DNA of 64,000 nucleotides. Source: Nitrospirota bacterium. GTDB taxonomy: Bacteria > Nitrospirota > Thermodesulfovibrionia > Thermodesulfovibrionales > Dissulfurispiraceae. How positions within the stretch are numbered: the first letter of the stretch is position 1; each line of letters begins with the position of its first letter. The notes beneath the pieces are model-generated. The model saw only the letters and a list, made by a program, of their open reading frames with translations. It was not told where the DNA came from and ran no database searches. Positions 1 through 64,000 of the stretch are shown one piece after another. Location of the stretch: assembly GCA_016936655.1 (NCBI GenBank), contig JAFGXL010000016.1, forward strand, positions 1-64,000, written 5' to 3'. Position numbers and translations under genes: made by a program.

Positions 1-1
1 C

Positions 2-205
2 AAAAGATACGGCAATGTGATACTTTCGGGCGGACTCTGCTCTGATAACATACAAAAGGCTATAGCCTGGGTCAGCCCATATGGTGTGGATGCAAGCAGC
101 GGACTCGAAAAGAGCAAAGGCAGAAAAGATTATGAAAAGCTCAAGACATTTATCGCAAAAGCTAAGGCCTGCGCTTCCCAGAACACACACGTATTACCGT
201 CTTGA
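2..205 (+). CDS. trpF: Phosphoribosylanthranilate isomerase, C-terminal part (truncated by the window edge)
   Basis: Only the last 67 codons are in the window; the reading frame is open from base 2. The protein catalyses the isomerisation of phosphoribosylanthranilate in tryptophan synthesis. The residues seen match the end of the family's TIM barrel: a VILSGGL phosphate-binding strand-loop, then a [10 protein letters not shown] loop (family usual: GVDVSSGVE), then a basic C-terminal helix containing KGRKDYEKL. The gene ends with TGA at 203-205 and overlaps the convergent queF by 44 bases. The rest of a trp operon would lie to the left. Family assignment is fairly sure despite the short length. 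Confidence 0.8.
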
Positions 206-539
206 CATTGCCTCTTGCATTAAAATCCCCTGTCACTTCTAAAAAACGCGGCTTTAGCAGCTTATGCAGTTCTGTATAGATCAGATTTGTAACCTCTTCG
301 TGCGAAATATGTCTGTCCCTGAATGAGTTTAGATATAGCTTGAGCGCTTTGAGCTCAACGATCTTTTTATTTGGTATGTATCTTAAAGCAATGGTCGCAA
401 AGTCAGGATATCCGGATCTTGGGCATAAACAGGTAAACTCAGGAAAGGATATGTTTATCTCATAGTCACGCTCAGGGTTCGGGTTGTCCCATATTTCGAG
501 AGATGCCTTTTCTATAGCCTTTTCACCGTAACGCTTCAT
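162..539 (-). CDS. queF: NADPH-dependent 7-cyano-7-deazaguanine (preQ0) reductase QueF
   Basis: This enzyme reduces the nitrile of preQ0 to the aminomethyl group of preQ1 in queuosine tRNA modification. The 125-residue length fits the short, unimodular QueF type. The motif [13 protein letters not shown] holds the likely catalytic Cys39 that forms the thioimide with substrate, with Asp46 after it. The QueF motif region [15 protein letters not shown] follows, then HISHEE (His80, Glu81) for substrate binding, and [11 protein letters not shown] near the C terminus. I chose the ATG at 537-539, just after the msbA stop, because the protein then begins [10 protein letters not shown]; longer readings run into msbA coding sequence. 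It lies one base downstream of msbA on the same strand and is probably co-transcribed. Its 3' end overlaps trpF by 44 bases. Confidence 0.93.
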
Positions 540-540
540 C

Positions 541-2316
541 TTATCCCCCCTCTTTATCAGCAAACTGCATCCTGTATAGCTCTTTGTATGTACTGTTTTT
601 TGATAGCAGCTCTTCATGTGTTCCCTGCTCAATAATCATTCCCCTATCCATCACAACTATCCTTGATGCCTTCTGTATGGTTGACAGCCTGTGAGCAATA
701 ACAATGGTTGTCCTGTTCTGCATTAGCATTTCGAGCGCCTTCTGCACATGATGCTCTGACTCTATGTCGAGTGATGAGGTCGCTTCATCAAGAATAAGTA
801 TTGAAGGATTCCTCAGTATTGCCCTAGCTATCGTTAGCCTCTGCTTCTGTCCGCCAGAGAGCTTGAGTCCGCGCTCACCTATTTGTGAGTTGTATCCTTC
901 CGGCTGCTCAGTAATAAAGTCATGCGCAAAAGCAGCCTTTGCAGCAGCTATCACATCTTCATCAGATGCATCAGGCCTGCCGTAGCGAATATTTGCCATT
1001 ATTGTGTCATCAAATAGCACAACATCCTGGGTAACAATGCCGAGACTGCTTCTGAGCGATTCGAGAGAAAGATCTTTTATATTTATGCTGTCAATTGCTA
1101 CAGTGCCGTCTGAAGGTTCCCAAAACCCTGCCACAATGTCAGCCAAAGTGCTTTTACCTGCGCCGCTGTATCCTACAAGCGCAATAATCTCGCCCTGCTT
1201 TATATCCAGATTAATATTCTTCAGAGCAAAATCAGCAGCCTCAGGGTATTTGAAAGAGACGCCTCTAATCGAGATTGCGCCTTTGATCTCTTTCTGTATG
1301 CCGCCTTGCCGCTCTGTCTCCTGAAGCATTATACTCCTGATCCTGTCGATAATATTTCTGGACTGCTGGAAGTTGTTATGCACGCGGCTAAGTCGTTTGA
1401 GCGGAGTGTAGATCATAAGAATGGCAGCAACAAAAGAGAAGAAGGTGCTCGCACTCATCTCTCCGGAGGCTATAAGGCTGCTGCCGTAAAATAAAATTAT
1501 AGCAATGCCTATGCCTCCAAACACTTCAGCTATTAGTGAAGAAAATTCCGTGATCCTTGTTTCACGCATCGAATTTCTGTAGTGTTCAGCGAGAGTATCA
1601 TCATAACGCCGGGACATCTCTTTACCCATTGTGAAGGCCTTTATTATCTTCATGCCCTGGAGACTTTCATGCAGTATGGTGGTCACTTTTGATATCAATA
1701 TTCTTGTCTGTAAGCTGGTCTTCTTCATCCTTTTGCCAAGAGATGCTATGCCATAGACAATAAGTGGAATTACAAAAAAAGAGATTAATGCAAGATCCCA
1801 TCTCCTGTATATGGCAACAGCAGCAAGCACAACAACAGTGCCGCCCTCGACGAACATATCCTTGATTGTGAATGCAACGGTTTTATTAAGCAAATCAATA
1901 TCGTTTAGTACTTTTGAAATTATTGTGCCTGTGGATGAGTTTGTATAAAACGAGTGCGGAAGTTTAAGGAGCTTCTCATAAATTTCATAGCGTATAAAAC
2001 GGGTCATTTTTGATCCGATAGAGCTCATTAAATAATTGGCAAAAAAGGTGAATATGCCCCTTAGCAGAAACAGGCTGATGACACCAGCAGGCAGTATGTA
2101 GAGCATATTGGCCATTTTGTCTATGAACAGGGTGTCAAGAGCAGGCTTAATGAGCCATGCGATAGCTCCGTTTATGCCCGATAGCACGAGGCTGCACAAT
2201 ACAGCAGCAATCAAGCGCCAAATGTGTGGGCTGGAGAGCTGAAGCAATACAGTCAGATCCTGCTGCCAGTTGGCAGCAGCATAATTCCTTAAAATATCGT
2301 CTAATTTTTTGTTCAT
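541..2316 (-). CDS. msbA: Lipid A/LPS export ABC transporter, MsbA type (fused permease and ATPase)
   Basis: A 591-residue half-transporter that works as an inner-membrane homodimer, flipping lipid A-core from the cytoplasmic to the periplasmic leaflet. The N-terminal 330 residues hold about six membrane segments. The ATPase domain follows, with Walker [10 protein letters not shown] near residue 381, the ABC signature [14 protein letters not shown] near 485, and Walker [13 protein letters not shown] near 506 followed by the His-loop IVIAHRLST. Length and architecture match MsbA (about 580 residues). An AGGGAA ribosome site precedes the ATG. Several homologous exporters share this fold, so the substrate is inferred from the family likeness and from the LPS glycosyltransferases next door. 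queF follows directly on the same strand. Confidence 0.87.
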
Positions 2317-2425
2317 AATAATTCCCTGGTTAATGTAGAATATACTTTAACATAATAAAGATATTGATTCCCATAAGGATTTCGGCATAATTAATCGTAG
2401 GTTGAATCAAAGGATATGGTGAAAA

Positions 2426-3190
2426 ATGCTCATAAAAATACCTGTTTCAGCAGCAATCATAACCAAAAACGAAGAGGCGAGATTAGGCCGTTGTCTGGAC
2501 AGTCTCGATTTTGTCGACGAGGTTGTGGTGCTCGACTCAGGGAGCAAGGATGGGACGGTTGAACTGGCAAGAAAAAAGGGCTGTATTGTTTATCAAGAGG
2601 ACTGGAAAGGGTATGGCCCTCAAAAAAATAGTGCCATTCAGAAATGCAGAAACAAGTGGGTGCTGATAGTTGATGCTGATGAAGTTATTCCAGAAAATAC
2701 CAAAAGCATTATAGCCAATGCTATAAAATCAGAAGGTATACAGGCTTACAGTGTTAGCAGAAAAAATTACTTCCATGACAGATGGATAAAAACATGTGGT
2801 TGGTGGCCTGATAGAGTTGTAAGACTTTTGCAAAAAGAGTCCGGCAGATTCGTAAACAATGTGCATGAAGAGTGGGTTGTCAAAGGTGAAACAACGGCCC
2901 TTGATGCTTTTATAGAACATTACAGTTATAACAATTATTCTGAAATGCTGCAAAAAATGGATGTCTACTCATCAATGTCAGCAAAAGCGCTCTATGAATC
3001 CGGCAAAAGAGTGAATTGCCTGGCTCCGTTTTCTCATGGACTGGCCATGTTTATCAAAGCGTATGTAATAAGAAAGGGATTTCTTGACGGGATCGACGGC
3101 TTTATCATATCAATCGTACATTCAGGCGCCTCTTTTTTAAAGTATGCTAAACTTATGGAAATATGGAAGATGGTTAATGCTAAAAAATAG
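2426..3190 (+). CDS. Family 2 glycosyltransferase, WaaE/KdtX-like LPS core glucosyltransferase
   Basis: A 254-residue cytoplasmic GT-A enzyme. The start shows the family 2 nucleotide-binding strand (SAAIITKNEEARLGRCLDSL) and a DSGSKDGT loop. Near residue 75 there is a DADEVIP motif for metal and sugar-nucleotide binding, and WWPDRVVRLL follows around residue 128, typical of the WaaE/KdtX subgroup that adds a beta-glucose to the LPS inner core. No membrane anchor is evident. It is transcribed away from msbA from a 109-base divergent gap, in keeping with a role in LPS core assembly. The exact acceptor is not readable from the sequence. Confidence 0.8.
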   Translation: MLIKIPVSAAIITKNEEARLGRCLDSLDFVDEVVVLDSGSKDGTVELARKKGCIVYQEDWKGYGPQKNSAIQKCRNKWVLIVDADEVIPENTKSIIANAIKSEGIQAYSVSRKNYFHDRWIKTCGWWPDRVVRLLQKESGRFVNNVHEEWVVKGETTALDAFIEHYSYNNYSEMLQKMDVYSSMSAKALYESGKRVNCLAPFSHGLAMFIKAYVIRKGFLDGIDGFIISIVHSGASFLKYAKLMEIWKMVNAKK

Positions 3191-3221
3191 GTTATATTTT
3201 ATTGAATGGTTAAATTTTTAA

Positions 3222-4328
3222 CTAGCTAACATCGGCTTGACCTATCGCAAGAATTAGAGCAAATAAAAGTCCATGCTCTGTGTGCATGGTAGTATTAAGA
3301 AATCCGACTCCTAATGTAATTATTAGTGCTCCAACTGCTGCTTCACTTAATGAATTTAGCTTAAGTCCTGAAACAGCAGATTTTATTGACATAAATATTA
3401 ACAACAATAAAGACAAAGCTCCTATCATCCCGAATTGCGCGATTATGTTTAGGTAAAGGTTGTGGGCATGGGATCCTGATTGTGATTTGCTATGGAATCT
3501 AAAATGCTTTGCTCCAACTCCTATGATTGGGTTTGTCTTAAACATATTCCATGCATCTTCCCATATGTCAATTCGTTCTTGAACTGATCTAGATGAAAAA
3601 GATATGTCTTTTTGAAAGAGAATTAAATTATTTGACACTGTAATAGTTATACCTATGATGATAAATAATGTAATTATATGTATACCGATTCTATTGTTTT
3701 TTGCTAAAGCAATTATTGTAAAAAGAGCTACAATGCAAAAAACTATGGCTGCTCTAGAACCGCTGAGAATTAGTGCTATTAGGTTGATTGTGCTTAAAAG
3801 GACTGCAGAAAGAACCTGAAGAAAACTATTAAAGATATTCTTGATAAATAGCGGAATCGTCATTGCTATGACAAGGCTTAGATAAATTGCTGAATGGTTT
3901 ACATGTCCTACAGAGTTAAGCTCAATATTTGTTGCATTTTGGTTAAATAAGTTTGTAATTCCCCATGCTGAAGCAATTGATGTCGAAATAATTATTCCAA
4001 AGATAATAATAAGTATAGATTTTTTATCAGAAAAGTCTGAGGACACAATAACGAATATTAAATACATTTTGGCAAAATCTAGGCTTCCTTTTAATGCAAG
4101 AGTTGGATCAGAAGCGAATGCGGCAGATAAGGCTGAAGATATAATTAATGCTACAAAACCTAACCTGGCGTCTCTTAGTAAAAGTGTTTTTGCAAGATCT
4201 TTTTTATTGAGATGACTAATGAAGAATAAAATAGATGCTATTCCCAAAAAAAGGTTTTTAGGTGATTCAAATATAGGGATAGCTAATATGCATAGCAACA
4301 GTGAATACCAAGTTATAGTCTTTAACAT
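3222..4328 (-). CDS. O-antigen ligase/polymerase family membrane protein (Wzy_C domain)
   Basis: A 368-residue, very hydrophobic protein with about ten or more predicted membrane helices. The diagnostic feature is the large periplasmic loop before the last helices, with GVGAKHFR and then SGSHAHNLYL, the H-x-H-N motif of the Wzy_C/WaaL superfamily. These enzymes transfer or polymerise undecaprenyl-linked glycans in the periplasm. Ligase and polymerase cannot be told apart from this. The gene sits in a block of LPS glycosyltransferases, so WaaL-type ligation to lipid A-core is the better guess. The coding sequence is visibly AT-rich compared with msbA and later genes. Confidence 0.8.
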   Translation of the reverse strand: MLKTITWYSLLLCILAIPIFESPKNLFLGIASILFFISHLNKKDLAKTLLLRDARLGFVALIISSALSAAFASDPTLALKGSLDFAKMYLIFVIVSSDFSDKKSILIIIFGIIISTSIASAWGITNLFNQNATNIELNSVGHVNHSAIYLSLVIAMTIPLFIKNIFNSFLQVLSAVLLSTINLIALILSGSRAAIVFCIVALFTIIALAKNNRIGIHIITLFIIIGITITVSNNLILFQKDISFSSRSVQERIDIWEDAWNMFKTNPIIGVGAKHFRFHSKSQSGSHAHNLYLNIIAQFGMIGALSLLLLIFMSIKSAVSGLKLNSLSEAAVGALIITLGVGFLNTTMHTEHGLLFALILAIGQADVS

Positions 4329-4410
4329 ATATGTATATAATTAACCATTTGAATTGTTTGACATAGTATAATAGCATTTTTATATAATTTAGCTCAGGTT
4401 AATATCTAGA

Positions 4411-5058
4411 ATGATAAAAGTTGAATACATATTATTCAGAACACGCTCTGATCGAGCGGAATATATTGCAAAGAAGTTTGATAATTATTTAAAGGGAAAG
4501 ATTATTGATGTTGGTTGCGACAAGGCATTGCTTAGAGAGCTTTTGCCTGAGGCTGAGTATATAGGAATTGATATTGGGGGGGATCCTGATATTGTTTTGA
4601 ATTTGGAGCAGGCTGATAAACTGCCGTTCGATAATAGTTCTTTTGATTGCGTTATTTGTTCAGATGTTCTTGAACATCTGAACAACTTTCATATTATATT
4701 CGATGAGCTTATAAGAATTTCTAAAAAATATATAATTATTTCATTGCCAAATAACTGGCGTGAAGCTCGCAGGGTTATTTCTAGAGGTAAAGGATCAATT
4801 GTACATTATGGGTTGCCTTCTAATCCATCAAAAGATAGGCATAAGTGGTTTTTCAGTTTTTCTGAGGCGTTGAAGTTTATTAATTCGAAACTAGATTTTC
4901 ACCCAATTAAGCTGGTTGAAGCTTATGCTGCTGAAAAATCGAAAATATTCCCTATTAGATATATCAGGCGGTTAAGGTATCCTTGCCAGGAGCATTATTT
5001 AAACAGATACGCCCATACTTTATGGGTTGTCCTTGAAAAAGCAACAAAAAAGATTTAA
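4411..5058 (+). CDS. Class I SAM-dependent methyltransferase
   Basis: A 215-residue soluble protein with a Rossmann methyltransferase core. Motif I is IIDVGCDKALLREL near residue 31, the acidic end of strand 2 is YIGIDIGG, and motif IV is CVICSDVLEHL, the usual Methyltransf_11 pattern. The C-terminal third is basic (KIFPIRYIRRLRY) and may contact a lipid-linked or polymeric substrate. It stands alone on the plus strand between two minus-strand surface-glycan genes, so methylation of a surface sugar is plausible but is inference. Its stop is immediately next to the stop of the convergent CgeB-like gene. No ribosome site stands out. Confidence 0.75.
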   Translation: MIKVEYILFRTRSDRAEYIAKKFDNYLKGKIIDVGCDKALLRELLPEAEYIGIDIGGDPDIVLNLEQADKLPFDNSSFDCVICSDVLEHLNNFHIIFDELIRISKKYIIISLPNNWREARRVISRGKGSIVHYGLPSNPSKDRHKWFFSFSEALKFINSKLDFHPIKLVEAYAAEKSKIFPIRYIRRLRYPCQEHYLNRYAHTLWVVLEKATKKI

Positions 5059-6042
5059 TCAAATACCGCAGATCGAGAACATTTCTTCCAAGCGGTTTTT
5101 ATATGTATGAATGGCATGAGATTTTGAATATGCTGCTTTTGCGATATTTATATGTGAATTAAAATTATCAAGAATGTAGCGTAGTCTACCACGTAGCTCA
5201 TCGATATTTTTGTAGAGGATAATTTCTTTGTCAGGAGTATATAATTGCGGGATTTCTTCTTTCCAGTCTGAAATTTGAATTGCTCCACAGGCAGGGGTTT
5301 CGAAAACTCTCGGGTTTACGCCATAATTCCACTTTCCGTACCAGGAATGAATATTTAATACGATTTTTGACTTATTAAAAATAACCGCCATCTCGTTAGG
5401 TGTAAAAAAACCGTCTTTCACAATATTTTTGTGTAGATTGGATTTTGATGGAAGCTTTTTAGCCCATGGCCCGAACAGAGAAATATCAAAGTCGTCTGCA
5501 AGATTTTCTATAATAGCTTGTCGTGTTGGTCCCCAATCTCCAGCAAAACAAATATCGTATTCCTTGTCCTGCATGCCTAAATCAGTGTGTATTGCAGGAT
5601 AACATCCGACAGGTAGGTAAAATGCATTTTTAATTCCAGCATTTTTATAATCAGGTATACAACCCTTTGCATTAGTGAAGTAAAAATCATAAGCCGCGGC
5701 ATTATTAAGGGAACGCTTTAGTTGAAATGGATCATTGAGCCACCAGCACATTGTAGCTATTCCTAATGATTTGAGTTTTAGTATAGTATTTATATCATGA
5801 TCAAATCCAAATATTGTTAGAAATATATCTGGTTTATAAATTTGAGCAGCAATTAGAAGTTTTTTATTTATTTGTGAAATAAAAAAGGCGCTATTTATTT
5901 TTTTTGTAATTTTTGAATAGATCGATGTTGCTCCAAAATTGAATAATATTACTTCGTGCCCCATTTTCATGAGGGTATTGTATACAAAAAAATTCATTGG
6001 TACTGTTTTTAGGTGTCCTGGTACTGACAATAATATTTTCAT
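5059..6042 (-). CDS. CgeB-like glycosyltransferase (GT-B fold, spore-coat-type family)
   Basis: A 327-residue protein related to the CgeB/DUF3880 group. The N-terminal half begins MKILLSVPGHLKT and has the segment KPDIFLTIFGFD. The C-terminal half has the sugar-nucleotide-binding region with NPRVFETPACGAIQISD and then FYTPDKE-like residues (LYTPDKEIILY), the pattern of the Glyco_trans_1_2 domain. It is expected to act in the cytoplasm on a lipid-linked or core oligosaccharide. It lies 61 bases downstream of the GT4 gene at 6104-7192 on the same strand, probably in the same transcript as the three glycosyltransferases up to 9463. Substrate unknown. Confidence 0.75.
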   Translation of the reverse strand: MKILLSVPGHLKTVPMNFFVYNTLMKMGHEVILFNFGATSIYSKITKKINSAFFISQINKKLLIAAQIYKPDIFLTIFGFDHDINTILKLKSLGIATMCWWLNDPFQLKRSLNNAAAYDFYFTNAKGCIPDYKNAGIKNAFYLPVGCYPAIHTDLGMQDKEYDICFAGDWGPTRQAIIENLADDFDISLFGPWAKKLPSKSNLHKNIVKDGFFTPNEMAVIFNKSKIVLNIHSWYGKWNYGVNPRVFETPACGAIQISDWKEEIPQLYTPDKEIILYKNIDELRGRLRYILDNFNSHINIAKAAYSKSHAIHTYKNRLEEMFSICGI

Positions 6043-6103
6043 TTATCTCCTTAAACAAGAGGTTATAGCGGATGCTTTTATTTTGCAAAGATTTGTTGTT
6101 TAC

Positions 6104-7192
6104 TTAATAAGTATTTAAAAGTTTTTTATATAGTTTTTCGATTTTGTCAAGCATTGAATCAAAAGAGTAGTTTGATATTACGAGTTGCCTACCATTTTTA
6201 CCGAGAAAATTTCTTAGATCAGGATTGTTATGCAGTCTTAGGATTGCATCTGATAAAAGAGCCGGTTTTTTTGCGTGTATGAGCAGTCCTGTTTGCTCAT
6301 TTATAATAATTTCATTTATAGCGCCGGCATCCGAAGCTATTACCGGGCGACGCATTGACAGCGCCTGAAGTAATGTCTGCGGAATCCCTTCGCTGGAATA
6401 TGACGGATGCACCAGGATATCGATTGTGGAAAGCAGATTAGGTATGTCATCTCGATGTCCAAGCATTGCAACATGCTTTTCAAGCTCAAATTGTGAGATC
6501 AGATTTTTTATGTTCTCTTTCTGAGGGCCGTCGCCTACTATTAAGAATAAGGCATTGTTGAGTTTATCTTTGAGCAGCGCGGCTGCTTTTAAAAAGTATT
6601 CATGTCCTTTCCAGCTTCTTAATACACCGACCATGCCAATAGTAAATTTCCTCTGGAAATCCCGTTGCTGATATTTTTTCGGATCGAACTCGTCCAGATC
6701 AACTCCTGTTGGTACGGAAACAATTTTATGCGCAGGAAATTCGTTATGTTCCACCATTGTATTTTTAATCATCTCGCCGGTGGTCATAATCATATCGGTC
6801 ATATGTGTGTATAGTATTTTATTGAGAATAAATCTGCTTATTGGCACTGAAATATGTCTTGTGCGTACTACTTTTATGTCTTTGCAGAGCAGTTTTGCCG
6901 TGCATGATGCCACCCAGCTGTCTGATGAACTGTGGGTGTTGATGATATCAGGTTTGTTTTGTGTAAGCAAAGAACGCATTTTTATATAAGAAAAAGGGTT
7001 TTTTTTCTGAAATTTAAATGGCAGTGTTTTTATTCCGGCAGCTATTGAGCGTTTATAAAGTTTGCCGGATTCAGGCGTAGCTATTATGACTTTGTAACCT
7101 CTTTTGATCATTCCGAGCGATTCACGCAGGATTCTTATCTCCTGGCCACCCCATCCTGTAGATGATTCAGTATGAAGTATGGTAATGATCAT
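6104..7192 (-). CDS. Family 4 glycosyltransferase (GT-B)
   Basis: A 362-residue protein. The N-terminal domain begins with a GWGGQEIRILRE loop (acceptor side). The C-terminal donor domain has IGMVGVLRSWKGHEYFLKAA, GDGPQKENI, and the family signature HPSYSSEGIPQTLLQALSM around residue 270, whose Glu is the usual donor-ribose/phosphate contact. The C-terminal PVIASDAGAINEII is also typical. It probably adds a sugar in LPS core or O-antigen assembly at the cytoplasmic face of the inner membrane. Its start overlaps the 3' end of the GT9 gene by 4 bases, so translation is likely coupled. Confidence 0.85.
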   Translation of the reverse strand: MIITILHTESSTGWGGQEIRILRESLGMIKRGYKVIIATPESGKLYKRSIAAGIKTLPFKFQKKNPFSYIKMRSLLTQNKPDIINTHSSSDSWVASCTAKLLCKDIKVVRTRHISVPISRFILNKILYTHMTDMIMTTGEMIKNTMVEHNEFPAHKIVSVPTGVDLDEFDPKKYQQRDFQRKFTIGMVGVLRSWKGHEYFLKAAALLKDKLNNALFLIVGDGPQKENIKNLISQFELEKHVAMLGHRDDIPNLLSTIDILVHPSYSSEGIPQTLLQALSMRRPVIASDAGAINEIIINEQTGLLIHAKKPALLSDAILRLHNNPDLRNFLGKNGRQLVISNYSFDSMLDKIEKLYKKLLNTY

Positions 7193-8349
7193 CTTGATCT
7201 TTCCATAAGTTTTGTTTTAATAATTGATTTTACTTCATCTGGTGAAATTTCGTATAGGCAATTAGATATTTTTGTTCCATTACAACCATCTTTTCTGCAT
7301 GGGATGCATGCCCAGTCTTTTTGGATAATTGTGTGGATCCCAAAGCACATATTCTTAGTATATGGGAATAATATGGAAGAGTCATCAGAGTGTTCGGGTG
7401 ATTTATTGGGTCTGGATGTGATTATATTGTTGTCCCATGGCCCCCAGTTCAAGGCACAACTGGGGCCAAACAAGGCAAGTACAGGGGTGCCTACTGCTGC
7501 TGCAATATGCATTGGTGCAGAATCGACTCCTAAAAATAAATCTGATGCTTTAGATATTGTGCCAAGCTGTTGTAAGGTAGTACGGCCGGATAAATTTATG
7601 ATTTTGTCTGTTGGTTGTGTTAAGGACAAAATATTTTTAATTCTTTTGATTTCTTTCTCATCTTTTGAAGAGGTTAGGATAACAGTGATTTCATTGTTAG
7701 CTGCCCATTGCAGCACTTCTGCCATGTATTCATCCTTCCAACATTTGAAAAGCCATCGTGATGTAGGGTGCACATGAATAATTGGTGTGTCTAGAGTAAT
7801 TTTGTGGTTTTTAAATAAATTTTGAAGCCAATCTTTCCCGGATTCACAGTCAGTAAAGGTTACGGTGTAATTTATGGGCTTGATGCCATATTTTTCAACA
7901 ACTTGAAGATTTTGGATGACCATGTGTTGGTCTCTATTTGGGGTGCTAGGGTGTGTGTATAGATATTTTTTCCCAGGGAACCCTTCCTTGGATTCAATCC
8001 CAAGTCTGTATCGAGCACCTGATATAAGTGAAATAATTGCTGCTCTGTCGCCGCCAGTTAGGTCAATGCTCATATCGAAAGCTTGTCGCCGAATATATCG
8101 AAGAAATTGAGCTTCTTTTAACAATCTGATAGGATAACTGTAATGCTTAATTTCTCTTTGAAATGTGATAATTATATCAATATCCTGATTGCATTTAAGT
8201 GCGTCTTCAGTTCCTGAGTTTACAACGGCTGATATTTCTGCTGTCGGGAATTTTTGTCTCAAGGCTTTGAAAACTGGTGTAGTTAAAAGCACATCTCCAA
8301 TATGGCGAAGTTTAATCACAACTATTTTGTTTATATTGTTAAATGTCAT
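7189..8349 (-). CDS. Family 9 glycosyltransferase, LPS heptosyltransferase-like (WaaQ/RfaQ group)
   Basis: A 386-residue GT-B protein. The start KIVVIKLRHIGDVLLTTPVFKAL holds the R-x-G-D acceptor motif of the ADP-heptose:LPS heptosyltransferases. The donor half has NLSGRTTLQQLGTISKASDLF and the signature GVDSAPMHIAAAVGTPVLALFGP. The sequence most resembles the heptosyltransferase III/WaaQ group. A Cys-rich C-terminal stretch (CIPCRKDGC) is common in this family. It sits in an overlapping run of glycosyltransferases: 11-base overlap with the upstream gene and 4-base overlap with the downstream one. Other GT9 members use other sugars, so heptose is the default inference. Confidence 0.85.
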   Translation of the reverse strand: MTFNNINKIVVIKLRHIGDVLLTTPVFKALRQKFPTAEISAVVNSGTEDALKCNQDIDIIITFQREIKHYSYPIRLLKEAQFLRYIRRQAFDMSIDLTGGDRAAIISLISGARYRLGIESKEGFPGKKYLYTHPSTPNRDQHMVIQNLQVVEKYGIKPINYTVTFTDCESGKDWLQNLFKNHKITLDTPIIHVHPTSRWLFKCWKDEYMAEVLQWAANNEITVILTSSKDEKEIKRIKNILSLTQPTDKIINLSGRTTLQQLGTISKASDLFLGVDSAPMHIAAAVGTPVLALFGPSCALNWGPWDNNIITSRPNKSPEHSDDSSILFPYTKNMCFGIHTIIQKDWACIPCRKDGCNGTKISNCLYEISPDEVKSIIKTKLMERSR

Positions 8350-9463
8350 TCAATTTTCTTATTATTTCGATAAATTTAGCAGCAGCTTGCTGTATAGAAT
8401 ATTCTTTAGCTTTTTCTCCGGCTTTTGCCCCCATTGTCTCATGATTGCTAAGGCAAAGCAAAAGTTTGTCAGACAGCTCATTTTTATCATACATATTATC
8501 AAGAATGAATCCATTAATTCCATTTGCAATAATCTCAGCTGCCCCATTGTTTTTTGAAGTAATAACCGGCAGTCCGGATGCCATTGCCTCCAGGGTTGCA
8601 TTGCTGAAGGGATCGTAAAGCGTGGGCAGAATGAATATGTCTGATGCTGCATAAAATCTCTCGATCTCTTTTTGAGGTTCGATGAAAGTAATCATAGAGC
8701 TGATTCCGAGAGCATTGGCTAGCTTTGAGTACTCTTTTTTATCGCCTTTCCCAAGTACTAGAAGATGCAAATTAGAACAGTATGATTTGGCGGATGATAG
8801 TGCTTTTATAATTGTGGCAAGTCCTTTTCTTTTGAATTCTGAGCCTACAAGCAGTGCAACTCGTGCATCATGGTTGATGCCGTATTGATCACGGATTTTG
8901 GTCCGCCAGAGTTTTTTATTAGCTGGGTTAAATCTTGCCAGATCGACACCATTATAAATAACATGTATTTTTTCAGATTGTATAGAGTAGTGACGTATAA
9001 TCTGGTTCTTAACCATCTGTGAGTTCGCGATAATTACAGGAGTACTCTCAAAAAGTCTTTTCTCAATAAGCAGCATATGCATATGTAGAGGATTAAGATG
9101 GAAAGAGAGTTTTTTTAGTAGTGAAGCGTTTTCTCCTCTAATAGAAAGCCACTCTGCATGGCATCCTTCGCCGGCTCTGTATATGTCCTGACAGTCAGTA
9201 CGCTCAAAACTTATTATGCAAGCTCCGGATCTTATTGAGCGTACTGCTTTGCGGCAGCTCATTATAAAGCTGAGGTTAGATATGAATGACCCCAGTTTTA
9301 ACTGAAAAATCTTATGGAATAAAACTCCCGGTGTTGAGATCCATCTGTTAGAGAGAATATGGATTTCATGATCATTTTTCAGCTCATTAATGAGTGTGTT
9401 CATATAGAGCTCAGCTCCGCCATACTGGGCAAATTTCTTTTTTATGAAGTAGATTTTCCGCAT
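8339..9463 (-). CDS. Family 4 glycosyltransferase, WaaG-like LPS core glucosyltransferase
   Basis: A 374-residue GT-B enzyme. The N terminus MRKIYFIKKKFAQYGGAE holds the glycine-rich acceptor loop. The middle has GADKYRAGEGCHAEWL-like residues (IYRAGEGCHAEWL), a feature of WaaG proteins. The C-terminal half has LVGSEFKRKGL, ILPTLYDPFSNATLEAMASG, and PVITSKNNGAAEII. The LPTLYDPFSNA form of the donor motif is particularly WaaG-like. I start it at the ATG at 9461-9463, where the family N terminus begins. An upstream in-frame ATG at 9527-9529 would add 22 residues of no visible family likeness. Neither start has a good ribosome site. It heads the glycosyltransferase run. Confidence 0.83.
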   Translation of the reverse strand: MRKIYFIKKKFAQYGGAELYMNTLINELKNDHEIHILSNRWISTPGVLFHKIFQLKLGSFISNLSFIMSCRKAVRSIRSGACIISFERTDCQDIYRAGEGCHAEWLSIRGENASLLKKLSFHLNPLHMHMLLIEKRLFESTPVIIANSQMVKNQIIRHYSIQSEKIHVIYNGVDLARFNPANKKLWRTKIRDQYGINHDARVALLVGSEFKRKGLATIIKALSSAKSYCSNLHLLVLGKGDKKEYSKLANALGISSMITFIEPQKEIERFYAASDIFILPTLYDPFSNATLEAMASGLPVITSKNNGAAEIIANGINGFILDNMYDKNELSDKLLLCLSNHETMGAKAGEKAKEYSIQQAAAKFIEIIRKLNDI

Positions 9464-9645
9464 TATTGAAGGTCTTATTATATCAGATTCAGTGTGATGT
9501 TTATTGGAGCTGCAACTATGCTTAAACATTTTTATATGAATGGCTTTTTGTTTATGTAAAAATCTTATAGATTCCAGTGGCCTGTTCTGTTATAATTCTT
9601 CCAGACAGGTGTTAAGGCGGTGTCAGCTGGAGGCTAAAAAAATAA

Positions 9646-9675
9646 TTGACAAAGTCAGACCTCTTGCTGTACGAT
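9646..9675 (+). promoter_or_regulatory. Likely sigma-70-type promoter for speD
   Basis: A perfect -35 hexamer TTGACA (9646-9651) is followed after 18 bases by TACGAT (9670-9675), four of six matches to the -10 consensus. It lies about 57 bases before the speD start. The leader contains a small hairpin, CTCCTT-GT-AAGGAG (9680-9693), and then the GAGGGGGG ribosome site. Assigned from the consensus match only. Confidence 0.5.
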
Positions 9676-9732
9676 TAACTCCTTGTAAGGAGCTGACGGC
9701 TTCTTCGATTCTGAACTGAGGGGGGTAGAGAA

Positions 9733-10140
9733 TTGTATGCTTTAGGTACCCATCTTTTGGTGGAATTGAGGGACTGCAATCCCGATATTTTGAAGGATCT
9801 CACCAAAGTAAAAGAAGCACTTGTATCTGCAGCAAAGGAAGCCAAAGCCACAATCATTGATGTTTCATTCCATGAGTTCAACCCGTTTGGCATTAGCGGC
9901 ATGGTTGTAATAGCAGAGTCGCATCTGTCTATACACACATGGCCTGAGTACGGTTTTGCGGCTGTTGATATTTTTACTTGTGGGGATCTGATCAAGCCTG
10001 AGGTCGCTGCCAATTATCTTATTGGTGTTTTCGACAGTAAAAATCCATCAATAATCGAGATGAAGAGGGGACTGCTTTCTTGTTCCAATGAGAGGCTTCC
10101 GCATAAGATTTGCGAGTCTGAACTCGAGATGGTTGGATAA
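9733..10140 (+). CDS. speD: S-adenosylmethionine decarboxylase proenzyme
   Basis: A 135-residue proenzyme that cleaves itself to make a pyruvoyl cofactor and decarboxylates S-adenosylmethionine for spermidine synthesis. The self-cleavage site is AESHLSIHTWPEYG, with Ser63 as the future pyruvoyl group. The downstream FAAVDIFTCGD contains the Cys that acts as proton donor in the prokaryotic class 1B enzymes, and His47 and Glu48 lie in SFHEFNPFG. The start is a TTG: an in-frame TGA stop lies at 9712-9714, and no ATG is in frame between. A strong GAGGGGGG ribosome site sits 5' of the TTG and the N terminus (ALGTHLLVEL) matches the family. It is a single gene; no spermidine synthase is in the window. 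Confidence 0.93.
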   Translation: MYALGTHLLVELRDCNPDILKDLTKVKEALVSAAKEAKATIIDVSFHEFNPFGISGMVVIAESHLSIHTWPEYGFAAVDIFTCGDLIKPEVAANYLIGVFDSKNPSIIEMKRGLLSCSNERLPHKICESELEMVG

Positions 10141-10162
10141 AAAAGAATCAAAAAATTATTAA

Positions 10163-10192
10163 GGCCCTGCGCAAGCGCAGGGCCTTTTTTTT
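10163..10192 (+). terminator. Rho-independent terminator between speD and pgk, possibly bidirectional
   Basis: A perfect 10-base-pair stem, GGCCCTGCGC / GCGCAGGGCC (10163-10172 and 10175-10184), is followed by eight T residues. It starts 22 bases after the speD stop. On the minus strand the stem is followed by a run rich in T (complement of 10141-10162), so it can also stop the converging gap-pgk operon. Confidence 0.9.
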
Positions 10193-10196
10193 ATAC

Positions 10197-11426
10197 TTAT
10201 TTTTTATCGCTTAAAGCTGATATCCCCGGTAAATCCTTGCCTTCAAGAAGTTGGAGTGAAGCGCCTCCGCCTGTTGATATGAATGTTATGGCATCACTTA
10301 CGCCAGCTCTGTGAATAGCGTAGTCTGTGTCTCCGCCGCCGACAATTGTGAGTGCGTATGCGTCTGCTACTGAATGGGCTATCGCTATAGTTCCTCTTGA
10401 GAAGGCATCAACCTCAAAAATACCCATAGGACCGTTCCATATTATTGATTTAGCGTTATGCAGCGCCTCAGAAAAGAGTTTTACAGAAGCAGGTCCTATG
10501 TCCAGTCCTCTCCAGCCTTTCGGTATCTCCTGGGAGGTTACTATCTTTGTTTCAGCTCCGGGTTCTATGCTCTGGGCAATAACGCAGTCTACAGGCAGAT
10601 AGAATTTTACATTGTTTTTTTTGAGGTCATCTATGATTTTACCAGCCATGTCCAGCATGTCTGCCTCTACCATAGAGTCTCCTATTTCATACCCCATAGC
10701 CTTGAGAAATGTGAAAGCCATTCCTCCGCCCACTATGACTTTGTCCACCTTTTTTGCCAGATTTTCGAGCACTCCGATTTTACCGGACACCTTGGCTCCG
10801 CCAAGTATTGCAACAAGAGGTCGTATCGGATTTTCTACAACTCCCTTAAGGTATTCGATCTCTTTTTTAAGCAGAAATCCTGCTGCTGAGGGTAAAAATT
10901 TAGTTATGCCTATGATTGAGGAATGAGCCCTGTGAGCAGCGCCAAAAGCGTCACTTACATAGTAATCAGCCAGTTTTGAGAGAGACTTTGAGAACTCCTC
11001 ATCGTTTTTCTCTTCTTCAGCATGGAATCGCAGGTTCTCCAGCAGCAGCACATCGCCTTCTTTCATTTTGTTCACAAGATTTTCGACCTGGGAGCCTATG
11101 CAGTCCGGAGCAAACAGCACTTCTTTGTTCAGCAGGCGTTGTAGTCTTTTTACTACAGGCGCCATGCTAAATCTTGGATCAACTTTGCCTTTTGGCCTGC
11201 CTAGGTGAGAGGCGAGTATAACCTTGGCTCCCTCATCAATAGCGTAGTTTATTGTGGGGAGACTTGAGCGTATTCTTCGGTCATCTGTGATCTTGAGATT
11301 GTCATCAAGAGGCACATTAAAATCAGTTCTGATAAAGACCGTTTTGCCTTTTATGGGGAGGTCTTCAATAGTAAGCTTTGTGAGCACTCCCTTGATATCC
11401 ATCTCGATGCCGTTTTTTCTCGCCAT
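10197..11426 (-). CDS. pgk: Phosphoglycerate kinase
   Basis: A 409-residue glycolytic/gluconeogenic enzyme exchanging phosphate between 1,3-bisphosphoglycerate and ADP. The N-terminal domain has the family motif KGKTVFIRTDFNVPLD, the substrate-binding HLGRPKGK and the FGAAHRAHSS segment. The C-terminal nucleotide domain has LGGAKVSGKIGVLENL, IWNGPMGIFEVDAF and the phosphate loop GGGDT. The ATG at 11424-11426 has a GGGGGTAGGAG ribosome site; an internal ATG eight codons later would bring the length closer to the usual 395 residues but has no such site. It is three bases downstream of gap and ends at a shared terminator. Confidence 0.97.
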   Translation of the reverse strand: MARKNGIEMDIKGVLTKLTIEDLPIKGKTVFIRTDFNVPLDDNLKITDDRRIRSSLPTINYAIDEGAKVILASHLGRPKGKVDPRFSMAPVVKRLQRLLNKEVLFAPDCIGSQVENLVNKMKEGDVLLLENLRFHAEEEKNDEEFSKSLSKLADYYVSDAFGAAHRAHSSIIGITKFLPSAAGFLLKKEIEYLKGVVENPIRPLVAILGGAKVSGKIGVLENLAKKVDKVIVGGGMAFTFLKAMGYEIGDSMVEADMLDMAGKIIDDLKKNNVKFYLPVDCVIAQSIEPGAETKIVTSQEIPKGWRGLDIGPASVKLFSEALHNAKSIIWNGPMGIFEVDAFSRGTIAIAHSVADAYALTIVGGGDTDYAIHRAGVSDAITFISTGGGASLQLLEGKDLPGISALSDKK

Positions 11427-11429
11427 CTC

Positions 11430-13716
<2,287 letters not shown>

Positions 13717-13840
13717 TTCTTTCTCTTTTTTATTTTTTTTGTTAGTGAAGAATGAATACACTTAATAAGTGTGCCGGAAAAAACGACTATGTATACTACC
13801 ATTAAAACAGCCTAAATTCAAATGTATAAAGGGATTTAGC

Positions 13841-13869
13841 TTGACAACACCGCCTAACTGTAATACTTT
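13841..13869 (+). promoter_or_regulatory. Possible sigma-70-type promoter upstream of the PHP-domain gene
   Basis: A perfect TTGACA (13841-13846) is followed after 17 bases by TACTTT (13864-13869), a weak -10. It lies about 80 bases before the gene start in the 232-base divergent gap. Only the -35 is convincing. Confidence 0.3.
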
Positions 13870-13948
13870 TTAGTAATACCAGACACTAAAGGTATTTAGC
13901 AGCTGTTATTAATATTATTTGAGTTTTTTAGTGGAGCTGAGGATAAAA

Positions 13949-14689
13949 ATGCCTGAATACATAGCTGACCTTCATATTCATACATCAGCATCTCCTTGCG
14001 CGATGTCCGAGATGCTGCCGTCGGCTATTGTTGACAGGGCTGTTGAGCTGGGCATAGACATTGTGGCTATTTCTGATCATAACACAGCGGAAAATGTTGA
14101 TGAAGCATTTTTTGAGGGGCAGAAAGCTGGCATAACTGTGCTGCCGTCAATAGAGGTTACAACTACTGAGGAGGCTCATGTGCTGGCTATTTTTGAAACC
14201 CCTCAGAAAGCTCGAGCGCTCGAGACAATTATTCATATGAGGCACAAAAAAAGAGAGTCTTTAAGGACAGGCAGAGATAATTTCCTTAGTCTGCTTGAAT
14301 GCAATAACTCCTTTGATTCATTGAAGAAAAACACGTATGAGTATATGTGGTCAGGTCTCACGCTCAATGAAGTTATAGAAAAGACCCATGCAATAGGCGG
14401 CATAACAATACCAAGCCATATAGACAGGGATTTCATGAGTGTAATATCACAACTTGGAGAGGTGCCTTCTAATCTCTTCTTTGAGGCTCTTGAGATATCA
14501 TCAGCAACTCCTCAGGCTGTTGCCTTGCGCAGATATGCTGCTTATAAATCCATCCCATGGGTTCGGTCATCAGATGCTCATCAGATTTATGATATAGGAA
14601 GACAGACCACAATATTCAGGATAAATGCCCCCAGCTTTCAAGAGATAGCAATAGCTTTAAGAGAAAGGCGTATGGATCTTATTTCATAG
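13949..14689 (+). CDS. PHP-domain metal-dependent phosphoesterase
   Basis: A 246-residue protein with the metal-binding motifs of the polymerase-and-histidinol-phosphatase fold: DLHIHTSASP near residue 6, VAISDHNTAENV, a Glu in SIEVTTTEEAHVL, SHIDRD, and the final SSDAHQIYDIG. These would bind a trinuclear metal centre that hydrolyses phosphoesters; the substrate is not known. The ATG at 13949 follows a GTGGAGCTGAGG ribosome site; an upstream TTG is less likely. It is 7 bases before the ATPase gene. PHP, HATPase and NuoE/NuoF genes are often found together in gene clusters for soluble hydrogenases in anaerobes, which links it to the redox genes at 17.4-24 kb. Confidence 0.85.
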   Translation: MPEYIADLHIHTSASPCAMSEMLPSAIVDRAVELGIDIVAISDHNTAENVDEAFFEGQKAGITVLPSIEVTTTEEAHVLAIFETPQKARALETIIHMRHKKRESLRTGRDNFLSLLECNNSFDSLKKNTYEYMWSGLTLNEVIEKTHAIGGITIPSHIDRDFMSVISQLGEVPSNLFFEALEISSATPQAVALRRYAAYKSIPWVRSSDAHQIYDIGRQTTIFRINAPSFQEIAIALRERRMDLIS

Positions 14690-14696
14690 GCTTTTA

Positions 14697-15221
14697 ATGA
14701 AGGATATTTCTCTGCATATTCTGGACTTATCCATAAACTCCCTTAAGGCAGGAGCAACTGATGTATTTATCAGCATTCAGGAAAACACAGCTGATGATAT
14801 CTTCAAAATTGTTGTTAAGGACAACGGCAGAGGAATGAGCAGTGAAGATATAAAAGAGGCTAAGGCGCACTCTTGTGTAAAAAACAAAAGCAATTTCGGG
14901 ATAGGGATACCATTGCTCCTTAAGGCAGTTCAAGATGCAGAAGGCAGACTCGAAATATCTTCAGAAATATCTATAGGTACTACAGTTGAAGCGGTTATGA
15001 AGCTTGGCCATGCAGCTAGAAAGCCTCTTGGTGATATGGGCGCTACAATGGCTACCCTTATAGCCTGTTATCCTGATGTGAGATTTAGGCTTTCCTTCTT
15101 AAAAAACAATCAGTCTTTCAGCTTTAACAGTGACGAATTTAAAGCTGAAAAGACTTCATCGCAGAGTGATTTTAAGCATCTTAAGCAGTATATAAACGAG
15201 CTGGCAGGTTCTTTTGAATGA
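14697..15221 (+). CDS. Small GHKL/HATPase-fold ATP-binding protein
   Basis: A 174-residue protein consisting of one histidine-kinase-type ATPase domain and a short C-terminal tail. The N box is ILDLSINSLKAGA, the G1 box is VKDNGRGMSSED, and the G2 box is NFGIGIPLLLKA. There is no phosphorylatable-His domain and no sensor or membrane part, so it is not a usual sensor kinase. Anti-sigma-factor-like or ATP-gated accessory roles are possible. Stand-alone ATPases of this type are recurrent neighbours of NuoE/NuoF-like hydrogenase or dehydrogenase subunits. Its stop overlaps the next start (ATGA). Function is not established. Confidence 0.8.
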   Translation: MKDISLHILDLSINSLKAGATDVFISIQENTADDIFKIVVKDNGRGMSSEDIKEAKAHSCVKNKSNFGIGIPLLLKAVQDAEGRLEISSEISIGTTVEAVMKLGHAARKPLGDMGATMATLIACYPDVRFRLSFLKNNQSFSFNSDEFKAEKTSSQSDFKHLKQYINELAGSFE

Positions 15222-15424
15222 AGAGGCAGCAGAGGATTAAAAGCTGCATAAACTGTTTTAAGTGCAGGCACTTTTATATCACTTGGGACAAAAAGTTTCG
15301 CTATGGCTGTAGAGCCATGGGGTTTAAATCTTACGAAATGCCTTCTGATGAGGTTCTTAATGCCTCTAGAGTTGAGTGTCTAAGATTTTATCCAACTGGC
15401 AAGAATGATCAGCCAAAGAGTTAG
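15218..15424 (+). CDS. Small Cys-rich protein of unknown function
   Basis: A 68-residue basic protein with cysteines at positions 10, 13, 16, 31 and 54, arranged as C-x2-C-x2-C followed by a distant Cys in YGCRAMGFKS and another in VECLRFY. This looks like a zinc- or iron-sulfur-binding fold. Short proteins with a CRHFYITWD...YGCRAMGFKS pattern are widespread in anaerobic bacteria and are sometimes labelled uracil-DNA glycosylase, a name nothing here supports. It overlaps the ATPase gene by 4 bases, so translation is probably coupled, and it is the last gene of the three-gene run. Confidence 0.75.
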   Translation: MKRQQRIKSCINCFKCRHFYITWDKKFRYGCRAMGFKSYEMPSDEVLNASRVECLRFYPTGKNDQPKS

Positions 15425-15425
15425 A

Positions 15426-16283
15426 TTAGGAGTGTTTGTCCTGTCTGATTTCTATGTTGTGTACCAATTCAGCTCCGATAAGAAAGATCGATGCTGAATA
15501 GTAAACCCACAAAAGAAATATAGTGAATGCTGAAAGAGGGCCGTAAATTGTGCCGAGCTTTATCACTTTGCCCACATAAAAAGTGAAGATGTTTTTAGCT
15601 ACCTCAAGAAGCGCAGCTGTAAGAAGGGCTCCTTTTAAAGCGCTGGATATTCTAACCTTGCGTACAGGAAGCAGTATGTACATTACAGCAACCGCCATGG
15701 TGATAAGCAGAAATGGGACAATGTATTTAATCATAAATTTTGTGAATGCCCCGATTTTTATCTGTGGAAAATAGTCTTTAAGCTCTGTAAGAAGTGATAT
15801 CGCGGATGTTGCGCCGAATGAAATAACAATAAGTATCATAATAAGCGTAAGAATAAGGGTCTGCAGGATTAGTGATAGTGCAAAATGCCTCTTTTTCTTT
15901 GTCTTGAATATAGAGTTTGTCGCTGTCTCTAGCGCTGATAACAGCTGAAAAGATAGAAGCCCGTAGATAAGGATGCTTATATGTCCTATTTTCTTGTATG
16001 AGATTATCTTCTGCAGCTGGTTTGCGACTTCAGAGGTTGCTTTTGGGAAGAAACTGACAAGCTTTGATGTGAAGTATTTGAGCAGGTCGGTGTCGCTGCC
16101 AAGAAAATATCCGATCAGAGTGATAATAAAAAGGCAGAATGGTATAAGAGCCATCATAGAGAAATACGAAATCGATCCGGCAAGCATAATGCCGTTGTCA
16201 CGGAAAAAGTCGCCAAAGCTTTTTATGATCAGCTTAAAACCGTCTGATGCTGCTTTGGCAGAGATCCGCATCTTTGTATGCAT
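15426..16283 (-). CDS. YihY/BrkB family inner-membrane protein
   Basis: A 285-residue membrane protein with about six hydrophobic helices. The N-terminal segment (GIMLAGSISYFSMMALIPFCLF) is the family's most conserved region. The C terminus ends with IYGPLSAFTIFLLWVYYSASIFLIGAEL, which also matches. The family was once called ribonuclease BN by error; a transport or envelope role is more likely. A GAGGG site precedes the ATG at 16281-16283. It is 53 bases downstream of the cysteine synthase gene on the same strand and stops 1 base from the small Cys-rich gene's end. Function unknown. Confidence 0.85.
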   Translation of the reverse strand: MHTKMRISAKAASDGFKLIIKSFGDFFRDNGIMLAGSISYFSMMALIPFCLFIITLIGYFLGSDTDLLKYFTSKLVSFFPKATSEVANQLQKIISYKKIGHISILIYGLLSFQLLSALETATNSIFKTKKKRHFALSLILQTLILTLIMILIVISFGATSAISLLTELKDYFPQIKIGAFTKFMIKYIVPFLLITMAVAVMYILLPVRKVRISSALKGALLTAALLEVAKNIFTFYVGKVIKLGTIYGPLSAFTIFLLWVYYSASIFLIGAELVHNIEIRQDKHS

Positions 16284-16336
16284 AAGGGTCCCTCAGAATT
16301 TGCGGTGTTGTGCAGCTAAGCAGGCCCAGTTCTTGT

Positions 16337-17245
16337 TCAAGGAGGGCATTTCCCGCAAATTGAAGCAAAAAGTGATGTTGAAAGATAACGGTCACCCCTG
16401 TCTGGGCATAAAACAACAATAGTCCCTTCTTTTAGTTCACCGGATTTTTGTATTGCAAGATGCATTGCAGCTCCGCTCGATATTCCTAGGAAAAGGCCTT
16501 CTTTTATCGCGAGCATGCGTGTGTTGTTAAATGCCTCGTCATCGTTTACAATAATCCTTTCATCAAGCATTGCTGAATCAAATATCTTTGGCACAATGCT
16601 CTCAGACATGTTTTTGAGACCCTGTATCCTGTGTTTCACAGTGGGCTCTGCGCCTATAATCTTTATGCTGCTGTTAAACTCCTTTAGCCTTCTGCCGACT
16701 CCCATAATTGTGCCGGATGTCCCTATGCCAGCAATAAAGTGCGTGACTCTTCCATTTGTCTGCTCGAGTATCTCAGCGCCTGTGGTTTCGTAATGCGCTA
16801 GAGGATTAACAGGGTTGTCAAACTGGTTCGGCATGAAATATCTTTTTGGTTTAGCCTGATATAGACTGGCAGCGAGTTTTATTGCTCCGTCAGTGCCTTC
16901 TTCGGAAGGGCTTAATAGTATTTCTGCGCCAAAAGCTTCGAGAATGCGTCTGCGCTCTATGCTTACGCATGCTGGCATAGTCAGCTTTACCCTGTAGCCT
17001 TTAGCAGCAGCTATCATGGCAAGTCCTATTCCTGTATTTCCTGAAGTTGCTTCCAGTATTATTTTGTCTTTTGTGAGAGCGCCGTTTTTTTCTGCATGTT
17101 CAATCATATACAGGGCGGTTCTGTCTTTTACTGACCCCCCGGGATTTGCTCCTTCCAGTTTGGCCAGCAGCGTAACATTAGGGTTGGGGTTAATGTTTTC
17201 AATGCAGGCCATAGGGGTTTTCCCTATGCATTTAATTATGCCCAT
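16337..17245 (-). CDS. PLP-dependent cysteine synthase (CysK/CysM family)
   Basis: A 302-residue enzyme that makes L-cysteine from an O-activated serine and a sulfur donor. The pyridoxal-phosphate lysine is Lys40 in NPGGSVKDRTA. The substrate loop is EATSGNTGIGLAM, the phosphate-binding loop is GIGTSGTIMGVGRRL, and the C-terminal LGISSGAAMH is also present. The arginine-rich SIERRRILEAFGAE is slightly nearer to CysM than to CysK. The last residues SICGKCPP carry a CxxC not standard in the family. No good ribosome site lies before the ATG. A local cysteine supply would suit the Fe-S-rich neighbours, but that is inference. Confidence 0.88.
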   Translation of the reverse strand: MGIIKCIGKTPMACIENINPNPNVTLLAKLEGANPGGSVKDRTALYMIEHAEKNGALTKDKIILEATSGNTGIGLAMIAAAKGYRVKLTMPACVSIERRRILEAFGAEILLSPSEEGTDGAIKLAASLYQAKPKRYFMPNQFDNPVNPLAHYETTGAEILEQTNGRVTHFIAGIGTSGTIMGVGRRLKEFNSSIKIIGAEPTVKHRIQGLKNMSESIVPKIFDSAMLDERIIVNDDEAFNNTRMLAIKEGLFLGISSGAAMHLAIQKSGELKEGTIVVLCPDRGDRYLSTSLFASICGKCPP

Positions 17246-17347
17246 AAGTGTTGATTATATTGCCTAAAATCTTTTGGGTCAAGAAAAATCAGAACATCAA
17301 TGAGCAGACTGAGTTTAGTTGAGAGGTTATTATGTTTTTATATGATA

Positions 17348-17377
17348 TTGACTTATAAGTTCATTTGAATTTTTAAT
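17348..17377 (+). promoter_or_regulatory. Possible sigma-70-type promoter for the NuoE-like/HndB/NuoF operon
   Basis: TTGACT (17348-17353) is followed after 18 bases by TTTAAT (17372-17377), five of six matches to the -10 consensus. It stands about 65 bases before the ATG of the receiver-NuoE gene in a 196-base AT-rich gap. Based on consensus match only. Confidence 0.35.
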
Positions 17378-17441
17378 AGATTTATTAAAGAGTTTATGTT
17401 TTTGTGATATTGTGGTATTTTTAAAATTCTTGGAGGAATCG

Positions 17442-18293
17442 ATGGATACAAAAATTCTCGTAGTTGATAATGATAAATCACTGCTTCAGAACTGCAAATC
17501 TGTGCTTGAAACAGAGGGATATGCAGTTGACTACTGCATGAGCCATTCCGAAGCGGAGTCTCTGTTTAAAAACAATGATTATGTGTTGATGATGATTTAT
17601 ATGCCTGAGTGCTATGCTGAAACTGTACAGTTAATAAGATCAGCCAGAAGCGTAAGACCCGGGATGTTAATATCTGCTGTTTCTGACGCTCCTTCCCATG
17701 GATCACTAAAATCTGCTGTGGCTGCCGGAGCAAAAAATTATCTCAGGGCTCCTGTTGCGCAGCCCCAGATTATAGCTGAAGCAAAAAAGGCGGTTTCTAG
17801 AGCAGCAGAAGGCCACTCCTGCTGTTCGGATATAACACCAGAAATTCTTGCTGGGCTTGATGAGATAATCAAAAATAACAAATCAAGGCAGGGAGCTTTG
17901 ATACCTGTTCTTCAAGCGGCTCAGGAGCTTATAGGTTATCTTCCTGTAGATGTGCTTAAGCGTGTTGCTTCGGGGCTTGATATACCTGAGAGCGAGGTTC
18001 ATGGAGTAGTATCATTCTATTCAATTTTTACAATGAAGCCCAAAGGCAGACACAATATCAGGGTCTGCCTAGGTACTGCTTGTTATGTTAAGGGCTCTGA
18101 AGAGATAGTGAAAAAGATATCTGAAGAGCTTAAGCTTGATGTTGGAGGCATGACAGAGGATAAGAAGTTTTCCCTCGAGACTGTGAGGTGCCTGGGTGCA
18201 TGCGGACTCGCTCCTGTTCTTGTTGTGGGAAAAGAGACATTTGGTGATGTGCATGCAAAGGATGTTATGAATCTGCTTAAGCAATTCGAATAA
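17442..18293 (+). CDS. Pseudo-receiver domain fused to a NuoE/HndA-type [2Fe-2S] subunit
   Basis: A 283-residue fusion. Residues 1-120 read as a CheY-like receiver: TKILVVDNDKS keeps the acidic pocket, but the strand that should hold the phosphorylated Asp reads LMMIYMPE, with Met where Asp belongs in the D-x-x-M-P pattern, and the conserved Lys is Ala in YLRAPV. It therefore looks unable to be phosphorylated. Residues about 130-283 are a complete NuoE-like unit: helical ALIPVLQAAQELIGYLP, then VHGVVSFYSIF, and a thioredoxin-like [2Fe-2S] site with C-x4-C (CLGTAC) and C-x3-C (CLGAC). The NuoE unit passes electrons between NADH-linked flavin and other clusters. The ATG at 17442 has a TTGGAGGAATCG ribosome site. 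First gene of the operon leading into HndB- and NuoF-like genes. Confidence 0.85.
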   Translation: MDTKILVVDNDKSLLQNCKSVLETEGYAVDYCMSHSEAESLFKNNDYVLMMIYMPECYAETVQLIRSARSVRPGMLISAVSDAPSHGSLKSAVAAGAKNYLRAPVAQPQIIAEAKKAVSRAAEGHSCCSDITPEILAGLDEIIKNNKSRQGALIPVLQAAQELIGYLPVDVLKRVASGLDIPESEVHGVVSFYSIFTMKPKGRHNIRVCLGTACYVKGSEEIVKKISEELKLDVGGMTEDKKFSLETVRCLGACGLAPVLVVGKETFGDVHAKDVMNLLKQFE

Positions 18294-18323
18294 ATGAGTT
18301 TTTAGGAAGTATGGAGGTTTCGG

Positions 18324-18719
18324 ATGCCAAAACTTGCTGCTGATGATCTTAAAAAAATAAAGGATTCATACAGATCTGTATTTACCATACGTGAAGGCGG
18401 ACAGCGTGTCACTATTACAGTGCACATGGGCACATCCGGTATAGCTGCCGGAGCCAGATCAGTTATGGAGGCGCTTCTTGATGAACTGCATAACAGCGGA
18501 GTCAGCGATGTTATAGCCAATGCTTCAGCCAGCTCTGGAGTGCCGGGCAAAGAGCCTATGGCAACTGTAGAGGTTGCTGGAGAGTCTCCTGTGACATACG
18601 GCGGGGTTGATGCGATCATCATAAAAAAGATATTTAGAGAGCATGTTTTAAATGGATCGCCTCTGCAGCAATTTATTGTTGCCAAAGAGAGCGAGCCGTC
18701 ATGCGAAGCGGAGAGCTGA
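18324..18719 (+). CDS. HndB-like (2Fe-2S ferredoxin-fold) subunit lacking its cluster cysteines
   Basis: A 131-residue protein. It opens with LAADDLKKIKDSYRS and ITVHMGTSGIAAGARSVMEALL, closely following HndB-type subunits of NADP-reducing hydrogenases, where the corresponding loop is usually GTCGIAAGAR. Here that Cys is Ser (codon TCC). The second cysteine loop, usually of the form GCxGxCxKEP, reads SASSGVPGKEP, with no Cys. The only Cys in the protein is in the tail (PSCEAES). The thioredoxin-like scaffold thus appears kept while the [2Fe-2S] site is gone, so a structural or docking role is likely. GGAGG precedes its ATG. It is followed 4 bases later by the NuoF-like gene. Confidence 0.8.
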   Translation: MPKLAADDLKKIKDSYRSVFTIREGGQRVTITVHMGTSGIAAGARSVMEALLDELHNSGVSDVIANASASSGVPGKEPMATVEVAGESPVTYGGVDAIIIKKIFREHVLNGSPLQQFIVAKESEPSCEAES

Positions 18720-18723
18720 GATA

Positions 18724-20601
18724 ATGAAGACCCACAGAATTAGTGTAATGTTATGCGGAGGCACTGGTTGTATAGCCAGCGGCAGTATGAAGCTGCGTGA
18801 CGCGATGGTTGAAGAGATTAAAAAAAGGGGGCTTCAGGATGAGGTGAATGTGGTACTTACAGGCTGCAACGGATTCTGCGCCCAAGGCCCTGTCATGACC
18901 ATATATCCTGAAGATATTTTTTACCAGAAAGTTACTGTTGATGATATACCGCTGATAGTTGAAGAGCATTTTATAAAAGGCAGGCCTGTAGAAAAGCTGT
19001 TTTATAAAGAGCCTGTTAAAAAGAAGGTTATCCCTCTTATGCGCGATATCCCTTTCTTCAGCTTGCAGGTGCTTCGCGCTCTTAGAAACAAGGGACTTAT
19101 AGATGCAGAAAAAATAGATGAGTATATAGCAAGGGACGGGTATCAGGCTGCTGCAAAGGCTATAACTCAGATGACTTCTGAACAGATAATAGATGAGATG
19201 AAGCGCTCAGGCCTGCGCGGCAGGGGCGGAGCTGGATTTCCTGCAGGACTTAAGTGGGAGCTATGCGCAAAAGTTGAAGGAGATCAGAAGTATATCCTCT
19301 GCAACGGAGATGAAGGCGATCCAGGCGCTTTTATGGACAGAAGCATAATGGAGGCGGATCCGCATGTTGTTCTTGAGGGCATGCTTATAGGTGCTAAGGC
19401 TATAGGAGCAAGTAAGGGCTATATATATGTAAGAGCAGAATATCCTCTTGCAGTTCAGAGGCTTAAAATAGCTATAGATCAGGCTAAGGAATACGGACTT
19501 CTTGGAGACAATATACTCGGCACTGACTTTAGCCTTGACATCGAAATATATCTGGGAGCAGGCGCTTTTGTCTGCGGAGAAGAGACAGCGCTCATGCGCT
19601 CAATTGAAGGAGAGCGCGGCATGCCCAGGCCAAGGCCTCCATTCCCTGCCCAAAAGGGGTTGTGGGATAAGCCCTCTGTGCTTAACAATGTAGAGACATA
19701 TGCAAACATCCCGATGATAATACTCAAAGGTGCAGACTGGTTCAGAAGCATGGGCACAGAAAAGTCTGCTGGTACAAAGGTGTTTGCACTCAGCGGCGCA
19801 ATAAATAACATAGGATTGATTGAAGTGCCTATGGGCATTCCGCTCAGGCAGATAATATATGACATAGGCGGCGGCATACCTAAGGGAAGAAAGTTTAAGG
19901 CTGTGCAGCTTGGCGGCCCCTCAGGAGGCTGTATGCCAGAGCCGCTGCTTGATACCCCGGTCACTTATGAAGATATTGTCCAGACAGGAGCCATAGTCGG
20001 ATCAGGCGGTATGGTTGTTATGGATAATTTTAACTGCATGGTTAATGTGGCTAAGTTCTTTCTCGAATTTACAGCAGATGAATCCTGCGGCAAATGTACG
20101 CCATGCAGGGTAGGCACTACAGTCATGCTCGACATCCTCACCAGAATTACTGAGGGTAAAGGACATGAAGGAGACATAGAACTGCTCCAGAGCATGTCGA
20201 AGGATATAATCGAGAGCTCGCTCTGCGGATTGGGGCAGACTGCGCCGAATCCGGTTCTGACCACGATCAAGTATTTCAGAGATGAATATGAATCTCACAT
20301 AAATGAAAAGTGGTGTAAAACAGGAGTATGCAGAGATCTATGCACATTTTATATAAACAAGGAAAAGTGCATAGGCTGCGGAGCCTGCGCGCGTGCATGC
20401 CCCAAAAAGGCGATATCAGGAGAGAAGAAGAAACCGCACGAAATTGATCAGAATATGTGCATTCAATGCAGGGTCTGCTATGAAACATGCAAATTCGACT
20501 CTGTAATGATTGGACCAAGGAGCATGAGAGAGGAGCTTAAGAAGAAGGAGGAGAAGGAGCAGACAACTGACGCTGAACCCCAGAGTGTTGAGACTGCCTG
20601 A
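18724..20601 (+). CDS. NuoF/HndC/HydB-like NAD(P)H-binding flavoprotein with extra Fe-S domains
   Basis: A 625-residue subunit. Residues 1-100 form a thioredoxin-like [2Fe-2S] domain with CGGTGC and CNGFC. The NuoF core follows: FMN/NADH loops GRGGAGFPAGLKW, CNGDEGDPGAFMDRS and GAGAFVCGEETALM, then an SLBB region, and a [4Fe-4S] site with SCGKCTPCRVG and SLCGLGQ. The last 90 residues are a two-cluster ferredoxin: CIGCGACARACP and CIQCRVCYETC. This is the composition of the flavin subunit in HndC, electron-bifurcating HydB and related dehydrogenases. It oxidises or reduces NAD(P)H in the cytoplasm. I chose the ATG at 18724 (GGAGAGCTGAG upstream); longer readings overlap the HndB-like gene. The tail is Lys/Glu-rich. 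Confidence 0.92.
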   Translation: MKTHRISVMLCGGTGCIASGSMKLRDAMVEEIKKRGLQDEVNVVLTGCNGFCAQGPVMTIYPEDIFYQKVTVDDIPLIVEEHFIKGRPVEKLFYKEPVKKKVIPLMRDIPFFSLQVLRALRNKGLIDAEKIDEYIARDGYQAAAKAITQMTSEQIIDEMKRSGLRGRGGAGFPAGLKWELCAKVEGDQKYILCNGDEGDPGAFMDRSIMEADPHVVLEGMLIGAKAIGASKGYIYVRAEYPLAVQRLKIAIDQAKEYGLLGDNILGTDFSLDIEIYLGAGAFVCGEETALMRSIEGERGMPRPRPPFPAQKGLWDKPSVLNNVETYANIPMIILKGADWFRSMGTEKSAGTKVFALSGAINNIGLIEVPMGIPLRQIIYDIGGGIPKGRKFKAVQLGGPSGGCMPEPLLDTPVTYEDIVQTGAIVGSGGMVVMDNFNCMVNVAKFFLEFTADESCGKCTPCRVGTTVMLDILTRITEGKGHEGDIELLQSMSKDIIESSLCGLGQTAPNPVLTTIKYFRDEYESHINEKWCKTGVCRDLCTFYINKEKCIGCGACARACPKKAISGEKKKPHEIDQNMCIQCRVCYETCKFDSVMIGPRSMREELKKKEEKEQTTDAEPQSVETA

Positions 20602-20607
20602 TCTATA

Positions 20608-23145
20608 ATGAAAATGAAAGAAGAAAAGATTATAAATTTTATGATAAATGATATGCCTGTTAAAGCGAAGGAAGGCACTAGTGTACTCAGAGCCGCTCTG
20701 GACAATGGCATATACATTCCACATTTCTGCTATGACAAAAGACTCGAGGTTTATGGTGGATGCAGGCTGTGCCTTGTTGACATAAAAGGCGGGCGCAAAC
20801 TTGTTACATCATGCACAACAGCTGTGCAGGAAGGCATGGAAGTTTATACAGAGACACCAAAGGTTATATCCGCCAGAAAGACTGTGCTGGAGCTGCTGCT
20901 TGTTCATCATCCTTTAGACTGTCCTGTCTGTGACAAGGCTGGAGAGTGTCAGCTTCAGGATCTTGCTTTCAAATATGGAGCATCTGAAGGCAGATTCAGC
21001 GCCCAGAGAAAGAAAGACCCTGAGAGGCTAGATGCCCCTGTTGTACAGAGAAATACAAACAGATGCATACTCTGCGGCAAGTGCGTAAAGGTCTGTTATG
21101 AACATCAGGGCGTTGGCGCCATTGAGCTTATAGGCAGAGGATTTAAAACAAAAGTTAGCCCAGCGTTCGAAGAAACACTTAACTGCGAATTTTGCGGCCA
21201 GTGTATAGATGCATGTCCTGTAGGCGCTCTCAATAGCAGCTACTATAGGCATGTATCAAGAGCATGGTATCTAAAAGACCATGATATGCCTTGTCCTTAC
21301 TGCGGCTGCGGCTGTATAACCACTCTTAGTATGAGAGACGGCAAGATTGTGAGGGCAAAAGGAGTGGAAGGCAAAGGGCAGAATGATGGCAATCTTTGCA
21401 GCAGGGGCAGGTATGGTTTCGACTTTATCAGCTCACCTCAGAGGCTTACAAAACCGCTTATGAGAAAAGATAGCCTCTATTCAAACAATATAGTTTCATC
21501 TGAAGGGTCAACATGTAATGATAATCCTTTTATAGAAACATCATGGGACGAGGCTCTGGATTTTATAGCAAAAAAGATGTCTCAAATAGCATCAGAGCAC
21601 GGACATGAAAAGATTGGCGCAATAGGATCGCAGCGGTGCACAACAGAAGACAATTTTATGCTCCAGAAATTTATAAAAGAGAGTATTGGAAGCAGCAACG
21701 TAGATTCAGCTGCGCTTTTTGGATACGAAAAAGCCTCCAGATCGTTTGAATCGGTCTTCGGTCAGAGGCTGAGGCATATTTCTTGGGATGCTCCGCTGAG
21801 CGCAGATTTTATGCTTGTTGTAGAATCAGACATTACATCTTTGCTGCCTGTGTGGGGATTGAAGTTTCTTGAGTCAAAAAGAAAAGGCTCAAGGCTTGTG
21901 GTTGCAGATGCAAAAAAGACCAAACTTTCACGCCACAGCAGCAGCTGGCTCAGGATAACACCTGGTAGCGGTACAGCCCTGATAAACGGGATGATAAACG
22001 TCTTGATAAGAGAAGAGCTCTACAATAAATCTGCTGCTGAAGATGTGGCTGGTTTCATAGAACTTCGCAGCAGCCTTAAGGAATTTACTCCTGACGTCGC
22101 AGCAAAGGCTTCAGGTGTAACAGCTGATGAGATTGTAAATCTTGCAAGGGAGTATGCTTCTGCCAAAGAGAGAATTATTGCCATAACAGCTTGCGCTTCT
22201 GAAAATACAAAGAGCAGCTCCCTGTTTGTAGCTGCTGCCAATATGGCTATGCTTATGGGTGACGGTCCTGAGTCTCTGCAGGTGCCTGCTGAACATTCAA
22301 ATACTCTCAGCATGATTGCATCAGGAGTTCAGGCTGGAGTGAACGGGAAAAATGCATACGAGATGCTCTATCAATCAAATACGCTGAGAGCGCTTTATAT
22401 TGTCGGAGAAGATCCTCTTGTAATGATGCCTGACACAACAGCAGTAGAAAATAATCTTAAGTCTCTCGATTTTCTTGTTGTGCAGGATATATTTATGACT
22501 GATACAGCAAAAATGGCTGATGTTGTGCTGCCTGCTGCTGCATGGGCAGAAAAAGAGGGGCATTTTATTTCTGCAACAGGCAATGTGCAGAAGCTGGAAA
22601 AGATATGCAGCTCTCCCGGTGAGGCCAAGCCCGACTGGGAAGTCTTCTCAATGCTTATAAAAAAGATGGACAGCAGGGCTGGGCTTATGAGTTTTAGTGA
22701 TGTGAGCATGGAGGCTCAGTTAAAAGCATCTTCATTCATGGCGAGATTAGAAAGAAGCAAGGGACGTCCTGGATTTATTCCTGTTGAACTAACTATTGCT
22801 GAAGAGCCTGATTCACAGTATCCATTCAGGCTGGTTACATCAACAATACTTCAGCACTCAGGTTCGTTCTCCATGTTGTCAAAAAATCTGGATGCTATAG
22901 CATCCGAGCCGTATATCCAGATAAATTCTGCTGATGCATCAAGGTTGTCTATAAATCCAGACGCATTTATAGAGATCTCTTCAAGAAGAGGATCTGCTGT
23001 TGCAAAGGCTGTTGTTTCAGATGAAGTCCCAGAGGGCACATTGTTTGCGCCAGTGCACTTCTCATCTGCAAGGATAAATGCTTTGACATATGCAGCGGTT
23101 GACGGCAGAGTGCCGCTTGCAGCAGTAAAGATAACAAAGATATAG
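20608..23145 (+). CDS. NuoG/NAD-formate-dehydrogenase-alpha-like large subunit without the Mo-ligand residue
   Basis: An 845-residue iron-sulfur subunit. In order: a plant-type [2Fe-2S] domain (FCYDKRLEVYGGCRLC), the His/Cys cluster (HHPLDCPVCDKAGEC), two [4Fe-4S] sites (CILCGKCVKVC and CEFCGQCIDACP), a molybdopterin-type [4Fe-4S] site (CPYCGCGC, then GNLCSRGRYG), a large molybdopterin-oxidoreductase fold, and a C-terminal dinucleotide-binding domain (PFRLVTSTILQHSGSF). Formate dehydrogenases carry Cys or Sec followed by His after the NxDHCARL segment; here the region reads NVDSAALFGYEKAS, with neither, and there is no in-frame TGA. It therefore resembles NuoG in lacking a catalytic molybdenum site, although the FDH layout is kept. 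Likely the electron-accepting arm of the complex formed with the two preceding subunits. Confidence 0.87.
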   Translation: MKMKEEKIINFMINDMPVKAKEGTSVLRAALDNGIYIPHFCYDKRLEVYGGCRLCLVDIKGGRKLVTSCTTAVQEGMEVYTETPKVISARKTVLELLLVHHPLDCPVCDKAGECQLQDLAFKYGASEGRFSAQRKKDPERLDAPVVQRNTNRCILCGKCVKVCYEHQGVGAIELIGRGFKTKVSPAFEETLNCEFCGQCIDACPVGALNSSYYRHVSRAWYLKDHDMPCPYCGCGCITTLSMRDGKIVRAKGVEGKGQNDGNLCSRGRYGFDFISSPQRLTKPLMRKDSLYSNNIVSSEGSTCNDNPFIETSWDEALDFIAKKMSQIASEHGHEKIGAIGSQRCTTEDNFMLQKFIKESIGSSNVDSAALFGYEKASRSFESVFGQRLRHISWDAPLSADFMLVVESDITSLLPVWGLKFLESKRKGSRLVVADAKKTKLSRHSSSWLRITPGSGTALINGMINVLIREELYNKSAAEDVAGFIELRSSLKEFTPDVAAKASGVTADEIVNLAREYASAKERIIAITACASENTKSSSLFVAAANMAMLMGDGPESLQVPAEHSNTLSMIASGVQAGVNGKNAYEMLYQSNTLRALYIVGEDPLVMMPDTTAVENNLKSLDFLVVQDIFMTDTAKMADVVLPAAAWAEKEGHFISATGNVQKLEKICSSPGEAKPDWEVFSMLIKKMDSRAGLMSFSDVSMEAQLKASSFMARLERSKGRPGFIPVELTIAEEPDSQYPFRLVTSTILQHSGSFSMLSKNLDAIASEPYIQINSADASRLSINPDAFIEISSRRGSAVAKAVVSDEVPEGTLFAPVHFSSARINALTYAAVDGRVPLAAVKITKI

Positions 23146-23235
23146 TATGCTTTCTATTGACTGGGCAAGTCCCAGCATATAGTATCCGGCAGCATGAGCG
23201 CATCCTGCTAAAAATAATAAGAGGGTTAACTGATA

Positions 23236-24021
23236 ATGAACGGGTTTATAAAAAAAATGATAATGAAAAACAACGGGCATGCTGACTCCGGCAGCAGCGG
23301 ATGCGCTGTGCTTGCAGAGCAGGAAGATCTTATAGCCATTGAAAGAAGGCTGAAAGTATCTGTAAACGGAAAAGAGCTGCTAAGCCTTTATTGCACTCCT
23401 GTTATGGTCAGAGAGCTTGTTGTCGGCATGTTTATGACAGAGAATATTATCAATGGCGGCTGGTGTGCTGAGAGGATGACTATTGAGTATGGAGACGATG
23501 TGCTTGTTGATATTCCTGCAGAGGGAGAGGTTGTATCCGATGGAGCTGTCATAACATCAGGATGCATAGGCGGCATAACATTTCCAAAAAGACTCAAGCT
23601 CGAAAAGTGTGATGATCCATATAGAATATCTGCAGAAGATCTGAAAGTTCTCTTCAGAAAATTTCAGAATGCATCTGAGTTATACAAACAAACAGGCTGT
23701 GTGCATAGCGCCGGATTAAGTGACGGCAAGGATATTTTGTGTATAGCTGAAGATATAGGCAGGCATAATGCTGTAGACAAAATTATAGGTTACGCAATTT
23801 TGGAAAGTTTGCCTTTTGAGGGCAAGATAATGCTGGCCAGCGGAAGGCTTTCATCAGAAATCGTCTCAAAATGCGCCAAATGGAAAATTCCTATTGTGGC
23901 TAGCCGCACATCTCCTACCAGCCTTGCTGTAGAAATTGCTGAAAAAAATGGAGTAACTGTTGTGGGATTTATAAGGGCTGATAGGTTTAATGTATATTCA
24001 GCTCCAGAGAGGATTTGTTAG
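23236..24021 (+). CDS. fdhD: Formate dehydrogenase accessory sulfurtransferase FdhD
   Basis: A 261-residue protein of the FdhD family, which moves sulfur from a cysteine desulfurase onto the molybdenum cofactor of formate dehydrogenase. Seen motifs: PVMVRELVVGMFMTENII near residue 55, the active-site loop ITSGCIGGITF with one Cys (other members have C-x-x-C or a single Cys), TGCVHSAGL, IAEDIGRHNAVDKIIG, LASGRLSSEIVSKCA, and IPIVASRTSPTSLAVE. GAGGG precedes the ATG. It is 90 bases after the NuoG-like gene on the same strand. Its presence beside a subunit lacking the Mo ligand is odd. The coding end forms part of a perfect hairpin. Confidence 0.92.
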   Translation: MNGFIKKMIMKNNGHADSGSSGCAVLAEQEDLIAIERRLKVSVNGKELLSLYCTPVMVRELVVGMFMTENIINGGWCAERMTIEYGDDVLVDIPAEGEVVSDGAVITSGCIGGITFPKRLKLEKCDDPYRISAEDLKVLFRKFQNASELYKQTGCVHSAGLSDGKDILCIAEDIGRHNAVDKIIGYAILESLPFEGKIMLASGRLSSEIVSKCAKWKIPIVASRTSPTSLAVEIAEKNGVTVVGFIRADRFNVYSAPERIC

Positions 24022-24033
24022 AATCCTCTCTGG
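24004..24033. repeat. Perfect inverted repeat across the fdhD stop codon
   Basis: Arms CCAGAGAGGATT (24004-24015) and AATCCTCTCTGG (24022-24033) form a 12-base-pair stem with a 6-base loop that contains the TAG stop. It lies between convergent fdhD and galE. There is no strong T run on either side, so it may be a weak terminator or an RNA 3'-end stabiliser. Confidence 0.55.
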
Positions 24034-24036
24034 TAG

Positions 24037-25035
<999 letters not shown>

Positions 25036-25147
25036 CTAATATAACTTAATGAGACTGTATTATTGAAGCAGTGCATGATATAATTATCTCGGTTGTCTGG
25101 CTTATAACTTTAGGATTTAAATATTTTGTGACTACCGGAGGATGCAG

Positions 25148-26305
25148 ATGAAGATTAGACGCATTTTGCTTGCCGCAATATTTACAGTAACCGGCATGTT
25201 GCTGCCTGCTGCCGGTTTTTCGTATGAATTCTCCCCTACACTCTCAATAGGGCTTACCGGTAAATATAGTGATAACATTTATCTTACAAACAGCGACAGG
25301 AAAAGCGATTTTATCACCACAATATCACCTGGAATTGATCTTTCGTATAAATCGATGAAGACAGAGGTATTGCTGGGCTACCATCCGGGATTCAATTACT
25401 ACGCTTCGCATAGTGATAAGAATTATGTTTCGCATGCTCTTAATTTTGGTGCTCTGGTAAAGTTTTCTGAAAGGCTTACGCTTTCTGTCAGAGACTCTTT
25501 TATAAAATCTGAAGAGAATCAGGATATCCGTACTGTATATGAAGGGTCGCTTAACCAAAATGTAAAAAGACAGATCAACTCCTTATCTGGTGAATTAGGC
25601 TATAAGATCAGCCCAAGGCTCACATCAACCTTGAGCGGTGGGTATTCTGACACAAAAACTTCAGGCAGCGCCTCTGAAACAGGCAACTTCGAATCATACT
25701 TTGGAGGACTTTCATTGTCTTATATGCTCTCTGAAAGAACATCTGTAAGCGCAAATTATAAACATACTGTTTTTGACTACACCTCCAATGATGACTCGAG
25801 CAGTGATGCCTATACTCTGGGAATAAGCTACAAGCTTTCAGAGACCATGACTATGGCTCTGAATGGAGGCATATCCCGTACAGAATATGATGATTCAGGA
25901 AAATCTTCTACAGGTTTTACAGGCGGAGCTTCTCTCACAAAGAGGTTTGAGAGATCCAATTTTGTTTTAGCGTATAACCAGGGCATAATGCCAAACATAG
26001 AAAACAATGATACAACAAAGACCAGCACATTCAGTCTTAAATACAGCAGACGCATGACAGAGCTGCTGACAGCCGGGGCCAATGCGTTTTATGCAGTACA
26101 CAAATCAGCATCCGGTAACAATACTGATACCCGTGAAGCCGGGGCAGGAGTAAGTTTTTCGTATATGCTCTCAAAGGCTGCTTCCTTGGTTCTTGGCTAC
26201 AGCTACATTAAGCATGACGATAAGCTTACAGATATGAATGATTATCGCAACCATATAGCTATGCTCACATTTAGGTATGCTTATGGCATGAAGATGGGTA
26301 ACTGA
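25148..26305 (+). CDS. Outer-membrane beta-barrel protein, PEP-CTERM-system-associated type
   Basis: A 385-residue protein. A signal peptide (basic start, hydrophobic LLAAIFTVTGMLLPAAG, cleavage before YEFSP) precedes many alternating strands with aromatic girdles, such as LSIGLTGKYSDNIYLT and FTGGASLTKRFERSNFVLAY. It ends with the strand TFRYAYGMKMGN. This matches the outer-membrane protein often found in exosortase-A/PEP-CTERM polysaccharide loci, where it probably forms or supports an export channel. I prefer the ATG at 25148, seven bases from GGAGG; an ATG at 25142 abuts that site. Its stop overlaps the next ATG (TGATG). A possible -10 TATAAT lies at 25079-25084. Confidence 0.75.
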   Translation: MKIRRILLAAIFTVTGMLLPAAGFSYEFSPTLSIGLTGKYSDNIYLTNSDRKSDFITTISPGIDLSYKSMKTEVLLGYHPGFNYYASHSDKNYVSHALNFGALVKFSERLTLSVRDSFIKSEENQDIRTVYEGSLNQNVKRQINSLSGELGYKISPRLTSTLSGGYSDTKTSGSASETGNFESYFGGLSLSYMLSERTSVSANYKHTVFDYTSNDDSSSDAYTLGISYKLSETMTMALNGGISRTEYDDSGKSSTGFTGGASLTKRFERSNFVLAYNQGIMPNIENNDTTKTSTFSLKYSRRMTELLTAGANAFYAVHKSASGNNTDTREAGAGVSFSYMLSKAASLVLGYSYIKHDDKLTDMNDYRNHIAMLTFRYAYGMKMGN

Positions 26306-26835
26306 TGCAATGCTGCAGCTGCGCATGCAATGAGCCTGCTGCGTGCTGGATGGCTCTGCGTGTAAAATCGAGACACGAGTTTATCACAAATGCAGAACTT
26401 GCAAGAAAAGGCATAGAAACATTCCTTCCAACAATAACAAAGCTGAGGCAGTGGAAGGATAGAAAAAAGATGGTAGAGTTTCCGCTCTTTTCCGGCTACC
26501 TGTTTGTACACTCACCTGTAGATCCTGATGCAAGGGTTGCTGTACTGAAGGCCAGAGGAGCTGTAAATATCATATCGTATGGCGGAGGCTCTCCGGCAGT
26601 TGTATCTGATGATGAGATAAATGCCTTGCGGCTTATAATGGAAAGCGGCCAGCAAATCGATATATATCCACATCTTCATGAAGGAGACCGGATAAGGGTG
26701 ACAAAGGGAGCTTTAAAAGGTGCTGAGGGTATGCTTATCTCTAAAGAGTCAAACCATGTTTTTGTGGTTAATGTAGAGATTTTGAGCAGGAGCGTAGGTG
26801 TAAAAATACTTGCTGATGAGGTGGAAAAGGTTTAG
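26305..26835 (+). CDS. NusG/UpxY-like transcription antitermination protein
   Basis: A 176-residue protein with an N-terminal NusG domain (MALRVKSRHEFITNAELARKGIETFLP) and a C-terminal KOW domain (EGDRIRVTKGALKGAEGMLI). Specialised NusG paralogues of the UpxY/RfaH kind hold RNA polymerase in a processive state across long polysaccharide operons. The N terminus carries an unusual Cys-rich extension, MQCCSCACNEPAAC, in front of the domain, which is not standard. If the GTG at codon 20 (V20) or the ATG at codon 16 were used, the Cys-rich part would be lost. It overlaps the barrel gene stop by one base. The long prsT operon at 40.7 kb is a possible target. Confidence 0.82.
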   Translation: MQCCSCACNEPAACWMALRVKSRHEFITNAELARKGIETFLPTITKLRQWKDRKKMVEFPLFSGYLFVHSPVDPDARVAVLKARGAVNIISYGGGSPAVVSDDEINALRLIMESGQQIDIYPHLHEGDRIRVTKGALKGAEGMLISKESNHVFVVNVEILSRSVGVKILADEVEKV

Positions 26836-26840
26836 TCAGG

Positions 26841-27692
26841 TTATACCTTCCACTTGTATTCCAGATATCTTCTAACCTGCTCATATCCCTGCTCAAAAAG
26901 AAACTGCTTTTCATATGCAGTGAGTCCGAAATTTGTCATATTTATGTTGCCGCATGAGATCAGTATTGTATTGCTCCATTTTTCTGCGCTGACTCTCTCA
27001 TTGTCAAAAGCGGACATCATCATTCTGAAGGTTTTCCAGAAGTATCTTTTAAATGTGAGAGGCTCTTCTTTTTCAATCGGGGTTTCTTTTGAAAAAGATC
27101 TAAGAATGAGCGGCCTGCCATCTTTTGCAAACATATCTTCCACCCGCTTTACCAGCATATTGCCGTCAACAAATATGTGGCTGCTGTTATTGTAGGTAAA
27201 GTGTTTATATTCAAATACCCATGGTATGCCTATCGAAAATCTGACTGCATCAGAAACTTTTACATCAGGCGTAGTATACTGTGAAAATATAAAGGGCGTG
27301 TTGTTCTGTATGTCTGTAGCAACTACAAAAAGAGGTAGCTTGAAGTCGTCGCCAAAGGTTCTACCCTCCAGCATTTTGTCCATCCATTTTCTCACATATT
27401 CGCCTTTATAGATGCCTTTGCCGCGCCAGAGGCTAAGAAGGCTTTTGTCTCTGAATAGAGAAAGATCAACATCCATGGCGATCTTCTTCATCTCAAGCGG
27501 AGACCTGCCCAAGGCGTAGAGCGAACCGACAATGCTGCCTGCTGATGCGCCTATTATCTTGCTGACCTTGAGCCCTTTTTCTTCTATTGCAAGCAGGCCG
27601 CCTATGTATGCTGTAAAGCGTACGCCGCTGCCCAGAAGCATCAGGGTTACAGGAGCATTTTTATCGTTTTGAGTCAGTTCTAAATTTTCCAT
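26841..27692 (-). CDS. Patatin-like phospholipase
   Basis: A 283-residue serine lipid acyl hydrolase. The oxyanion/nucleophile region reads LGSGVRFTAYIGGLLAIEE, then IIGASAGSIVGSLYALG with the nucleophile Ser in G-A-S-A-G. The catalytic Asp lies in IFVDGNMLVKR, where the usual DGG/DGA reads DGN. No signal peptide is seen, so it acts in the cytoplasm or at the inner membrane. It overlaps the acyl-CoA ligase gene by 13 bases and lies downstream of it, so the two are co-translated. Release of fatty acids from phospholipid and their reactivation is a sensible joint role, which is inference. Confidence 0.85.
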   Translation of the reverse strand: MENLELTQNDKNAPVTLMLLGSGVRFTAYIGGLLAIEEKGLKVSKIIGASAGSIVGSLYALGRSPLEMKKIAMDVDLSLFRDKSLLSLWRGKGIYKGEYVRKWMDKMLEGRTFGDDFKLPLFVVATDIQNNTPFIFSQYTTPDVKVSDAVRFSIGIPWVFEYKHFTYNNSSHIFVDGNMLVKRVEDMFAKDGRPLILRSFSKETPIEKEEPLTFKRYFWKTFRMMMSAFDNERVSAEKWSNTILISCGNINMTNFGLTAYEKQFLFEQGYEQVRRYLEYKWKV

Positions 27693-29182
27693 TTTTTAAG
27701 TTCTCGTTTTAGCACTTTTCCTGTTGATGTCTTGGGAAGTTCGTTCACAAAAAATACTTTTTTGGGAATTTTAAAGTTTGCTATCTTGCCGCGAAGAAAC
27801 CTTTTTATTTCCTGCTCAGTAAGGCTGCAGCCTTTGTCAGGGTTAATAAACATTACTGGAAGTTCTCTGCCGTCCTCCTCCAGTCCTATCATAGCGCACG
27901 AGGCGACAGCAGGATGATTTTGTACCGCATTTTCTACCTCGCTGGGGTAGATGTTAAGCCCGTCAACTATGATAAGGTCTTTTTTTCTGTCAACTATTTT
28001 AATAAAGCCTTCAGAATCGATAACAGCTATATCTCCTGTATAGAGCCACCCATCTTTTATTGTTTGTGATGTGTCGAGGTCTTTTTTATAGTAGCCCTTC
28101 ATTACTCCCGGACCTTTTACAATAAGCTCGCCGGATGTGCCGTCAGGAAGCTCTGCACTGTTGTCATCAACCACTTTCACTTCTGTTCCATGCAGAGGCA
28201 GTCCGACAGTACCGGCTTTCCTTTGTGATTTTTCAAGCCTGTTTACGCATATAACAGGAGATGCCTCTGTCATACCGTATCCTTCAAGAAGCGGCGCTCG
28301 AAATTTCTTCTCGAACATCTCTAGCGTTGATACAGAAAGGGCAGATGCTCCTGAGATGCAGAGTCTCAGCCTAAGAAGCAGTTTCACAATCAGAGGGAGA
28401 TTTTTTCTGGCGAGTATGTCATATACTGCCGGCACAGCGACAAAGATGTTCACTCTGTCGAGGATCATCCTCTTTATAACTTTGGTAAAAGGACTTACAG
28501 AGGCTATTAGAGTTAGTGATGCGCCAACATAAAGCGGCAAAAGTATGCATACCGTGAATGTAAATGCGTGCGAAAGCGGTAAAAATACTACGAATCTGTC
28601 TTTTGAGAAGACATCAAGTGCTTTGGTGCAAGATACAGCATTAGAGAGCAGGTTGTTATGAGTCAGCATTGCTCCTTTCGGATAGCCTGTTGTGCCGGAT
28701 GTATAGAGTATTGTCGATACATCTTCAGTATTTGTACCGGCTTCAGGCAGTTTAGAAACCGCTGCTTTATCATCAGGCAGTATGCTGTTTATGTCTATAA
28801 ATTCTGTTCCATTCATATCATTTAATTTATTCACAGTTTCTGAAGATTCAGCCCCGTAAAAGCAGAAGGCAGAGTCAGAGTCTTTGAGAATGTATCTTAT
28901 CTCATCTGGCGTGAGCATAATATTAAGGGGTACAACAACACCGCCTGCTCTCAGTATCCCGAAGTATGCTGCAACATAAGCAGGGCAGTTTCGTGCGAGT
29001 ATCGCAACCTTGCCGTATGTTTGTAATCCAGTTGAGAGCAGCTTTGAAGCAAATGCATCCGACCAGCTGTTGATCTTCTCGAGGCTGTGCTTTTTGCCTT
29101 CAAAACGGATGAAGGTCCTTGTCGGACATTCGTCTGCCTGTTGTCTTAAAAGTTCATGAAGTGTCTGATCAGAATATTCCAT
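27680..29182 (-). CDS. AMP-forming long-chain fatty acid-CoA ligase
   Basis: A 500-residue ANL-superfamily enzyme that makes acyl-AMP and then acyl-thioester. The P-loop motif TILYTSGTTGYPKGAMLTH is near residue 160, then LEGYGMTEASPVI near 300, WLYTGDIAVIDSEGF near 380, and the C-terminal hinge VDRKKDLIIVDGLNIYPSE. The lysine for adenylation is in PKTSTGKVLKREL at the end. The sequence resembles fatty acid ligases rather than acetyl-CoA synthetases. It precedes a patatin and sits near the PEP-CTERM genes, which in other bacteria also often carry an acyl-CoA ligase. Acyl chain length cannot be read. Confidence 0.88.
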   Translation of the reverse strand: MEYSDQTLHELLRQQADECPTRTFIRFEGKKHSLEKINSWSDAFASKLLSTGLQTYGKVAILARNCPAYVAAYFGILRAGGVVVPLNIMLTPDEIRYILKDSDSAFCFYGAESSETVNKLNDMNGTEFIDINSILPDDKAAVSKLPEAGTNTEDVSTILYTSGTTGYPKGAMLTHNNLLSNAVSCTKALDVFSKDRFVVFLPLSHAFTFTVCILLPLYVGASLTLIASVSPFTKVIKRMILDRVNIFVAVPAVYDILARKNLPLIVKLLLRLRLCISGASALSVSTLEMFEKKFRAPLLEGYGMTEASPVICVNRLEKSQRKAGTVGLPLHGTEVKVVDDNSAELPDGTSGELIVKGPGVMKGYYKKDLDTSQTIKDGWLYTGDIAVIDSEGFIKIVDRKKDLIIVDGLNIYPSEVENAVQNHPAVASCAMIGLEEDGRELPVMFINPDKGCSLTEQEIKRFLRGKIANFKIPKKVFFVNELPKTSTGKVLKRELKKWKI

Positions 29183-29317
29183 AGTTCTCCTTAAGCCTAT
29201 TTAAAGTATAGCTATTTTAGGTTTGTTTCAAACGAATAAAAAATCGGAAACTGTTTAAGAGATTATATCTTACTAACTCTGTATCGTTGAAATAGCAACT
29301 GAACAAGTGTAAGAATA

Positions 29318-29347
29318 TTCGACATATTGTCGAATTGATTAACAGTT
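29318..29347 (+). promoter_or_regulatory. Palindromic activator site upstream of the disrupted PEP-CTERM gene
   Basis: A perfect 17-base palindrome TTCGACA-TAT-TGTCGAA (29318-29334), followed after nine bases from TGTCG by ACAGTT (29342-29347). The same arrangement, CGACA-N3-TGTCG-N9-ACAGTT, recurs at 30852-30880. The centre is 73 bases from the GG of a downstream -24/-12 promoter. This fits an enhancer site for a sigma-54 activator such as the PrsR regulator linked to PEP-CTERM genes; the link to PrsR is inference. Confidence 0.7.
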
Positions 29348-29397
29348 GAAAATGATAAGTATAGTGAAAATACCAATAAAAACAGTCACGTTTGGAA

Positions 29398-29413
29398 CGG
29401 CATTTATTTTGCA
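29398..29413 (+). promoter_or_regulatory. Sigma-54 (-24/-12) promoter of the disrupted PEP-CTERM gene
   Basis: CGGCATTTATTTTGCA matches TGGCAYR-N4-TTGCW at all core positions except the first T and the purine; the GG and GC are ten bases apart, as required. The expected transcript start is near 29424, about 12 bases before the left end of the IS at 29437. The promoter now reads into the IS end. Confidence 0.65.
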
Positions 29414-29451
29414 AATAGGTTTATAGTATTGGGGAGTGACCTGCCCCCATT

Positions 29452-30300
29452 TCAGGCGCCAATCATAATTAGAGTATCACAGCTTATCTTTTCCTGATGA
29501 AGCCTTGCAAATTCAGCTGGTGTAAGGTTGTTCAATGAGCTGTGCGGACGCTCATTGTTGTAATCAATTCTGAACTCTTCTGCTATATCCCTGGCATGCC
29601 CTATGCTCACAAACCAATGTTCATTCAAACATTCATCTCTGAATTTGCCGTTGAAGCTCTCCATATAGGCGTTGTCAACAGGCGTCCCTGTCCGGATGAA
29701 GTGAAGTTTTACGCCGCGCTCATATGCCCACGCATCCATTGCATTGCTGATAAACTCAGGCCCATTGTCCACCACTATATGTTCAGGCAGTCCCCTGAAG
29801 GCTGCTATCTGACTTAGCACTTCCGCCACTCTTGCGCCTCCTATGGCTGTGTCTGCTTCTATCCTGAAGCACTCTTTTGTATATATATCAATTACCGGTA
29901 AAAACTTGAGCTTCCTGCCGCTATGTAAAGCATCCTGCAAAAAGTCCATTGCCCATATATGATTGGGACGCTCAGCTGATATAGGAGCCAAGCGGCTCTG
30001 TGCTGCTTTCTCCTCTTTATCCTTAATGAGAGCTGCTCCTGCCTGTATATACGCTCTGTCCGCTTATGATTCGATACCAGTCCTTCCCGCCTAAGCAGTA
30101 TATGCAGCCGCCGGTAGCCAAATCTCTTGCGCTGCTCTGCAAGTTCTCTCATGCGGGTGCGAAGTTCCTCATCCCTCTTGCTGTCTTCTTTAGGTTTAAG
30201 CGCGCTTCTGCTTATTCCTAGACTCTGCGTTGACTCAGCCCAAAGCTCTCTATTGCATAATTTGCTGCTTGCTGCTTTGCCTTGGGCGTTAAAAGTTTTT
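29452..30300 (-). pseudogene. IS3-family transposase OrfB, inactivated by frameshifts
   Basis: The reading frame after the A-AAA-AAC slip site gives LLTPKAKQQAANYAIESFGL and then SQRRV, and breaks near 30221, where a few bases of the usual segment are missing; it resumes as LGISRSALK. The part RMRELAEQRKRFGYRRLHILLR continues to near 30000, where a second shift occurs between RRKQHRAA and APISAERPNHIWAMDF. The integrase core then stays open: Asp in WAMDF, Asp in VVDNGPEF and Glu in AYMESFNGKFRDECL are all present. With at least two frameshifts the enzyme is most likely not made, so the element is probably immobile unless helped in trans. Confidence 0.87.
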
Positions 30301-30555
30301 TGAGACTACCGCCTTGAGAGCCTGGTTATCAAGTGTTAAATCCGCTAATAGATGCTTGAGCCTTCGATTCTCTTCTTCAAGCTGCTTGAGCTTCCGTATG
30401 TCGCTGACCACCATGCCGCCATACTTTGCCTTCCAGTTGTAATATGTGGCGTTGCTTATGCCGTGCCTGCGGCATAACTCAGCTGCCGATATGCCTGCTT
30501 CCGCTTCTTTGAGTATCCGTATGATCTGTTCCTCTGTGTGCCTGCTCTTCCTCAT
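30289..30555 (-). CDS. IS3-family transposase OrfA
   Basis: An 88-residue DNA-binding protein: helix-turn-helix (RHTEEQIIRILKEAEAGI, AELCRRHGISNATYYNWK) followed by a leucine-zipper-like coiled coil (KLKQLEEENRRLKHLLADL) that ends LKAVVSKNF. This matches OrfA of the IS407 group in sequence and length. Its last codons contain A-AAA-AAC, the kind of slip site that makes the OrfAB fusion by -1 frameshifting. The ORF is intact, while OrfB downstream is broken. Confidence 0.9.
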   Translation of the reverse strand: MRKSRHTEEQIIRILKEAEAGISAAELCRRHGISNATYYNWKAKYGGMVVSDIRKLKQLEEENRRLKHLLADLTLDNQALKAVVSKNF

Positions 30556-30636
30556 CTTTTGCCCCCCTAATTAGAGTGTTTTATCACAGCAACTCTCTAA
30601 TTACAAGTGGCTCCTTTTTCGGGGGGCAGGTCAGAA

Positions 30637-30728
30637 TCATAATTACACCTGAACCTTCTACTATTATTCTGCTTGGAGCCGGCCTTATTGGCGCAGGGCT
30701 TTATTCAAGAAGAAGGCTTTCCAGATAA
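30637..30728 (+). pseudogene. Remnant 3' end of a PEP-CTERM protein gene
   Basis: Immediately right of the IS, the frame ending with TAA at 30726-30728 encodes a PEP-CTERM tail: IITPEPSTIILLGAGLIGAG, then LYSRRRLSR. That is the complete exosortase sorting signal: the Pro-Glu-Pro motif, a hydrophobic helix and an Arg-rich end. It is nearly identical to the tail of the intact gene at 31040-31861. No start or body remains, since the bases to the left belong to the IS. With the orphan promoter at 29398-29413 and the terminator at 30761-30792, it shows that a second PEP-CTERM gene once stood here. Confidence 0.85.
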
Positions 30729-30760
30729 AAAATAATAATTAGTTCAATTGGTCTATTTAT

Positions 30761-30792
30761 AAAATGGAGGGCAGTACTGCCCTCCATTTTAT
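30761..30792 (+). terminator. Terminator of the lost PEP-CTERM gene
   Basis: A perfect 30-base palindrome, arms AAAATGGAGGGCAGT and ACTGCCCTCCATTTT, lies 32 bases after the remnant stop codon and ends in TTTTATAT. The GC-rich core with a T run on the plus strand fits an intrinsic terminator; the A run at the start would let it work on the minus strand too. Confidence 0.8.
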
Positions 30793-30851
30793 ATGTTTGT
30801 TGTTTGTATCTATATTTATTATTAATAACATATATGAGTCTGTACGGAAGG

Positions 30852-30880
30852 CCGACATTTTGTCGGATATGTTTACAGTT
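30852..30880 (+). promoter_or_regulatory. Palindromic activator site upstream of the intact PEP-CTERM gene
   Basis: CCGACA-TTT-TGTCGG (30852-30866) is a perfect palindrome, followed at the same nine-base offset by ACAGTT (30875-30880) as in the copy at 29318-29347. The palindrome centre lies 74 bases before the GG of the -24 element. Likely binding site for a sigma-54-dependent activator. Confidence 0.75.
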
Positions 30881-30931
30881 TTTGGATGCTTTATTTAGCC
30901 TGTTTGATTTTAAAACAACTAGTTACATAAT

Positions 30932-30947
30932 TGGCACGAGCCTTGCT
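30932..30947 (+). promoter_or_regulatory. Sigma-54 (-24/-12) promoter of the PEP-CTERM gene
   Basis: TGGCACGAGCCTTGCT agrees with the consensus TGGCAYR-N4-TTGCW at every defined position. The expected start is near 30959, giving an 80-base leader before the ATG at 31040. Confidence 0.88.
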
Positions 30948-31039
30948 ATTGAAGTAAGGGCAGGGAACTAATAGTTCTAAGTTTTTAAAGACACAAGTTT
31001 GGACTTTGTTCAAACCTAATTTTAAGGGAGGTGGAAAAG

Positions 31040-31861
31040 ATGAAGAAGTTTTTAGCAGTAATGGTAGCAGTAATGTTTGTGCTGACAGCTGCTACAGCAT
31101 ACGCATCAGTAGTATCAATTTATTATGATATACCTGGAATTGGTCAGACATCTGTTTTTGATCAGCAGGTTGCTACAAACATTGATGCAACATCAACTTA
31201 TAACAATGGATTCGGCGTTGGAGCATCATATAACGATGTCGGAGATTTTGTTATAGGAGCTTTTAAAAATGGTGCAACCACTCTTGGCTCTATCGCTACC
31301 GCTGGTCTTAATGACACATGGGAGCTTACAGGCCGCTGGACAGATTTGGCAGGATTTGTTGATGGAATGAGCTCAAATATTGATTCCACAACTTACACAT
31401 TCACTTATACTTCTGGAACAGCTGGTCTATATGCTGATACAGCAATGAACTCTGATTTTGGAGCAGGTATAGGTTCAACTGATGATGCTGGTGCAACATT
31501 TAATGACGGCACACTGCTGGCAAGCCTTGAGCTGCTTTCAGGAAACGGCTCATTGACAATTCCTAACAGCGGAGCACTTACAGGTTCTATATTCCTGACA
31601 TGGAAGATTATTGATGTTCCCTCAAATGTATGGTTTGATCTTGATGGAAATGATATGGAAGGATTGCTTGAAGAGCATGGAGTTGTTTTTGTTAATACTC
31701 TCCAGTCTGTAGGCATACAGATCAATCCAACAGTTCCTACAACAATCGACAGCAGAACAATAGCTACTGTTGAGTATGGCGTTCCTGAGCCATCAACAAT
31801 CATTCTTCTTGGCGCAGGCCTCTTCGGCCTCGGGCTTTATGCTCGCAAGAGAATGAGCTAA
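31040..31861 (+). CDS. PEP-CTERM sorting-domain protein
   Basis: A 273-residue exported protein. The signal peptide is MKKFLAVMVAVMFVLTAATA followed by YAS. The middle, about 220 residues, is rich in Thr, Gly, Asp and Asn and shows no family I recognise; a beta-sandwich surface domain is plausible. The C terminus is a classic exosortase signal: VPEPSTIILLGAGLFGLGL, then YARKRMS. An exosortase cuts near PEP and moves the protein to the surface or the polysaccharide matrix. The ATG at 31040 has a GGGAGGT ribosome site; an upstream GTG at 31031 overlaps that site. Control by a sigma-54 promoter with an upstream palindrome is visible. A terminator follows. Confidence 0.9.
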   Translation: MKKFLAVMVAVMFVLTAATAYASVVSIYYDIPGIGQTSVFDQQVATNIDATSTYNNGFGVGASYNDVGDFVIGAFKNGATTLGSIATAGLNDTWELTGRWTDLAGFVDGMSSNIDSTTYTFTYTSGTAGLYADTAMNSDFGAGIGSTDDAGATFNDGTLLASLELLSGNGSLTIPNSGALTGSIFLTWKIIDVPSNVWFDLDGNDMEGLLEEHGVVFVNTLQSVGIQINPTVPTTIDSRTIATVEYGVPEPSTIILLGAGLFGLGLYARKRMS

Positions 31862-31886
31862 AAGTTTTATAGTTTTATGACTTAGA

Positions 31887-31913
31887 GGCGGGGAGTAATC
31901 CCCGCCTTTTTCT
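31887..31913 (+). terminator. Rho-independent terminator of the PEP-CTERM gene
   Basis: Stem AGGCGGGGA / TCCCCGCCT (nine pairs, four-base loop GTAA), followed by TTTTTC, 26 bases after the stop codon at 31861. Confidence 0.9.
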
Positions 31914-31970
31914 TTGCCCTCGTTGGTTGTATAATGTAATCAATGGGAAATAATAATTTTAGAGGCCAGA

Positions 31971-32687
31971 ATGACTATCCAGACTGTCTCGGGATTTGAG
32001 TTTAAAAGAGTACATATAAGCGCTGAGCTTAATGAGATATTCAAGCTGCGCTACAAGGTATATGTTGAGGAGTGGGGATTTGAGAAGCAGGAGGATCATC
32101 TAAGGGGTGTTGAGCTGGATGATTACGATGACAGCTCTCTGCATTTTATGGCTCTTCGGCATGGCAATCTTATAGGCACAATAAGAATGATACTCAGTTC
32201 CCAAAAAGGACTGCCTATACAGCAGCATTGCACACTTGACCATGATCTTTCATATATTGATCATGAGAAAATAGCTGAAATATCCCGTCTTGCTGTCAGC
32301 AAAGACTACAGAAGAAGACATGAGGATGCCCAGATGTACAACTCTGATCCGCAGTCTCCACTGCCTTTTCCTGTAGCAGAAGATGTCAGTTCAAAAAGAA
32401 GGCGTCAGGAGATAGTAATAGGGCTTTTCAAGGCCATGTACGCAGAGAGCAAGATAATAGGTCTTACACACTGGTGCGCTGTTATGGCAAAAGCTCTTCA
32501 TGTATTGTTAACTAGAATGGGTATTGTTTTTAAGCCCATAGGACCTGAGGTCGATTATCATGGCAGGAGAATTCCATACCTACTCTGCATCGAAGAAGCA
32601 GAAAGGATTATGGAGCGGATTAATCCTATGCTCTATAGGGAGTTTGTAGAGGCAGCAAGGGACGAAAGAATATCCTCAGGCAGATGA
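31971..32687 (+). CDS. PEP-CTERM/exosortase-associated acyltransferase (N-acyl amino acid synthase family)
   Basis: A 238-residue GNAT-fold enzyme related to autoinducer synthases. It has LRYKVYVEEWGFEKQEDH near residue 26, a core IGTIRMILSSQKGLPIQ, and EISRLAVSKDYRRRHED around residue 103, the pattern of the family linked to PEP-CTERM systems, some members of which have been shown to make long-chain N-acyl amino acids. Acyl donor and acceptor here are unknown. A TATAAT (31930-31935) lies 36 bases upstream. It directly follows the PEP-CTERM gene's terminator and overlaps the convergent E1-like gene by 12 bases. Confidence 0.87.
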   Translation: MTIQTVSGFEFKRVHISAELNEIFKLRYKVYVEEWGFEKQEDHLRGVELDDYDDSSLHFMALRHGNLIGTIRMILSSQKGLPIQQHCTLDHDLSYIDHEKIAEISRLAVSKDYRRRHEDAQMYNSDPQSPLPFPVAEDVSSKRRRQEIVIGLFKAMYAESKIIGLTHWCAVMAKALHVLLTRMGIVFKPIGPEVDYHGRRIPYLLCIEEAERIMERINPMLYREFVEAARDERISSGR

Positions 32688-33545
32688 TGAGCCGGCTTTT
32701 TTAAGAATAATCCACTTTTTGAGCCGCTGAACAGGGTTTTTCCCTCCACCGTAAATATAGCCCCTTTTAAATTTGTTTCTTATCAGATCTATCTGTGTAT
32801 AGTGAGGCACAGCCTTAACCCTGCTCTTTCCTGTTAATATTTTTATCGCTTCAGCAGATGCAAATGAAGCGCAGAGCGTGCATGCAAGTGCGAGAGCCGG
32901 GCCTGTCTTTGCTGTCAAGCTAACCTTGGATAGATCCATGTACTTTATGTGATATGGATGAGGTGCGAGGCCTGCAGCAAATGCTGCGAGTTTTTCTATC
33001 TCTGGGGTGCTGTCTTCAATGCCGAAATATTCGTCGAATGTCATGCCCTGCGGTGCAAATATCTGCAGTGTGGCTCCGAACCCTAGCGGGGCTGCTGTGA
33101 TTGCGTATATCTTTTTTTGATATGCTTTTTTAAAGAGCAGTCTCCTTGCTTCAATCTCAAAAAAATCTATTCCATCTATAAAAATATCAGCATCCTTGAG
33201 AAATTCGTCAACATTTGAGCTGCTTATGCACTCTTTAAATACTTTTACATCAGCTGCGGGATTGATGTCTCTCACCATATCAGCCAGTGTCTCTGCCTTG
33301 TTTTTTCCGATAGTGCTATGGAATGCGCCGAATTGCCTGCTGACATTTACAGCCTCAAAAGTGTCCGGATCAGCTATGTTAAAGGAGCTTACTCCTAATC
33401 TGGCGAGAGTCAATATATGAAGACCGCCTACTCCTCCTGCGCCCGCAACTGCTACTCTTGATTTAATAAGTATCTTTTGTTCATTTTCTGTGAGCAGTCC
33501 TATATTGCGTTTGAATTCATTATTGATAAGGCTGTCCATGTCCAT
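32676..33545 (-). CDS. ThiF/MoeB/E1-like adenylyltransferase
   Basis: A 289-residue protein with the E1-type ATP site: RVAVAGAGGVGGLHILTLA near residue 29, the acidic FNIADPDTFE, NVSRQFG (Asn and Arg contacts) and GKNKAETLA, followed by IFIDGIDFFE. Such enzymes adenylate a carboxyl group, classically the C-terminal Gly of a ubiquitin-like sulfur carrier. The usual zinc-binding C-x-x-C pairs near the C terminus are absent, and no thiocarboxylate carrier gene is nearby. It is 5 bases downstream of the tolC-like gene, as last gene of the nitroreductase/ABC exporter operon. This suggests a role in small-molecule or peptide modification rather than thiamin or Moco synthesis, which is inference. 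Confidence 0.82.
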   Translation of the reverse strand: MDMDSLINNEFKRNIGLLTENEQKILIKSRVAVAGAGGVGGLHILTLARLGVSSFNIADPDTFEAVNVSRQFGAFHSTIGKNKAETLADMVRDINPAADVKVFKECISSSNVDEFLKDADIFIDGIDFFEIEARRLLFKKAYQKKIYAITAAPLGFGATLQIFAPQGMTFDEYFGIEDSTPEIEKLAAFAAGLAPHPYHIKYMDLSKVSLTAKTGPALALACTLCASFASAEAIKILTGKSRVKAVPHYTQIDLIRNKFKRGYIYGGGKNPVQRLKKWIILKKAGSSSA

Positions 33546-33550
33546 AATGT

Positions 33551-34942
33551 CTATCTCCCTGATGTGAGCTCTGACATTGCTCTGGTTATAGCCTCAAAAT
33601 CTGGTCTGTATATCTCTCTCTGAATAAACCATGCGCGGTCTGAAAAGGAGAGTGCAGCTTCGAGCTGCGCATGTGCAATCAGAAGGTTGTCGATGGATGC
33701 GAGATAGTCCTGATACTCTTTTAGCATGTTGCTCTCCATCTCTATAAGGTCTGCAAGCATTATAACGCTTTCTGAATATCTGTCCAGAGCGCGTTTAAGA
33801 TGAAATTCAGCTGTCGCGACTCTCTTTGCTGAATGCTCAACCTCGCGTTCCCTGTCTTTTATCATTCTCCATACTGACTCAGCCTCAAGCGATGCTGCGC
33901 GCTTTGCGTCATCAAGCTGATATTCTGCGCGCTGCTTAAGCGCCTTAGCCTTTGCTACTTCGCTTTTTGTCCTACCCCACTCAAAAAGATACCAGTCAAC
34001 CCTTGCATTAAAAGACCAAACCTCTGGCCTGATAGAGTCTGTCTCTTTCTGTCTGGTGTATCTGCCGTCAATTGATGCCTTTGGATAAAAATCGCTCTTT
34101 GCCATTTCTATATTTTCATCAGCAGCTTTGATCCGTGCCTCGGATATTTTTATATCATGTCTGTTTGCTAGAGCAGTAATTTTTACCTGTTCGAGTGACA
34201 CAGCGAGCATATTGTACTCAGATTTATCCATTAGTTCAGGTGTTGATGTCTGATCAAAATAAATAAGCCTGCTCAGTCTGCTAAAAGCCAGACTTTCTCT
34301 GTTTGAGGCCTTTTTTAGTTCAAGCTCTGATGCTGAAAGATCTGTTTCAGCTGTGAGAAAGTCGTCAATTTTTGTGTAGCCTTCCTTCATCAGCTCAGAG
34401 ATTACGCGCAGCCGCTCTTTTTTTGATTCTATTATTTTTTCAAGGTTTTTTCTTATGCGCTGCTCTCTTAGCGACTCATAGTATGTTCTTTTTACCTCTG
34501 CTGTAAGCAGAGCCTTATGCTGTTCCGTGTTTTTTCTGGATATATCTGTAAATATTTCATGTTTGTATAGATTGTGTACCAGCTCTCCACCGCGGAATAT
34601 AGGCTGCTCAACTATCAGGCTTGCTCCATAAGTCTCTTTGTTGTCCATGGATAGAGGGCCGCTAAGTACAGGCACTCCGGGTGCAAATGCATCCTTCATT
34701 ATCATGGTTCTGTCTGACCTGTCGAGCATTGAATAGGCGCTTGACATCCTGAGTGATGGAAGCATTTTTGTTTTGGCTATATCCCTGTCTGCCTCAGCAA
34801 CCGCTATCTCTGTTGCTGTTGCCTTGAGTGCGCTGTTGTTTTGAAGAGCCATGGATACACACTCATCAAGCGTGAGCTCAGCTCCATAGGCTGTGGATGC
34901 TGCGAAAAGCGCAGCTAATATTATTGAACAGGTGTTTTTCAT
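33551..34942 (-). CDS. TolC-family outer-membrane efflux protein
   Basis: A 463-residue protein. The signal peptide is MKNTCSIILAALFAASTAYG, and the mature part opens with ELTLDECVSMALQNNSALKA, the standard TolC-family start. Long helical segments rich in Ala, Glu, Arg and Lys follow (for example VKRTYYESLREQRIRKNLEKI), in two roughly equal halves, as expected for the periplasmic tunnel. It would form the outer-membrane channel for the adaptor and ABC transporter encoded upstream: its start overlaps the adaptor gene's stop by 4 bases. Confidence 0.88.
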   Translation of the reverse strand: MKNTCSIILAALFAASTAYGAELTLDECVSMALQNNSALKATATEIAVAEADRDIAKTKMLPSLRMSSAYSMLDRSDRTMIMKDAFAPGVPVLSGPLSMDNKETYGASLIVEQPIFRGGELVHNLYKHEIFTDISRKNTEQHKALLTAEVKRTYYESLREQRIRKNLEKIIESKKERLRVISELMKEGYTKIDDFLTAETDLSASELELKKASNRESLAFSRLSRLIYFDQTSTPELMDKSEYNMLAVSLEQVKITALANRHDIKISEARIKAADENIEMAKSDFYPKASIDGRYTRQKETDSIRPEVWSFNARVDWYLFEWGRTKSEVAKAKALKQRAEYQLDDAKRAASLEAESVWRMIKDREREVEHSAKRVATAEFHLKRALDRYSESVIMLADLIEMESNMLKEYQDYLASIDNLLIAHAQLEAALSFSDRAWFIQREIYRPDFEAITRAMSELTSGR

Positions 34943-35961
34943 TTCAAAAATTTAACAGTTACAGTCATTCCTCTTTTAAGTCCTGTGTAGTCATCGAGGC
35001 TTATATGTATCTCCTGTGTATTAATATCGAATGTTGAGGCTGGATCAAACAGTCTCTGGGATTTTCTTTTTACAGCAGAAAATACTTTTGTGACCCTGCC
35101 TTTATAAATTTTATCTTTGTATGTGTCTGTTGTTACCTCAACAGGCTGGTTCACTACTGAGCTGCCTACATTTGTCTCTTCGAGTTCAGCAGTTATTCTT
35201 AAATTTTCTGTGTCGATCAGTATGAGTATAGGCTCACCTGCATTTACAATCTCGCTGCTCTCTTTAAACTTTTCTACAACAAATCCGTCAATTGGAGATT
35301 TTATAGTATAGTCTTTCATCTGAGCCTCAATATGTGAGACTTCAGCTGATGCCCTCATTACAGATGCTTTTGCTCTTTCGATCTCTTCAGCACGAGGACC
35401 TGTTTTAGATTTCTCATAATTGGCCTTGTTCTCGTTCAGCTCCTCAGAGGCAACTCTCATCTTCTCTTCAGCTCTGTCCATATCAACAATTGTTGTTGCT
35501 TTGCTGGAGAGCAATCTTTTTTGTCGGTCATAGTCTGCCTTGGCCTTTTCATAAATAGATTCAGCACGCTTCATGCGGTGCATGGAGATCTCTATATCTT
35601 CCTGCCTGGTGCCTTTTTCTAGTTCTTTGAGCTGCGCTTTTGCCTCAGCAAGAGAAGCCTTTGCCATCGAGAGTCTGGAGGCTATTTTAGATCTGTCAAA
35701 CTCCACAATTATATCGCCTTTTGCTACGCTGTCGCCTTTTTTAGGCAGCACCTTTGTGATCAGCTCATTAACCCTGCTGCTGATCTCTACATCGTGCTCT
35801 GTCTCGACTATGCCGCGGGCAGTTATATAGGAAGGCTTAAGCTGCTTGTTGACTTGGTTGGCAGTCTCTTTCTGCACAATTGATGGGCCGAGCAGTGAGA
35901 GTCCTGCTGCCAATAAAACAAGAATGACTAATATGAAAAGACTTGCTTGTTTTGTCTTCAT
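34939..35961 (-). CDS. HlyD/DevB-type periplasmic adaptor (membrane fusion protein)
   Basis: A 340-residue adaptor. One N-terminal membrane helix (LFILVILVLLAAGLSLLG), a barrel-sandwich start ITARGIVETEHDVEISSRV, a helical hairpin of about 110 residues with heptad character (KASLAEAKAQLKELEKG ... AKADYDRQKRLLS), then the return YTIKSPIDGFVVEKFKE and a beta-barrel part. It bridges an inner-membrane ABC transporter to the TolC-like channel. It overlaps the ATPase gene by 4 bases on one side and the tolC-like gene by 4 bases on the other, so all are translated together. Confidence 0.87.
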   Translation of the reverse strand: MKTKQASLFILVILVLLAAGLSLLGPSIVQKETANQVNKQLKPSYITARGIVETEHDVEISSRVNELITKVLPKKGDSVAKGDIIVEFDRSKIASRLSMAKASLAEAKAQLKELEKGTRQEDIEISMHRMKRAESIYEKAKADYDRQKRLLSSKATTIVDMDRAEEKMRVASEELNENKANYEKSKTGPRAEEIERAKASVMRASAEVSHIEAQMKDYTIKSPIDGFVVEKFKESSEIVNAGEPILILIDTENLRITAELEETNVGSSVVNQPVEVTTDTYKDKIYKGRVTKVFSAVKRKSQRLFDPASTFDINTQEIHISLDDYTGLKRGMTVTVKFLK

Positions 35962-36653
35962 GACTGCTGTCTCCTGTCTTCTTTAATTATCTTACCATCC
36001 TGCATATAAAGTATACGGTCAAACAGATCATTTATCCTGTTGTCATGAGTTGCAACTATTACGCATTTGTTTTGTTCAATAGAGAGTTTTTGGAGCAGCT
36101 CCATAACCTTTCTGCCATTGTCGTGGTCAAGATTTCCTGTTGGTTCATCAGCGAGTATCACCTGCGATCCTGATGCGAGCGCCCTTGCAACAGCAACGCG
36201 CTGCTTCTGCCCTCCGCTCAGGTCTCTTGGCAGAAAGTGCATTCTCTCTAAGAGACCCACTTCAGTCAGAAGGTTCTTTGCGCGCAAAGAAGCCTCATCT
36301 TCTGTAAAGCCTTTCAGGCTTAGCGCAAGCATCACATTTTCATAGGCTGTAAGTGCAGGGAAGAGATTAAATCCCTGAAATATGAATGACAGATATTTTT
36401 TTCTTATTGCAGGCAAATTATTTTCATCCAGATTTTCCACTCTGTTGTTGTAAACACGCAATGTGCCGCTGGTCGGTTTTAATATGCATCCGAGCATTGA
36501 AAGCAGAGTGGTCTTGCCGCTACCTGATGGACCGAGCAGTCCTACAACCTCTCCTTCTTTAAGCTCTATTGATACGCTTGATACTGCAGTAACCTCATTT
36601 TTCCCTTCAGAATAGGTTTTTGTCAGATTTTCAGTAGCTATCGCTGTTTTCAT
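35958..36653 (-). CDS. ABC transporter ATP-binding protein (MacB/LolD/DevA type)
   Basis: A 231-residue ATPase: Walker A GLLGPSGSGKTTLLSMLGC near residue 38, Q-loop FIFQGFNLFPALTAYENV, signature [16 protein letters not shown] near residue 141, Walker B VILADEPTGNLD, His-loop VATHDNRI. The subgroup drives FtsX-type permeases that push substrates from the periplasm or inner-membrane outer leaflet through a TolC channel. It sits 5 bases after the permease gene in the operon. Confidence 0.93.
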   Translation of the reverse strand: MKTAIATENLTKTYSEGKNEVTAVSSVSIELKEGEVVGLLGPSGSGKTTLLSMLGCILKPTSGTLRVYNNRVENLDENNLPAIRKKYLSFIFQGFNLFPALTAYENVMLALSLKGFTEDEASLRAKNLLTEVGLLERMHFLPRDLSGGQKQRVAVARALASGSQVILADEPTGNLDHDNGRKVMELLQKLSIEQNKCVIVATHDNRINDLFDRILYMQDGKIIKEDRRQQS

Positions 36654-36658
36654 GATTT

Positions 36659-37792
36659 TTAACCCCTGAAGAGTATAGCAGGGTCGATTTTACGGATCTT
36701 TCTTATCGAGACGAATGCTGCTGCCAGACACATCAAGAGGGTCATTACAAGTACAGCCATGTTTACCGGAGCTGTCATTATCATAACCATACCGCTCGCC
36801 TTGTAAATCTTTACTGATACCAGAGATATGGCAAGGCTTAAGATAAAGCCAATCAATGCGTTTAGTATGGCTTGAGAGAAGATTATCTTGTATATGTCGA
36901 TATTAAATGCGCCAAGCGCCTTGAGAGTGCCGAACTCTTTTATGTGTTCAACTGTTGAGTTGTATATTGTCTGTCCCACTATTAGGATTCCTATCGCAAA
37001 GCTTATCAGTATTGTGAGCAGAAAAGAGAATCCTATTCCTGTCTCTATAGACCAATATAGCCTCGTCTTCATGCTGAAGTCCTTTTTTGTATATATGTCG
37101 ACATCTGTAAGCTTTGACTTTAGCTTCTCTACAACATTGCCGGCCTTATAGCCTGCTGCTGTTTTAATGACAATGAATACTGTGCAGTCAGGGCCTACAT
37201 ACTCAACAACTCTCTGGGCAAGGTTGTAAGATATAAAGACCATAGGCGCGGTTGTGAAAGACCTTACCCCTTCAGATATGCCGACAAGCTTAAGTCTTTT
37301 CCTTCCCACCTCGCGATAATCTCCAACCTTGATGTTGCCGAGCCTCTTCATGGATGATTCATCGACTATAAAGAAATCTCCGTTTTTAACATCATACGGC
37401 ATGCCAGACACCATCTTCCATGGACCGCCGATTCCTGTGTCAGGATTGAACCCCACTATTTCTATCTGTTCTGTTCCGCCTTCTTTGTTTTTAATCAAAT
37501 GCCAAGCTACTATAAGCTTTTCAGCGCTCTCGACTCCTTCTACTGAAAGGGCATGCTCATAAAAATACTCAGGGAAGGGCTGTGCGAAATCAAAATTGCG
37601 AGAGTTTTTTGAGATTACCCAGATATCTCCTTCAGTATTGTCTATGAGTATCGAAGAAGCTTCCATAAGCCCCATATATATACCGACTTGCGCAAATATG
37701 AGGCATACAGCAAAGACCACGCCCATAAGCGTGATGAGAGAGCGCACCTTGTCATACATTAATATTTTTAATGCTATTAAGAACATGTCCAA
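36659..37792 (-). CDS. ABC transporter permease, FtsX/DevC type
   Basis: A 377-residue inner-membrane protein with one N-terminal helix (SLITLMGVVFAVCLIFAQVGI), a large periplasmic domain of about 220 residues (for example VISKNSRNFDFAQPFPEYF), and three C-terminal helices starting near residue 255. The last part ends with ASIRKIRKIDPAILFRG, the typical FtsX-family tail. The closest described layout is DevC, the permease of glycolipid exporters, and MacB-like systems. Substrate unknown. The operon order permease-ATPase-adaptor-TolC is complete, with all the parts for a tripartite exporter. Confidence 0.88.
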   Translation of the reverse strand: MDMFLIALKILMYDKVRSLITLMGVVFAVCLIFAQVGIYMGLMEASSILIDNTEGDIWVISKNSRNFDFAQPFPEYFYEHALSVEGVESAEKLIVAWHLIKNKEGGTEQIEIVGFNPDTGIGGPWKMVSGMPYDVKNGDFFIVDESSMKRLGNIKVGDYREVGRKRLKLVGISEGVRSFTTAPMVFISYNLAQRVVEYVGPDCTVFIVIKTAAGYKAGNVVEKLKSKLTDVDIYTKKDFSMKTRLYWSIETGIGFSFLLTILISFAIGILIVGQTIYNSTVEHIKEFGTLKALGAFNIDIYKIIFSQAILNALIGFILSLAISLVSVKIYKASGMVMIMTAPVNMAVLVMTLLMCLAAAFVSIRKIRKIDPAILFRG

Positions 37793-37814
37793 TAATATCA
37801 GAAAACAGACATGC

Positions 37815-38879
37815 TTACAATGCGGTGGTTATTTCTTCAGCCGTCTTGCGCAGGGATGTTGATGCAGAATGTTCTGACCGTCCAATTCTTAAAAAGAGCA
37901 TTATTGTGTCTTCTGAAAGATTAAATACTGATTTGAGAATTTTGTAGTGATGCATTACATCTTTTGCTTCTGATTTTGAAATTCCATCATATGCATCTGC
38001 AAGAATTCTCTGGATCAGCATGGCAGAGCCTGTCTCTATCTGAGCGCTCAGTCCCATTCTTGCTGCATCAAGAGATAGCCGCTGCATTAATCTGCCGCTG
38101 TCTATGAAGTTGAGTGCAGAATCATCAGGGGCTGTAATTATGCATATTGCAGCTGAGGAGCTGCAGAGCTTTCTGCCTTTTATTGATGCTATGGTGGATA
38201 ATCCCAATTTGTTCATAAGGTTTGCCATACTCCATGTTTTGACAGTGCGCAGTATCATCTGCTCTATGTAAGAGAGTCCAAGATTTTTTATATATAACCC
38301 GTCTTTTGACTGTTCCGCTTCATTTTTTGTCCACCTCATATTTTCAAAAAGAGATTTGTGAAGCGCTCTGTTTCGGAGGCATATGCTGTTGTTGAAGCCG
38401 ATGATTGATGAGAGTTCTTCTTTCTTTTCATCAGTGTCAGCGATCTTAAAACTAAGATGCGGAAACCAGAATGCCTGGTTAAGCAGACTGTTCTTCTCTT
38501 TTGAAGACAGAGCAGCAGCACTGTAAGGTTTTCTGTTAGTAGTTCTTTTTGGTATGAACTCAAACAGCGGATCTTTTTTTGGGGTTCCGGCAAGCAGTTC
38601 TAGCTCAGCAATAAGATTCGGGCGTTTTTTATCAGGGAAAAGTCTGAGTTCAGGATCAAATCCTGTTGCTTTTGAAGTTAAAATGACATTTTCTATAAGA
38701 GCGCCATGAGCTAAAAGTGATGACCTTTGCAGATAGTTATACAGTGATGCATCTCTGTCTGACAGGTTTAAGATTTTTATTACATTTCCTTTTACTTCAA
38801 AGCGCCAAGGCTGGCAGTTCCAGCTGGAGGGGGCAGTAACAGCAGTCTTTATTACATCTAATATTGTTCGGTTGGCCAT
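37815..38879 (-). CDS. Nitroreductase-like flavoprotein (Acg-type, double domain)
   Basis: A 354-residue protein. The opening TILDVIKTAVTAPSSWNCQPWRFEV is the nitroreductase FMN-binding motif, and the length is that of the Acg-like proteins, which contain two nitroreductase half-domains in one chain. A later SLDAARMGLSAQIETGSAML and a final MLFLRIGRS support this. Acg-type proteins bind flavin but often lack reductase activity; some pair with E1-like ThiF domains. I use the ATG at 38877-38879 with GAGGATA upstream; an upstream ATG adds 18 hydrophobic residues without a ribosome site. It is first in the operon: 22 bases before the ABC permease gene, with the E1-like gene last. Confidence 0.78.
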   Translation of the reverse strand: MANRTILDVIKTAVTAPSSWNCQPWRFEVKGNVIKILNLSDRDASLYNYLQRSSLLAHGALIENVILTSKATGFDPELRLFPDKKRPNLIAELELLAGTPKKDPLFEFIPKRTTNRKPYSAAALSSKEKNSLLNQAFWFPHLSFKIADTDEKKEELSSIIGFNNSICLRNRALHKSLFENMRWTKNEAEQSKDGLYIKNLGLSYIEQMILRTVKTWSMANLMNKLGLSTIASIKGRKLCSSSAAICIITAPDDSALNFIDSGRLMQRLSLDAARMGLSAQIETGSAMLIQRILADAYDGISKSEAKDVMHHYKILKSVFNLSEDTIMLFLRIGRSEHSASTSLRKTAEEITTAL

Positions 38880-39016
38880 ATGATGTATCCTCAAGACTTT
38901 TATTACAAAGTATAGCATATGAAAAATAGGCATGCATTTGGTTGATGATGTGGGTGTGTAATCTTAAATCGGTTATAATTGTTTTATAAACATGCAGATG
39001 TGTTGGGGAGGGGATA

Positions 39017-39856
39017 ATGGAGAAAAAGGATATTCAGAAACTTACTCTGGATAATATAGATATCCCGAGTCTTGCTCCAGTGGCTGTAATGGTTTTGAAT
39101 CTTGCTGAAAAAGAGACAACATCTATTGATGAACTTAATGACATAATATCCAAAGACATGTCATTTTCTTCCCGCGTGCTGAAGATAGCAAACTCGCCTT
39201 TTTATGGAAGGCATGAGGTTACTGATATACCAAGCGCAATAAATATGATAGGATTTAAAGCTATGGTTTCACTGGTTGTTGGCGCAGCATCACGCGATAT
39301 TTACCGCAAAAACAATATATTTGAGACAAAATTATGGGAGCATAGTCTGGCTGTATCGCTGGCTGCATCACTTATAGCTGAAAGGACAAAGGCAGCTAAA
39401 GCAGATGATTCGCTGGTTGCGGGTCTTATGCATGATACAGGCAAGGCTGTAATGAACCATAACCTTGAAGCATCATATGCCCAAGTTATAGAGATGGCTG
39501 AGAGCACAGAGTTCAGATATACAGAGGCAGAGGCAGAAATATTCGGATATGACCATACTGATGCAGGAGGAGTAGTAGCAAGAGCATGGAATTTGTCTCA
39601 TGCTCTGCAGGCTGTTATGGAGCATCACCATTCGGATACATATCCAGGCGGTTTGACTGTTCAGCAGACCTCATTGTGCGATATTGTGAGAATAGCTGAC
39701 AGTATATGCCTTAATCATGGATTTGGTATACACAAGGCGGTGCCTCAAGAAAAAGATGCAATGCATCGCATCTTTTTTAGTGATGAGATGGCTGAAAAGA
39801 TTATTGAGGAGATGCCGGAGAAGTTTATACAGCAGCGCGAGCGGTTCTTCGACTAA
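39017..39856 (+). CDS. HDOD-domain signalling protein
   Basis: A 279-residue cytoplasmic protein with the HDOD pattern: PSLAPVAVMVLNLAEKETTS, ISKDMSFSSRVLKIANSPFYG, IPSAINMIGFKAMVSLVVG. The later segment VAGLMHDTGKAVMNHNLEASY keeps a His-Asp pair, and VVARAWNLSHALQAVMEHHHS follows. HDOD proteins act in signal transduction and often link to c-di-GMP control; this one has no partner domain. A GGGGAGGGGATA ribosome site precedes the ATG, and TATAAT lies at 38974-38979. The end overlaps the convergent PilZ gene by 4 bases. Confidence 0.87.
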   Translation: MEKKDIQKLTLDNIDIPSLAPVAVMVLNLAEKETTSIDELNDIISKDMSFSSRVLKIANSPFYGRHEVTDIPSAINMIGFKAMVSLVVGAASRDIYRKNNIFETKLWEHSLAVSLAASLIAERTKAAKADDSLVAGLMHDTGKAVMNHNLEASYAQVIEMAESTEFRYTEAEAEIFGYDHTDAGGVVARAWNLSHALQAVMEHHHSDTYPGGLTVQQTSLCDIVRIADSICLNHGFGIHKAVPQEKDAMHRIFFSDEMAEKIIEEMPEKFIQQRERFFD

Positions 39857-40197
39857 TCCAGAGTCGCCTCTATATACATTATGCCCGCCTCGTATTCATC
39901 TTCATCAGATTTTGAGCCCCATCTTACCATTGCGAGAGGGTGCTCAAGATTTTCCATCTCTAGCAAATATCCTTGCTGAAGCGGAGTGCTGGTCTTTATC
40001 CTCATGCCGCTGCCGCATTCATCGATTATTTCTGCGCTGCCATAGAGCTTGTCGTAGAACTTCTGTAACGAATTAACGTTGTCCTCTGGTGATCGGTCAT
40101 GCAGACTGTAATAAGCCTTGAATATAAGATGTCCGTTTGATTTAATTCTCTGGTGATTTCTACGCTCAGATTCACGATTCCCCGATATGGTCCCCAA
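39853..40197 (-). CDS. PilZ-domain c-di-GMP-binding-type protein
   Basis: A 114-residue protein. ERRNHQRIKSNG near residue 11 fits the R-x-x-x-R half of the PilZ c-di-GMP site. IIDECGSGMRIKTSTPLQQG near residue 56 fits the (D/N)-x-S-x-x-G half, but with Cys-Gly-Ser in place of the simple Ser-x-x-Gly spacing, so binding may be altered. The start is TTG at 40195-40197 behind an AGGGG ribosome site; no ATG is available before the arginine motif. A sigma-54 promoter match lies about 60 bases upstream on the same strand. Its gene diverges from prsT, pointing to c-di-GMP control of polysaccharide production, which is inference. Confidence 0.75.
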   Translation of the reverse strand: MGTISGNRESERRNHQRIKSNGHLIFKAYYSLHDRSPEDNVNSLQKFYDKLYGSAEIIDECGSGMRIKTSTPLQQGYLLEMENLEHPLAMVRWGSKSDEDEYEAGIMYIEATLD

Positions 40198-40257
40198 AAT
40201 ATTCCCCTAGTGCAATTTTTTTAAAAAAATGCCACAAAAATATAATATTTTTATATT

Positions 40258-40273
40258 AGCAATAAATGTTCCA
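40258..40273 (-). promoter_or_regulatory. Likely sigma-54 (-24/-12) promoter for the PilZ gene
   Basis: Read on the minus strand, TGGAACATTTATTGCT fits TGGCAYR-N4-TTGCW with one mismatch (A for C at position 4) and exactly ten bases between GG and GC. It would start transcription near 40247, about 50 bases before the TTG start. Upstream of it, on the same strand, lie the TGTCAG/CCGACA repeats at 40369-40405. Confidence 0.6.
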
Positions 40274-40368
40274 TAAGTTCATAGATAATTTTATTTTTAA
40301 ATTTCCATATTATTCAGATTGTTATCAGGCTATTGAAATCTTGAGGTTGGATTGACTGTATGGATTTT

Positions 40369-40405
40369 TGTCAGTTTTGCCGACAGAGTGTCAGATAAAC
40401 CGACA
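40369..40405. promoter_or_regulatory. Tandem operator-like repeat: two TGTCAG-N5-CCGACA units
   Basis: Two 17-base units (40369-40385 and 40389-40405) repeat with a 20-base period, each TGTCAG, five bases, CCGACA. The junction forms CCGACA-GAG-TGTCAG, close to the CGACA-N3-TGTCG palindromes before the PEP-CTERM genes. The site lies in the 504-base gap between the PilZ gene and prsT. The rest of this gap is very AT-rich, contains one more inverted repeat (40497-40539), and has no gene that I can support. Confidence 0.65.
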
Positions 40406-40496
40406 CAATTTCTTCAAAATGTAATACAATATAAATTATCAGAATATTTGCAATACTGCAGAATTGTATTAACCTCTATGTTATATGTTTGTCTTT

Positions 40497-40539
40497 TATG
40501 TGATATTCAAGTTTATATGAACTATTCCGATATCACATA
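40497..40539. repeat. Inverted repeat TATGTGATAT / ATATCACATA upstream of prsT
   Basis: Two perfectly complementary 10-base arms (40497-40506 and 40530-40539) with a 23-base AT-rich spacer, about 165 bases before the prsT start. It could be paired binding sites or a leader hairpin. Nothing identifies a binding protein. Confidence 0.5.
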
Positions 40540-40701
40540 TTGTTTCTTTAAACTGCTTTGTAAAAGACAAAAAACATTTTAATGCTCTGCTTGATATGGG
40601 CCTCAGGCTATAAGTGTGACTGAGAGGGCGGAGCATTACTGAAACTATTTTTTATGTTTTCTAAAAACCATAAAAACTCTAAAGCGCAGCGAGGAGAGGC
40701 T

Positions 40702-43473
40702 ATGAAAAAATTCCTTATGATTTTGGCTGTCTGTTTGTGTCTAGGGTGTATATTTTTAGCAGGGTGTCAGGGTAAAACCAAGGATGATCTGCTTAAAGAT
40801 GGCATTAAAAAAATTGAAGAGGGAAATGCACCCGGAGCTGTTGTGCTGCTAAAGAGTTCTCTTGAGAAAGACCCGAACTTTCTCGACGCCCGATATCAGC
40901 TTGCAAAGGCATACAGACTTACAGGAAAGTTTGAGCAGGCAGAACGTGAGATAGAAAAAAGCATAAGGATGAACCCTGCAAGATCGGATCTCCAACTTGA
41001 ACAGATAAGAATATTTGTAGAAGCCGGTAAACCAGACAGAGCAATAGAGGAAGGCAAGAAATATATTGCTTCAAATCCGGACTCTGCTGAGGGATTTGAA
41101 CTTCTCGGAACAGCGCATAGTCTTAAACAGTTATGGCTGGAAGCAGAAGACTACTATAATCAGTCTGTAAAAAAAGATCCTGAGAGGGCATCAGCAAGTA
41201 TAGGGCTTGCTGCGGTATATATTAATAGCGGCAAGACTGATGCAGCAAAAAATTTGCTGAACAGCATAATAACCAAAAATCCGAAAAATACAAAAGCATA
41301 TTATATGCTTGCTGCTATAGAATCTTCGGCTAATAACATTGAAAAAGCGCTTGAGCATTACAAAAAGATTAGCGAGATAAATCCTAATGATCCTGAAGCT
41401 CACTACAGGACAGGTATGATCTACTTAAATAAGTCTGACTCAGAAAATGCTGATAAAACAGCTAAACTTCTTGTTGATAAATTTCCAAAAGTGCCTCATG
41501 GATATATAATGCAGGGCATTATGCTTTTCAATAAAAAAAGCTATAGAGAGTCAATAGCTATCCTTCAAAAGAGCATATCAGTAAGGCCAACCATTCCAGC
41601 CTACTATTATTTAGGTTTAAGCCACTATGCTCTTAATGAAAATGAGATGGCGCTTTCACAGATCAAGAGGGCTCTGGAGTATAACCCGAAATTCAGCCAG
41701 GCAAGGCTTGTGGCTGCTGCTATACAGATAAAACAGAAGAGAACAGATACAGCAGTTGAAGAGATAGAAAAAGTTATAAATGATGATCCAAAGAACAGCG
41801 CTGCACATACCCTGCTTGCTAATGCATATGTTGCTGAGGGTAAATATGATAAGGCTATGAAGGCTCTTGACGATGCTGTTGCTGCAAATCCAAAGATTGC
41901 ACAGACGCGTCTCAAAAAAGGTGTGTTAAGCCTTAATCTTGGAGATTCAAGATCAGCAGAGTCCGAGTTCAGGGCAGCGCTGGATGTAGCTCCTGATGCT
42001 CTTAATACTAGAATGATCCTTGCTTCTTACTATATGCATCAGAAGAATACAGCAAAGGCTGTCGAGATACTAAAGCAGGGGATTTCCAATTCTAAAAGGG
42101 ACGCATTTATCTACAATACTCTCTCTTCTATAGCGTTGCGCGAAGGCAAACAGGCGGATGCGTTATCCTATCTTGCAAAGGCAAAGGCTGCGGATCCTAA
42201 TTATTTTCAGCCATACCACAGCCTTGCCATATATCATATCGCAAGGGGAGAACATGGCAAGGCTATAGCTGAGTATTCAGAGGTCTTGAAGAGAGATCCA
42301 AAAAATGTTCCAGCTCTGATAAATACAGCGCTTACATATGATCTCATTGGTAATAACGCAGAGGCTTTATCTTACCTCAACAAGGCAAAATCAACTGGCG
42401 AGGTCACTGGATATACCGGTCTTGCCAACTACTATGTGAGAAAGAAAGACAATAAAAAAGCGTTGGCAGTAGTAGATGAACTAATCAAGGCAAAACCTGA
42501 TCTTCTGGATGCATACGAGCTTAAAGGAAGAATATTCCTAATTGACAAGAAATATAACGATGCTGTTGATGCCTTCCAGAAACTGGAGCAGAAGAATCCG
42601 GAAAAGGCCATAGCCTTGACACTTGCAGCATATACATCTGCAAAAGACTATAATTCTGCTCTGAAATTTATTGACAAGCATATTGACAAGAGCCAGAGAA
42701 GAGCTGGGCTGCTTGCTGAAAAAGCAAGACTTTATGCTGTTATGAAGGACTGGCCCAAGGCACAGGATACAGCACAAAGACTTATAAGGGAGACTCCCCG
42801 TTCAGCAGGAGGATATATAGTGCTGGCTTCTGTATATGAAGCTCAAGGCAGTTCTGATAAGGCGATGGAAGCCATAAAAACAGGCATTCAGATAGATTCA
42901 AAAAACAGCGCAGCTCGTTTTATGCTTGCAGGGCTTTATGGAAAGAAGAAGGACTATAACCAAGCATTAGCCATATATAAAGATATACAGAAGCAGGATT
43001 CAAAAAATCTGCAAGCAGCCTTTTTTGAGGGCAATACATATGAAGTTATGGGCAAAAAGTCTGATGCTGTGAAAAAATATGAGTCTATACTGGCAAAGTC
43101 CGAACAGTTTACGCCAGCCATTAATAATCTGGCTTATCTCTATCTGTCAGGCTATGGAAAACCTGAAAAGGCGCTCGAACTTGCGCTGCGCGCCTATAAG
43201 CTTTCTCCTGAGCGTGCTGAGGTGCAGGATACTCTCGGATACGCTCTGCTGAGAAACAGTAGAAACCAAGATGCGCTAAAGGTTATGAAGACAGCAGCTT
43301 CCATGGCTCCGGCTAATCCAACAATCCAGTATCATCTGGCTCTTGCATACAGGGCAAACGGAGAAAAATCTATGGCTATAGATGCTGTTCAAAACGCATT
43401 GAAGTCAAAAAACTTCCTAGAACTTAAAGATGCAGAGAAGCTTTTTTCAGAACTCAAGGCATCGAAGAAGTAG
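40702..43473 (+). CDS. prsT: PEP-CTERM system TPR-repeat lipoprotein PrsT
   Basis: A 923-residue lipoprotein. The signal peptide ends with a lipobox IFLAGC (Cys about residue 22), so the protein is lipid-anchored in the envelope. The rest is an almost unbroken series of more than twenty tetratricopeptide repeats, e.g. PNDPEAHYRTGMIYLNKSD, PKNSAAHTLLANAYVAEGKY, PAINNLAYLYLSGYGKPEKA. This size and layout match the TPR lipoprotein conserved in exosortase-A/PEP-CTERM polysaccharide loci. TPR scaffolds of this kind hold export components together in the periplasm. GAGGAGAGG precedes the ATG at 40702; an earlier in-frame ATG at 40654 would spoil the signal peptide. First gene of the operon; 10 bases to the next. 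Confidence 0.9.
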   Translation: MKKFLMILAVCLCLGCIFLAGCQGKTKDDLLKDGIKKIEEGNAPGAVVLLKSSLEKDPNFLDARYQLAKAYRLTGKFEQAEREIEKSIRMNPARSDLQLEQIRIFVEAGKPDRAIEEGKKYIASNPDSAEGFELLGTAHSLKQLWLEAEDYYNQSVKKDPERASASIGLAAVYINSGKTDAAKNLLNSIITKNPKNTKAYYMLAAIESSANNIEKALEHYKKISEINPNDPEAHYRTGMIYLNKSDSENADKTAKLLVDKFPKVPHGYIMQGIMLFNKKSYRESIAILQKSISVRPTIPAYYYLGLSHYALNENEMALSQIKRALEYNPKFSQARLVAAAIQIKQKRTDTAVEEIEKVINDDPKNSAAHTLLANAYVAEGKYDKAMKALDDAVAANPKIAQTRLKKGVLSLNLGDSRSAESEFRAALDVAPDALNTRMILASYYMHQKNTAKAVEILKQGISNSKRDAFIYNTLSSIALREGKQADALSYLAKAKAADPNYFQPYHSLAIYHIARGEHGKAIAEYSEVLKRDPKNVPALINTALTYDLIGNNAEALSYLNKAKSTGEVTGYTGLANYYVRKKDNKKALAVVDELIKAKPDLLDAYELKGRIFLIDKKYNDAVDAFQKLEQKNPEKAIALTLAAYTSAKDYNSALKFIDKHIDKSQRRAGLLAEKARLYAVMKDWPKAQDTAQRLIRETPRSAGGYIVLASVYEAQGSSDKAMEAIKTGIQIDSKNSAARFMLAGLYGKKKDYNQALAIYKDIQKQDSKNLQAAFFEGNTYEVMGKKSDAVKKYESILAKSEQFTPAINNLAYLYLSGYGKPEKALELALRAYKLSPERAEVQDTLGYALLRNSRNQDALKVMKTAASMAPANPTIQYHLALAYRANGEKSMAIDAVQNALKSKNFLELKDAEKLFSELKASKK

Positions 43474-43483
43474 CAACTATTAG

Positions 43484-44827
43484 ATGAAGACCAACTTCTG
43501 GTTCATAATAGGGGACATCCTGCTGTCTCTGTTTGCTGTGTTTCTGAGCTTCAATATTCTGGGCTCAGAGATGGGCAGAGATCTGGAGTATATACAGCTT
43601 GTCCCCTTTGTCGGCATAATCTGCCTTGCATCATTCATGTTTGAGCTTTACAACATGGAGAGGTACAAGCCTATCAGATTCCACCTTTTTGATGTAGGCA
43701 TGTCTATTCTCCTGTCATTTTTGCTGCTTTCAACATTTTATTACCTTTTCCCTTACCTTATGATCAAGCAGGATCTTTTTATATCTTCTCTTGCCATGTT
43801 CGGACTTCTTCAGGCAGGCTTCCACTGTGCTTATCTTACAGCTACAAAATCCTTAAGACTAACACGCAGGGTGCTGGTGCTTGGAACCGGTGCATTGGCT
43901 CTAAAAGTGTCTGAAGCTATCTCAGAGTCTGACAGGACGCACAAGCTTGTTGGGTTCATAAAGATGTCTGACAAGACCACAAAAGTTGCTGAAGATATGG
44001 TGCTTGGCACAAGCAAAGAGATTATGAATGTGGTGGACAGAGAGAAGATACAGAGAATAGTTGTCGCTATAACTGAGAGAAGGGGCATCTTTCCTGTTCA
44101 GGAGATCTTGAAGTGCAAATTCAACGGCGTAAATATTACTGAGGCGCCTAATTTTTATGAAGAGATGACAGGGAAGCTGCTTATAGAGAATATAAACCCC
44201 AGCTGGTTTATATTCTGCCATAGCATGCAGTTAAGTGAATTGAGGCTTATGATAAAAAGGATTACAGATATATTTGTTTCAATAATTGCAGCTGCAGTAT
44301 TTCTGCCTCTTGTGCCATTCATTGCTCTTGCAGTTAAGCTCGACTCAAAAGGCGATATATTTTTCAGGCAAAAGAGAGTTGGTAATTACGGCAGAGTCTT
44401 TACGCTATATAAGTTCAGGACAATGAGGCAGGATGCAGAAAAAGGCACAGGGGCTGTCTGGGCAAAAGAAGGAGATTCAAGAGTAACAAGGATAGGCAGG
44501 TTTTTGCGCAAGTCACGCCTTGATGAGATTCCTCAGATCTACAATATTCTTAAAGGAGAAATGAGTATAATAGGCCCGAGGCCAGAGAGGCCTGAATTTA
44601 TCGAAGGCCTGAGCAAGGTTATCTCATTTTATACAGAGAGGCATTCAGTAAAACCGGGTCTTACCGGCTGGGCTCAAGTGAGGTATCCTTACGGAGCCTC
44701 TGTTGAGGATGCTATAGAAAAACTCAGATATGATCTTTATTACATCAAAAATCTATCTATAATGTTTGACCTCGGGATAATCTTAGAAACCATAAAAGTT
44801 ATGCTCTTTGGCAAGGGCGCAAGGTAG
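43484..44827 (+). CDS. Polyprenyl-phosphate sugar-1-phosphate transferase, PEP-CTERM/XrtA type (EpsB-like)
   Basis: A 447-residue inner-membrane enzyme that starts repeat-unit synthesis by moving a sugar-1-phosphate onto undecaprenyl phosphate. Four N-terminal helices, then a Rossmann-like middle (RRVLVLGTGALALKV), one more helix (IFVSIIAAAVFLPLVPFIAL) and the catalytic bacterial sugar transferase domain: GDIFFRQKRVG, LYKFRTMRQDAE, RIGRFLRKSRLDEIPQIYN, MSIIGPRPERPEF, and VKPGLTGWAQV. It follows prsT by 10 bases and overlaps nothing. Sugar specificity cannot be read. Confidence 0.92.
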   Translation: MKTNFWFIIGDILLSLFAVFLSFNILGSEMGRDLEYIQLVPFVGIICLASFMFELYNMERYKPIRFHLFDVGMSILLSFLLLSTFYYLFPYLMIKQDLFISSLAMFGLLQAGFHCAYLTATKSLRLTRRVLVLGTGALALKVSEAISESDRTHKLVGFIKMSDKTTKVAEDMVLGTSKEIMNVVDREKIQRIVVAITERRGIFPVQEILKCKFNGVNITEAPNFYEEMTGKLLIENINPSWFIFCHSMQLSELRLMIKRITDIFVSIIAAAVFLPLVPFIALAVKLDSKGDIFFRQKRVGNYGRVFTLYKFRTMRQDAEKGTGAVWAKEGDSRVTRIGRFLRKSRLDEIPQIYNILKGEMSIIGPRPERPEFIEGLSKVISFYTERHSVKPGLTGWAQVRYPYGASVEDAIEKLRYDLYYIKNLSIMFDLGIILETIKVMLFGKGAR

Positions 44828-44837
44828 GAGGCTTTTT

Positions 44838-45692
44838 ATGAAGAAGCTGTTATTGGTGTTATTATTTATGTTTATTTTTTCATTCTGTTTTTTTACTGCA
44901 GCCCAATCGTATGATGTGATTGGAGAGGAAGATCAGCTCGAAATAGCTGTCTGGGGTTATCCTGATCTCAAAGTAAATGTGCCAGTCAGACCCGGAGGCA
45001 TGATATCTGTGCCTTTTGTTGGAGAGGTCAAAGCATCAGGCATGACTCCTCAGGGTCTTAAGGAATACCTCGAAAAAGAGTATTCCAATTTTATAAAAAC
45101 TCCGACAGTCAGCGTAGTGGTTACTGCTGTAAACAGCTTTAAAGTGTTTGTAATGGGCTCAGGAATAGGCGCTGGCAAGCCCGGAGCTGAGACTGCCGGA
45201 GTTACCGGTGTAACATCCGGAGCCATGACCCTGAAGAGAAAAACGTCACTTCTTCAGCTTCTTTCGATGCTCGGATTTCAGAAAGATGCCGATCTTCACA
45301 GTGCATATATGATGCGGGATAACAAGAAGATGAAGATAAATTTTCATAATCTCGTTTTTAAGGGAGATGCTTCTCAGGACATACAGCTAAAGCCTAATGA
45401 CCTTATATTTGTGCCTGTTAATGCTGAAAAAAGAGTTAGGGTGGTCGGAGCTGTAAAAACCCCCGGCATGGTCGCTTTTGTCGACGGCATGACAGTGCTT
45501 GATGCCATACTGAGCGCTGGAGGATTCAACGAATTTGCTAGCCAGAACAGTGTGGTTGTTATGAGAAAAGAGGGAGAAGAGACTAAGAATATTGAAGTTC
45601 CTGTAAAGAGCATAATCAATAGCGGGGAGATTACAAAAATGCCTGCCCTTATGCCTGGAGATACAATAAGAGTAGATACAGGACTATTTTAG
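44838..45692 (+). CDS. Polysaccharide export protein (Wza-like), PEP-CTERM/XrtA type
   Basis: A 284-residue exported protein. The signal peptide is MKKLLLVLLFMFIFSFCFFT followed by AAQS. No lipobox Cys is at the expected site. The poly_export domain has YDVIGEEDQLEIAVWGYPDLKVNV and GMISVPFVGEVKASGMT; an SLBB segment follows with RVRVVGAVKTPGMVAFVDGMT and VLDAILSAGGFNEFA. An insert of Gly and Ala (GSGIGAGKPGAETAG) separates the first SLBB strand from the rest. It would form the outer-membrane or periplasmic export pore. The ATG at 44838 has GGAGG upstream. Confidence 0.9.
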   Translation: MKKLLLVLLFMFIFSFCFFTAAQSYDVIGEEDQLEIAVWGYPDLKVNVPVRPGGMISVPFVGEVKASGMTPQGLKEYLEKEYSNFIKTPTVSVVVTAVNSFKVFVMGSGIGAGKPGAETAGVTGVTSGAMTLKRKTSLLQLLSMLGFQKDADLHSAYMMRDNKKMKINFHNLVFKGDASQDIQLKPNDLIFVPVNAEKRVRVVGAVKTPGMVAFVDGMTVLDAILSAGGFNEFASQNSVVVMRKEGEETKNIEVPVKSIINSGEITKMPALMPGDTIRVDTGLF

Positions 45693-45700
45693 GAGGAATG

Positions 45701-47272
45701 ATGCAGCACGGCGGCAAAGGATTTGATATAAAGCAGTACCTCATGATGCTCAAAAAGCGCAGGTATCTGTCGCTTATTGTATTTTTGGTTGTTATGTCCG
45801 GATTTGCATGGTCCGGATATTTTATGCCAAATCAGTATGAAGCCTCATCAACAGTATTTGTCCAGAGAAGTTCTGTAATTGATCCGCTCATGCAGGGAGT
45901 AGGCATTTCAGGTACTCTTGATGACAGGCTCAGAACACTAAAGGAAAGACTGGTAAGCAGAAACATTATCGAGCGTGTGATAAGGAAGCTTGATCTTGAT
46001 GTTTATGCCAAGACGCCTGAACGCTACGAAACGCTTATTGAGGACATTAGAAAGTCTCTCGGTATAATGATTAAGGCGCCAAGGGGCAAAGAGGTTGCTG
46101 ACCTTTTTACAATATCTTACGTAGGTGAAAATCCGCGCAGGGCAAGGGATATTGTAAATACACTCATAAGCGAGTATATAGATGAAAATATGGGTTTTAG
46201 ACGTTCTGATGCATATGGAGCTTTTGAGTTTATACAGACTCAGCTTAATGAATACAAGGCAAAGCTTGAAGAATCTGATAAGGCGATCAGGCAGTTCAGA
46301 GAGAAAAACCCCAGAATGATTCCGCAGAACGAGACAGCAGTTGCAGCAAGAGTCGAGAGCTTTCAGGCAGCAAAAATTGAGAGTGAGATAAAGCTGCGCG
46401 AGCTGCAAAGACGCAAAGAAAATCTTCAGAAGCAGCTTTCAGGCGAAAAAGAGCTGACTGTTGCTGTTGTCACTAAAGAAGGCACGCCTCAGTCAAGGCT
46501 CAACCATCTTAACAGCCAGCTTGTTATAATGATGTCGAAATATACAGAAAAACATCCTGAGATGATCAGGATAAGGGGAGAGATAGAAGAGCTTCAAAAG
46601 CAGATCGAAAATCCCAAAGGTCAATCTGAAATTATGTCTGCATCCGAGACATCAGCAATGAACCCTATATATCAGCAGTTAAGGGAAGACCTTGCAAAGA
46701 CAGATGCTGAGATAGAATCTCTCAAGGCCAGGATACATGAGCTTTCCAAGCAGCAGGCATCTGCACAGAATATTTTGAGCAGCATGCCGCGCGAGCAGGA
46801 GGAGTGGGTAAGGTTGATGCGCGACAGGACAGTGAATCAGAGAATTTATGATGACTTGGTTCAGAAGCTTGAGAGCGCAAGAATATCAAAGAATCTTGAA
46901 ACAACAGACAAGGGTGATTCGTTCAAGATTGTTGATCCTGCAATAACCCCGACAATTCCTGTCAGTCCGGATAAGGTGATGCTTATAATTATGGGTCTTG
47001 TTTTTGGTGCCGCAGCAGCACTGGGAGCTGCCATAGGCATAGAGTCCATTAATCCGTCATTCAGGGATGAGGAGTCTATTATGGAAACACTTAATCTGCC
47101 TGTACTAGGCTCAATAAGGCATATAGAGGTTTTTGATGCTGATGTGGCAGCAGTTAAGAAGAGGGATAAAAAGATCTTTGCTGCAGCAGGCGCCTACACC
47201 ACTATAATTCTTCTTCTGCTAGCAAAGGAGCTGGTTTATAAATTTACTGGTGTGACAATAGCAGGTTTTTAA
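45701..47272 (+). CDS. Polysaccharide chain-length determinant (Wzz/GumC type), PEP-CTERM/XrtA associated
   Basis: A 523-residue polysaccharide co-polymerase. A first membrane helix (YLSLIVFLVVMSGFAWSGYF) near residue 25, a Wzz domain, a long coiled-coil periplasmic region (residues about 170-390, with many Glu/Lys/Gln heptads such as IKLRELQRRKENLQKQL), a second helix (KVMLIIMGLVFGAAAALGAA) and a C-terminal hydrophobic segment. It lacks the cytoplasmic tyrosine kinase, which is supplied by the next gene. The ATG at 45701 is four bases from AGGAGG; an ATG at 45698 is also in frame but too close to it. It sets chain length or export together with the upstream pore. Confidence 0.9.
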   Translation: MQHGGKGFDIKQYLMMLKKRRYLSLIVFLVVMSGFAWSGYFMPNQYEASSTVFVQRSSVIDPLMQGVGISGTLDDRLRTLKERLVSRNIIERVIRKLDLDVYAKTPERYETLIEDIRKSLGIMIKAPRGKEVADLFTISYVGENPRRARDIVNTLISEYIDENMGFRRSDAYGAFEFIQTQLNEYKAKLEESDKAIRQFREKNPRMIPQNETAVAARVESFQAAKIESEIKLRELQRRKENLQKQLSGEKELTVAVVTKEGTPQSRLNHLNSQLVIMMSKYTEKHPEMIRIRGEIEELQKQIENPKGQSEIMSASETSAMNPIYQQLREDLAKTDAEIESLKARIHELSKQQASAQNILSSMPREQEEWVRLMRDRTVNQRIYDDLVQKLESARISKNLETTDKGDSFKIVDPAITPTIPVSPDKVMLIIMGLVFGAAAALGAAIGIESINPSFRDEESIMETLNLPVLGSIRHIEVFDADVAAVKKRDKKIFAAAGAYTTIILLLLAKELVYKFTGVTIAGF

Positions 47273-47288
47273 CAGGAGATAAAACAAT

Positions 47289-48152
47289 ATGAGCAAAATA
47301 GAAAAAGCGCTCCAGAAAGCGATGGAAAATAGAGGGTCTCAGCAGCATCTTGAGCCGGCAAAGCAGACTAAGGATGTTGAATCTACAGAATCCAGAGCTG
47401 AGGAATACAAGGCATTATTGGAAGTTGCTAAGGAAATTGATCCTGCAGGAGTGGATAAGCATGTGGTCTGTGTAACTGATCCTTATTCCTTGGTAGCAGA
47501 GCAGTACAAGAGGCTAAGGGCTAAAATCATAAGAGACACAGCAAAAGATAATAGAAATATAATAATGGTTTCGAGCGCAAATATGTCTGAGGGTAAGAGC
47601 ATAACATCAGCGAATTTAGCAGTCTCTATAGCTCAGGAACTGGATCATACAGTCCTGCTTGTTGATGCTGATCTCAGAAGACCGTCGCTGCATAAATATT
47701 TCGGCATCAATCCTCAATACGGACTTAGTGAATATCTGCAGGGCACAAAAGAGCTTTCCGAAGTGCTGATAAAGACCGGCGTTGGCAAGCTTGTATTTCT
47801 GCCTGCTGGACAGCCGCCGGAAAATCCTTCAGAGCTGCTGGCATCGGCAAGGATGAGAGACCTTATAAAGGAGATGAAAAACAGGTATAAGGATAGGTAT
47901 GTAATACTGGACAGCTCTCCGATACTGGTAACAGCAGATGCGATAGCTTTGAGCAGGAACATGGACGGACTGGTCTTTGTTGTGCAGTCTGATAATACCC
48001 ATAAGAAGGATGCGGTCAAGGCATTGAATATGATCAAGGGAACCCCTGTAATTGGTATAGTCATGAATGATGTGCCTGAATATTTATCAAATGAGAAAGA
48101 TGACTACAGCAGCTACAGGTATGGGTCTTATATCAAGAGTTCTGCAGCATAA
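47289..48152 (+). CDS. Bacterial tyrosine autokinase (CpsD/Wzc-domain type), XrtA-associated
   Basis: A 287-residue cytoplasmic kinase. The P-loop is a BY-kinase Walker A, SSANMSEGKSITSANLA, near residue 97; Walker A' is VLLVDADLRRPSLHKYFG near 119, and Walker B is YVILDSSPILVTADAIAL near 203. The C terminus is a tyrosine cluster (DDYSSYRYGSYIKSS), the usual autophosphorylation tail. Phosphorylation cycles control polymer length with the Wzz-like protein. The spacing to neighbours (16 and 37 bases) fits one operon. GGAGAT precedes the ATG. Confidence 0.92.
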   Translation: MSKIEKALQKAMENRGSQQHLEPAKQTKDVESTESRAEEYKALLEVAKEIDPAGVDKHVVCVTDPYSLVAEQYKRLRAKIIRDTAKDNRNIIMVSSANMSEGKSITSANLAVSIAQELDHTVLLVDADLRRPSLHKYFGINPQYGLSEYLQGTKELSEVLIKTGVGKLVFLPAGQPPENPSELLASARMRDLIKEMKNRYKDRYVILDSSPILVTADAIALSRNMDGLVFVVQSDNTHKKDAVKALNMIKGTPVIGIVMNDVPEYLSNEKDDYSSYRYGSYIKSSAA

Positions 48153-48189
48153 CAGGTTACAAAATAAACATAAGTAATGGTGAAATAGA

Positions 48190-49374
48190 ATGTATCTAGA
48201 TTTTTTCGGACTCAAGTGCAAACCTTTTGAGCTTGTGCCAGACCCTGAGTTTTTACTTATGAGCAGAGGCCACAAGCGCGCACTCACGCATCTTAATTAT
48301 GGCATAGTCGAAAACTCAGGCTTTATACTCGTTACCGGTGAAGTAGGCACAGGCAAAACCACACTGATAAGAAGTATGATGAAGAAGCTTGCTGATGACA
48401 TAAAGCTGGCACGCGTAAATAACACAAGAGTCACATCTGAACAGCTAATCTCGATGATCAATGAAGACTTTGGTCTGGATATAAAGGGAAAGCCAAAGAC
48501 AGAGATGCTGAGTGACCTTACTGATTTTCTTATAGTGCAGTATGCTTCAGGCGGTAGATCAATGCTTATAATTGATGAGGCTCAGAACCTCTCTGCTGAT
48601 CTGCTTGAAGAGATAAGACTGCTCTCGAATCTCGAGACAGATAAATCAAAACTCCTCCAGATAATACTAGTCGGCCAGCCTGAACTCCTAAAGACTCTCG
48701 GCAGACCTGAGCTGAGACAGCTCCGGCAGCGCATAAGCATAAGCTGCCAGATAAATCCAATATCAAAAGAGGAGACAGAAGAGTATATACTCCACAGACT
48801 AGAAGTTGCGGGCAATCGAACTGCAGTGGAGTTTTCAGGCTCATCCATAGAGAGCATACATGCATTCAGCAGGGGAGTTCCCAGGCTTATAAACATAGCA
48901 TGCGATTTTCTTCTGCTATCCGCATTTGCTGATGATAGCAGGGTGATTACAGAAGAGCTTGTTAAGGATGTTCTTGGCGAAATTGAGATGACGCACGGCT
49001 ACTGGCTGGATGATCTTCCTGAAAAAGAATCAGCAGATACCGCTCAGATGAGTGAAGAAAAGGGCAGGGATCTGATCGAAAGGCTCGAAAATATAGAGTC
49101 AATAGCCCATAAAGTCGAGATCTCAAAAGCAGAACGCGAAGATATACTGTTAAGGATTTCGCAGCTTGAAGAGATGATAGAAAAGACGATCAGCCATTTT
49201 AATAATGAGCTGTCATCTATCAGCACAAAAAAAATTGAGATACAGCTTCTGAAGATAAATAAAGATGTTATATCAATCAAAAACAAGCTGCTTGACATCG
49301 AGACCAGAGCGCCTTATGAAGAGACTGAAGGCATGAAGAAAAAAAAGACGCTCTGGGGCAGGATATTTAACTAG
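48190..49374 (+). CDS. AAA ATPase of the PEP-CTERM/XrtA system (ExeA-like)
   Basis: A 394-residue protein. The start MYLDFFGLKCKPFELVPDPEF matches the ExeA/general secretion ATPase family in PEP-CTERM loci. Walker A is VTGEVGTGKTTLIRSMM near residue 47; Walker B is SMLIIDEAQNLSADLLEEI near 123; sensor and arginine regions follow (ILVGQPEL, RQLRQRIS, FSRGVPRLINI). After residue 280 the chain becomes a charged coiled coil (ERLENIESIAHKVEISKAER) of about 110 residues, longer than the basic family. No signal peptide. Probably powers or organises envelope export. Confidence 0.9.
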   Translation: MYLDFFGLKCKPFELVPDPEFLLMSRGHKRALTHLNYGIVENSGFILVTGEVGTGKTTLIRSMMKKLADDIKLARVNNTRVTSEQLISMINEDFGLDIKGKPKTEMLSDLTDFLIVQYASGGRSMLIIDEAQNLSADLLEEIRLLSNLETDKSKLLQIILVGQPELLKTLGRPELRQLRQRISISCQINPISKEETEEYILHRLEVAGNRTAVEFSGSSIESIHAFSRGVPRLINIACDFLLLSAFADDSRVITEELVKDVLGEIEMTHGYWLDDLPEKESADTAQMSEEKGRDLIERLENIESIAHKVEISKAEREDILLRISQLEEMIEKTISHFNNELSSISTKKIEIQLLKINKDVISIKNKLLDIETRAPYEETEGMKKKKTLWGRIFN

Positions 49375-49421
49375 CCCGACCTTAAAATTCTGTTTCCATC
49401 CTTTCTGCAGAAATATTAATT

Positions 49422-50060
49422 ATGAATTCAGATCGATTTATATTGGGGATATGTGGAGGTTCAGGTTCAGGCAAGACCTATACAGTGGTAGCTATTAAAG
49501 AGAAGCTGCCTTTCGGATCTGTCAGCCTGCTGGATCAGGATTCTTATTACAGAGATTTGTCTCACCTCACATCAGAAAAGAGAAGCTCGATTAATTTTGA
49601 TCACCCAGGCGCGATCGATTTTGATCTTTTGATCAGAGATTTGGAGCGCTTGTCAGCTGGTGATGTTGTAAAAAAGCCGGTTTATGATTTCAGCGCCCAC
49701 CGCAGAGCATCTTCATTGCAGCCTGTTAATCCTGCTCCAATAATAATTATTGAAGGGCACCATATATTCTGCAATGAAGAGCTGCGCAGCAAGATTGATC
49801 ATAAGGTTTTTCTGAATGTGGAAATGGATATCCGTTTTATCAGGCGTCTTGGCCGTGATATAAAAGAGCGCGGAAGGGATCTTGATAGTGTAGTGCAGCA
49901 ATATATGAATTCAGTCAGGCCTATGGACATAGAATTCGTTCAGTCATCTATGAAGTATGCTGATACAGTGATATGCAGAGAAGATCATGAGCTTAAGCTT
50001 AATGAAATTGTTTCCATCCTTAAGAGCTACCTGAAAAACAGAAGAGTTGAAAATGAATAA
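49422..50060 (+). CDS. udk: Uridine kinase
   Basis: A 212-residue kinase of the phosphoribulokinase/uridine kinase fold; E. coli Udk has 213 residues. P-loop GICGGSGSGKTYT near residue 9, then SLLDQDSYYRDLSHL, NFDHPGAIDFDLL, KPVYDFSAHRR, and IIIIEGHHIFCNEELR; the lid RLGRDIKERGRDLDSVVQQY and the C-terminal VRPMDIEFVQSSMKYADTVI close the set. It phosphorylates uridine/cytidine for UTP pools, useful for UDP-sugars. Its stop overlaps the DUF4091 lipoprotein start by 8 bases. Other kinases with this fold are possible but fit less well. Confidence 0.87.
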   Translation: MNSDRFILGICGGSGSGKTYTVVAIKEKLPFGSVSLLDQDSYYRDLSHLTSEKRSSINFDHPGAIDFDLLIRDLERLSAGDVVKKPVYDFSAHRRASSLQPVNPAPIIIIEGHHIFCNEELRSKIDHKVFLNVEMDIRFIRRLGRDIKERGRDLDSVVQQYMNSVRPMDIEFVQSSMKYADTVICREDHELKLNEIVSILKSYLKNRRVENE

Positions 50061-52956
50061 ATTATATGCTGCTATATCACTGGTATTTGTTCTTTTCATT
50101 CTGCAGGCATGTAGTGATGTTAATCCGGCGCAGGCAGTTGATGAAGATACCAGGACTTCGGTAGACTTTAACGGCTTTTCACTCGAGAAATTGGGAGTAA
50201 AGGCATGGAAGGGAGCTGGCGACGGAGGTGAAGTTCATGATGCAGGCAGGTTATTTTATGCAGAAGGTAAAGACGGCGGTTCTCAGGTTGTTATATCTAC
50301 AGGCAAGCTTAATATAGTTCTCAGGGCAGGCAGCTTCTATGAGCTTAGAACTGAGGTTAAGACTGAAGGCACAATAAATTATTTTGATTATATCGCTGCG
50401 CTGAGAAGCGGTAAAAACCGTGATGTATATGAAAAATTCGATAAGTTTGAATCTTGGACCCCGATAGTTTTGCTTATCAGTCCTCAGGATGATGTAGTGC
50501 CCTCATATTTTGGAGTCAGACTCTATGGCAAGGGCAAAATTTACTCTAAACCATTTTTCCTGCGTGAACTCACAAAGGATGAGTTTTTGCAGAAAAATAA
50601 GGCTTTAGCTACTGAAAAAAAAGAGAGAGAGCAAAAGCGTATCGAGAAAGAGCTTATGGCGTATTCACCCTCTTTGGTATTGGCGGCTTCTGATGCACCT
50701 GAACAGTTTAAGCTATGGGGGGTGGCAGAAGATGCTTTTCCTCCTCTTCCTATCGGGTGGCAGAGGGTTCCAGCTGAATATTCATCCCTCGACAAGTCTG
50801 TTGCAGAGCGTTTAAAAAGTTCTGACCATATTCTTTTTTCGCGTCCTTATACAGCTCCTGTTTATCTTGAATCTCTGCCCAGAGAAAAAGAGCTGATAAA
50901 TAAAATTTCAGCTCAGGCAACACCCGGCGAGTATGAGCCGATGACATTTTCTCTGTATGCGGCAAAGAATCTTAAAGGCATAAAAATACATGTAACAGAC
51001 CTTAAATCCGATAGAGGGCAGGTGATAAAAAGCTCCAATATTGATATCAGGACTGTCAATTTCATCAGAAAGATTAAGGACAATAACAAAAAAACATATT
51101 TCCTTATGCCATTGACTCTTGGCAAGGGGCCAGACTGGATTGATGAAAAGACATCACGCCGCTACTGGATCACAGTATTTGTACCTAATAACGTTCCATC
51201 AGGTCTGTATCGCGGAACTCTGCATATAGAAGCATCAAATATCAGGAAAAAACAGATGCCTGTAGAATTTACTGTTTTGCCTTTCAGTCTGCTTGAGCCG
51301 CCGATTGTCAGGTTTATGTGGAGTCCTTACAAGTCAATTCACGAGCAGAACGAATTCAAAATGTATAAGGACATGGCTGAGCATGGCATGACAACTATGA
51401 TGATTCATGGTGAGGTGAAGACAAGGGATCAGAAGATAGGCCCGGAGGATGTCGACAATATCGTAAAATCTGTTGACAAGCATATCGGCTATTACAATAA
51501 AGCAGGATTCAGGGATAACCCGATAGGAGGTATAAGCAATAACCAGATCATCTACTATTGGGATAAAGAGATAAAATGGTTCAAGTACTGGCCTATAAAC
51601 ACCGACATGGAGAAAAGCTTTCTGGATGTTTACAGAAAGGTTTTTATGGAAAACAGTGCAAGTAAAAACTGGCCAGAGTTTTACCATTATATTGTTGATG
51701 AGCCGGGCGGAATGCGTCCTGAGAACCTTAAGCCTTCTGCTCACTACCTTAATATATTTAAGAAAGAGTATCCGCAGTTTAAGACCTTCGTTACTATAGG
51801 CGGCGGGATGAAGAGAGGTTATGATGAGGTGGGTATGCTCAGCAAGCATCTTGATGTAACCTGCACAAATTATGCTACTAAGGATGTAGTTGGCCGGCTC
51901 GCTAAGCTGAAGTCAGACTTCTGGATATATAATGGCTCCTCAATGAACATGGAGCCAGTTAAAGAGCGCTTCTTTTTTGGATGGTTTGCATGGAAAGCCG
52001 GAGCGCATGGTATAGGACAGTGGACATACGCATGGGCCGGCTCTCCATTTGTGTCTGTATTTAGAGATGGAAGACAGGATTATGCTCTGGAGACAAAGGG
52101 AGGCTTTCTGCCCACAGCAGGGCTCGAAATCATCAGGGAAGGAATTGACGACTACAAATATATTTACACGCTCTCCAGACTTATTAAATACGCAAAAGAG
52201 TCTGGCGACAATGCGATGAGGCATAAAGCTCAGAAAGCAGAAGCGGATCTGAGAGCATTACTGCAGAAGGTGAATCTTAATTATCTGCGCGGATCTGATG
52301 TGCCTGAAAGCAGGATTGTAGGCATATCGCCTGAACACCTTGAATTATTCAGAACTCAGGTGGCATCTCTTATAAGCGACCTGGCTCGTCACAGCAGAAC
52401 TTCTTGGTCGCAATTAAAGCAGAAGTTAAAAGCAATGCCTGAAGCTCAACCTATTGTGCCTTCAGAGGAAGACTGGAAGCAGACAGCGCCAGAACAAGCG
52501 ATAGGCAATGACTTGTTGGAAACTGTAAAAATGGATGGTTCAAAAACAGGCTGGAGAATTCAGATCTGGCAGGGGCAGGGAAGAGGTGATTTCAACTTAG
52601 GCCCTGCATATCAGGGCAGCAGATCTTCAGTCCTGACAGTTAGCAGTGATGCTGCATCAGATAATGGCGCTCTCGTACTAAACAAGCCCAATGTGCTGAT
52701 GAAAAAAGGAGTGCGTTACAGGCTTTCTGCATGGATCAAGTCAGCTGGGGTTGCGCAGCATGCGGTGCTGTATGCTGCTGTGCGGGCAGGAGGTATATCA
52801 GATGTAAGCAGCGAAAAGGTTAAAGGAGACACAGACTGGAAGTATGTCTGGATAGAGTTTACTCCTGAAGAAGACTGCAGTCCGCAATACTTTGCTGTAC
52901 GTCTTTGGGGTAAAGGTACAGTATACGTAAATAAAATAATGCTTCAGGCGGTTTAG
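50053..52956 (+). CDS. DUF4091 glycoside-hydrolase-like lipoprotein with two beta-sandwich modules
   Basis: A 967-residue lipoprotein: hydrophobic leader ending FILQACSD, with lipobox Cys near residue 19. Residues about 35-180 form a carbohydrate-binding-like beta-sandwich ending with PSYFGVRLYGKGKIY. The middle has a beta domain (ATPGEYEPMTFSLYAAKNLKG), then a TIM-barrel with FYHYIVDEPGGMRPE around residue 555 and REGIDDYKYIYTLSRLI at the end, hallmarks of DUF4091 and related GH123-like proteins. The last 150 residues repeat the N-terminal module: PQYFAVRLWGKGTVY. Likely a surface or periplasmic glycan-processing enzyme for the locus's own polymer; the Asp-Glu pair in VDEPGG may be catalytic. 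Substrate unknown. Confidence 0.8.
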   Translation: MNKLYAAISLVFVLFILQACSDVNPAQAVDEDTRTSVDFNGFSLEKLGVKAWKGAGDGGEVHDAGRLFYAEGKDGGSQVVISTGKLNIVLRAGSFYELRTEVKTEGTINYFDYIAALRSGKNRDVYEKFDKFESWTPIVLLISPQDDVVPSYFGVRLYGKGKIYSKPFFLRELTKDEFLQKNKALATEKKEREQKRIEKELMAYSPSLVLAASDAPEQFKLWGVAEDAFPPLPIGWQRVPAEYSSLDKSVAERLKSSDHILFSRPYTAPVYLESLPREKELINKISAQATPGEYEPMTFSLYAAKNLKGIKIHVTDLKSDRGQVIKSSNIDIRTVNFIRKIKDNNKKTYFLMPLTLGKGPDWIDEKTSRRYWITVFVPNNVPSGLYRGTLHIEASNIRKKQMPVEFTVLPFSLLEPPIVRFMWSPYKSIHEQNEFKMYKDMAEHGMTTMMIHGEVKTRDQKIGPEDVDNIVKSVDKHIGYYNKAGFRDNPIGGISNNQIIYYWDKEIKWFKYWPINTDMEKSFLDVYRKVFMENSASKNWPEFYHYIVDEPGGMRPENLKPSAHYLNIFKKEYPQFKTFVTIGGGMKRGYDEVGMLSKHLDVTCTNYATKDVVGRLAKLKSDFWIYNGSSMNMEPVKERFFFGWFAWKAGAHGIGQWTYAWAGSPFVSVFRDGRQDYALETKGGFLPTAGLEIIREGIDDYKYIYTLSRLIKYAKESGDNAMRHKAQKAEADLRALLQKVNLNYLRGSDVPESRIVGISPEHLELFRTQVASLISDLARHSRTSWSQLKQKLKAMPEAQPIVPSEEDWKQTAPEQAIGNDLLETVKMDGSKTGWRIQIWQGQGRGDFNLGPAYQGSRSSVLTVSSDAASDNGALVLNKPNVLMKKGVRYRLSAWIKSAGVAQHAVLYAAVRAGGISDVSSEKVKGDTDWKYVWIEFTPEEDCSPQYFAVRLWGKGTVYVNKIMLQAV

Positions 52957-52958
52957 TA

Positions 52959-54143
52959 TTGGTTCTTTTTTATCTGCTTATTTTTTTGATTCCATTTCCA
53001 GAGTATCGAAGATTCAGCGGATTTTTTGCTGATATGACGTTGATAAAAGTCGTGGGCATCCTGACTGTTATATATGCCATATACAGGCATATGCAGGGTT
53101 TGAAAAACGGGTTCTGGCCCCCAGAAAGAACAAAGTTCTGGTTCTTCTGTTTTTTTGCCGGACTTTTTACAATCCATTTTTCCGGCAAGGTGATTTCAGA
53201 TTGGGCTGTGCATGTAGCGCTTTTTTATGTTGTAATGGTGCTTGTAGATTCACTCGAAGTTATCATCAAGTCTTTTTTTGTAACTATAGCAGCTATGCTT
53301 GTAAACTGCATCCAGTCCTGGAAGGGGCTGTATATTTATAGTTACTATGCCAGACCAACAGGCAGCTTCGATGACGCCAACTATTTCGCATTGGGACTGA
53401 TTGTTAGCATAGGTATGGCAGCATGCCTGTACAAGCTTTATCCAAAGTACAAAATCTTTTTTTCCGTCAGTATGCTCATGCTGTTTTTTACTCTTATGCT
53501 CACTGCATCAAGAGGCGGCATACTCGGGCTGGGTATAATGACGATGCTTTTCCTGCTTAAGCTTAAAAAGCCTCAAAAGGTGATATTCTATTCTGCTCTT
53601 TTATCGATTATTACAACAGTAATAATAATTAATTTTGCCCCTGATGTTGCTGTCAGATTTAAAGGCGAAGATCATAGCACAGCCAGCTCTACAGAAAACC
53701 GTAAAAATATGCTGATCACCGGGATAAATATGGTAAAAGAAAACAAATTGACCGGAATCGGATATGGCAATTTCAAACCAATGGCAAGAGAATACAACCC
53801 GGAGCTTACAGATACAGTATTTGTGGCTCATAATTCATATCTATCTGTTGCTGCAGAGCTTGGACTTCCCATGCTAGCTGCTTTTTTGATCTTGCTCGGA
53901 TCAGTCTATTTCAGTATACGAAAATTTATAAGACTTACTAAGGAAAATGAGCGGATGCTAACGGTTTTAAACACAATACAGATCGTTTTTGTCGGCTACT
54001 GTTGCTCAATAGCTTTTCTTACTGCAGAGCGCGAGAAATATCTGTGGCTGCTAATTCTATTTATCATGGCGCTTGGCAAGCTTGTGCGTACGGAGCAGTC
54101 GAAGAAAAGAGAACAGCAGGAGTATGTGTTAACTGGAGCATAG
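52959..54143 (+). CDS. O-antigen polymerase/ligase family membrane protein (Wzy_C type)
   Basis: A 394-residue hydrophobic protein with about ten helices. Near residue 265 the signature loop GIGYGNFKPMAREYNPELTD leads to VFVAHNSYLSVAAELGLP, the His-Asn-x-Tyr pattern of the Wzy_C family. The middle FTLMLTASRGGILGLGI is also typical. It would polymerise or ligate the glycan at the periplasmic face. The start is TTG at 52959, two bases after the previous stop, chosen because the next Met (codon 26) would remove the first helix. It is the second gene of this family in the window, so it probably serves the PEP-CTERM polysaccharide rather than LPS. Confidence 0.8.
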   Translation: MVLFYLLIFLIPFPEYRRFSGFFADMTLIKVVGILTVIYAIYRHMQGLKNGFWPPERTKFWFFCFFAGLFTIHFSGKVISDWAVHVALFYVVMVLVDSLEVIIKSFFVTIAAMLVNCIQSWKGLYIYSYYARPTGSFDDANYFALGLIVSIGMAACLYKLYPKYKIFFSVSMLMLFFTLMLTASRGGILGLGIMTMLFLLKLKKPQKVIFYSALLSIITTVIIINFAPDVAVRFKGEDHSTASSTENRKNMLITGINMVKENKLTGIGYGNFKPMAREYNPELTDTVFVAHNSYLSVAAELGLPMLAAFLILLGSVYFSIRKFIRLTKENERMLTVLNTIQIVFVGYCCSIAFLTAEREKYLWLLILFIMALGKLVRTEQSKKREQQEYVLTGA

Positions 54144-54199
54144 AATATTTAGATACAGATTTTTATATTTAGCAGGCAGTCCTGAATTTTGATTGAGCC

Positions 54200-55183
54200 A
54201 TGAAAGTATCTGTAATCATACCAACATACAACAGAGGTCATATTTTAGAGCGTGCTATTGAAAGTGTTATGGCGCAGACATATGCAAACTGGGAACTAAT
54301 AATTGTTGACGACGGATCAACAGACAACACAGAAGAACTGACAAGAACGTACCTATCTGAGAGCAGAGTCTATTTTTTCAGACAGGAAAATACAGGGGTA
54401 GCAGCTGCAAGGAATACCGGAATTGCTCATGCAACTGGCGATCTGATAGCATTTTTGGATTCTGATGATGCATGGGAGAAGGAAAAGCTCGCAACTGAGG
54501 TTGATATATATGAAAAACATCCAGAGGTTGGCATGGCATTTTCAGATGTGCAGACCGTTAAGGACGGAGCAATAACACATTCGTATATGCCATGCATGCC
54601 CCTGTTTTCTTCTATGGTTGATAAATCACTTGATGTCAATATATTTCCTTCAAGGGCTATCTTTGCCATGCTCTTGCAGGAGTACCCTACAATCCCGAGC
54701 GCTACCACAGTAAGAAAAAAACTGATCGATCAAAATGGTATGTTTAAGCTGATGAATGCAGAAGACTGGGAATTTGCTTTGAGAATCTCCAGATATGCTG
54801 ATATTGCATATATAAATAAACCATTGGCAACAAGATTCATTCAAGGGGATTCAGTTAACAGCACAAAAAAACCCTATGCATTGCGGGATATGATTTTAGA
54901 GCTGAGTAATTACAGAAAACCTAAAGTGTGCGATTCTTCAGAAAGGGCAGCAGCAAGGAATGGACAAGAAACCCTTTACAGATTTCTCGGATGGTATTAT
55001 CTGCATAATAAAATGCGTAGAAAGGCGATTTCAACTTATATAAAAGGATTTTTAGATCTGAGAAGCGGTGAGATGCTTTTCAGGTCTTTTGGAGTTCTTA
55101 TCCCTGCGCCTATCTATAATTTAATAAAAAACCTTTTCTGCTCGCAGGCTGTGCAATGCAAGAGTGATCTTGTCCCAAAATGA
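54200..55183 (+). CDS. Family 2 glycosyltransferase
   Basis: A 327-residue GT-A enzyme. VSVIIPTYNRGHILERAIESV at the start, then ELIIVDDGSTDNTEEL near residue 34, and the D-x-D equivalent AFLDSDDAWEKEKL near residue 90, a fully canonical family 2 donor site. The C-terminal half (NAEDWEFALRISRYADI, then PYALRDMILELSNYRK) would bind the acceptor. No membrane helix is evident except a weak hydrophobic patch at the end. It overlaps the next gene by 4 bases (ATGA). Acceptor and sugar are unknown; the context suggests repeat-unit assembly of the XrtA-linked polymer. Confidence 0.9.
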   Translation: MKVSVIIPTYNRGHILERAIESVMAQTYANWELIIVDDGSTDNTEELTRTYLSESRVYFFRQENTGVAAARNTGIAHATGDLIAFLDSDDAWEKEKLATEVDIYEKHPEVGMAFSDVQTVKDGAITHSYMPCMPLFSSMVDKSLDVNIFPSRAIFAMLLQEYPTIPSATTVRKKLIDQNGMFKLMNAEDWEFALRISRYADIAYINKPLATRFIQGDSVNSTKKPYALRDMILELSNYRKPKVCDSSERAAARNGQETLYRFLGWYYLHNKMRRKAISTYIKGFLDLRSGEMLFRSFGVLIPAPIYNLIKNLFCSQAVQCKSDLVPK

Positions 55184-56313
55184 GAGATATGCAGAAAGAA
55201 AATATACTTATGCTTTTTGGAGCAGATTCTTCCCTGCAATGGGGGCGTTCATATCAGATCGCTAAGGCATTTAGCTCTATGGGTCACAAAGTCTTATATA
55301 TTGATTTGCCCTTGTCTTTGCAGAAGGGATTTTGTCCTAAAAAACAAAAAGACAAAGAAGAGCGCTTCGAAGTTTTTCAGCCGCTGCTTGGGCTGCCATG
55401 CGCAAAGTTTGCATGGCTGAGGCAGATCAATTTTCTTATCCAGAAGCAGCAGCTTAACAGATATCTTGAAAAAACCGGATTCAGCCCTTCAATAGTATGG
55501 GCATACGCACCCTATGAGCCAAGGTTGGCCAAATATATCAAAGAGACTTATAATCCGCATCTTGTTGTGCACGATATTGCGGATGAGAGAATTGCTCTTG
55601 CGGAAACACAGTCTGGCCAGAGAGCTGCCAGAGTCACAAAAAAGTATGAAGAAGAAATAGCTGGTTACTGTGATGCAGTAATAACTATAACAGAGAAGCT
55701 CCGGGATACAAAAAAGCATCTTCATGAATCTATTTTTGTAATGCCAAACGGAGTTGATATGGATATGTTCAAAAAAAATGCTGAATACACCAAGCCCGAA
55801 TATTTCCCTGATACCGAGGGAAAGGTTGTGCTGTATATCGGAGCAATAGAAGAATGGGTTGATGTAGAAGCTATTTATGCTGCTGCTGCTTCTGAAAATG
55901 GTTTGGATTTTTTGTGTGTAGGTCCGGTGCGCTCTGATATATCAAAGCTGAAACAGCTCAGAAATGTTCATTTAATAGGGTCAAAGCCATACAGCGAAAT
56001 GCCCGGATATATTGCACATTCTGATGTATGCATACTTCCTTTTAAAGATAATGAGATAACCCGCAACAGTGATCCTCTTAAACTACTCCAATATCTGAGC
56101 ATGGGCAAACCAGTGGTTGCATTAAAATTTGAAGGTATAAACGATTTTGGTGGCGCTGTTTCAGCGGCATTAACTTATCAGGAGTTTTCCAATATGATAC
56201 ATCTTGCTGCAGAGCAGACTGATAATGTGCCGGCAATTGTTTATGAGTATGATTGGAAAAATCTTCTATCCCGCACTTTGGGACTGCTTGAGGGGATAAG
56301 GAGAAAGGCATGA
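55180..56313 (+). CDS. GT-B-fold glycosyltransferase (TuaH/GT4-like)
   Basis: A 377-residue protein. It starts with [19 protein letters not shown], then a Rossmann-like [12 protein letters not shown]. The middle has [14 protein letters not shown] and [16 protein letters not shown], then [11 protein letters not shown]; the donor domain has [21 protein letters not shown] and [28 protein letters not shown], the C-terminal sugar-nucleotide site. This order resembles the teichuronic-acid glycosyltransferase TuaH group within GT4. It overlaps both neighbours by 4 bases, so all are co-translated. Donor sugar unknown. Confidence 0.82.
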
Positions 56314-57467
56314 AATACGCTGGAAAGAAAAAGGTGCTGAGTGTATTTGGAACAAGGCCTGAGGCCATAAAGATGTCTCCGGTAGTAACAATGCTGCAGG
56401 ATAAGCCTGACATTTTTAAGAGTATTGTATGCGTTACAGCGCAGCACCGTCAGATGCTGGATCAGGTGCTCGAAATATTCGGAATTGTGCCAGACTATGA
56501 CCTAAATATAATGAAGCCGGGACAGGATTTATTTGATGTCACCTGCAATGTTCTTTCTGGCCTTAAACAGGTTTTGATTGATGAAGCCCCTGATATTGTG
56601 CTTGTGCATGGAGACACTACAACAACAATGGCCGCTGCTATAGCAGCATACTACTGCAAAATACCTGTTGGTCATGTAGAAGCAGGACTGCGCACTCACA
56701 ATAAATTTGCTCCCTTTCCAGAAGAAATAAACCGTACTGTGGCAGCACGTCTAACTGATATGCACTTTTCTCCTACAGAGAGGTCAAGACAGAATCTCCT
56801 TAAAGAAGGAATTGATGACGCAAACATATTTGTTACTGGCAATACCGGAGTGGACGCTCTGTTTGCAGCACTCAAGCGTATAAAGAAGGATCATGCATTA
56901 GAATTAAAGCTTAAGGAGCAGTTCTCTTTTCTTGATGAATCAAGAAGGCTTATTTTGGTTACAGGCCATAGGCGTGAAAATTTCGGCGAAGGATTCGAAA
57001 ATATATGCAATGCATTGGCAGATATCGCGATGCAGCATTCTGACGCAGAGATCTTATATCCTGTGCACCTCAACCCAAATGTACAGGAGCCGGTAAAGAG
57101 AATACTCGGCAATAGCAAGTTGGACAATATTCATCTTATTGAACCCGTCGATTATCTGCCTTTTGTTTATTTGATGAACAGGTCTTATTTTATCATCACT
57201 GACTCTGGAGGAGTGCAGGAAGAGGCTCCTTCTTTAGGCAAGCCAGTGCTCGTGATGCGAGAAACAACAGAGCGTCCCGAAGCAGTAGATGCAGGCACTG
57301 TAAAGCTGGTAGGCCCTTTCCGCAGTTCAATAGTTTCTGCTTCCAGCATGTTGATGGAAAATCAGCTCGAGTATAACAAAATGGCTATGGCGCACAATCC
57401 ATATGGTGATGGCACGGCAGCAGCTAGGATTATTGACGCCATCAGCAAAACTATCAAAAGTGGCTGA
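56310..57467 (+). CDS. wecB: UDP-N-acetylglucosamine 2-epimerase (non-hydrolysing)
   Basis: A 385-residue enzyme that makes UDP-ManNAc from UDP-GlcNAc. It begins [20 protein letters not shown], the standard start, followed by [54 protein letters not shown] (His and Glu of the site) and [16 protein letters not shown]. The C-terminal [20 protein letters not shown] and [20 protein letters not shown] complete the family signature. ManNAc (or its uronic acid) is thus a likely sugar of the polymer. A 4-base overlap links it with the upstream gene; the acetyltransferase gene begins 8 bases before its end. Confidence 0.95.
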
Positions 57468-57993
57468 AAAAAAAACACTTTTAGAAGAAATTCAGTCTGA
57501 TCTTCATACAAATGGCATTAAGTTAACCTTTTCGCCATTAAGGTTGTTTAAGGTAATTTTAAGCTACAGGTTTTTGCCGATTGTGATGATGCGGCTGGTT
57601 GTGAATGATCTCTTTTTGTTGAGTGGTATTTCTAGGATAGCCTTGAATATTTTATATCATATGGAAATAGGCAGAAATGTTCGTATTGGCAAGTCTCTGC
57701 ATTTGCCTCATCCTTCAGGTATTGTTATTGCCACAGGAACGCAAATCGGCGATAACTGCGCAATATACCATCGAACAACCTTTGCAGAAAAAGGCGGCAT
57801 GCATAAAGGTCCGGTTTTGGGAAACTGTTGTGTAGTCGGTACAGGGACAGTTATTCTTGGCAACCTGCACATTGGCGACAATGTAAAAATAGGTCCAAAC
57901 TCGGTTGTAATTTATGATGTTCCTTCAAATACGATCGCATTTGGCAACCCCCTTGTTTTAAAGCAGGTATCAAATGCAAAAACAGCAGATTAG
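57460..57993 (+). CDS. Serine O-acetyltransferase-like left-handed beta-helix acyltransferase
   Basis: A 177-residue protein with N-terminal helices, [11 protein letters not shown] and [18 protein letters not shown], like those of CysE, followed by hexapeptide repeats: [62 protein letters not shown] and [16 protein letters not shown]. The His in HLPHPSG and HRTT correspond to CysE catalytic positions. In a polysaccharide operon, O-acetylation of a sugar is as likely as serine acetylation. The start is probably GTG at 57460, inside the wecB end. An upstream ATG at 57403 would overlap wecB by 65 bases. Confidence 0.78.
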
Positions 57994-59089
57994 CAATGCT
58001 AAAAACAAAAAAAAGGTTCTTCTTATCGGATATTATGGGCACAAAAATGTTGGAGATGATGCGCTTGCTGAGGTATGCATTGAGAACATATGGGAGCTCA
58101 TGAAACCTGACGTGGAGATCACTGTCATGAGCAGCTCAAAGGTATATCATGAATCTTCCGCAGATGTTAGTTATCCTGATCTGAGCCGTAGATTCAGCAG
58201 AACAAGGGCTATAATTTGCACTGATGTTCTTTTTTATGGAGGCGGAGGGATATTTCAGGACTACCGAGCAACCGGTCTCGCAGATCTTAGAGATAAGTAT
58301 AGGCATGTTACAGTTGCCAAACTGCTAGGTAAAAAGGTGTTGTTTATAGGAGTGAGCGTTGACAATCTCATTACAGATACAGGAAGACTGCTTACCAAAA
58401 AAATTCTTAATAAGTCAGACTACATATCTGTAAGAGATAGTGATACGTACAATTATCTGAAACATAATCTTAAGGTTACACATGATGTTGAGCAGGCCTT
58501 TGATCTTGCTGTTTTACTCGCACCCGAATCTGCAAACAAGTCTGCTGTTCAATCAAAAATAATTGGACTTTCAGTCTTGCCTCTTAAAAGGTCGGCTCTT
58601 ATGAAGGATGAAGATTTAATGCTTCAAAGTCTATCCGATAGTATGCGAAATATTATTGAAGATTACGGATTTGATGTCAGGCTTTTTATTTTTAATGATT
58701 CGGATGGCGATGCCGCACTTGCTGAAAAGCTGAGCAGTATGATCAATGTAAGTTCATCCGTATCTATTGTTCAGTATCAGAAACCTAAGGAGATGCTGGC
58801 AAAAGTTGCAGAGTGCTCTCATTTTGTTGCAATGAGGCTCCATTCTGCAATATATGCGTATATGGCTCAGGTGCCTTTTGTAATTATAAATTACCACACA
58901 AAGTGTGAGAGATTTGCAAGGTCAGTTGGTCTTGATCAGAGGGCTATTATAAATTCGTTTGAAAATAATATGGCTTCAGAAAAAATATTAAATCTGATAG
59001 GCGGGTGTGTGCCCTTGTCAAATTATGATATAAGGCAGGCCAGAGACGCTGTTCAAAAAACATTTAATAATGCTTTATCGATTATCTAA
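57974..59089 (+). CDS. Polysaccharide pyruvyl transferase family protein (CsaB/WcaK-like)
   Basis: A 371-residue GT-B-like protein: VLLIGYYGHKNVGDDALAE near residue 13, the G-x-x-N-x-G-D-(D/E) motif of the family, then DVLFYGGGGIFQD around residue 82, VLFIGVSVDNLI, and SHFVAMRLHSAIYAYMAQVPFV near 290. It transfers pyruvate from phosphoenolpyruvate to a sugar of the polymer, making a ketal that adds negative charge. Some family members have other roles. It overlaps the acetyltransferase gene by 20 bases. Confidence 0.87.
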   Translation: MQKQQISNAKNKKKVLLIGYYGHKNVGDDALAEVCIENIWELMKPDVEITVMSSSKVYHESSADVSYPDLSRRFSRTRAIICTDVLFYGGGGIFQDYRATGLADLRDKYRHVTVAKLLGKKVLFIGVSVDNLITDTGRLLTKKILNKSDYISVRDSDTYNYLKHNLKVTHDVEQAFDLAVLLAPESANKSAVQSKIIGLSVLPLKRSALMKDEDLMLQSLSDSMRNIIEDYGFDVRLFIFNDSDGDAALAEKLSSMINVSSSVSIVQYQKPKEMLAKVAECSHFVAMRLHSAIYAYMAQVPFVIINYHTKCERFARSVGLDQRAIINSFENNMASEKILNLIGGCVPLSNYDIRQARDAVQKTFNNALSII

Positions 59090-59136
59090 TGCTGGAATCG
59101 GCCTGTGTCTTAAGATAAGGGATAGTTTTATAAACA

Positions 59137-60585
59137 ATGCAGAATATAGGTAAGACATCAAGAAAGGGTATATACTGGAGTTTCAGCTTAAAGCTTATAC
59201 AGCAGGCATACCATTTTGGCGTAACAATAGTGGTAGCCAGAATATTGGGTCCTGCTGATTTTGGTACAATGGCAATAGCTATGGCTGTAATCGTATATGC
59301 TAACAGCCTTACAAATTTTGGAATGACAAGCGCTCTTGTACAGAGAGAGACAATAAATGACCGCCTCATAAATACTGTTTTTACATTCAATTTCAGCCTA
59401 TCAATATTGCTCTGTCTGGGCGGCGTCTTTGGCGCCAAGTATATACCTCTGTTTTTCAATGCAGGCGGTATAGAAAAAATTCTTCCTGTGCTTGCAGTTA
59501 TATTTCCCTTGACATCATTTTATTATATTCCGATGGCTCTTTTAAGAAGAGACCTGCGGTTTAAAGCACACTCGATAATAGATCTTTCCCATAACATAGT
59601 GCAAAGCACAACTATGCTTATAATGGCTATCTGCGGATACGGAATATGGTCGCTGGTATTTGGTCAGATAGCTGGCATATCATCTGCTACAATTTTGGTC
59701 TTGATTGTATCCAGATGGACTCCAAGTCTGAAGTTCAGCATAAAGTCGATACGGAGTGTTAGCGATTACGGTATATGGGACTTTTTGCGAAGCACAGCCC
59801 TGTATCTGGAAGAGTATGTGTCCTATCTGATAATCAGTATGAAGATGAATGCATTTATGGTAGGCCTTTACGACCGGGCAAGCGCGATATCTGCAATGCC
59901 TTTAAACCGTATACAACAGCAGATATCCGCTGTAATATTCTCTGCGTTTAGCAGGATGCAGACTGACAAAAAGAGAGTGACTAATGCGTTTATAAAAGCT
60001 TTTACTGCCACCTCACTGCTGGCCTGTCCGCTTTTGACAGGGTTGGCGCTTGTTGCGCCGCATTTTGTTTTAGCGCTTTTTGGAGATGTGTGGAAGGAGA
60101 TGGTCAGGCCCCTTCAGATATTGTCGATAGCTGTTATATTCCGAATGCTGTACGGGGTGTTTGGCAATCTGAATATAGCGGTATGCGCTTATCGCAGGCA
60201 GAGCATATCTACAATTATGATGACCGGACTGTATGTTGTTTTTTGCACTATTGGGGTAAGGTGGCAGCTTGAAGGCCTAGCTTATGCTGCACTGCTTGCT
60301 TCAGTTCTCACCTTTATTTATTTTGGTTATATATCAAAAAATGCTCTAGATTTGAAATGGGCTGATATATTGAGATGTCTTGTCCCTGCTGTTACCGGAA
60401 GCATTGCCATGTCAGTTGTGGTAAAGCTTGCTGCAACTTATATGCTGTATGACCATTCGGTTAAAAACCTGATACTTTTAGTGCTTATGGGTGCGATGAC
60501 ATATGCTGGTTCTGTTTTGACGCTGCGCGATAAAAAAGTCATGAATCTGATAAAGGAGATATTTGCTGATTTTAAGCTCGCATAA
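59137..60585 (+). CDS. Oligosaccharide flippase (Wzx/MOP superfamily)
   Basis: A 482-residue inner-membrane protein with about 12-14 hydrophobic segments. The opening SRKGIYWSFSLKLIQQAYHF and VARILGPADFGTMAIAMAV are typical of the WzxC-type branch, as is ALVQRETINDRLINTVFTFN. It would flip lipid-linked repeat units to the periplasm for the polymerase at 52959-54143. The start is the ATG at 59137, 47 bases after the previous stop. Codon use resembles that of the neighbours. Specific substrate is not visible. Confidence 0.88.
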   Translation: MQNIGKTSRKGIYWSFSLKLIQQAYHFGVTIVVARILGPADFGTMAIAMAVIVYANSLTNFGMTSALVQRETINDRLINTVFTFNFSLSILLCLGGVFGAKYIPLFFNAGGIEKILPVLAVIFPLTSFYYIPMALLRRDLRFKAHSIIDLSHNIVQSTTMLIMAICGYGIWSLVFGQIAGISSATILVLIVSRWTPSLKFSIKSIRSVSDYGIWDFLRSTALYLEEYVSYLIISMKMNAFMVGLYDRASAISAMPLNRIQQQISAVIFSAFSRMQTDKKRVTNAFIKAFTATSLLACPLLTGLALVAPHFVLALFGDVWKEMVRPLQILSIAVIFRMLYGVFGNLNIAVCAYRRQSISTIMMTGLYVVFCTIGVRWQLEGLAYAALLASVLTFIYFGYISKNALDLKWADILRCLVPAVTGSIAMSVVVKLAATYMLYDHSVKNLILLVLMGAMTYAGSVLTLRDKKVMNLIKEIFADFKLA

Positions 60586-60614
60586 AGTAAAAGCTGACAG
60601 TAGACCACAAGTTT

Positions 60615-61823
60615 ATGAACATGCAATCTCATGAAATAGATTTACCAGCTGAATTGTACAGTCTTAATCAATCATCTGAAGATTTGATTAATGTATGCTG
60701 TGCTGCGCTTTTGGAGTACAGATCAGATATAGAGGCAGTTGTCCTGACAGGGAGCTTTTCTCGCGGAGAGGAGACGATTGTCAGGTTGAATTCGCTTGAG
60801 AGAATTGTTCTTGGAGATATCGAATTTATTGTGATCACAAAAGAGGGTATCAACCCCTTTGACCTTTTATCAAAAATGAAGTCAGCAGAACAGAAGGCAG
60901 AGGTGATGCTTAAACAGCAAGGAGTGACCTGCTCTGTTGAATTTTCTGCTGTAGCACATAATTTTCTCAAAAGGCTCAGGCCGATGATATTCAGCTATGA
61001 ACTTTTAATGCATGGCAAGGTTGTTTATGGCGATGCTGATCTGCTTGAAAAAGTTACTGGTATTCATGCTAATGATATTCCTAAATCTGATGCTTTTTAT
61101 CTCCTATGCAACAGAATTGTGGAACAGCTGATTCATCTAAAGAAGCTCTCAAAAGGTGAATGCAGCGGACTGGAGGCATACTATCCATTGGTGAAGATGT
61201 ATATGGATATGGCCGGCTCTTTTCTAACAATTACAGGTAAATATGAACCATCATATGCACTCAGGCTTGAGAGATTCTTAGATATGCCAGAGGCAGAGCG
61301 TTTTGTAAGAGGAGAAGAATATTCCAGATTTATTTCAATTCTTGAGTCTATGACAAATTTTAAACTGCAGCGCAATGATAATTTTAATGATAAACAACAT
61401 ACCTCTGATCACATTATGAGTTTATTCAGAGAGACTATTCCTTTTGCATTTAAGCTATGGATTTGGGAAGTAAAGTTTATGACTGGCAAGGATGCTGAAA
61501 CAATTTCAAATAGCTGCAAGGCGATTCTAACAAAACAGACCATAAAAATTAAGCTCCGTGGATGGCTAAAGTACTTGCGTACAGCGTGGGTTATGAATGA
61601 AGAGATTTCTGTTTTAAAGTTTTTGCGGCTCTTTTGTCTCGGTACTCCTCAGATGCTGATATACTGTGCTGCTGCGCACCTGTATTTTGGAGCTGAGGAT
61701 AAAAAGAGATCTGATGTGTATGCTGCTATGTACATAATTCCTAAGAAAATTAATTTAACAAGCTGGAATGAGGCTGTTGATGCTGTTATTGAAGCATGGA
61801 ATAAATTTGTTCGGAGCGCTTGA
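60615..61823 (+). CDS. Nucleotidyltransferase-like protein, function unknown
   Basis: A 402-residue soluble protein. Near residue 45 it has VVLTGSFSRGEETIVRL and then GDIEFIVITKEG, the G-S-x-x-R-G-E and D-x-E pattern of the polymerase-beta-type nucleotidyltransferase (MNT) fold. The remaining 300 residues are helical and hydrophilic, with no further family that I recognise (for example PLVKMYMDMAGSFLTITGKYEP). It might transfer a nucleotide or act on a lipid- or sugar-phosphate. It overlaps the next gene by one base (TGATG) in a glycan operon, which suggests it acts on the same polymer. Not recognised with confidence. Confidence 0.6.
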   Translation: MNMQSHEIDLPAELYSLNQSSEDLINVCCAALLEYRSDIEAVVLTGSFSRGEETIVRLNSLERIVLGDIEFIVITKEGINPFDLLSKMKSAEQKAEVMLKQQGVTCSVEFSAVAHNFLKRLRPMIFSYELLMHGKVVYGDADLLEKVTGIHANDIPKSDAFYLLCNRIVEQLIHLKKLSKGECSGLEAYYPLVKMYMDMAGSFLTITGKYEPSYALRLERFLDMPEAERFVRGEEYSRFISILESMTNFKLQRNDNFNDKQHTSDHIMSLFRETIPFAFKLWIWEVKFMTGKDAETISNSCKAILTKQTIKIKLRGWLKYLRTAWVMNEEISVLKFLRLFCLGTPQMLIYCAAAHLYFGAEDKKRSDVYAAMYIIPKKINLTSWNEAVDAVIEAWNKFVRSA

Positions 61824-62986
61824 TGAACAGACGTGAAATAGTTATATTTATCCTGATTGATGCAATGGGTTGGGAGTGGCTTAAGAACAGACAGTTTGTT
61901 GATGATGTACTTGTTCACAAACAGCCTGTAAAGACTATTCTGGGCTTTAGTTCAGCTGCAATACCGTCTATCCTGACCGGAAAATTTCCAGAAGAACATG
62001 GCCGATGGAATCTTCTGTATTATAATTCTTTGACTTCGCCGTTTCGCTGGACCCGATGGCTCCATTTTTTGCCTAATTTTTTACTGGAGAATCGAGTATC
62101 TAGAAAGTTGATTACAGTGATAACAAAAAAACTGGTTAAGGCTGAAGGATATTTTTCAGGATATGTGCCAACAAATAAACTACACCTGTTCGATATTTGT
62201 GAAAAGTATAATATTTATAAACCAGGCGGCATTGAAGGCACTAAAAGCATTATTGACTATCTTGCTGATTGCGAAGTGCCGCACAAGGTCTATTCATATC
62301 ACGACTACTCTGATGCAGAGACCTTTTCAACTTTGAAGGAAGATCTTAAAGACGAGAGGTGCAAGGTATATTTTGCCTATCTACCTGAGCTGGATGCTTT
62401 TCTTCACATGAATGCTGACAAGCGGGACGAGGTTGATAAAAAACTCGACTGGTATGAGGGAAATATACGCAGTGTAAAGAATGAAGCGGAAGCGCTGGGC
62501 GCTAATATTAGGTTGTTTGTGTTTTCAGATCACGGGATGGCGCCGATAACAGGACATTTTGACTTGATTGGTCTGCTTCGGCGGAATAATATAGATATGG
62601 ATAAAGATTGCACAGCGGTTTTTGATTCGACAATGGCACGGTTTTGGAGCAGCAGCCCGGAAGTGCTGGATCATATAAGAGGTGTCCTTTCTTCATGTTC
62701 TGCAGGAGAGCTGTTGTCTGATGAAGCTCTCAGGGATATGCGGGTATATTTTGATGACGGCAGGTACGGGCAGGTTATATTCCTGATGAAGCCCGGAACG
62801 CTTATATATCCCAATCTTTTTGGTGCTCATAAGCCTAAAGGCATGCATGGATTCCATCCTGATGATAAACATTCCTACGGATCATATCTGGCCTCTGTGT
62901 CCACATACAAACCTGATTTAATAACTGATCTTTATCAGATAATGCGGGATGAAATTGACAGGATCTCCAAAAGAAAAGATGGCTGA
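61823..62986 (+). CDS. Alkaline-phosphatase-superfamily protein (type I phosphodiesterase-like)
   Basis: A 387-residue protein. FILIDAMGWEWLKNRQF holds a metal-binding Asp near residue 12; GFSSAAIPSILTGKFPEEHG has the nucleophile region near residue 42. Later LPELDAFLHMNAD gives Asp and His, FVFSDHGMAPITGHFD near residue 230 gives the Asp-His metal pair, and KGMHGFHPDDKHSYGS carries the last metal His. It has no signal peptide and so may act in the cytoplasm, on a nucleotide sugar or phospho-glycan (phosphoglycerol or phosphoethanolamine transfer are also possible). The preferred start is ATG at 61823; its end overlaps the next glycosyltransferase start by 8 bases. Confidence 0.75.
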   Translation: MNRREIVIFILIDAMGWEWLKNRQFVDDVLVHKQPVKTILGFSSAAIPSILTGKFPEEHGRWNLLYYNSLTSPFRWTRWLHFLPNFLLENRVSRKLITVITKKLVKAEGYFSGYVPTNKLHLFDICEKYNIYKPGGIEGTKSIIDYLADCEVPHKVYSYHDYSDAETFSTLKEDLKDERCKVYFAYLPELDAFLHMNADKRDEVDKKLDWYEGNIRSVKNEAEALGANIRLFVFSDHGMAPITGHFDLIGLLRRNNIDMDKDCTAVFDSTMARFWSSSPEVLDHIRGVLSSCSAGELLSDEALRDMRVYFDDGRYGQVIFLMKPGTLIYPNLFGAHKPKGMHGFHPDDKHSYGSYLASVSTYKPDLITDLYQIMRDEIDRISKRKDG

Positions 62987-64000
62987 AAAGGCAACTAAAA
63001 AGAACGGGAAAATCCGGATAGCGTATGTGCTGCCTACAGAAGTCAGAGGAGGAGTTGAAGAGCATGTGCTTTCGCTTGTTAAAGAGATTGACAAGGAGAA
63101 GTTCAGTCCATATATCGTAGCTCCTGCATGTCTGCTCGAGTCTCTGAAACAGGATCTTGATCCCGGAGAAGCGGTTTTGCTGCCTCTCCGCATAAGCAGC
63201 CTCATTGATCTGAGAGAGATGATGCGGTTTATACATTTTTTAAGACATCATCATATTCATATAGTTAATACCCATATGTTCATAGCAACATTTTATTATG
63301 CTCCTCTTGCGCGTTTGGCAAGGGTTCCGATTGTTATGGAAACAACGCATCTTATGGAAAAATGGAGATTGGGTAAGGGATTTATCAAGAGGCACTCTTT
63401 TCTGATCGACAGGGTATTTTATCTGCTTCTTGACAGGGCTATTGCTGTTTCGCATGCATGTAAAAAGGATTTGATGAAGATGAAGAGAATTCCGGATGCT
63501 AAAGTGACTGTTGTTCAGAATGGCCGCGACCTGGCTAACTTCAGACCTATCTCTAATGGCCGCCGCACTGATTTGCGCATGCGGTATGGATATGAACAGG
63601 ATGATTATGTTTTTGGCGTATTTGCTCGCCTGAACCATCAAAAAGGACACAGGTATTTTCTGGAGGCTGTTAAGATTCTTAAAGATCGCGGGGTATCGGT
63701 TAAAAGTATATTTGTAGGCGGCGGAGAACTTAATGACTCACTGATGCAGCAATGCAAAGAGTTGGATATAGAAGAGCAAATAGTATTTGCCGGCGCACAG
63801 AAAGATATGCCGGGATTCTTTTCTATGATAGACTGCCTTGTGCTGCCCTCGCTCTATGAGGGGCTGCCTCTATGTGTTATTGAAGCGCTTGCGATGGCAA
63901 AACCTGTAATTGCTACAGCTGTTGACGGTACTCCTGAAATAGTCATCCATGATAAAACTGGCCTGTTAATAGAATCTCAAGATCCGGAAGGACTTGCTAA
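62979..64000 (+). CDS. Family 4 glycosyltransferase, 3' end beyond the window
   Basis: The frame is open from the ATG at 62979 to the last base, 340 codons, with no stop in the window. The N-terminal domain has IRIAYVLPTEVRGGVEEHVL (acceptor loop), and RAIAVS-like AIAVSHACKKDL. The donor half has FGVFARLNHQKGHRYFLEAV, SIFVGGGELNDSL, and VLPSLYEGLPLCVIEALAMA, then PVIATAVDGTPEIVIHD, a complete GT4 signature. It overlaps the phosphodiesterase gene's end by 8 bases and continues the same operon. Sugar donor unknown. Confidence 0.9.
   Translation, partial: MAEKATKKNGKIRIAYVLPTEVRGGVEEHVLSLVKEIDKEKFSPYIVAPACLLESLKQDLDPGEAVLLPLRISSLIDLREMMRFIHFLRHHHIHIVNTHMFIATFYYAPLARLARVPIVMETTHLMEKWRLGKGFIKRHSFLIDRVFYLLLDRAIAVSHACKKDLMKMKRIPDAKVTVVQNGRDLANFRPISNGRRTDLRMRYGYEQDDYVFGVFARLNHQKGHRYFLEAVKILKDRGVSVKSIFVGGGELNDSLMQQCKELDIEEQIVFAGAQKDMPGFFSMIDCLVLPSLYEGLPLCVIEALAMAKPVIATAVDGTPEIVIHDKTGLLIESQDPEGLA

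Follow-up and report, generated by a model that had tools for sequence, protein, structure and literature searches.

The response-regulator receiver that is fused to a NuoE/HydC [2Fe-2S] domain in the window (the whole 64,000-nucleotide stretch of Nitrospirota contig JAFGXL010000016.1 that was analysed) is probably a pseudo-receiver left over after phosphorylation control was dismantled, which has been kept as a structural part of the protein. The gene is a single open frame of 283 codons with zero internal stops (Table 1). Residues 5-113 match Response_reg (PF00072) with 37.2 bits (E 3.7e-9; Pfam cut-off, 30.2 bits), and residues 140-282 match 2Fe-2S_thioredx (PF01257, E 8.1e-49). The latter match, together with the presence of all four cluster cysteines, assigns the C-terminal half to the NuoE/HydC proteins. 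The nearest solved chains by sequence are HydC (8a6t_C, E 5e-40) for the NuoE half and the CheY-like protein 3crn (E 6e-10) for the receiver. AlphaFold2 returned a poor model from the single sequence (mean pLDDT of 41.6). Addition of a receiver alignment improved the receiver half, with the first 122 residues running from β1-α1 to β5-α5 at pLDDT values mostly of 82-95 (one block at 67), whereas the C-terminal part of NuoE remained below 50. The input alignment consisted of receivers from viral contigs, largely canonical, and thus biased this model towards a receiver fold; the Pfam match is independent of the alignment. Foldseek retrieved 3crn as the top match of the modelled receiver (rmsd 2.2 Å, TMt 0.85). 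Profile score above the cut-off and (βα)5 fold thus both place the domain in PF00072, as the preliminary description of this DNA, made from the sequence alone, had anticipated for the N-terminal ~120 residues; its NuoE-like domain with four intact cluster cysteines is likewise borne out by the PF01257 match and the alignment.

Table 1. Coordinates of the receiver-NuoE gene, its parts, and neighbouring features in the window
Feature	Position	Strand	Basis
PHP-domain protein, remnant of ancestral regulatory cluster	13919..14689	+	Pfam; synteny
GHKL HATPase, degraded ATP lid and N-box, cluster remnant	14697..15221	+	Pfam; alignment
Receiver-NuoE fusion	17442..18293	+	283 aa; ORF with ATG start, GGAGG just upstream
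Degenerate receiver (pseudo-receiver), residues 3-120	17448..17801	+	PF00072; 62-65 bits vs HMMs of orthologous receivers; AlphaFold2 model
Place of lost phospho-Asp, residues 51-53 (MIY)	17592..17600	+	Alignment vs 110 canonical relatives, TD(I/L)KMPE
Lost Lys, Ala103 (YLRAPV vs YLPKPF)	17748..17750	+	Alignment
Linker with genus-specific Cys127-Cys128 (GHSCCSDITPE)	17802..17852	+	Alignment; Cys pair also in congener (GHANECKCSDITPE)
NuoE/HydC [2Fe-2S] domain, four Cys kept	17853..18290	+	PF01257
HydD-like small protein, three conserved Cys lost	18324..18719	+	Alignment
NuoF/HydB (BfuB-like) subunit, N-terminal 2Fe-2S and C-terminal ferredoxin domains	18724..20601	+	PF01512, PF10589, PF01257, Fer4; inferred start, from alignment to relatives
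NuoG/FdhA-like molybdopterin-fold subunit without catalytic Cys/Sec	20608..23145	+	PF00384, PF13510; DSAALFGY site
FdhD	23236..24021	+	PF02634, E 6e-66

The window receiver has lost the residues on which phosphorylation depends. Anchoring of the alignment on MPE places Met51 at the position of the phospho-Asp, and an ungapped alignment places Tyr53 there; under either alignment, the β3-α3 region is shifted by 2 residues with respect to canonical relatives. The conserved Lys is Ala, the acidic pair reads D9-N10, and the Thr position is occupied by Ser81. A receiver that can be phosphorylated has the acidic pair, Asp, Thr/Ser, and Lys; here, Asp and Lys are absent and the second acid (DD2) is Asn. 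The Asp-to-Met and Lys-to-Ala changes noticed previously are thus real, the former with MPE as the anchor.

This state is the exception among a large set of related proteins. The homology search yielded the same fusion in 115 aligned sequences. A search of 60 relatives recovered it at full length in most families of the window's order. Across 396 scanned genomes of the phylum, at least 21 families carried it, every one belonging to the window's class; beyond this class, only the NuoE half was matched in the latter scan. When genome contigs were scanned with the single protein, the sole orthologue was that of a Nitrospiraceae MAG (L031). No full fusion was found in the viral contigs searched, and the plasmid search returned no record spanning 80% of the query. 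The four NuoE cysteines are kept in 115/115 fusions, and 110 of them have a complete receiver active site (acidic pair, Asp, Thr/Ser, and Lys); the receiver of one canonical relative (L034), for example, scores 102.9 bits in Pfam versus 37.2 for that of the window. Loss of both Asp and Lys is confined to 2/115 sequences, from the window genome and from its congener (G001, the one other genome of the genus examined), and the acidic pair is also damaged in the congener. Two genomes (L138 and L139) have lost Thr alone, and in a distant one (G197) Asn replaces Asp and Thr is missing. The G197 gene, an independent receiver-NuoE, lies in a stripped three-gene operon devoid of regulators (L148:6818-12085). 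Because 115 sequences carry the fusion and both genomes of the genus share its degeneration, a sequencing error or mis-join as the source of the fusion is ruled out. Judging from this distribution, the fusion is old and the degeneration is young.

Rates of change single out the genus in the same manner. Over all other branches of the tree the receiver/NuoE rate ratio is 1.10, so that outside the genus receiver and enzyme are under roughly equal constraint. This ratio rises to 3.0 and 3.5 on the two genus tips and to 7.2 on the genus stem, which is the longest receiver branch of the tree (2.45 substitutions/site in the receiver versus 0.34 in NuoE, on a fixed tree). Between the window genome and its congener, dN is 0.584 for the receiver and 0.142 for NuoE, a ratio of 4.1 compared with ∼1.2-2.2 in nine comparison pairs, and the two receivers are 42% identical overall. 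Nonetheless, the hydrophobic core is kept at 34/40 positions versus 19.3 expected, a value reached in 0/5000 shuffles, and omega, estimated with saturated dS, is below 1 (omega = 1 rejected, LR 20.3). By these measures, constraint on the genus receiver has been relaxed without being lifted. Both genus receivers match those of receiver-NuoE proteins best (66.6 and 62.8 bits; next class, 59.7 and 37.7), and their placement in the tree is weak. The matches support descent from a canonical receiver-NuoE receiver and do not favour the swap of the receiver for an unrelated one.

In canonical relatives (e.g., L034 and L044), the gene belongs to a cluster that begins with a HAMP-HisKA-HATPase kinase, DRTGG, an RsbW-like ATPase, DRTGG, PHP, HATPase, and CheY, and continues with an NtrC-type sigma54 activator, receiver-GcvH-like, receiver-NuoE, HydD-like, NuoF, and NuoG-like genes; FdhD or GAF genes are close to it in some of these relatives. 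The sensor kinase heading the cluster (L044:170-1771) has two motifs in its sensor region, CxxCH and CxxxCH, that may bind haem. The receiver-GcvH protein (L034:11226-11990), in which the fused domain is lipoyl-carrier-like, adjoins receiver-NuoE in many relatives and is a further example of a receiver whose output is a metabolic protein. Of the cluster regulators, the window keeps PHP and HATPase only, with YihY- and CysK-like genes lying between them and the operon. Its HATPase no longer has the DPFFTTK lid or the N-box Glu, and Pfam detects no HisKA-type phospho-acceptor domain in it; the lid is intact in the congener. The window genome yielded neither an RsbW-like protein nor a full-length receiver-GcvH (present in 28/60 genomes searched), and the best kinase and NtrC homologues reach just 41% and 46% versus 68% and 69% in another genome (G041), although, with the genome ∼97% complete, these absences may be misses. 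The congener retains an RsbW-like gene adjoining PHP and a truncated kinase of 255 aa that has HisKA and ATPase regions; at the syntenic place in the window, DUF1015 directly adjoins PHP, and neither gene is there.

Across the class, the receiver is canonical and adjoins a histidine kinase and other receivers, which makes ancestral control by the kinase probable. The ancestral receiver probably let the adjacent kinase tune the complex by Asp phosphorylation, and the receivers of the relatives would likewise be phosphorylated by the neighbouring kinase to control the enzyme. In the genus, partner regulators were lost and the receiver was deprived of its phosphorylation chemistry. What remains would be a folded pseudo-receiver that presumably no longer switches and persists as a cap with a structural function or as a module fixed in one state, with a NuoE domain that should still carry electrons. 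The G197 protein supports this reading as a second case, in which Asp is replaced by Asn and no regulators occur within its 15-kb stretch. Two observations weigh against it. First, partner loss and receiver decay are imperfectly linked: one genome (G015) is without receiver-GcvH and RsbW-like genes, yet its receiver is canonical, and the association of receiver-GcvH loss with receiver decay has a Fisher P of 0.057 that involves one genus only and ignores relatedness. Second, the selection on the genus receiver and the residues newly common to both species indicate that it is not simply rotting.

Many such residues, including those of the linker motif, have newly become common to both species, which could mean a new role for the receiver. 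CSDITPE is identical in the two species and the same region varies elsewhere; any linker Cys at all occurs in 2/113 sequences outside the genus. With core and frame kept and a genus-specific Cys pair in the linker, the pseudo-receiver may dock a partner or sense something other than phosphate. It is nevertheless unlikely that it has been re-purposed as a thiol/redox sensor, in which the Cys pair by the [2Fe-2S] domain would form a disulfide or metal site altering the oligomeric state or activity. Such a role would account for the near restriction of linker cysteines to the genus, the invariance of the motif, and the constraint on frame and core, and it has a precedent in the pseudo-receiver regulator RitR, whose linker Cys mediates redox dimerisation (PMC12632262). 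However, the spacing differs between the two species (CC in the window versus CKC in the congener, GHANECKCSDITPE), these are two related species only, and HydC of 8a6t also has a Cys run near its N terminus without any receiver, so that cysteines near the start of NuoE need not be sensory.

Retention of the pseudo-receiver as an interaction module, which would dock the complex, independently of phosphorylation, to a membrane complex or to the PHP or HATPase protein, appears improbable. The kept hydrophobic core and the persistence of PHP and HATPase genes in both genus genomes would fit this role, but the receiver as a whole is poorly conserved within the genus and the HATPase is itself fast evolving. 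The latter, suggested earlier as the docking partner, makes a poor candidate, being a member of the cluster in relatives that has here lost its ATP-lid motif and N-box Glu. The preliminary description stands as to the receiver fold, the lost Asp and Lys, the intact NuoE, and the reality of the fusion, but not as to HATPase docking or built-in allosteric control. With 110/115 fusions canonical, a regulated enzyme, if any, would ordinarily be phospho-regulated and the window protein is the exception, which leaves the pseudo-receiver as a designed allosteric device unsupported as stated. A composite scenario, in which a class-wide NADH-oxidoreductase (possibly electron-bifurcating) is under direct two-component phosphorylation via its built-in receiver and the genus converted this switch into a thiol/redox-sensing pseudo-receiver, is quite improbable. 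Plain decay, with the receiver as a passenger heading for deletion and no role left, would suit the elevated rate ratios on stem and tips and the parallel loss of key residues in the adjacent HydD and HATPase, but is highly improbable in view of the open frame, the retained core, and omega below 1.

NuoF and NuoG-like genes lie directly downstream, and the fusion protein probably provides the HydC/NuoE subunit of an iron-sulfur flavoprotein complex of the NuoEFG/BfuABC type that oxidises NADH. Besides its FMN/NADH domain, NuoF bears additional cluster domains at both ends, as BfuB does. Domains were compared with the BfuABC family through a Pfam-to-InterPro mapping. In that family, BfuB carries 51K, SLBB, NADH_4Fe-4S, and ferredoxin domains, BfuC is NuoE, and BfuA has 4Fe-4S and 2Fe-2S domains (PMC9304861). 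The operon encodes this set, with SLBB scoring under its cut-off (24.3 versus 27). The three cysteines conserved in the HydD-like protein are all missing in the window species only (TSGIAAG and SASSGVPGKEP); relatives, including the congener, keep them. FdhD adjoins the NuoG/FdhA-like gene in the window and in several relatives, despite the lack of a catalytic Cys/Sec in the latter. The formate dehydrogenase reading that FdhD prompts was rejected for this third subunit: neither Cys nor Sec, one of which marks the molybdopterin subunit of NAD-dependent formate dehydrogenases, occurs at the catalytic position, as assigned from the known SARxUH motif, in the window or any relative examined. The subunit is therefore NuoG-like.

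Receivers usually act on transcription or on other outputs of signalling. Conservation of one on the [2Fe-2S] subunit of an enzyme complex that oxidises NADH suggests that electron flow could be under the direct control of a kinase, which would allow redox balance to be tuned fast. The window domain resembles the bacterial pseudo-receivers and aspartate-less receivers (PsR/ALR; PMC12632262 and PMC4395418) in its PF00072 fold without Asp, DD2 acid, and Lys and in the kept Tyr at K-3, but its output is an electron-transfer NuoE domain, an output that the available parts of these two papers do not describe. With HydC/NuoE/BfuC of bifurcating hydrogenases and the BfuABC family (PMC9304861) it shares the thioredoxin-like [2Fe-2S] domain and an operon with NuoF/HydB and NuoG-like genes; it differs in having an N-terminal receiver and a third subunit that lacks the active site of a hydrogenase or of a formate dehydrogenase. 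Neither "receiver" nor "response regulator" occurs in the main text of that paper, and our search of freely accessible literature found no paper describing a receiver-NuoE fusion. The canonical fusions of the class are full-length orthologues of the window protein, but their receiver active site is intact, and a kinase and other receivers adjoin them in many cases. Pseudo-receivers make up ∼6% of bacterial receivers (PMC12632262). The window protein thus fits a known pattern, pseudo-receivers being common and their origin by loss expected, and the class-wide canonical fusion is the more surprising object. The findings suggest a widespread form of signal control over redox enzymes that has not been described before, and one lineage in which this control was given up. 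The genus thereby offers a natural loss-of-function comparison, i.e., the same enzyme with the switch removed. The stepwise origin of pseudo-receivers from working receivers is rarely seen, and the two sister genomes represent intermediate stages, the kinase being shortened in one and absent from that place in the other. The window's genome also encodes a second NuoE-NuoF pair without a receiver (L149:5295-7533), beside a gene that by eye resembles formate-tetrahydrofolate ligase.
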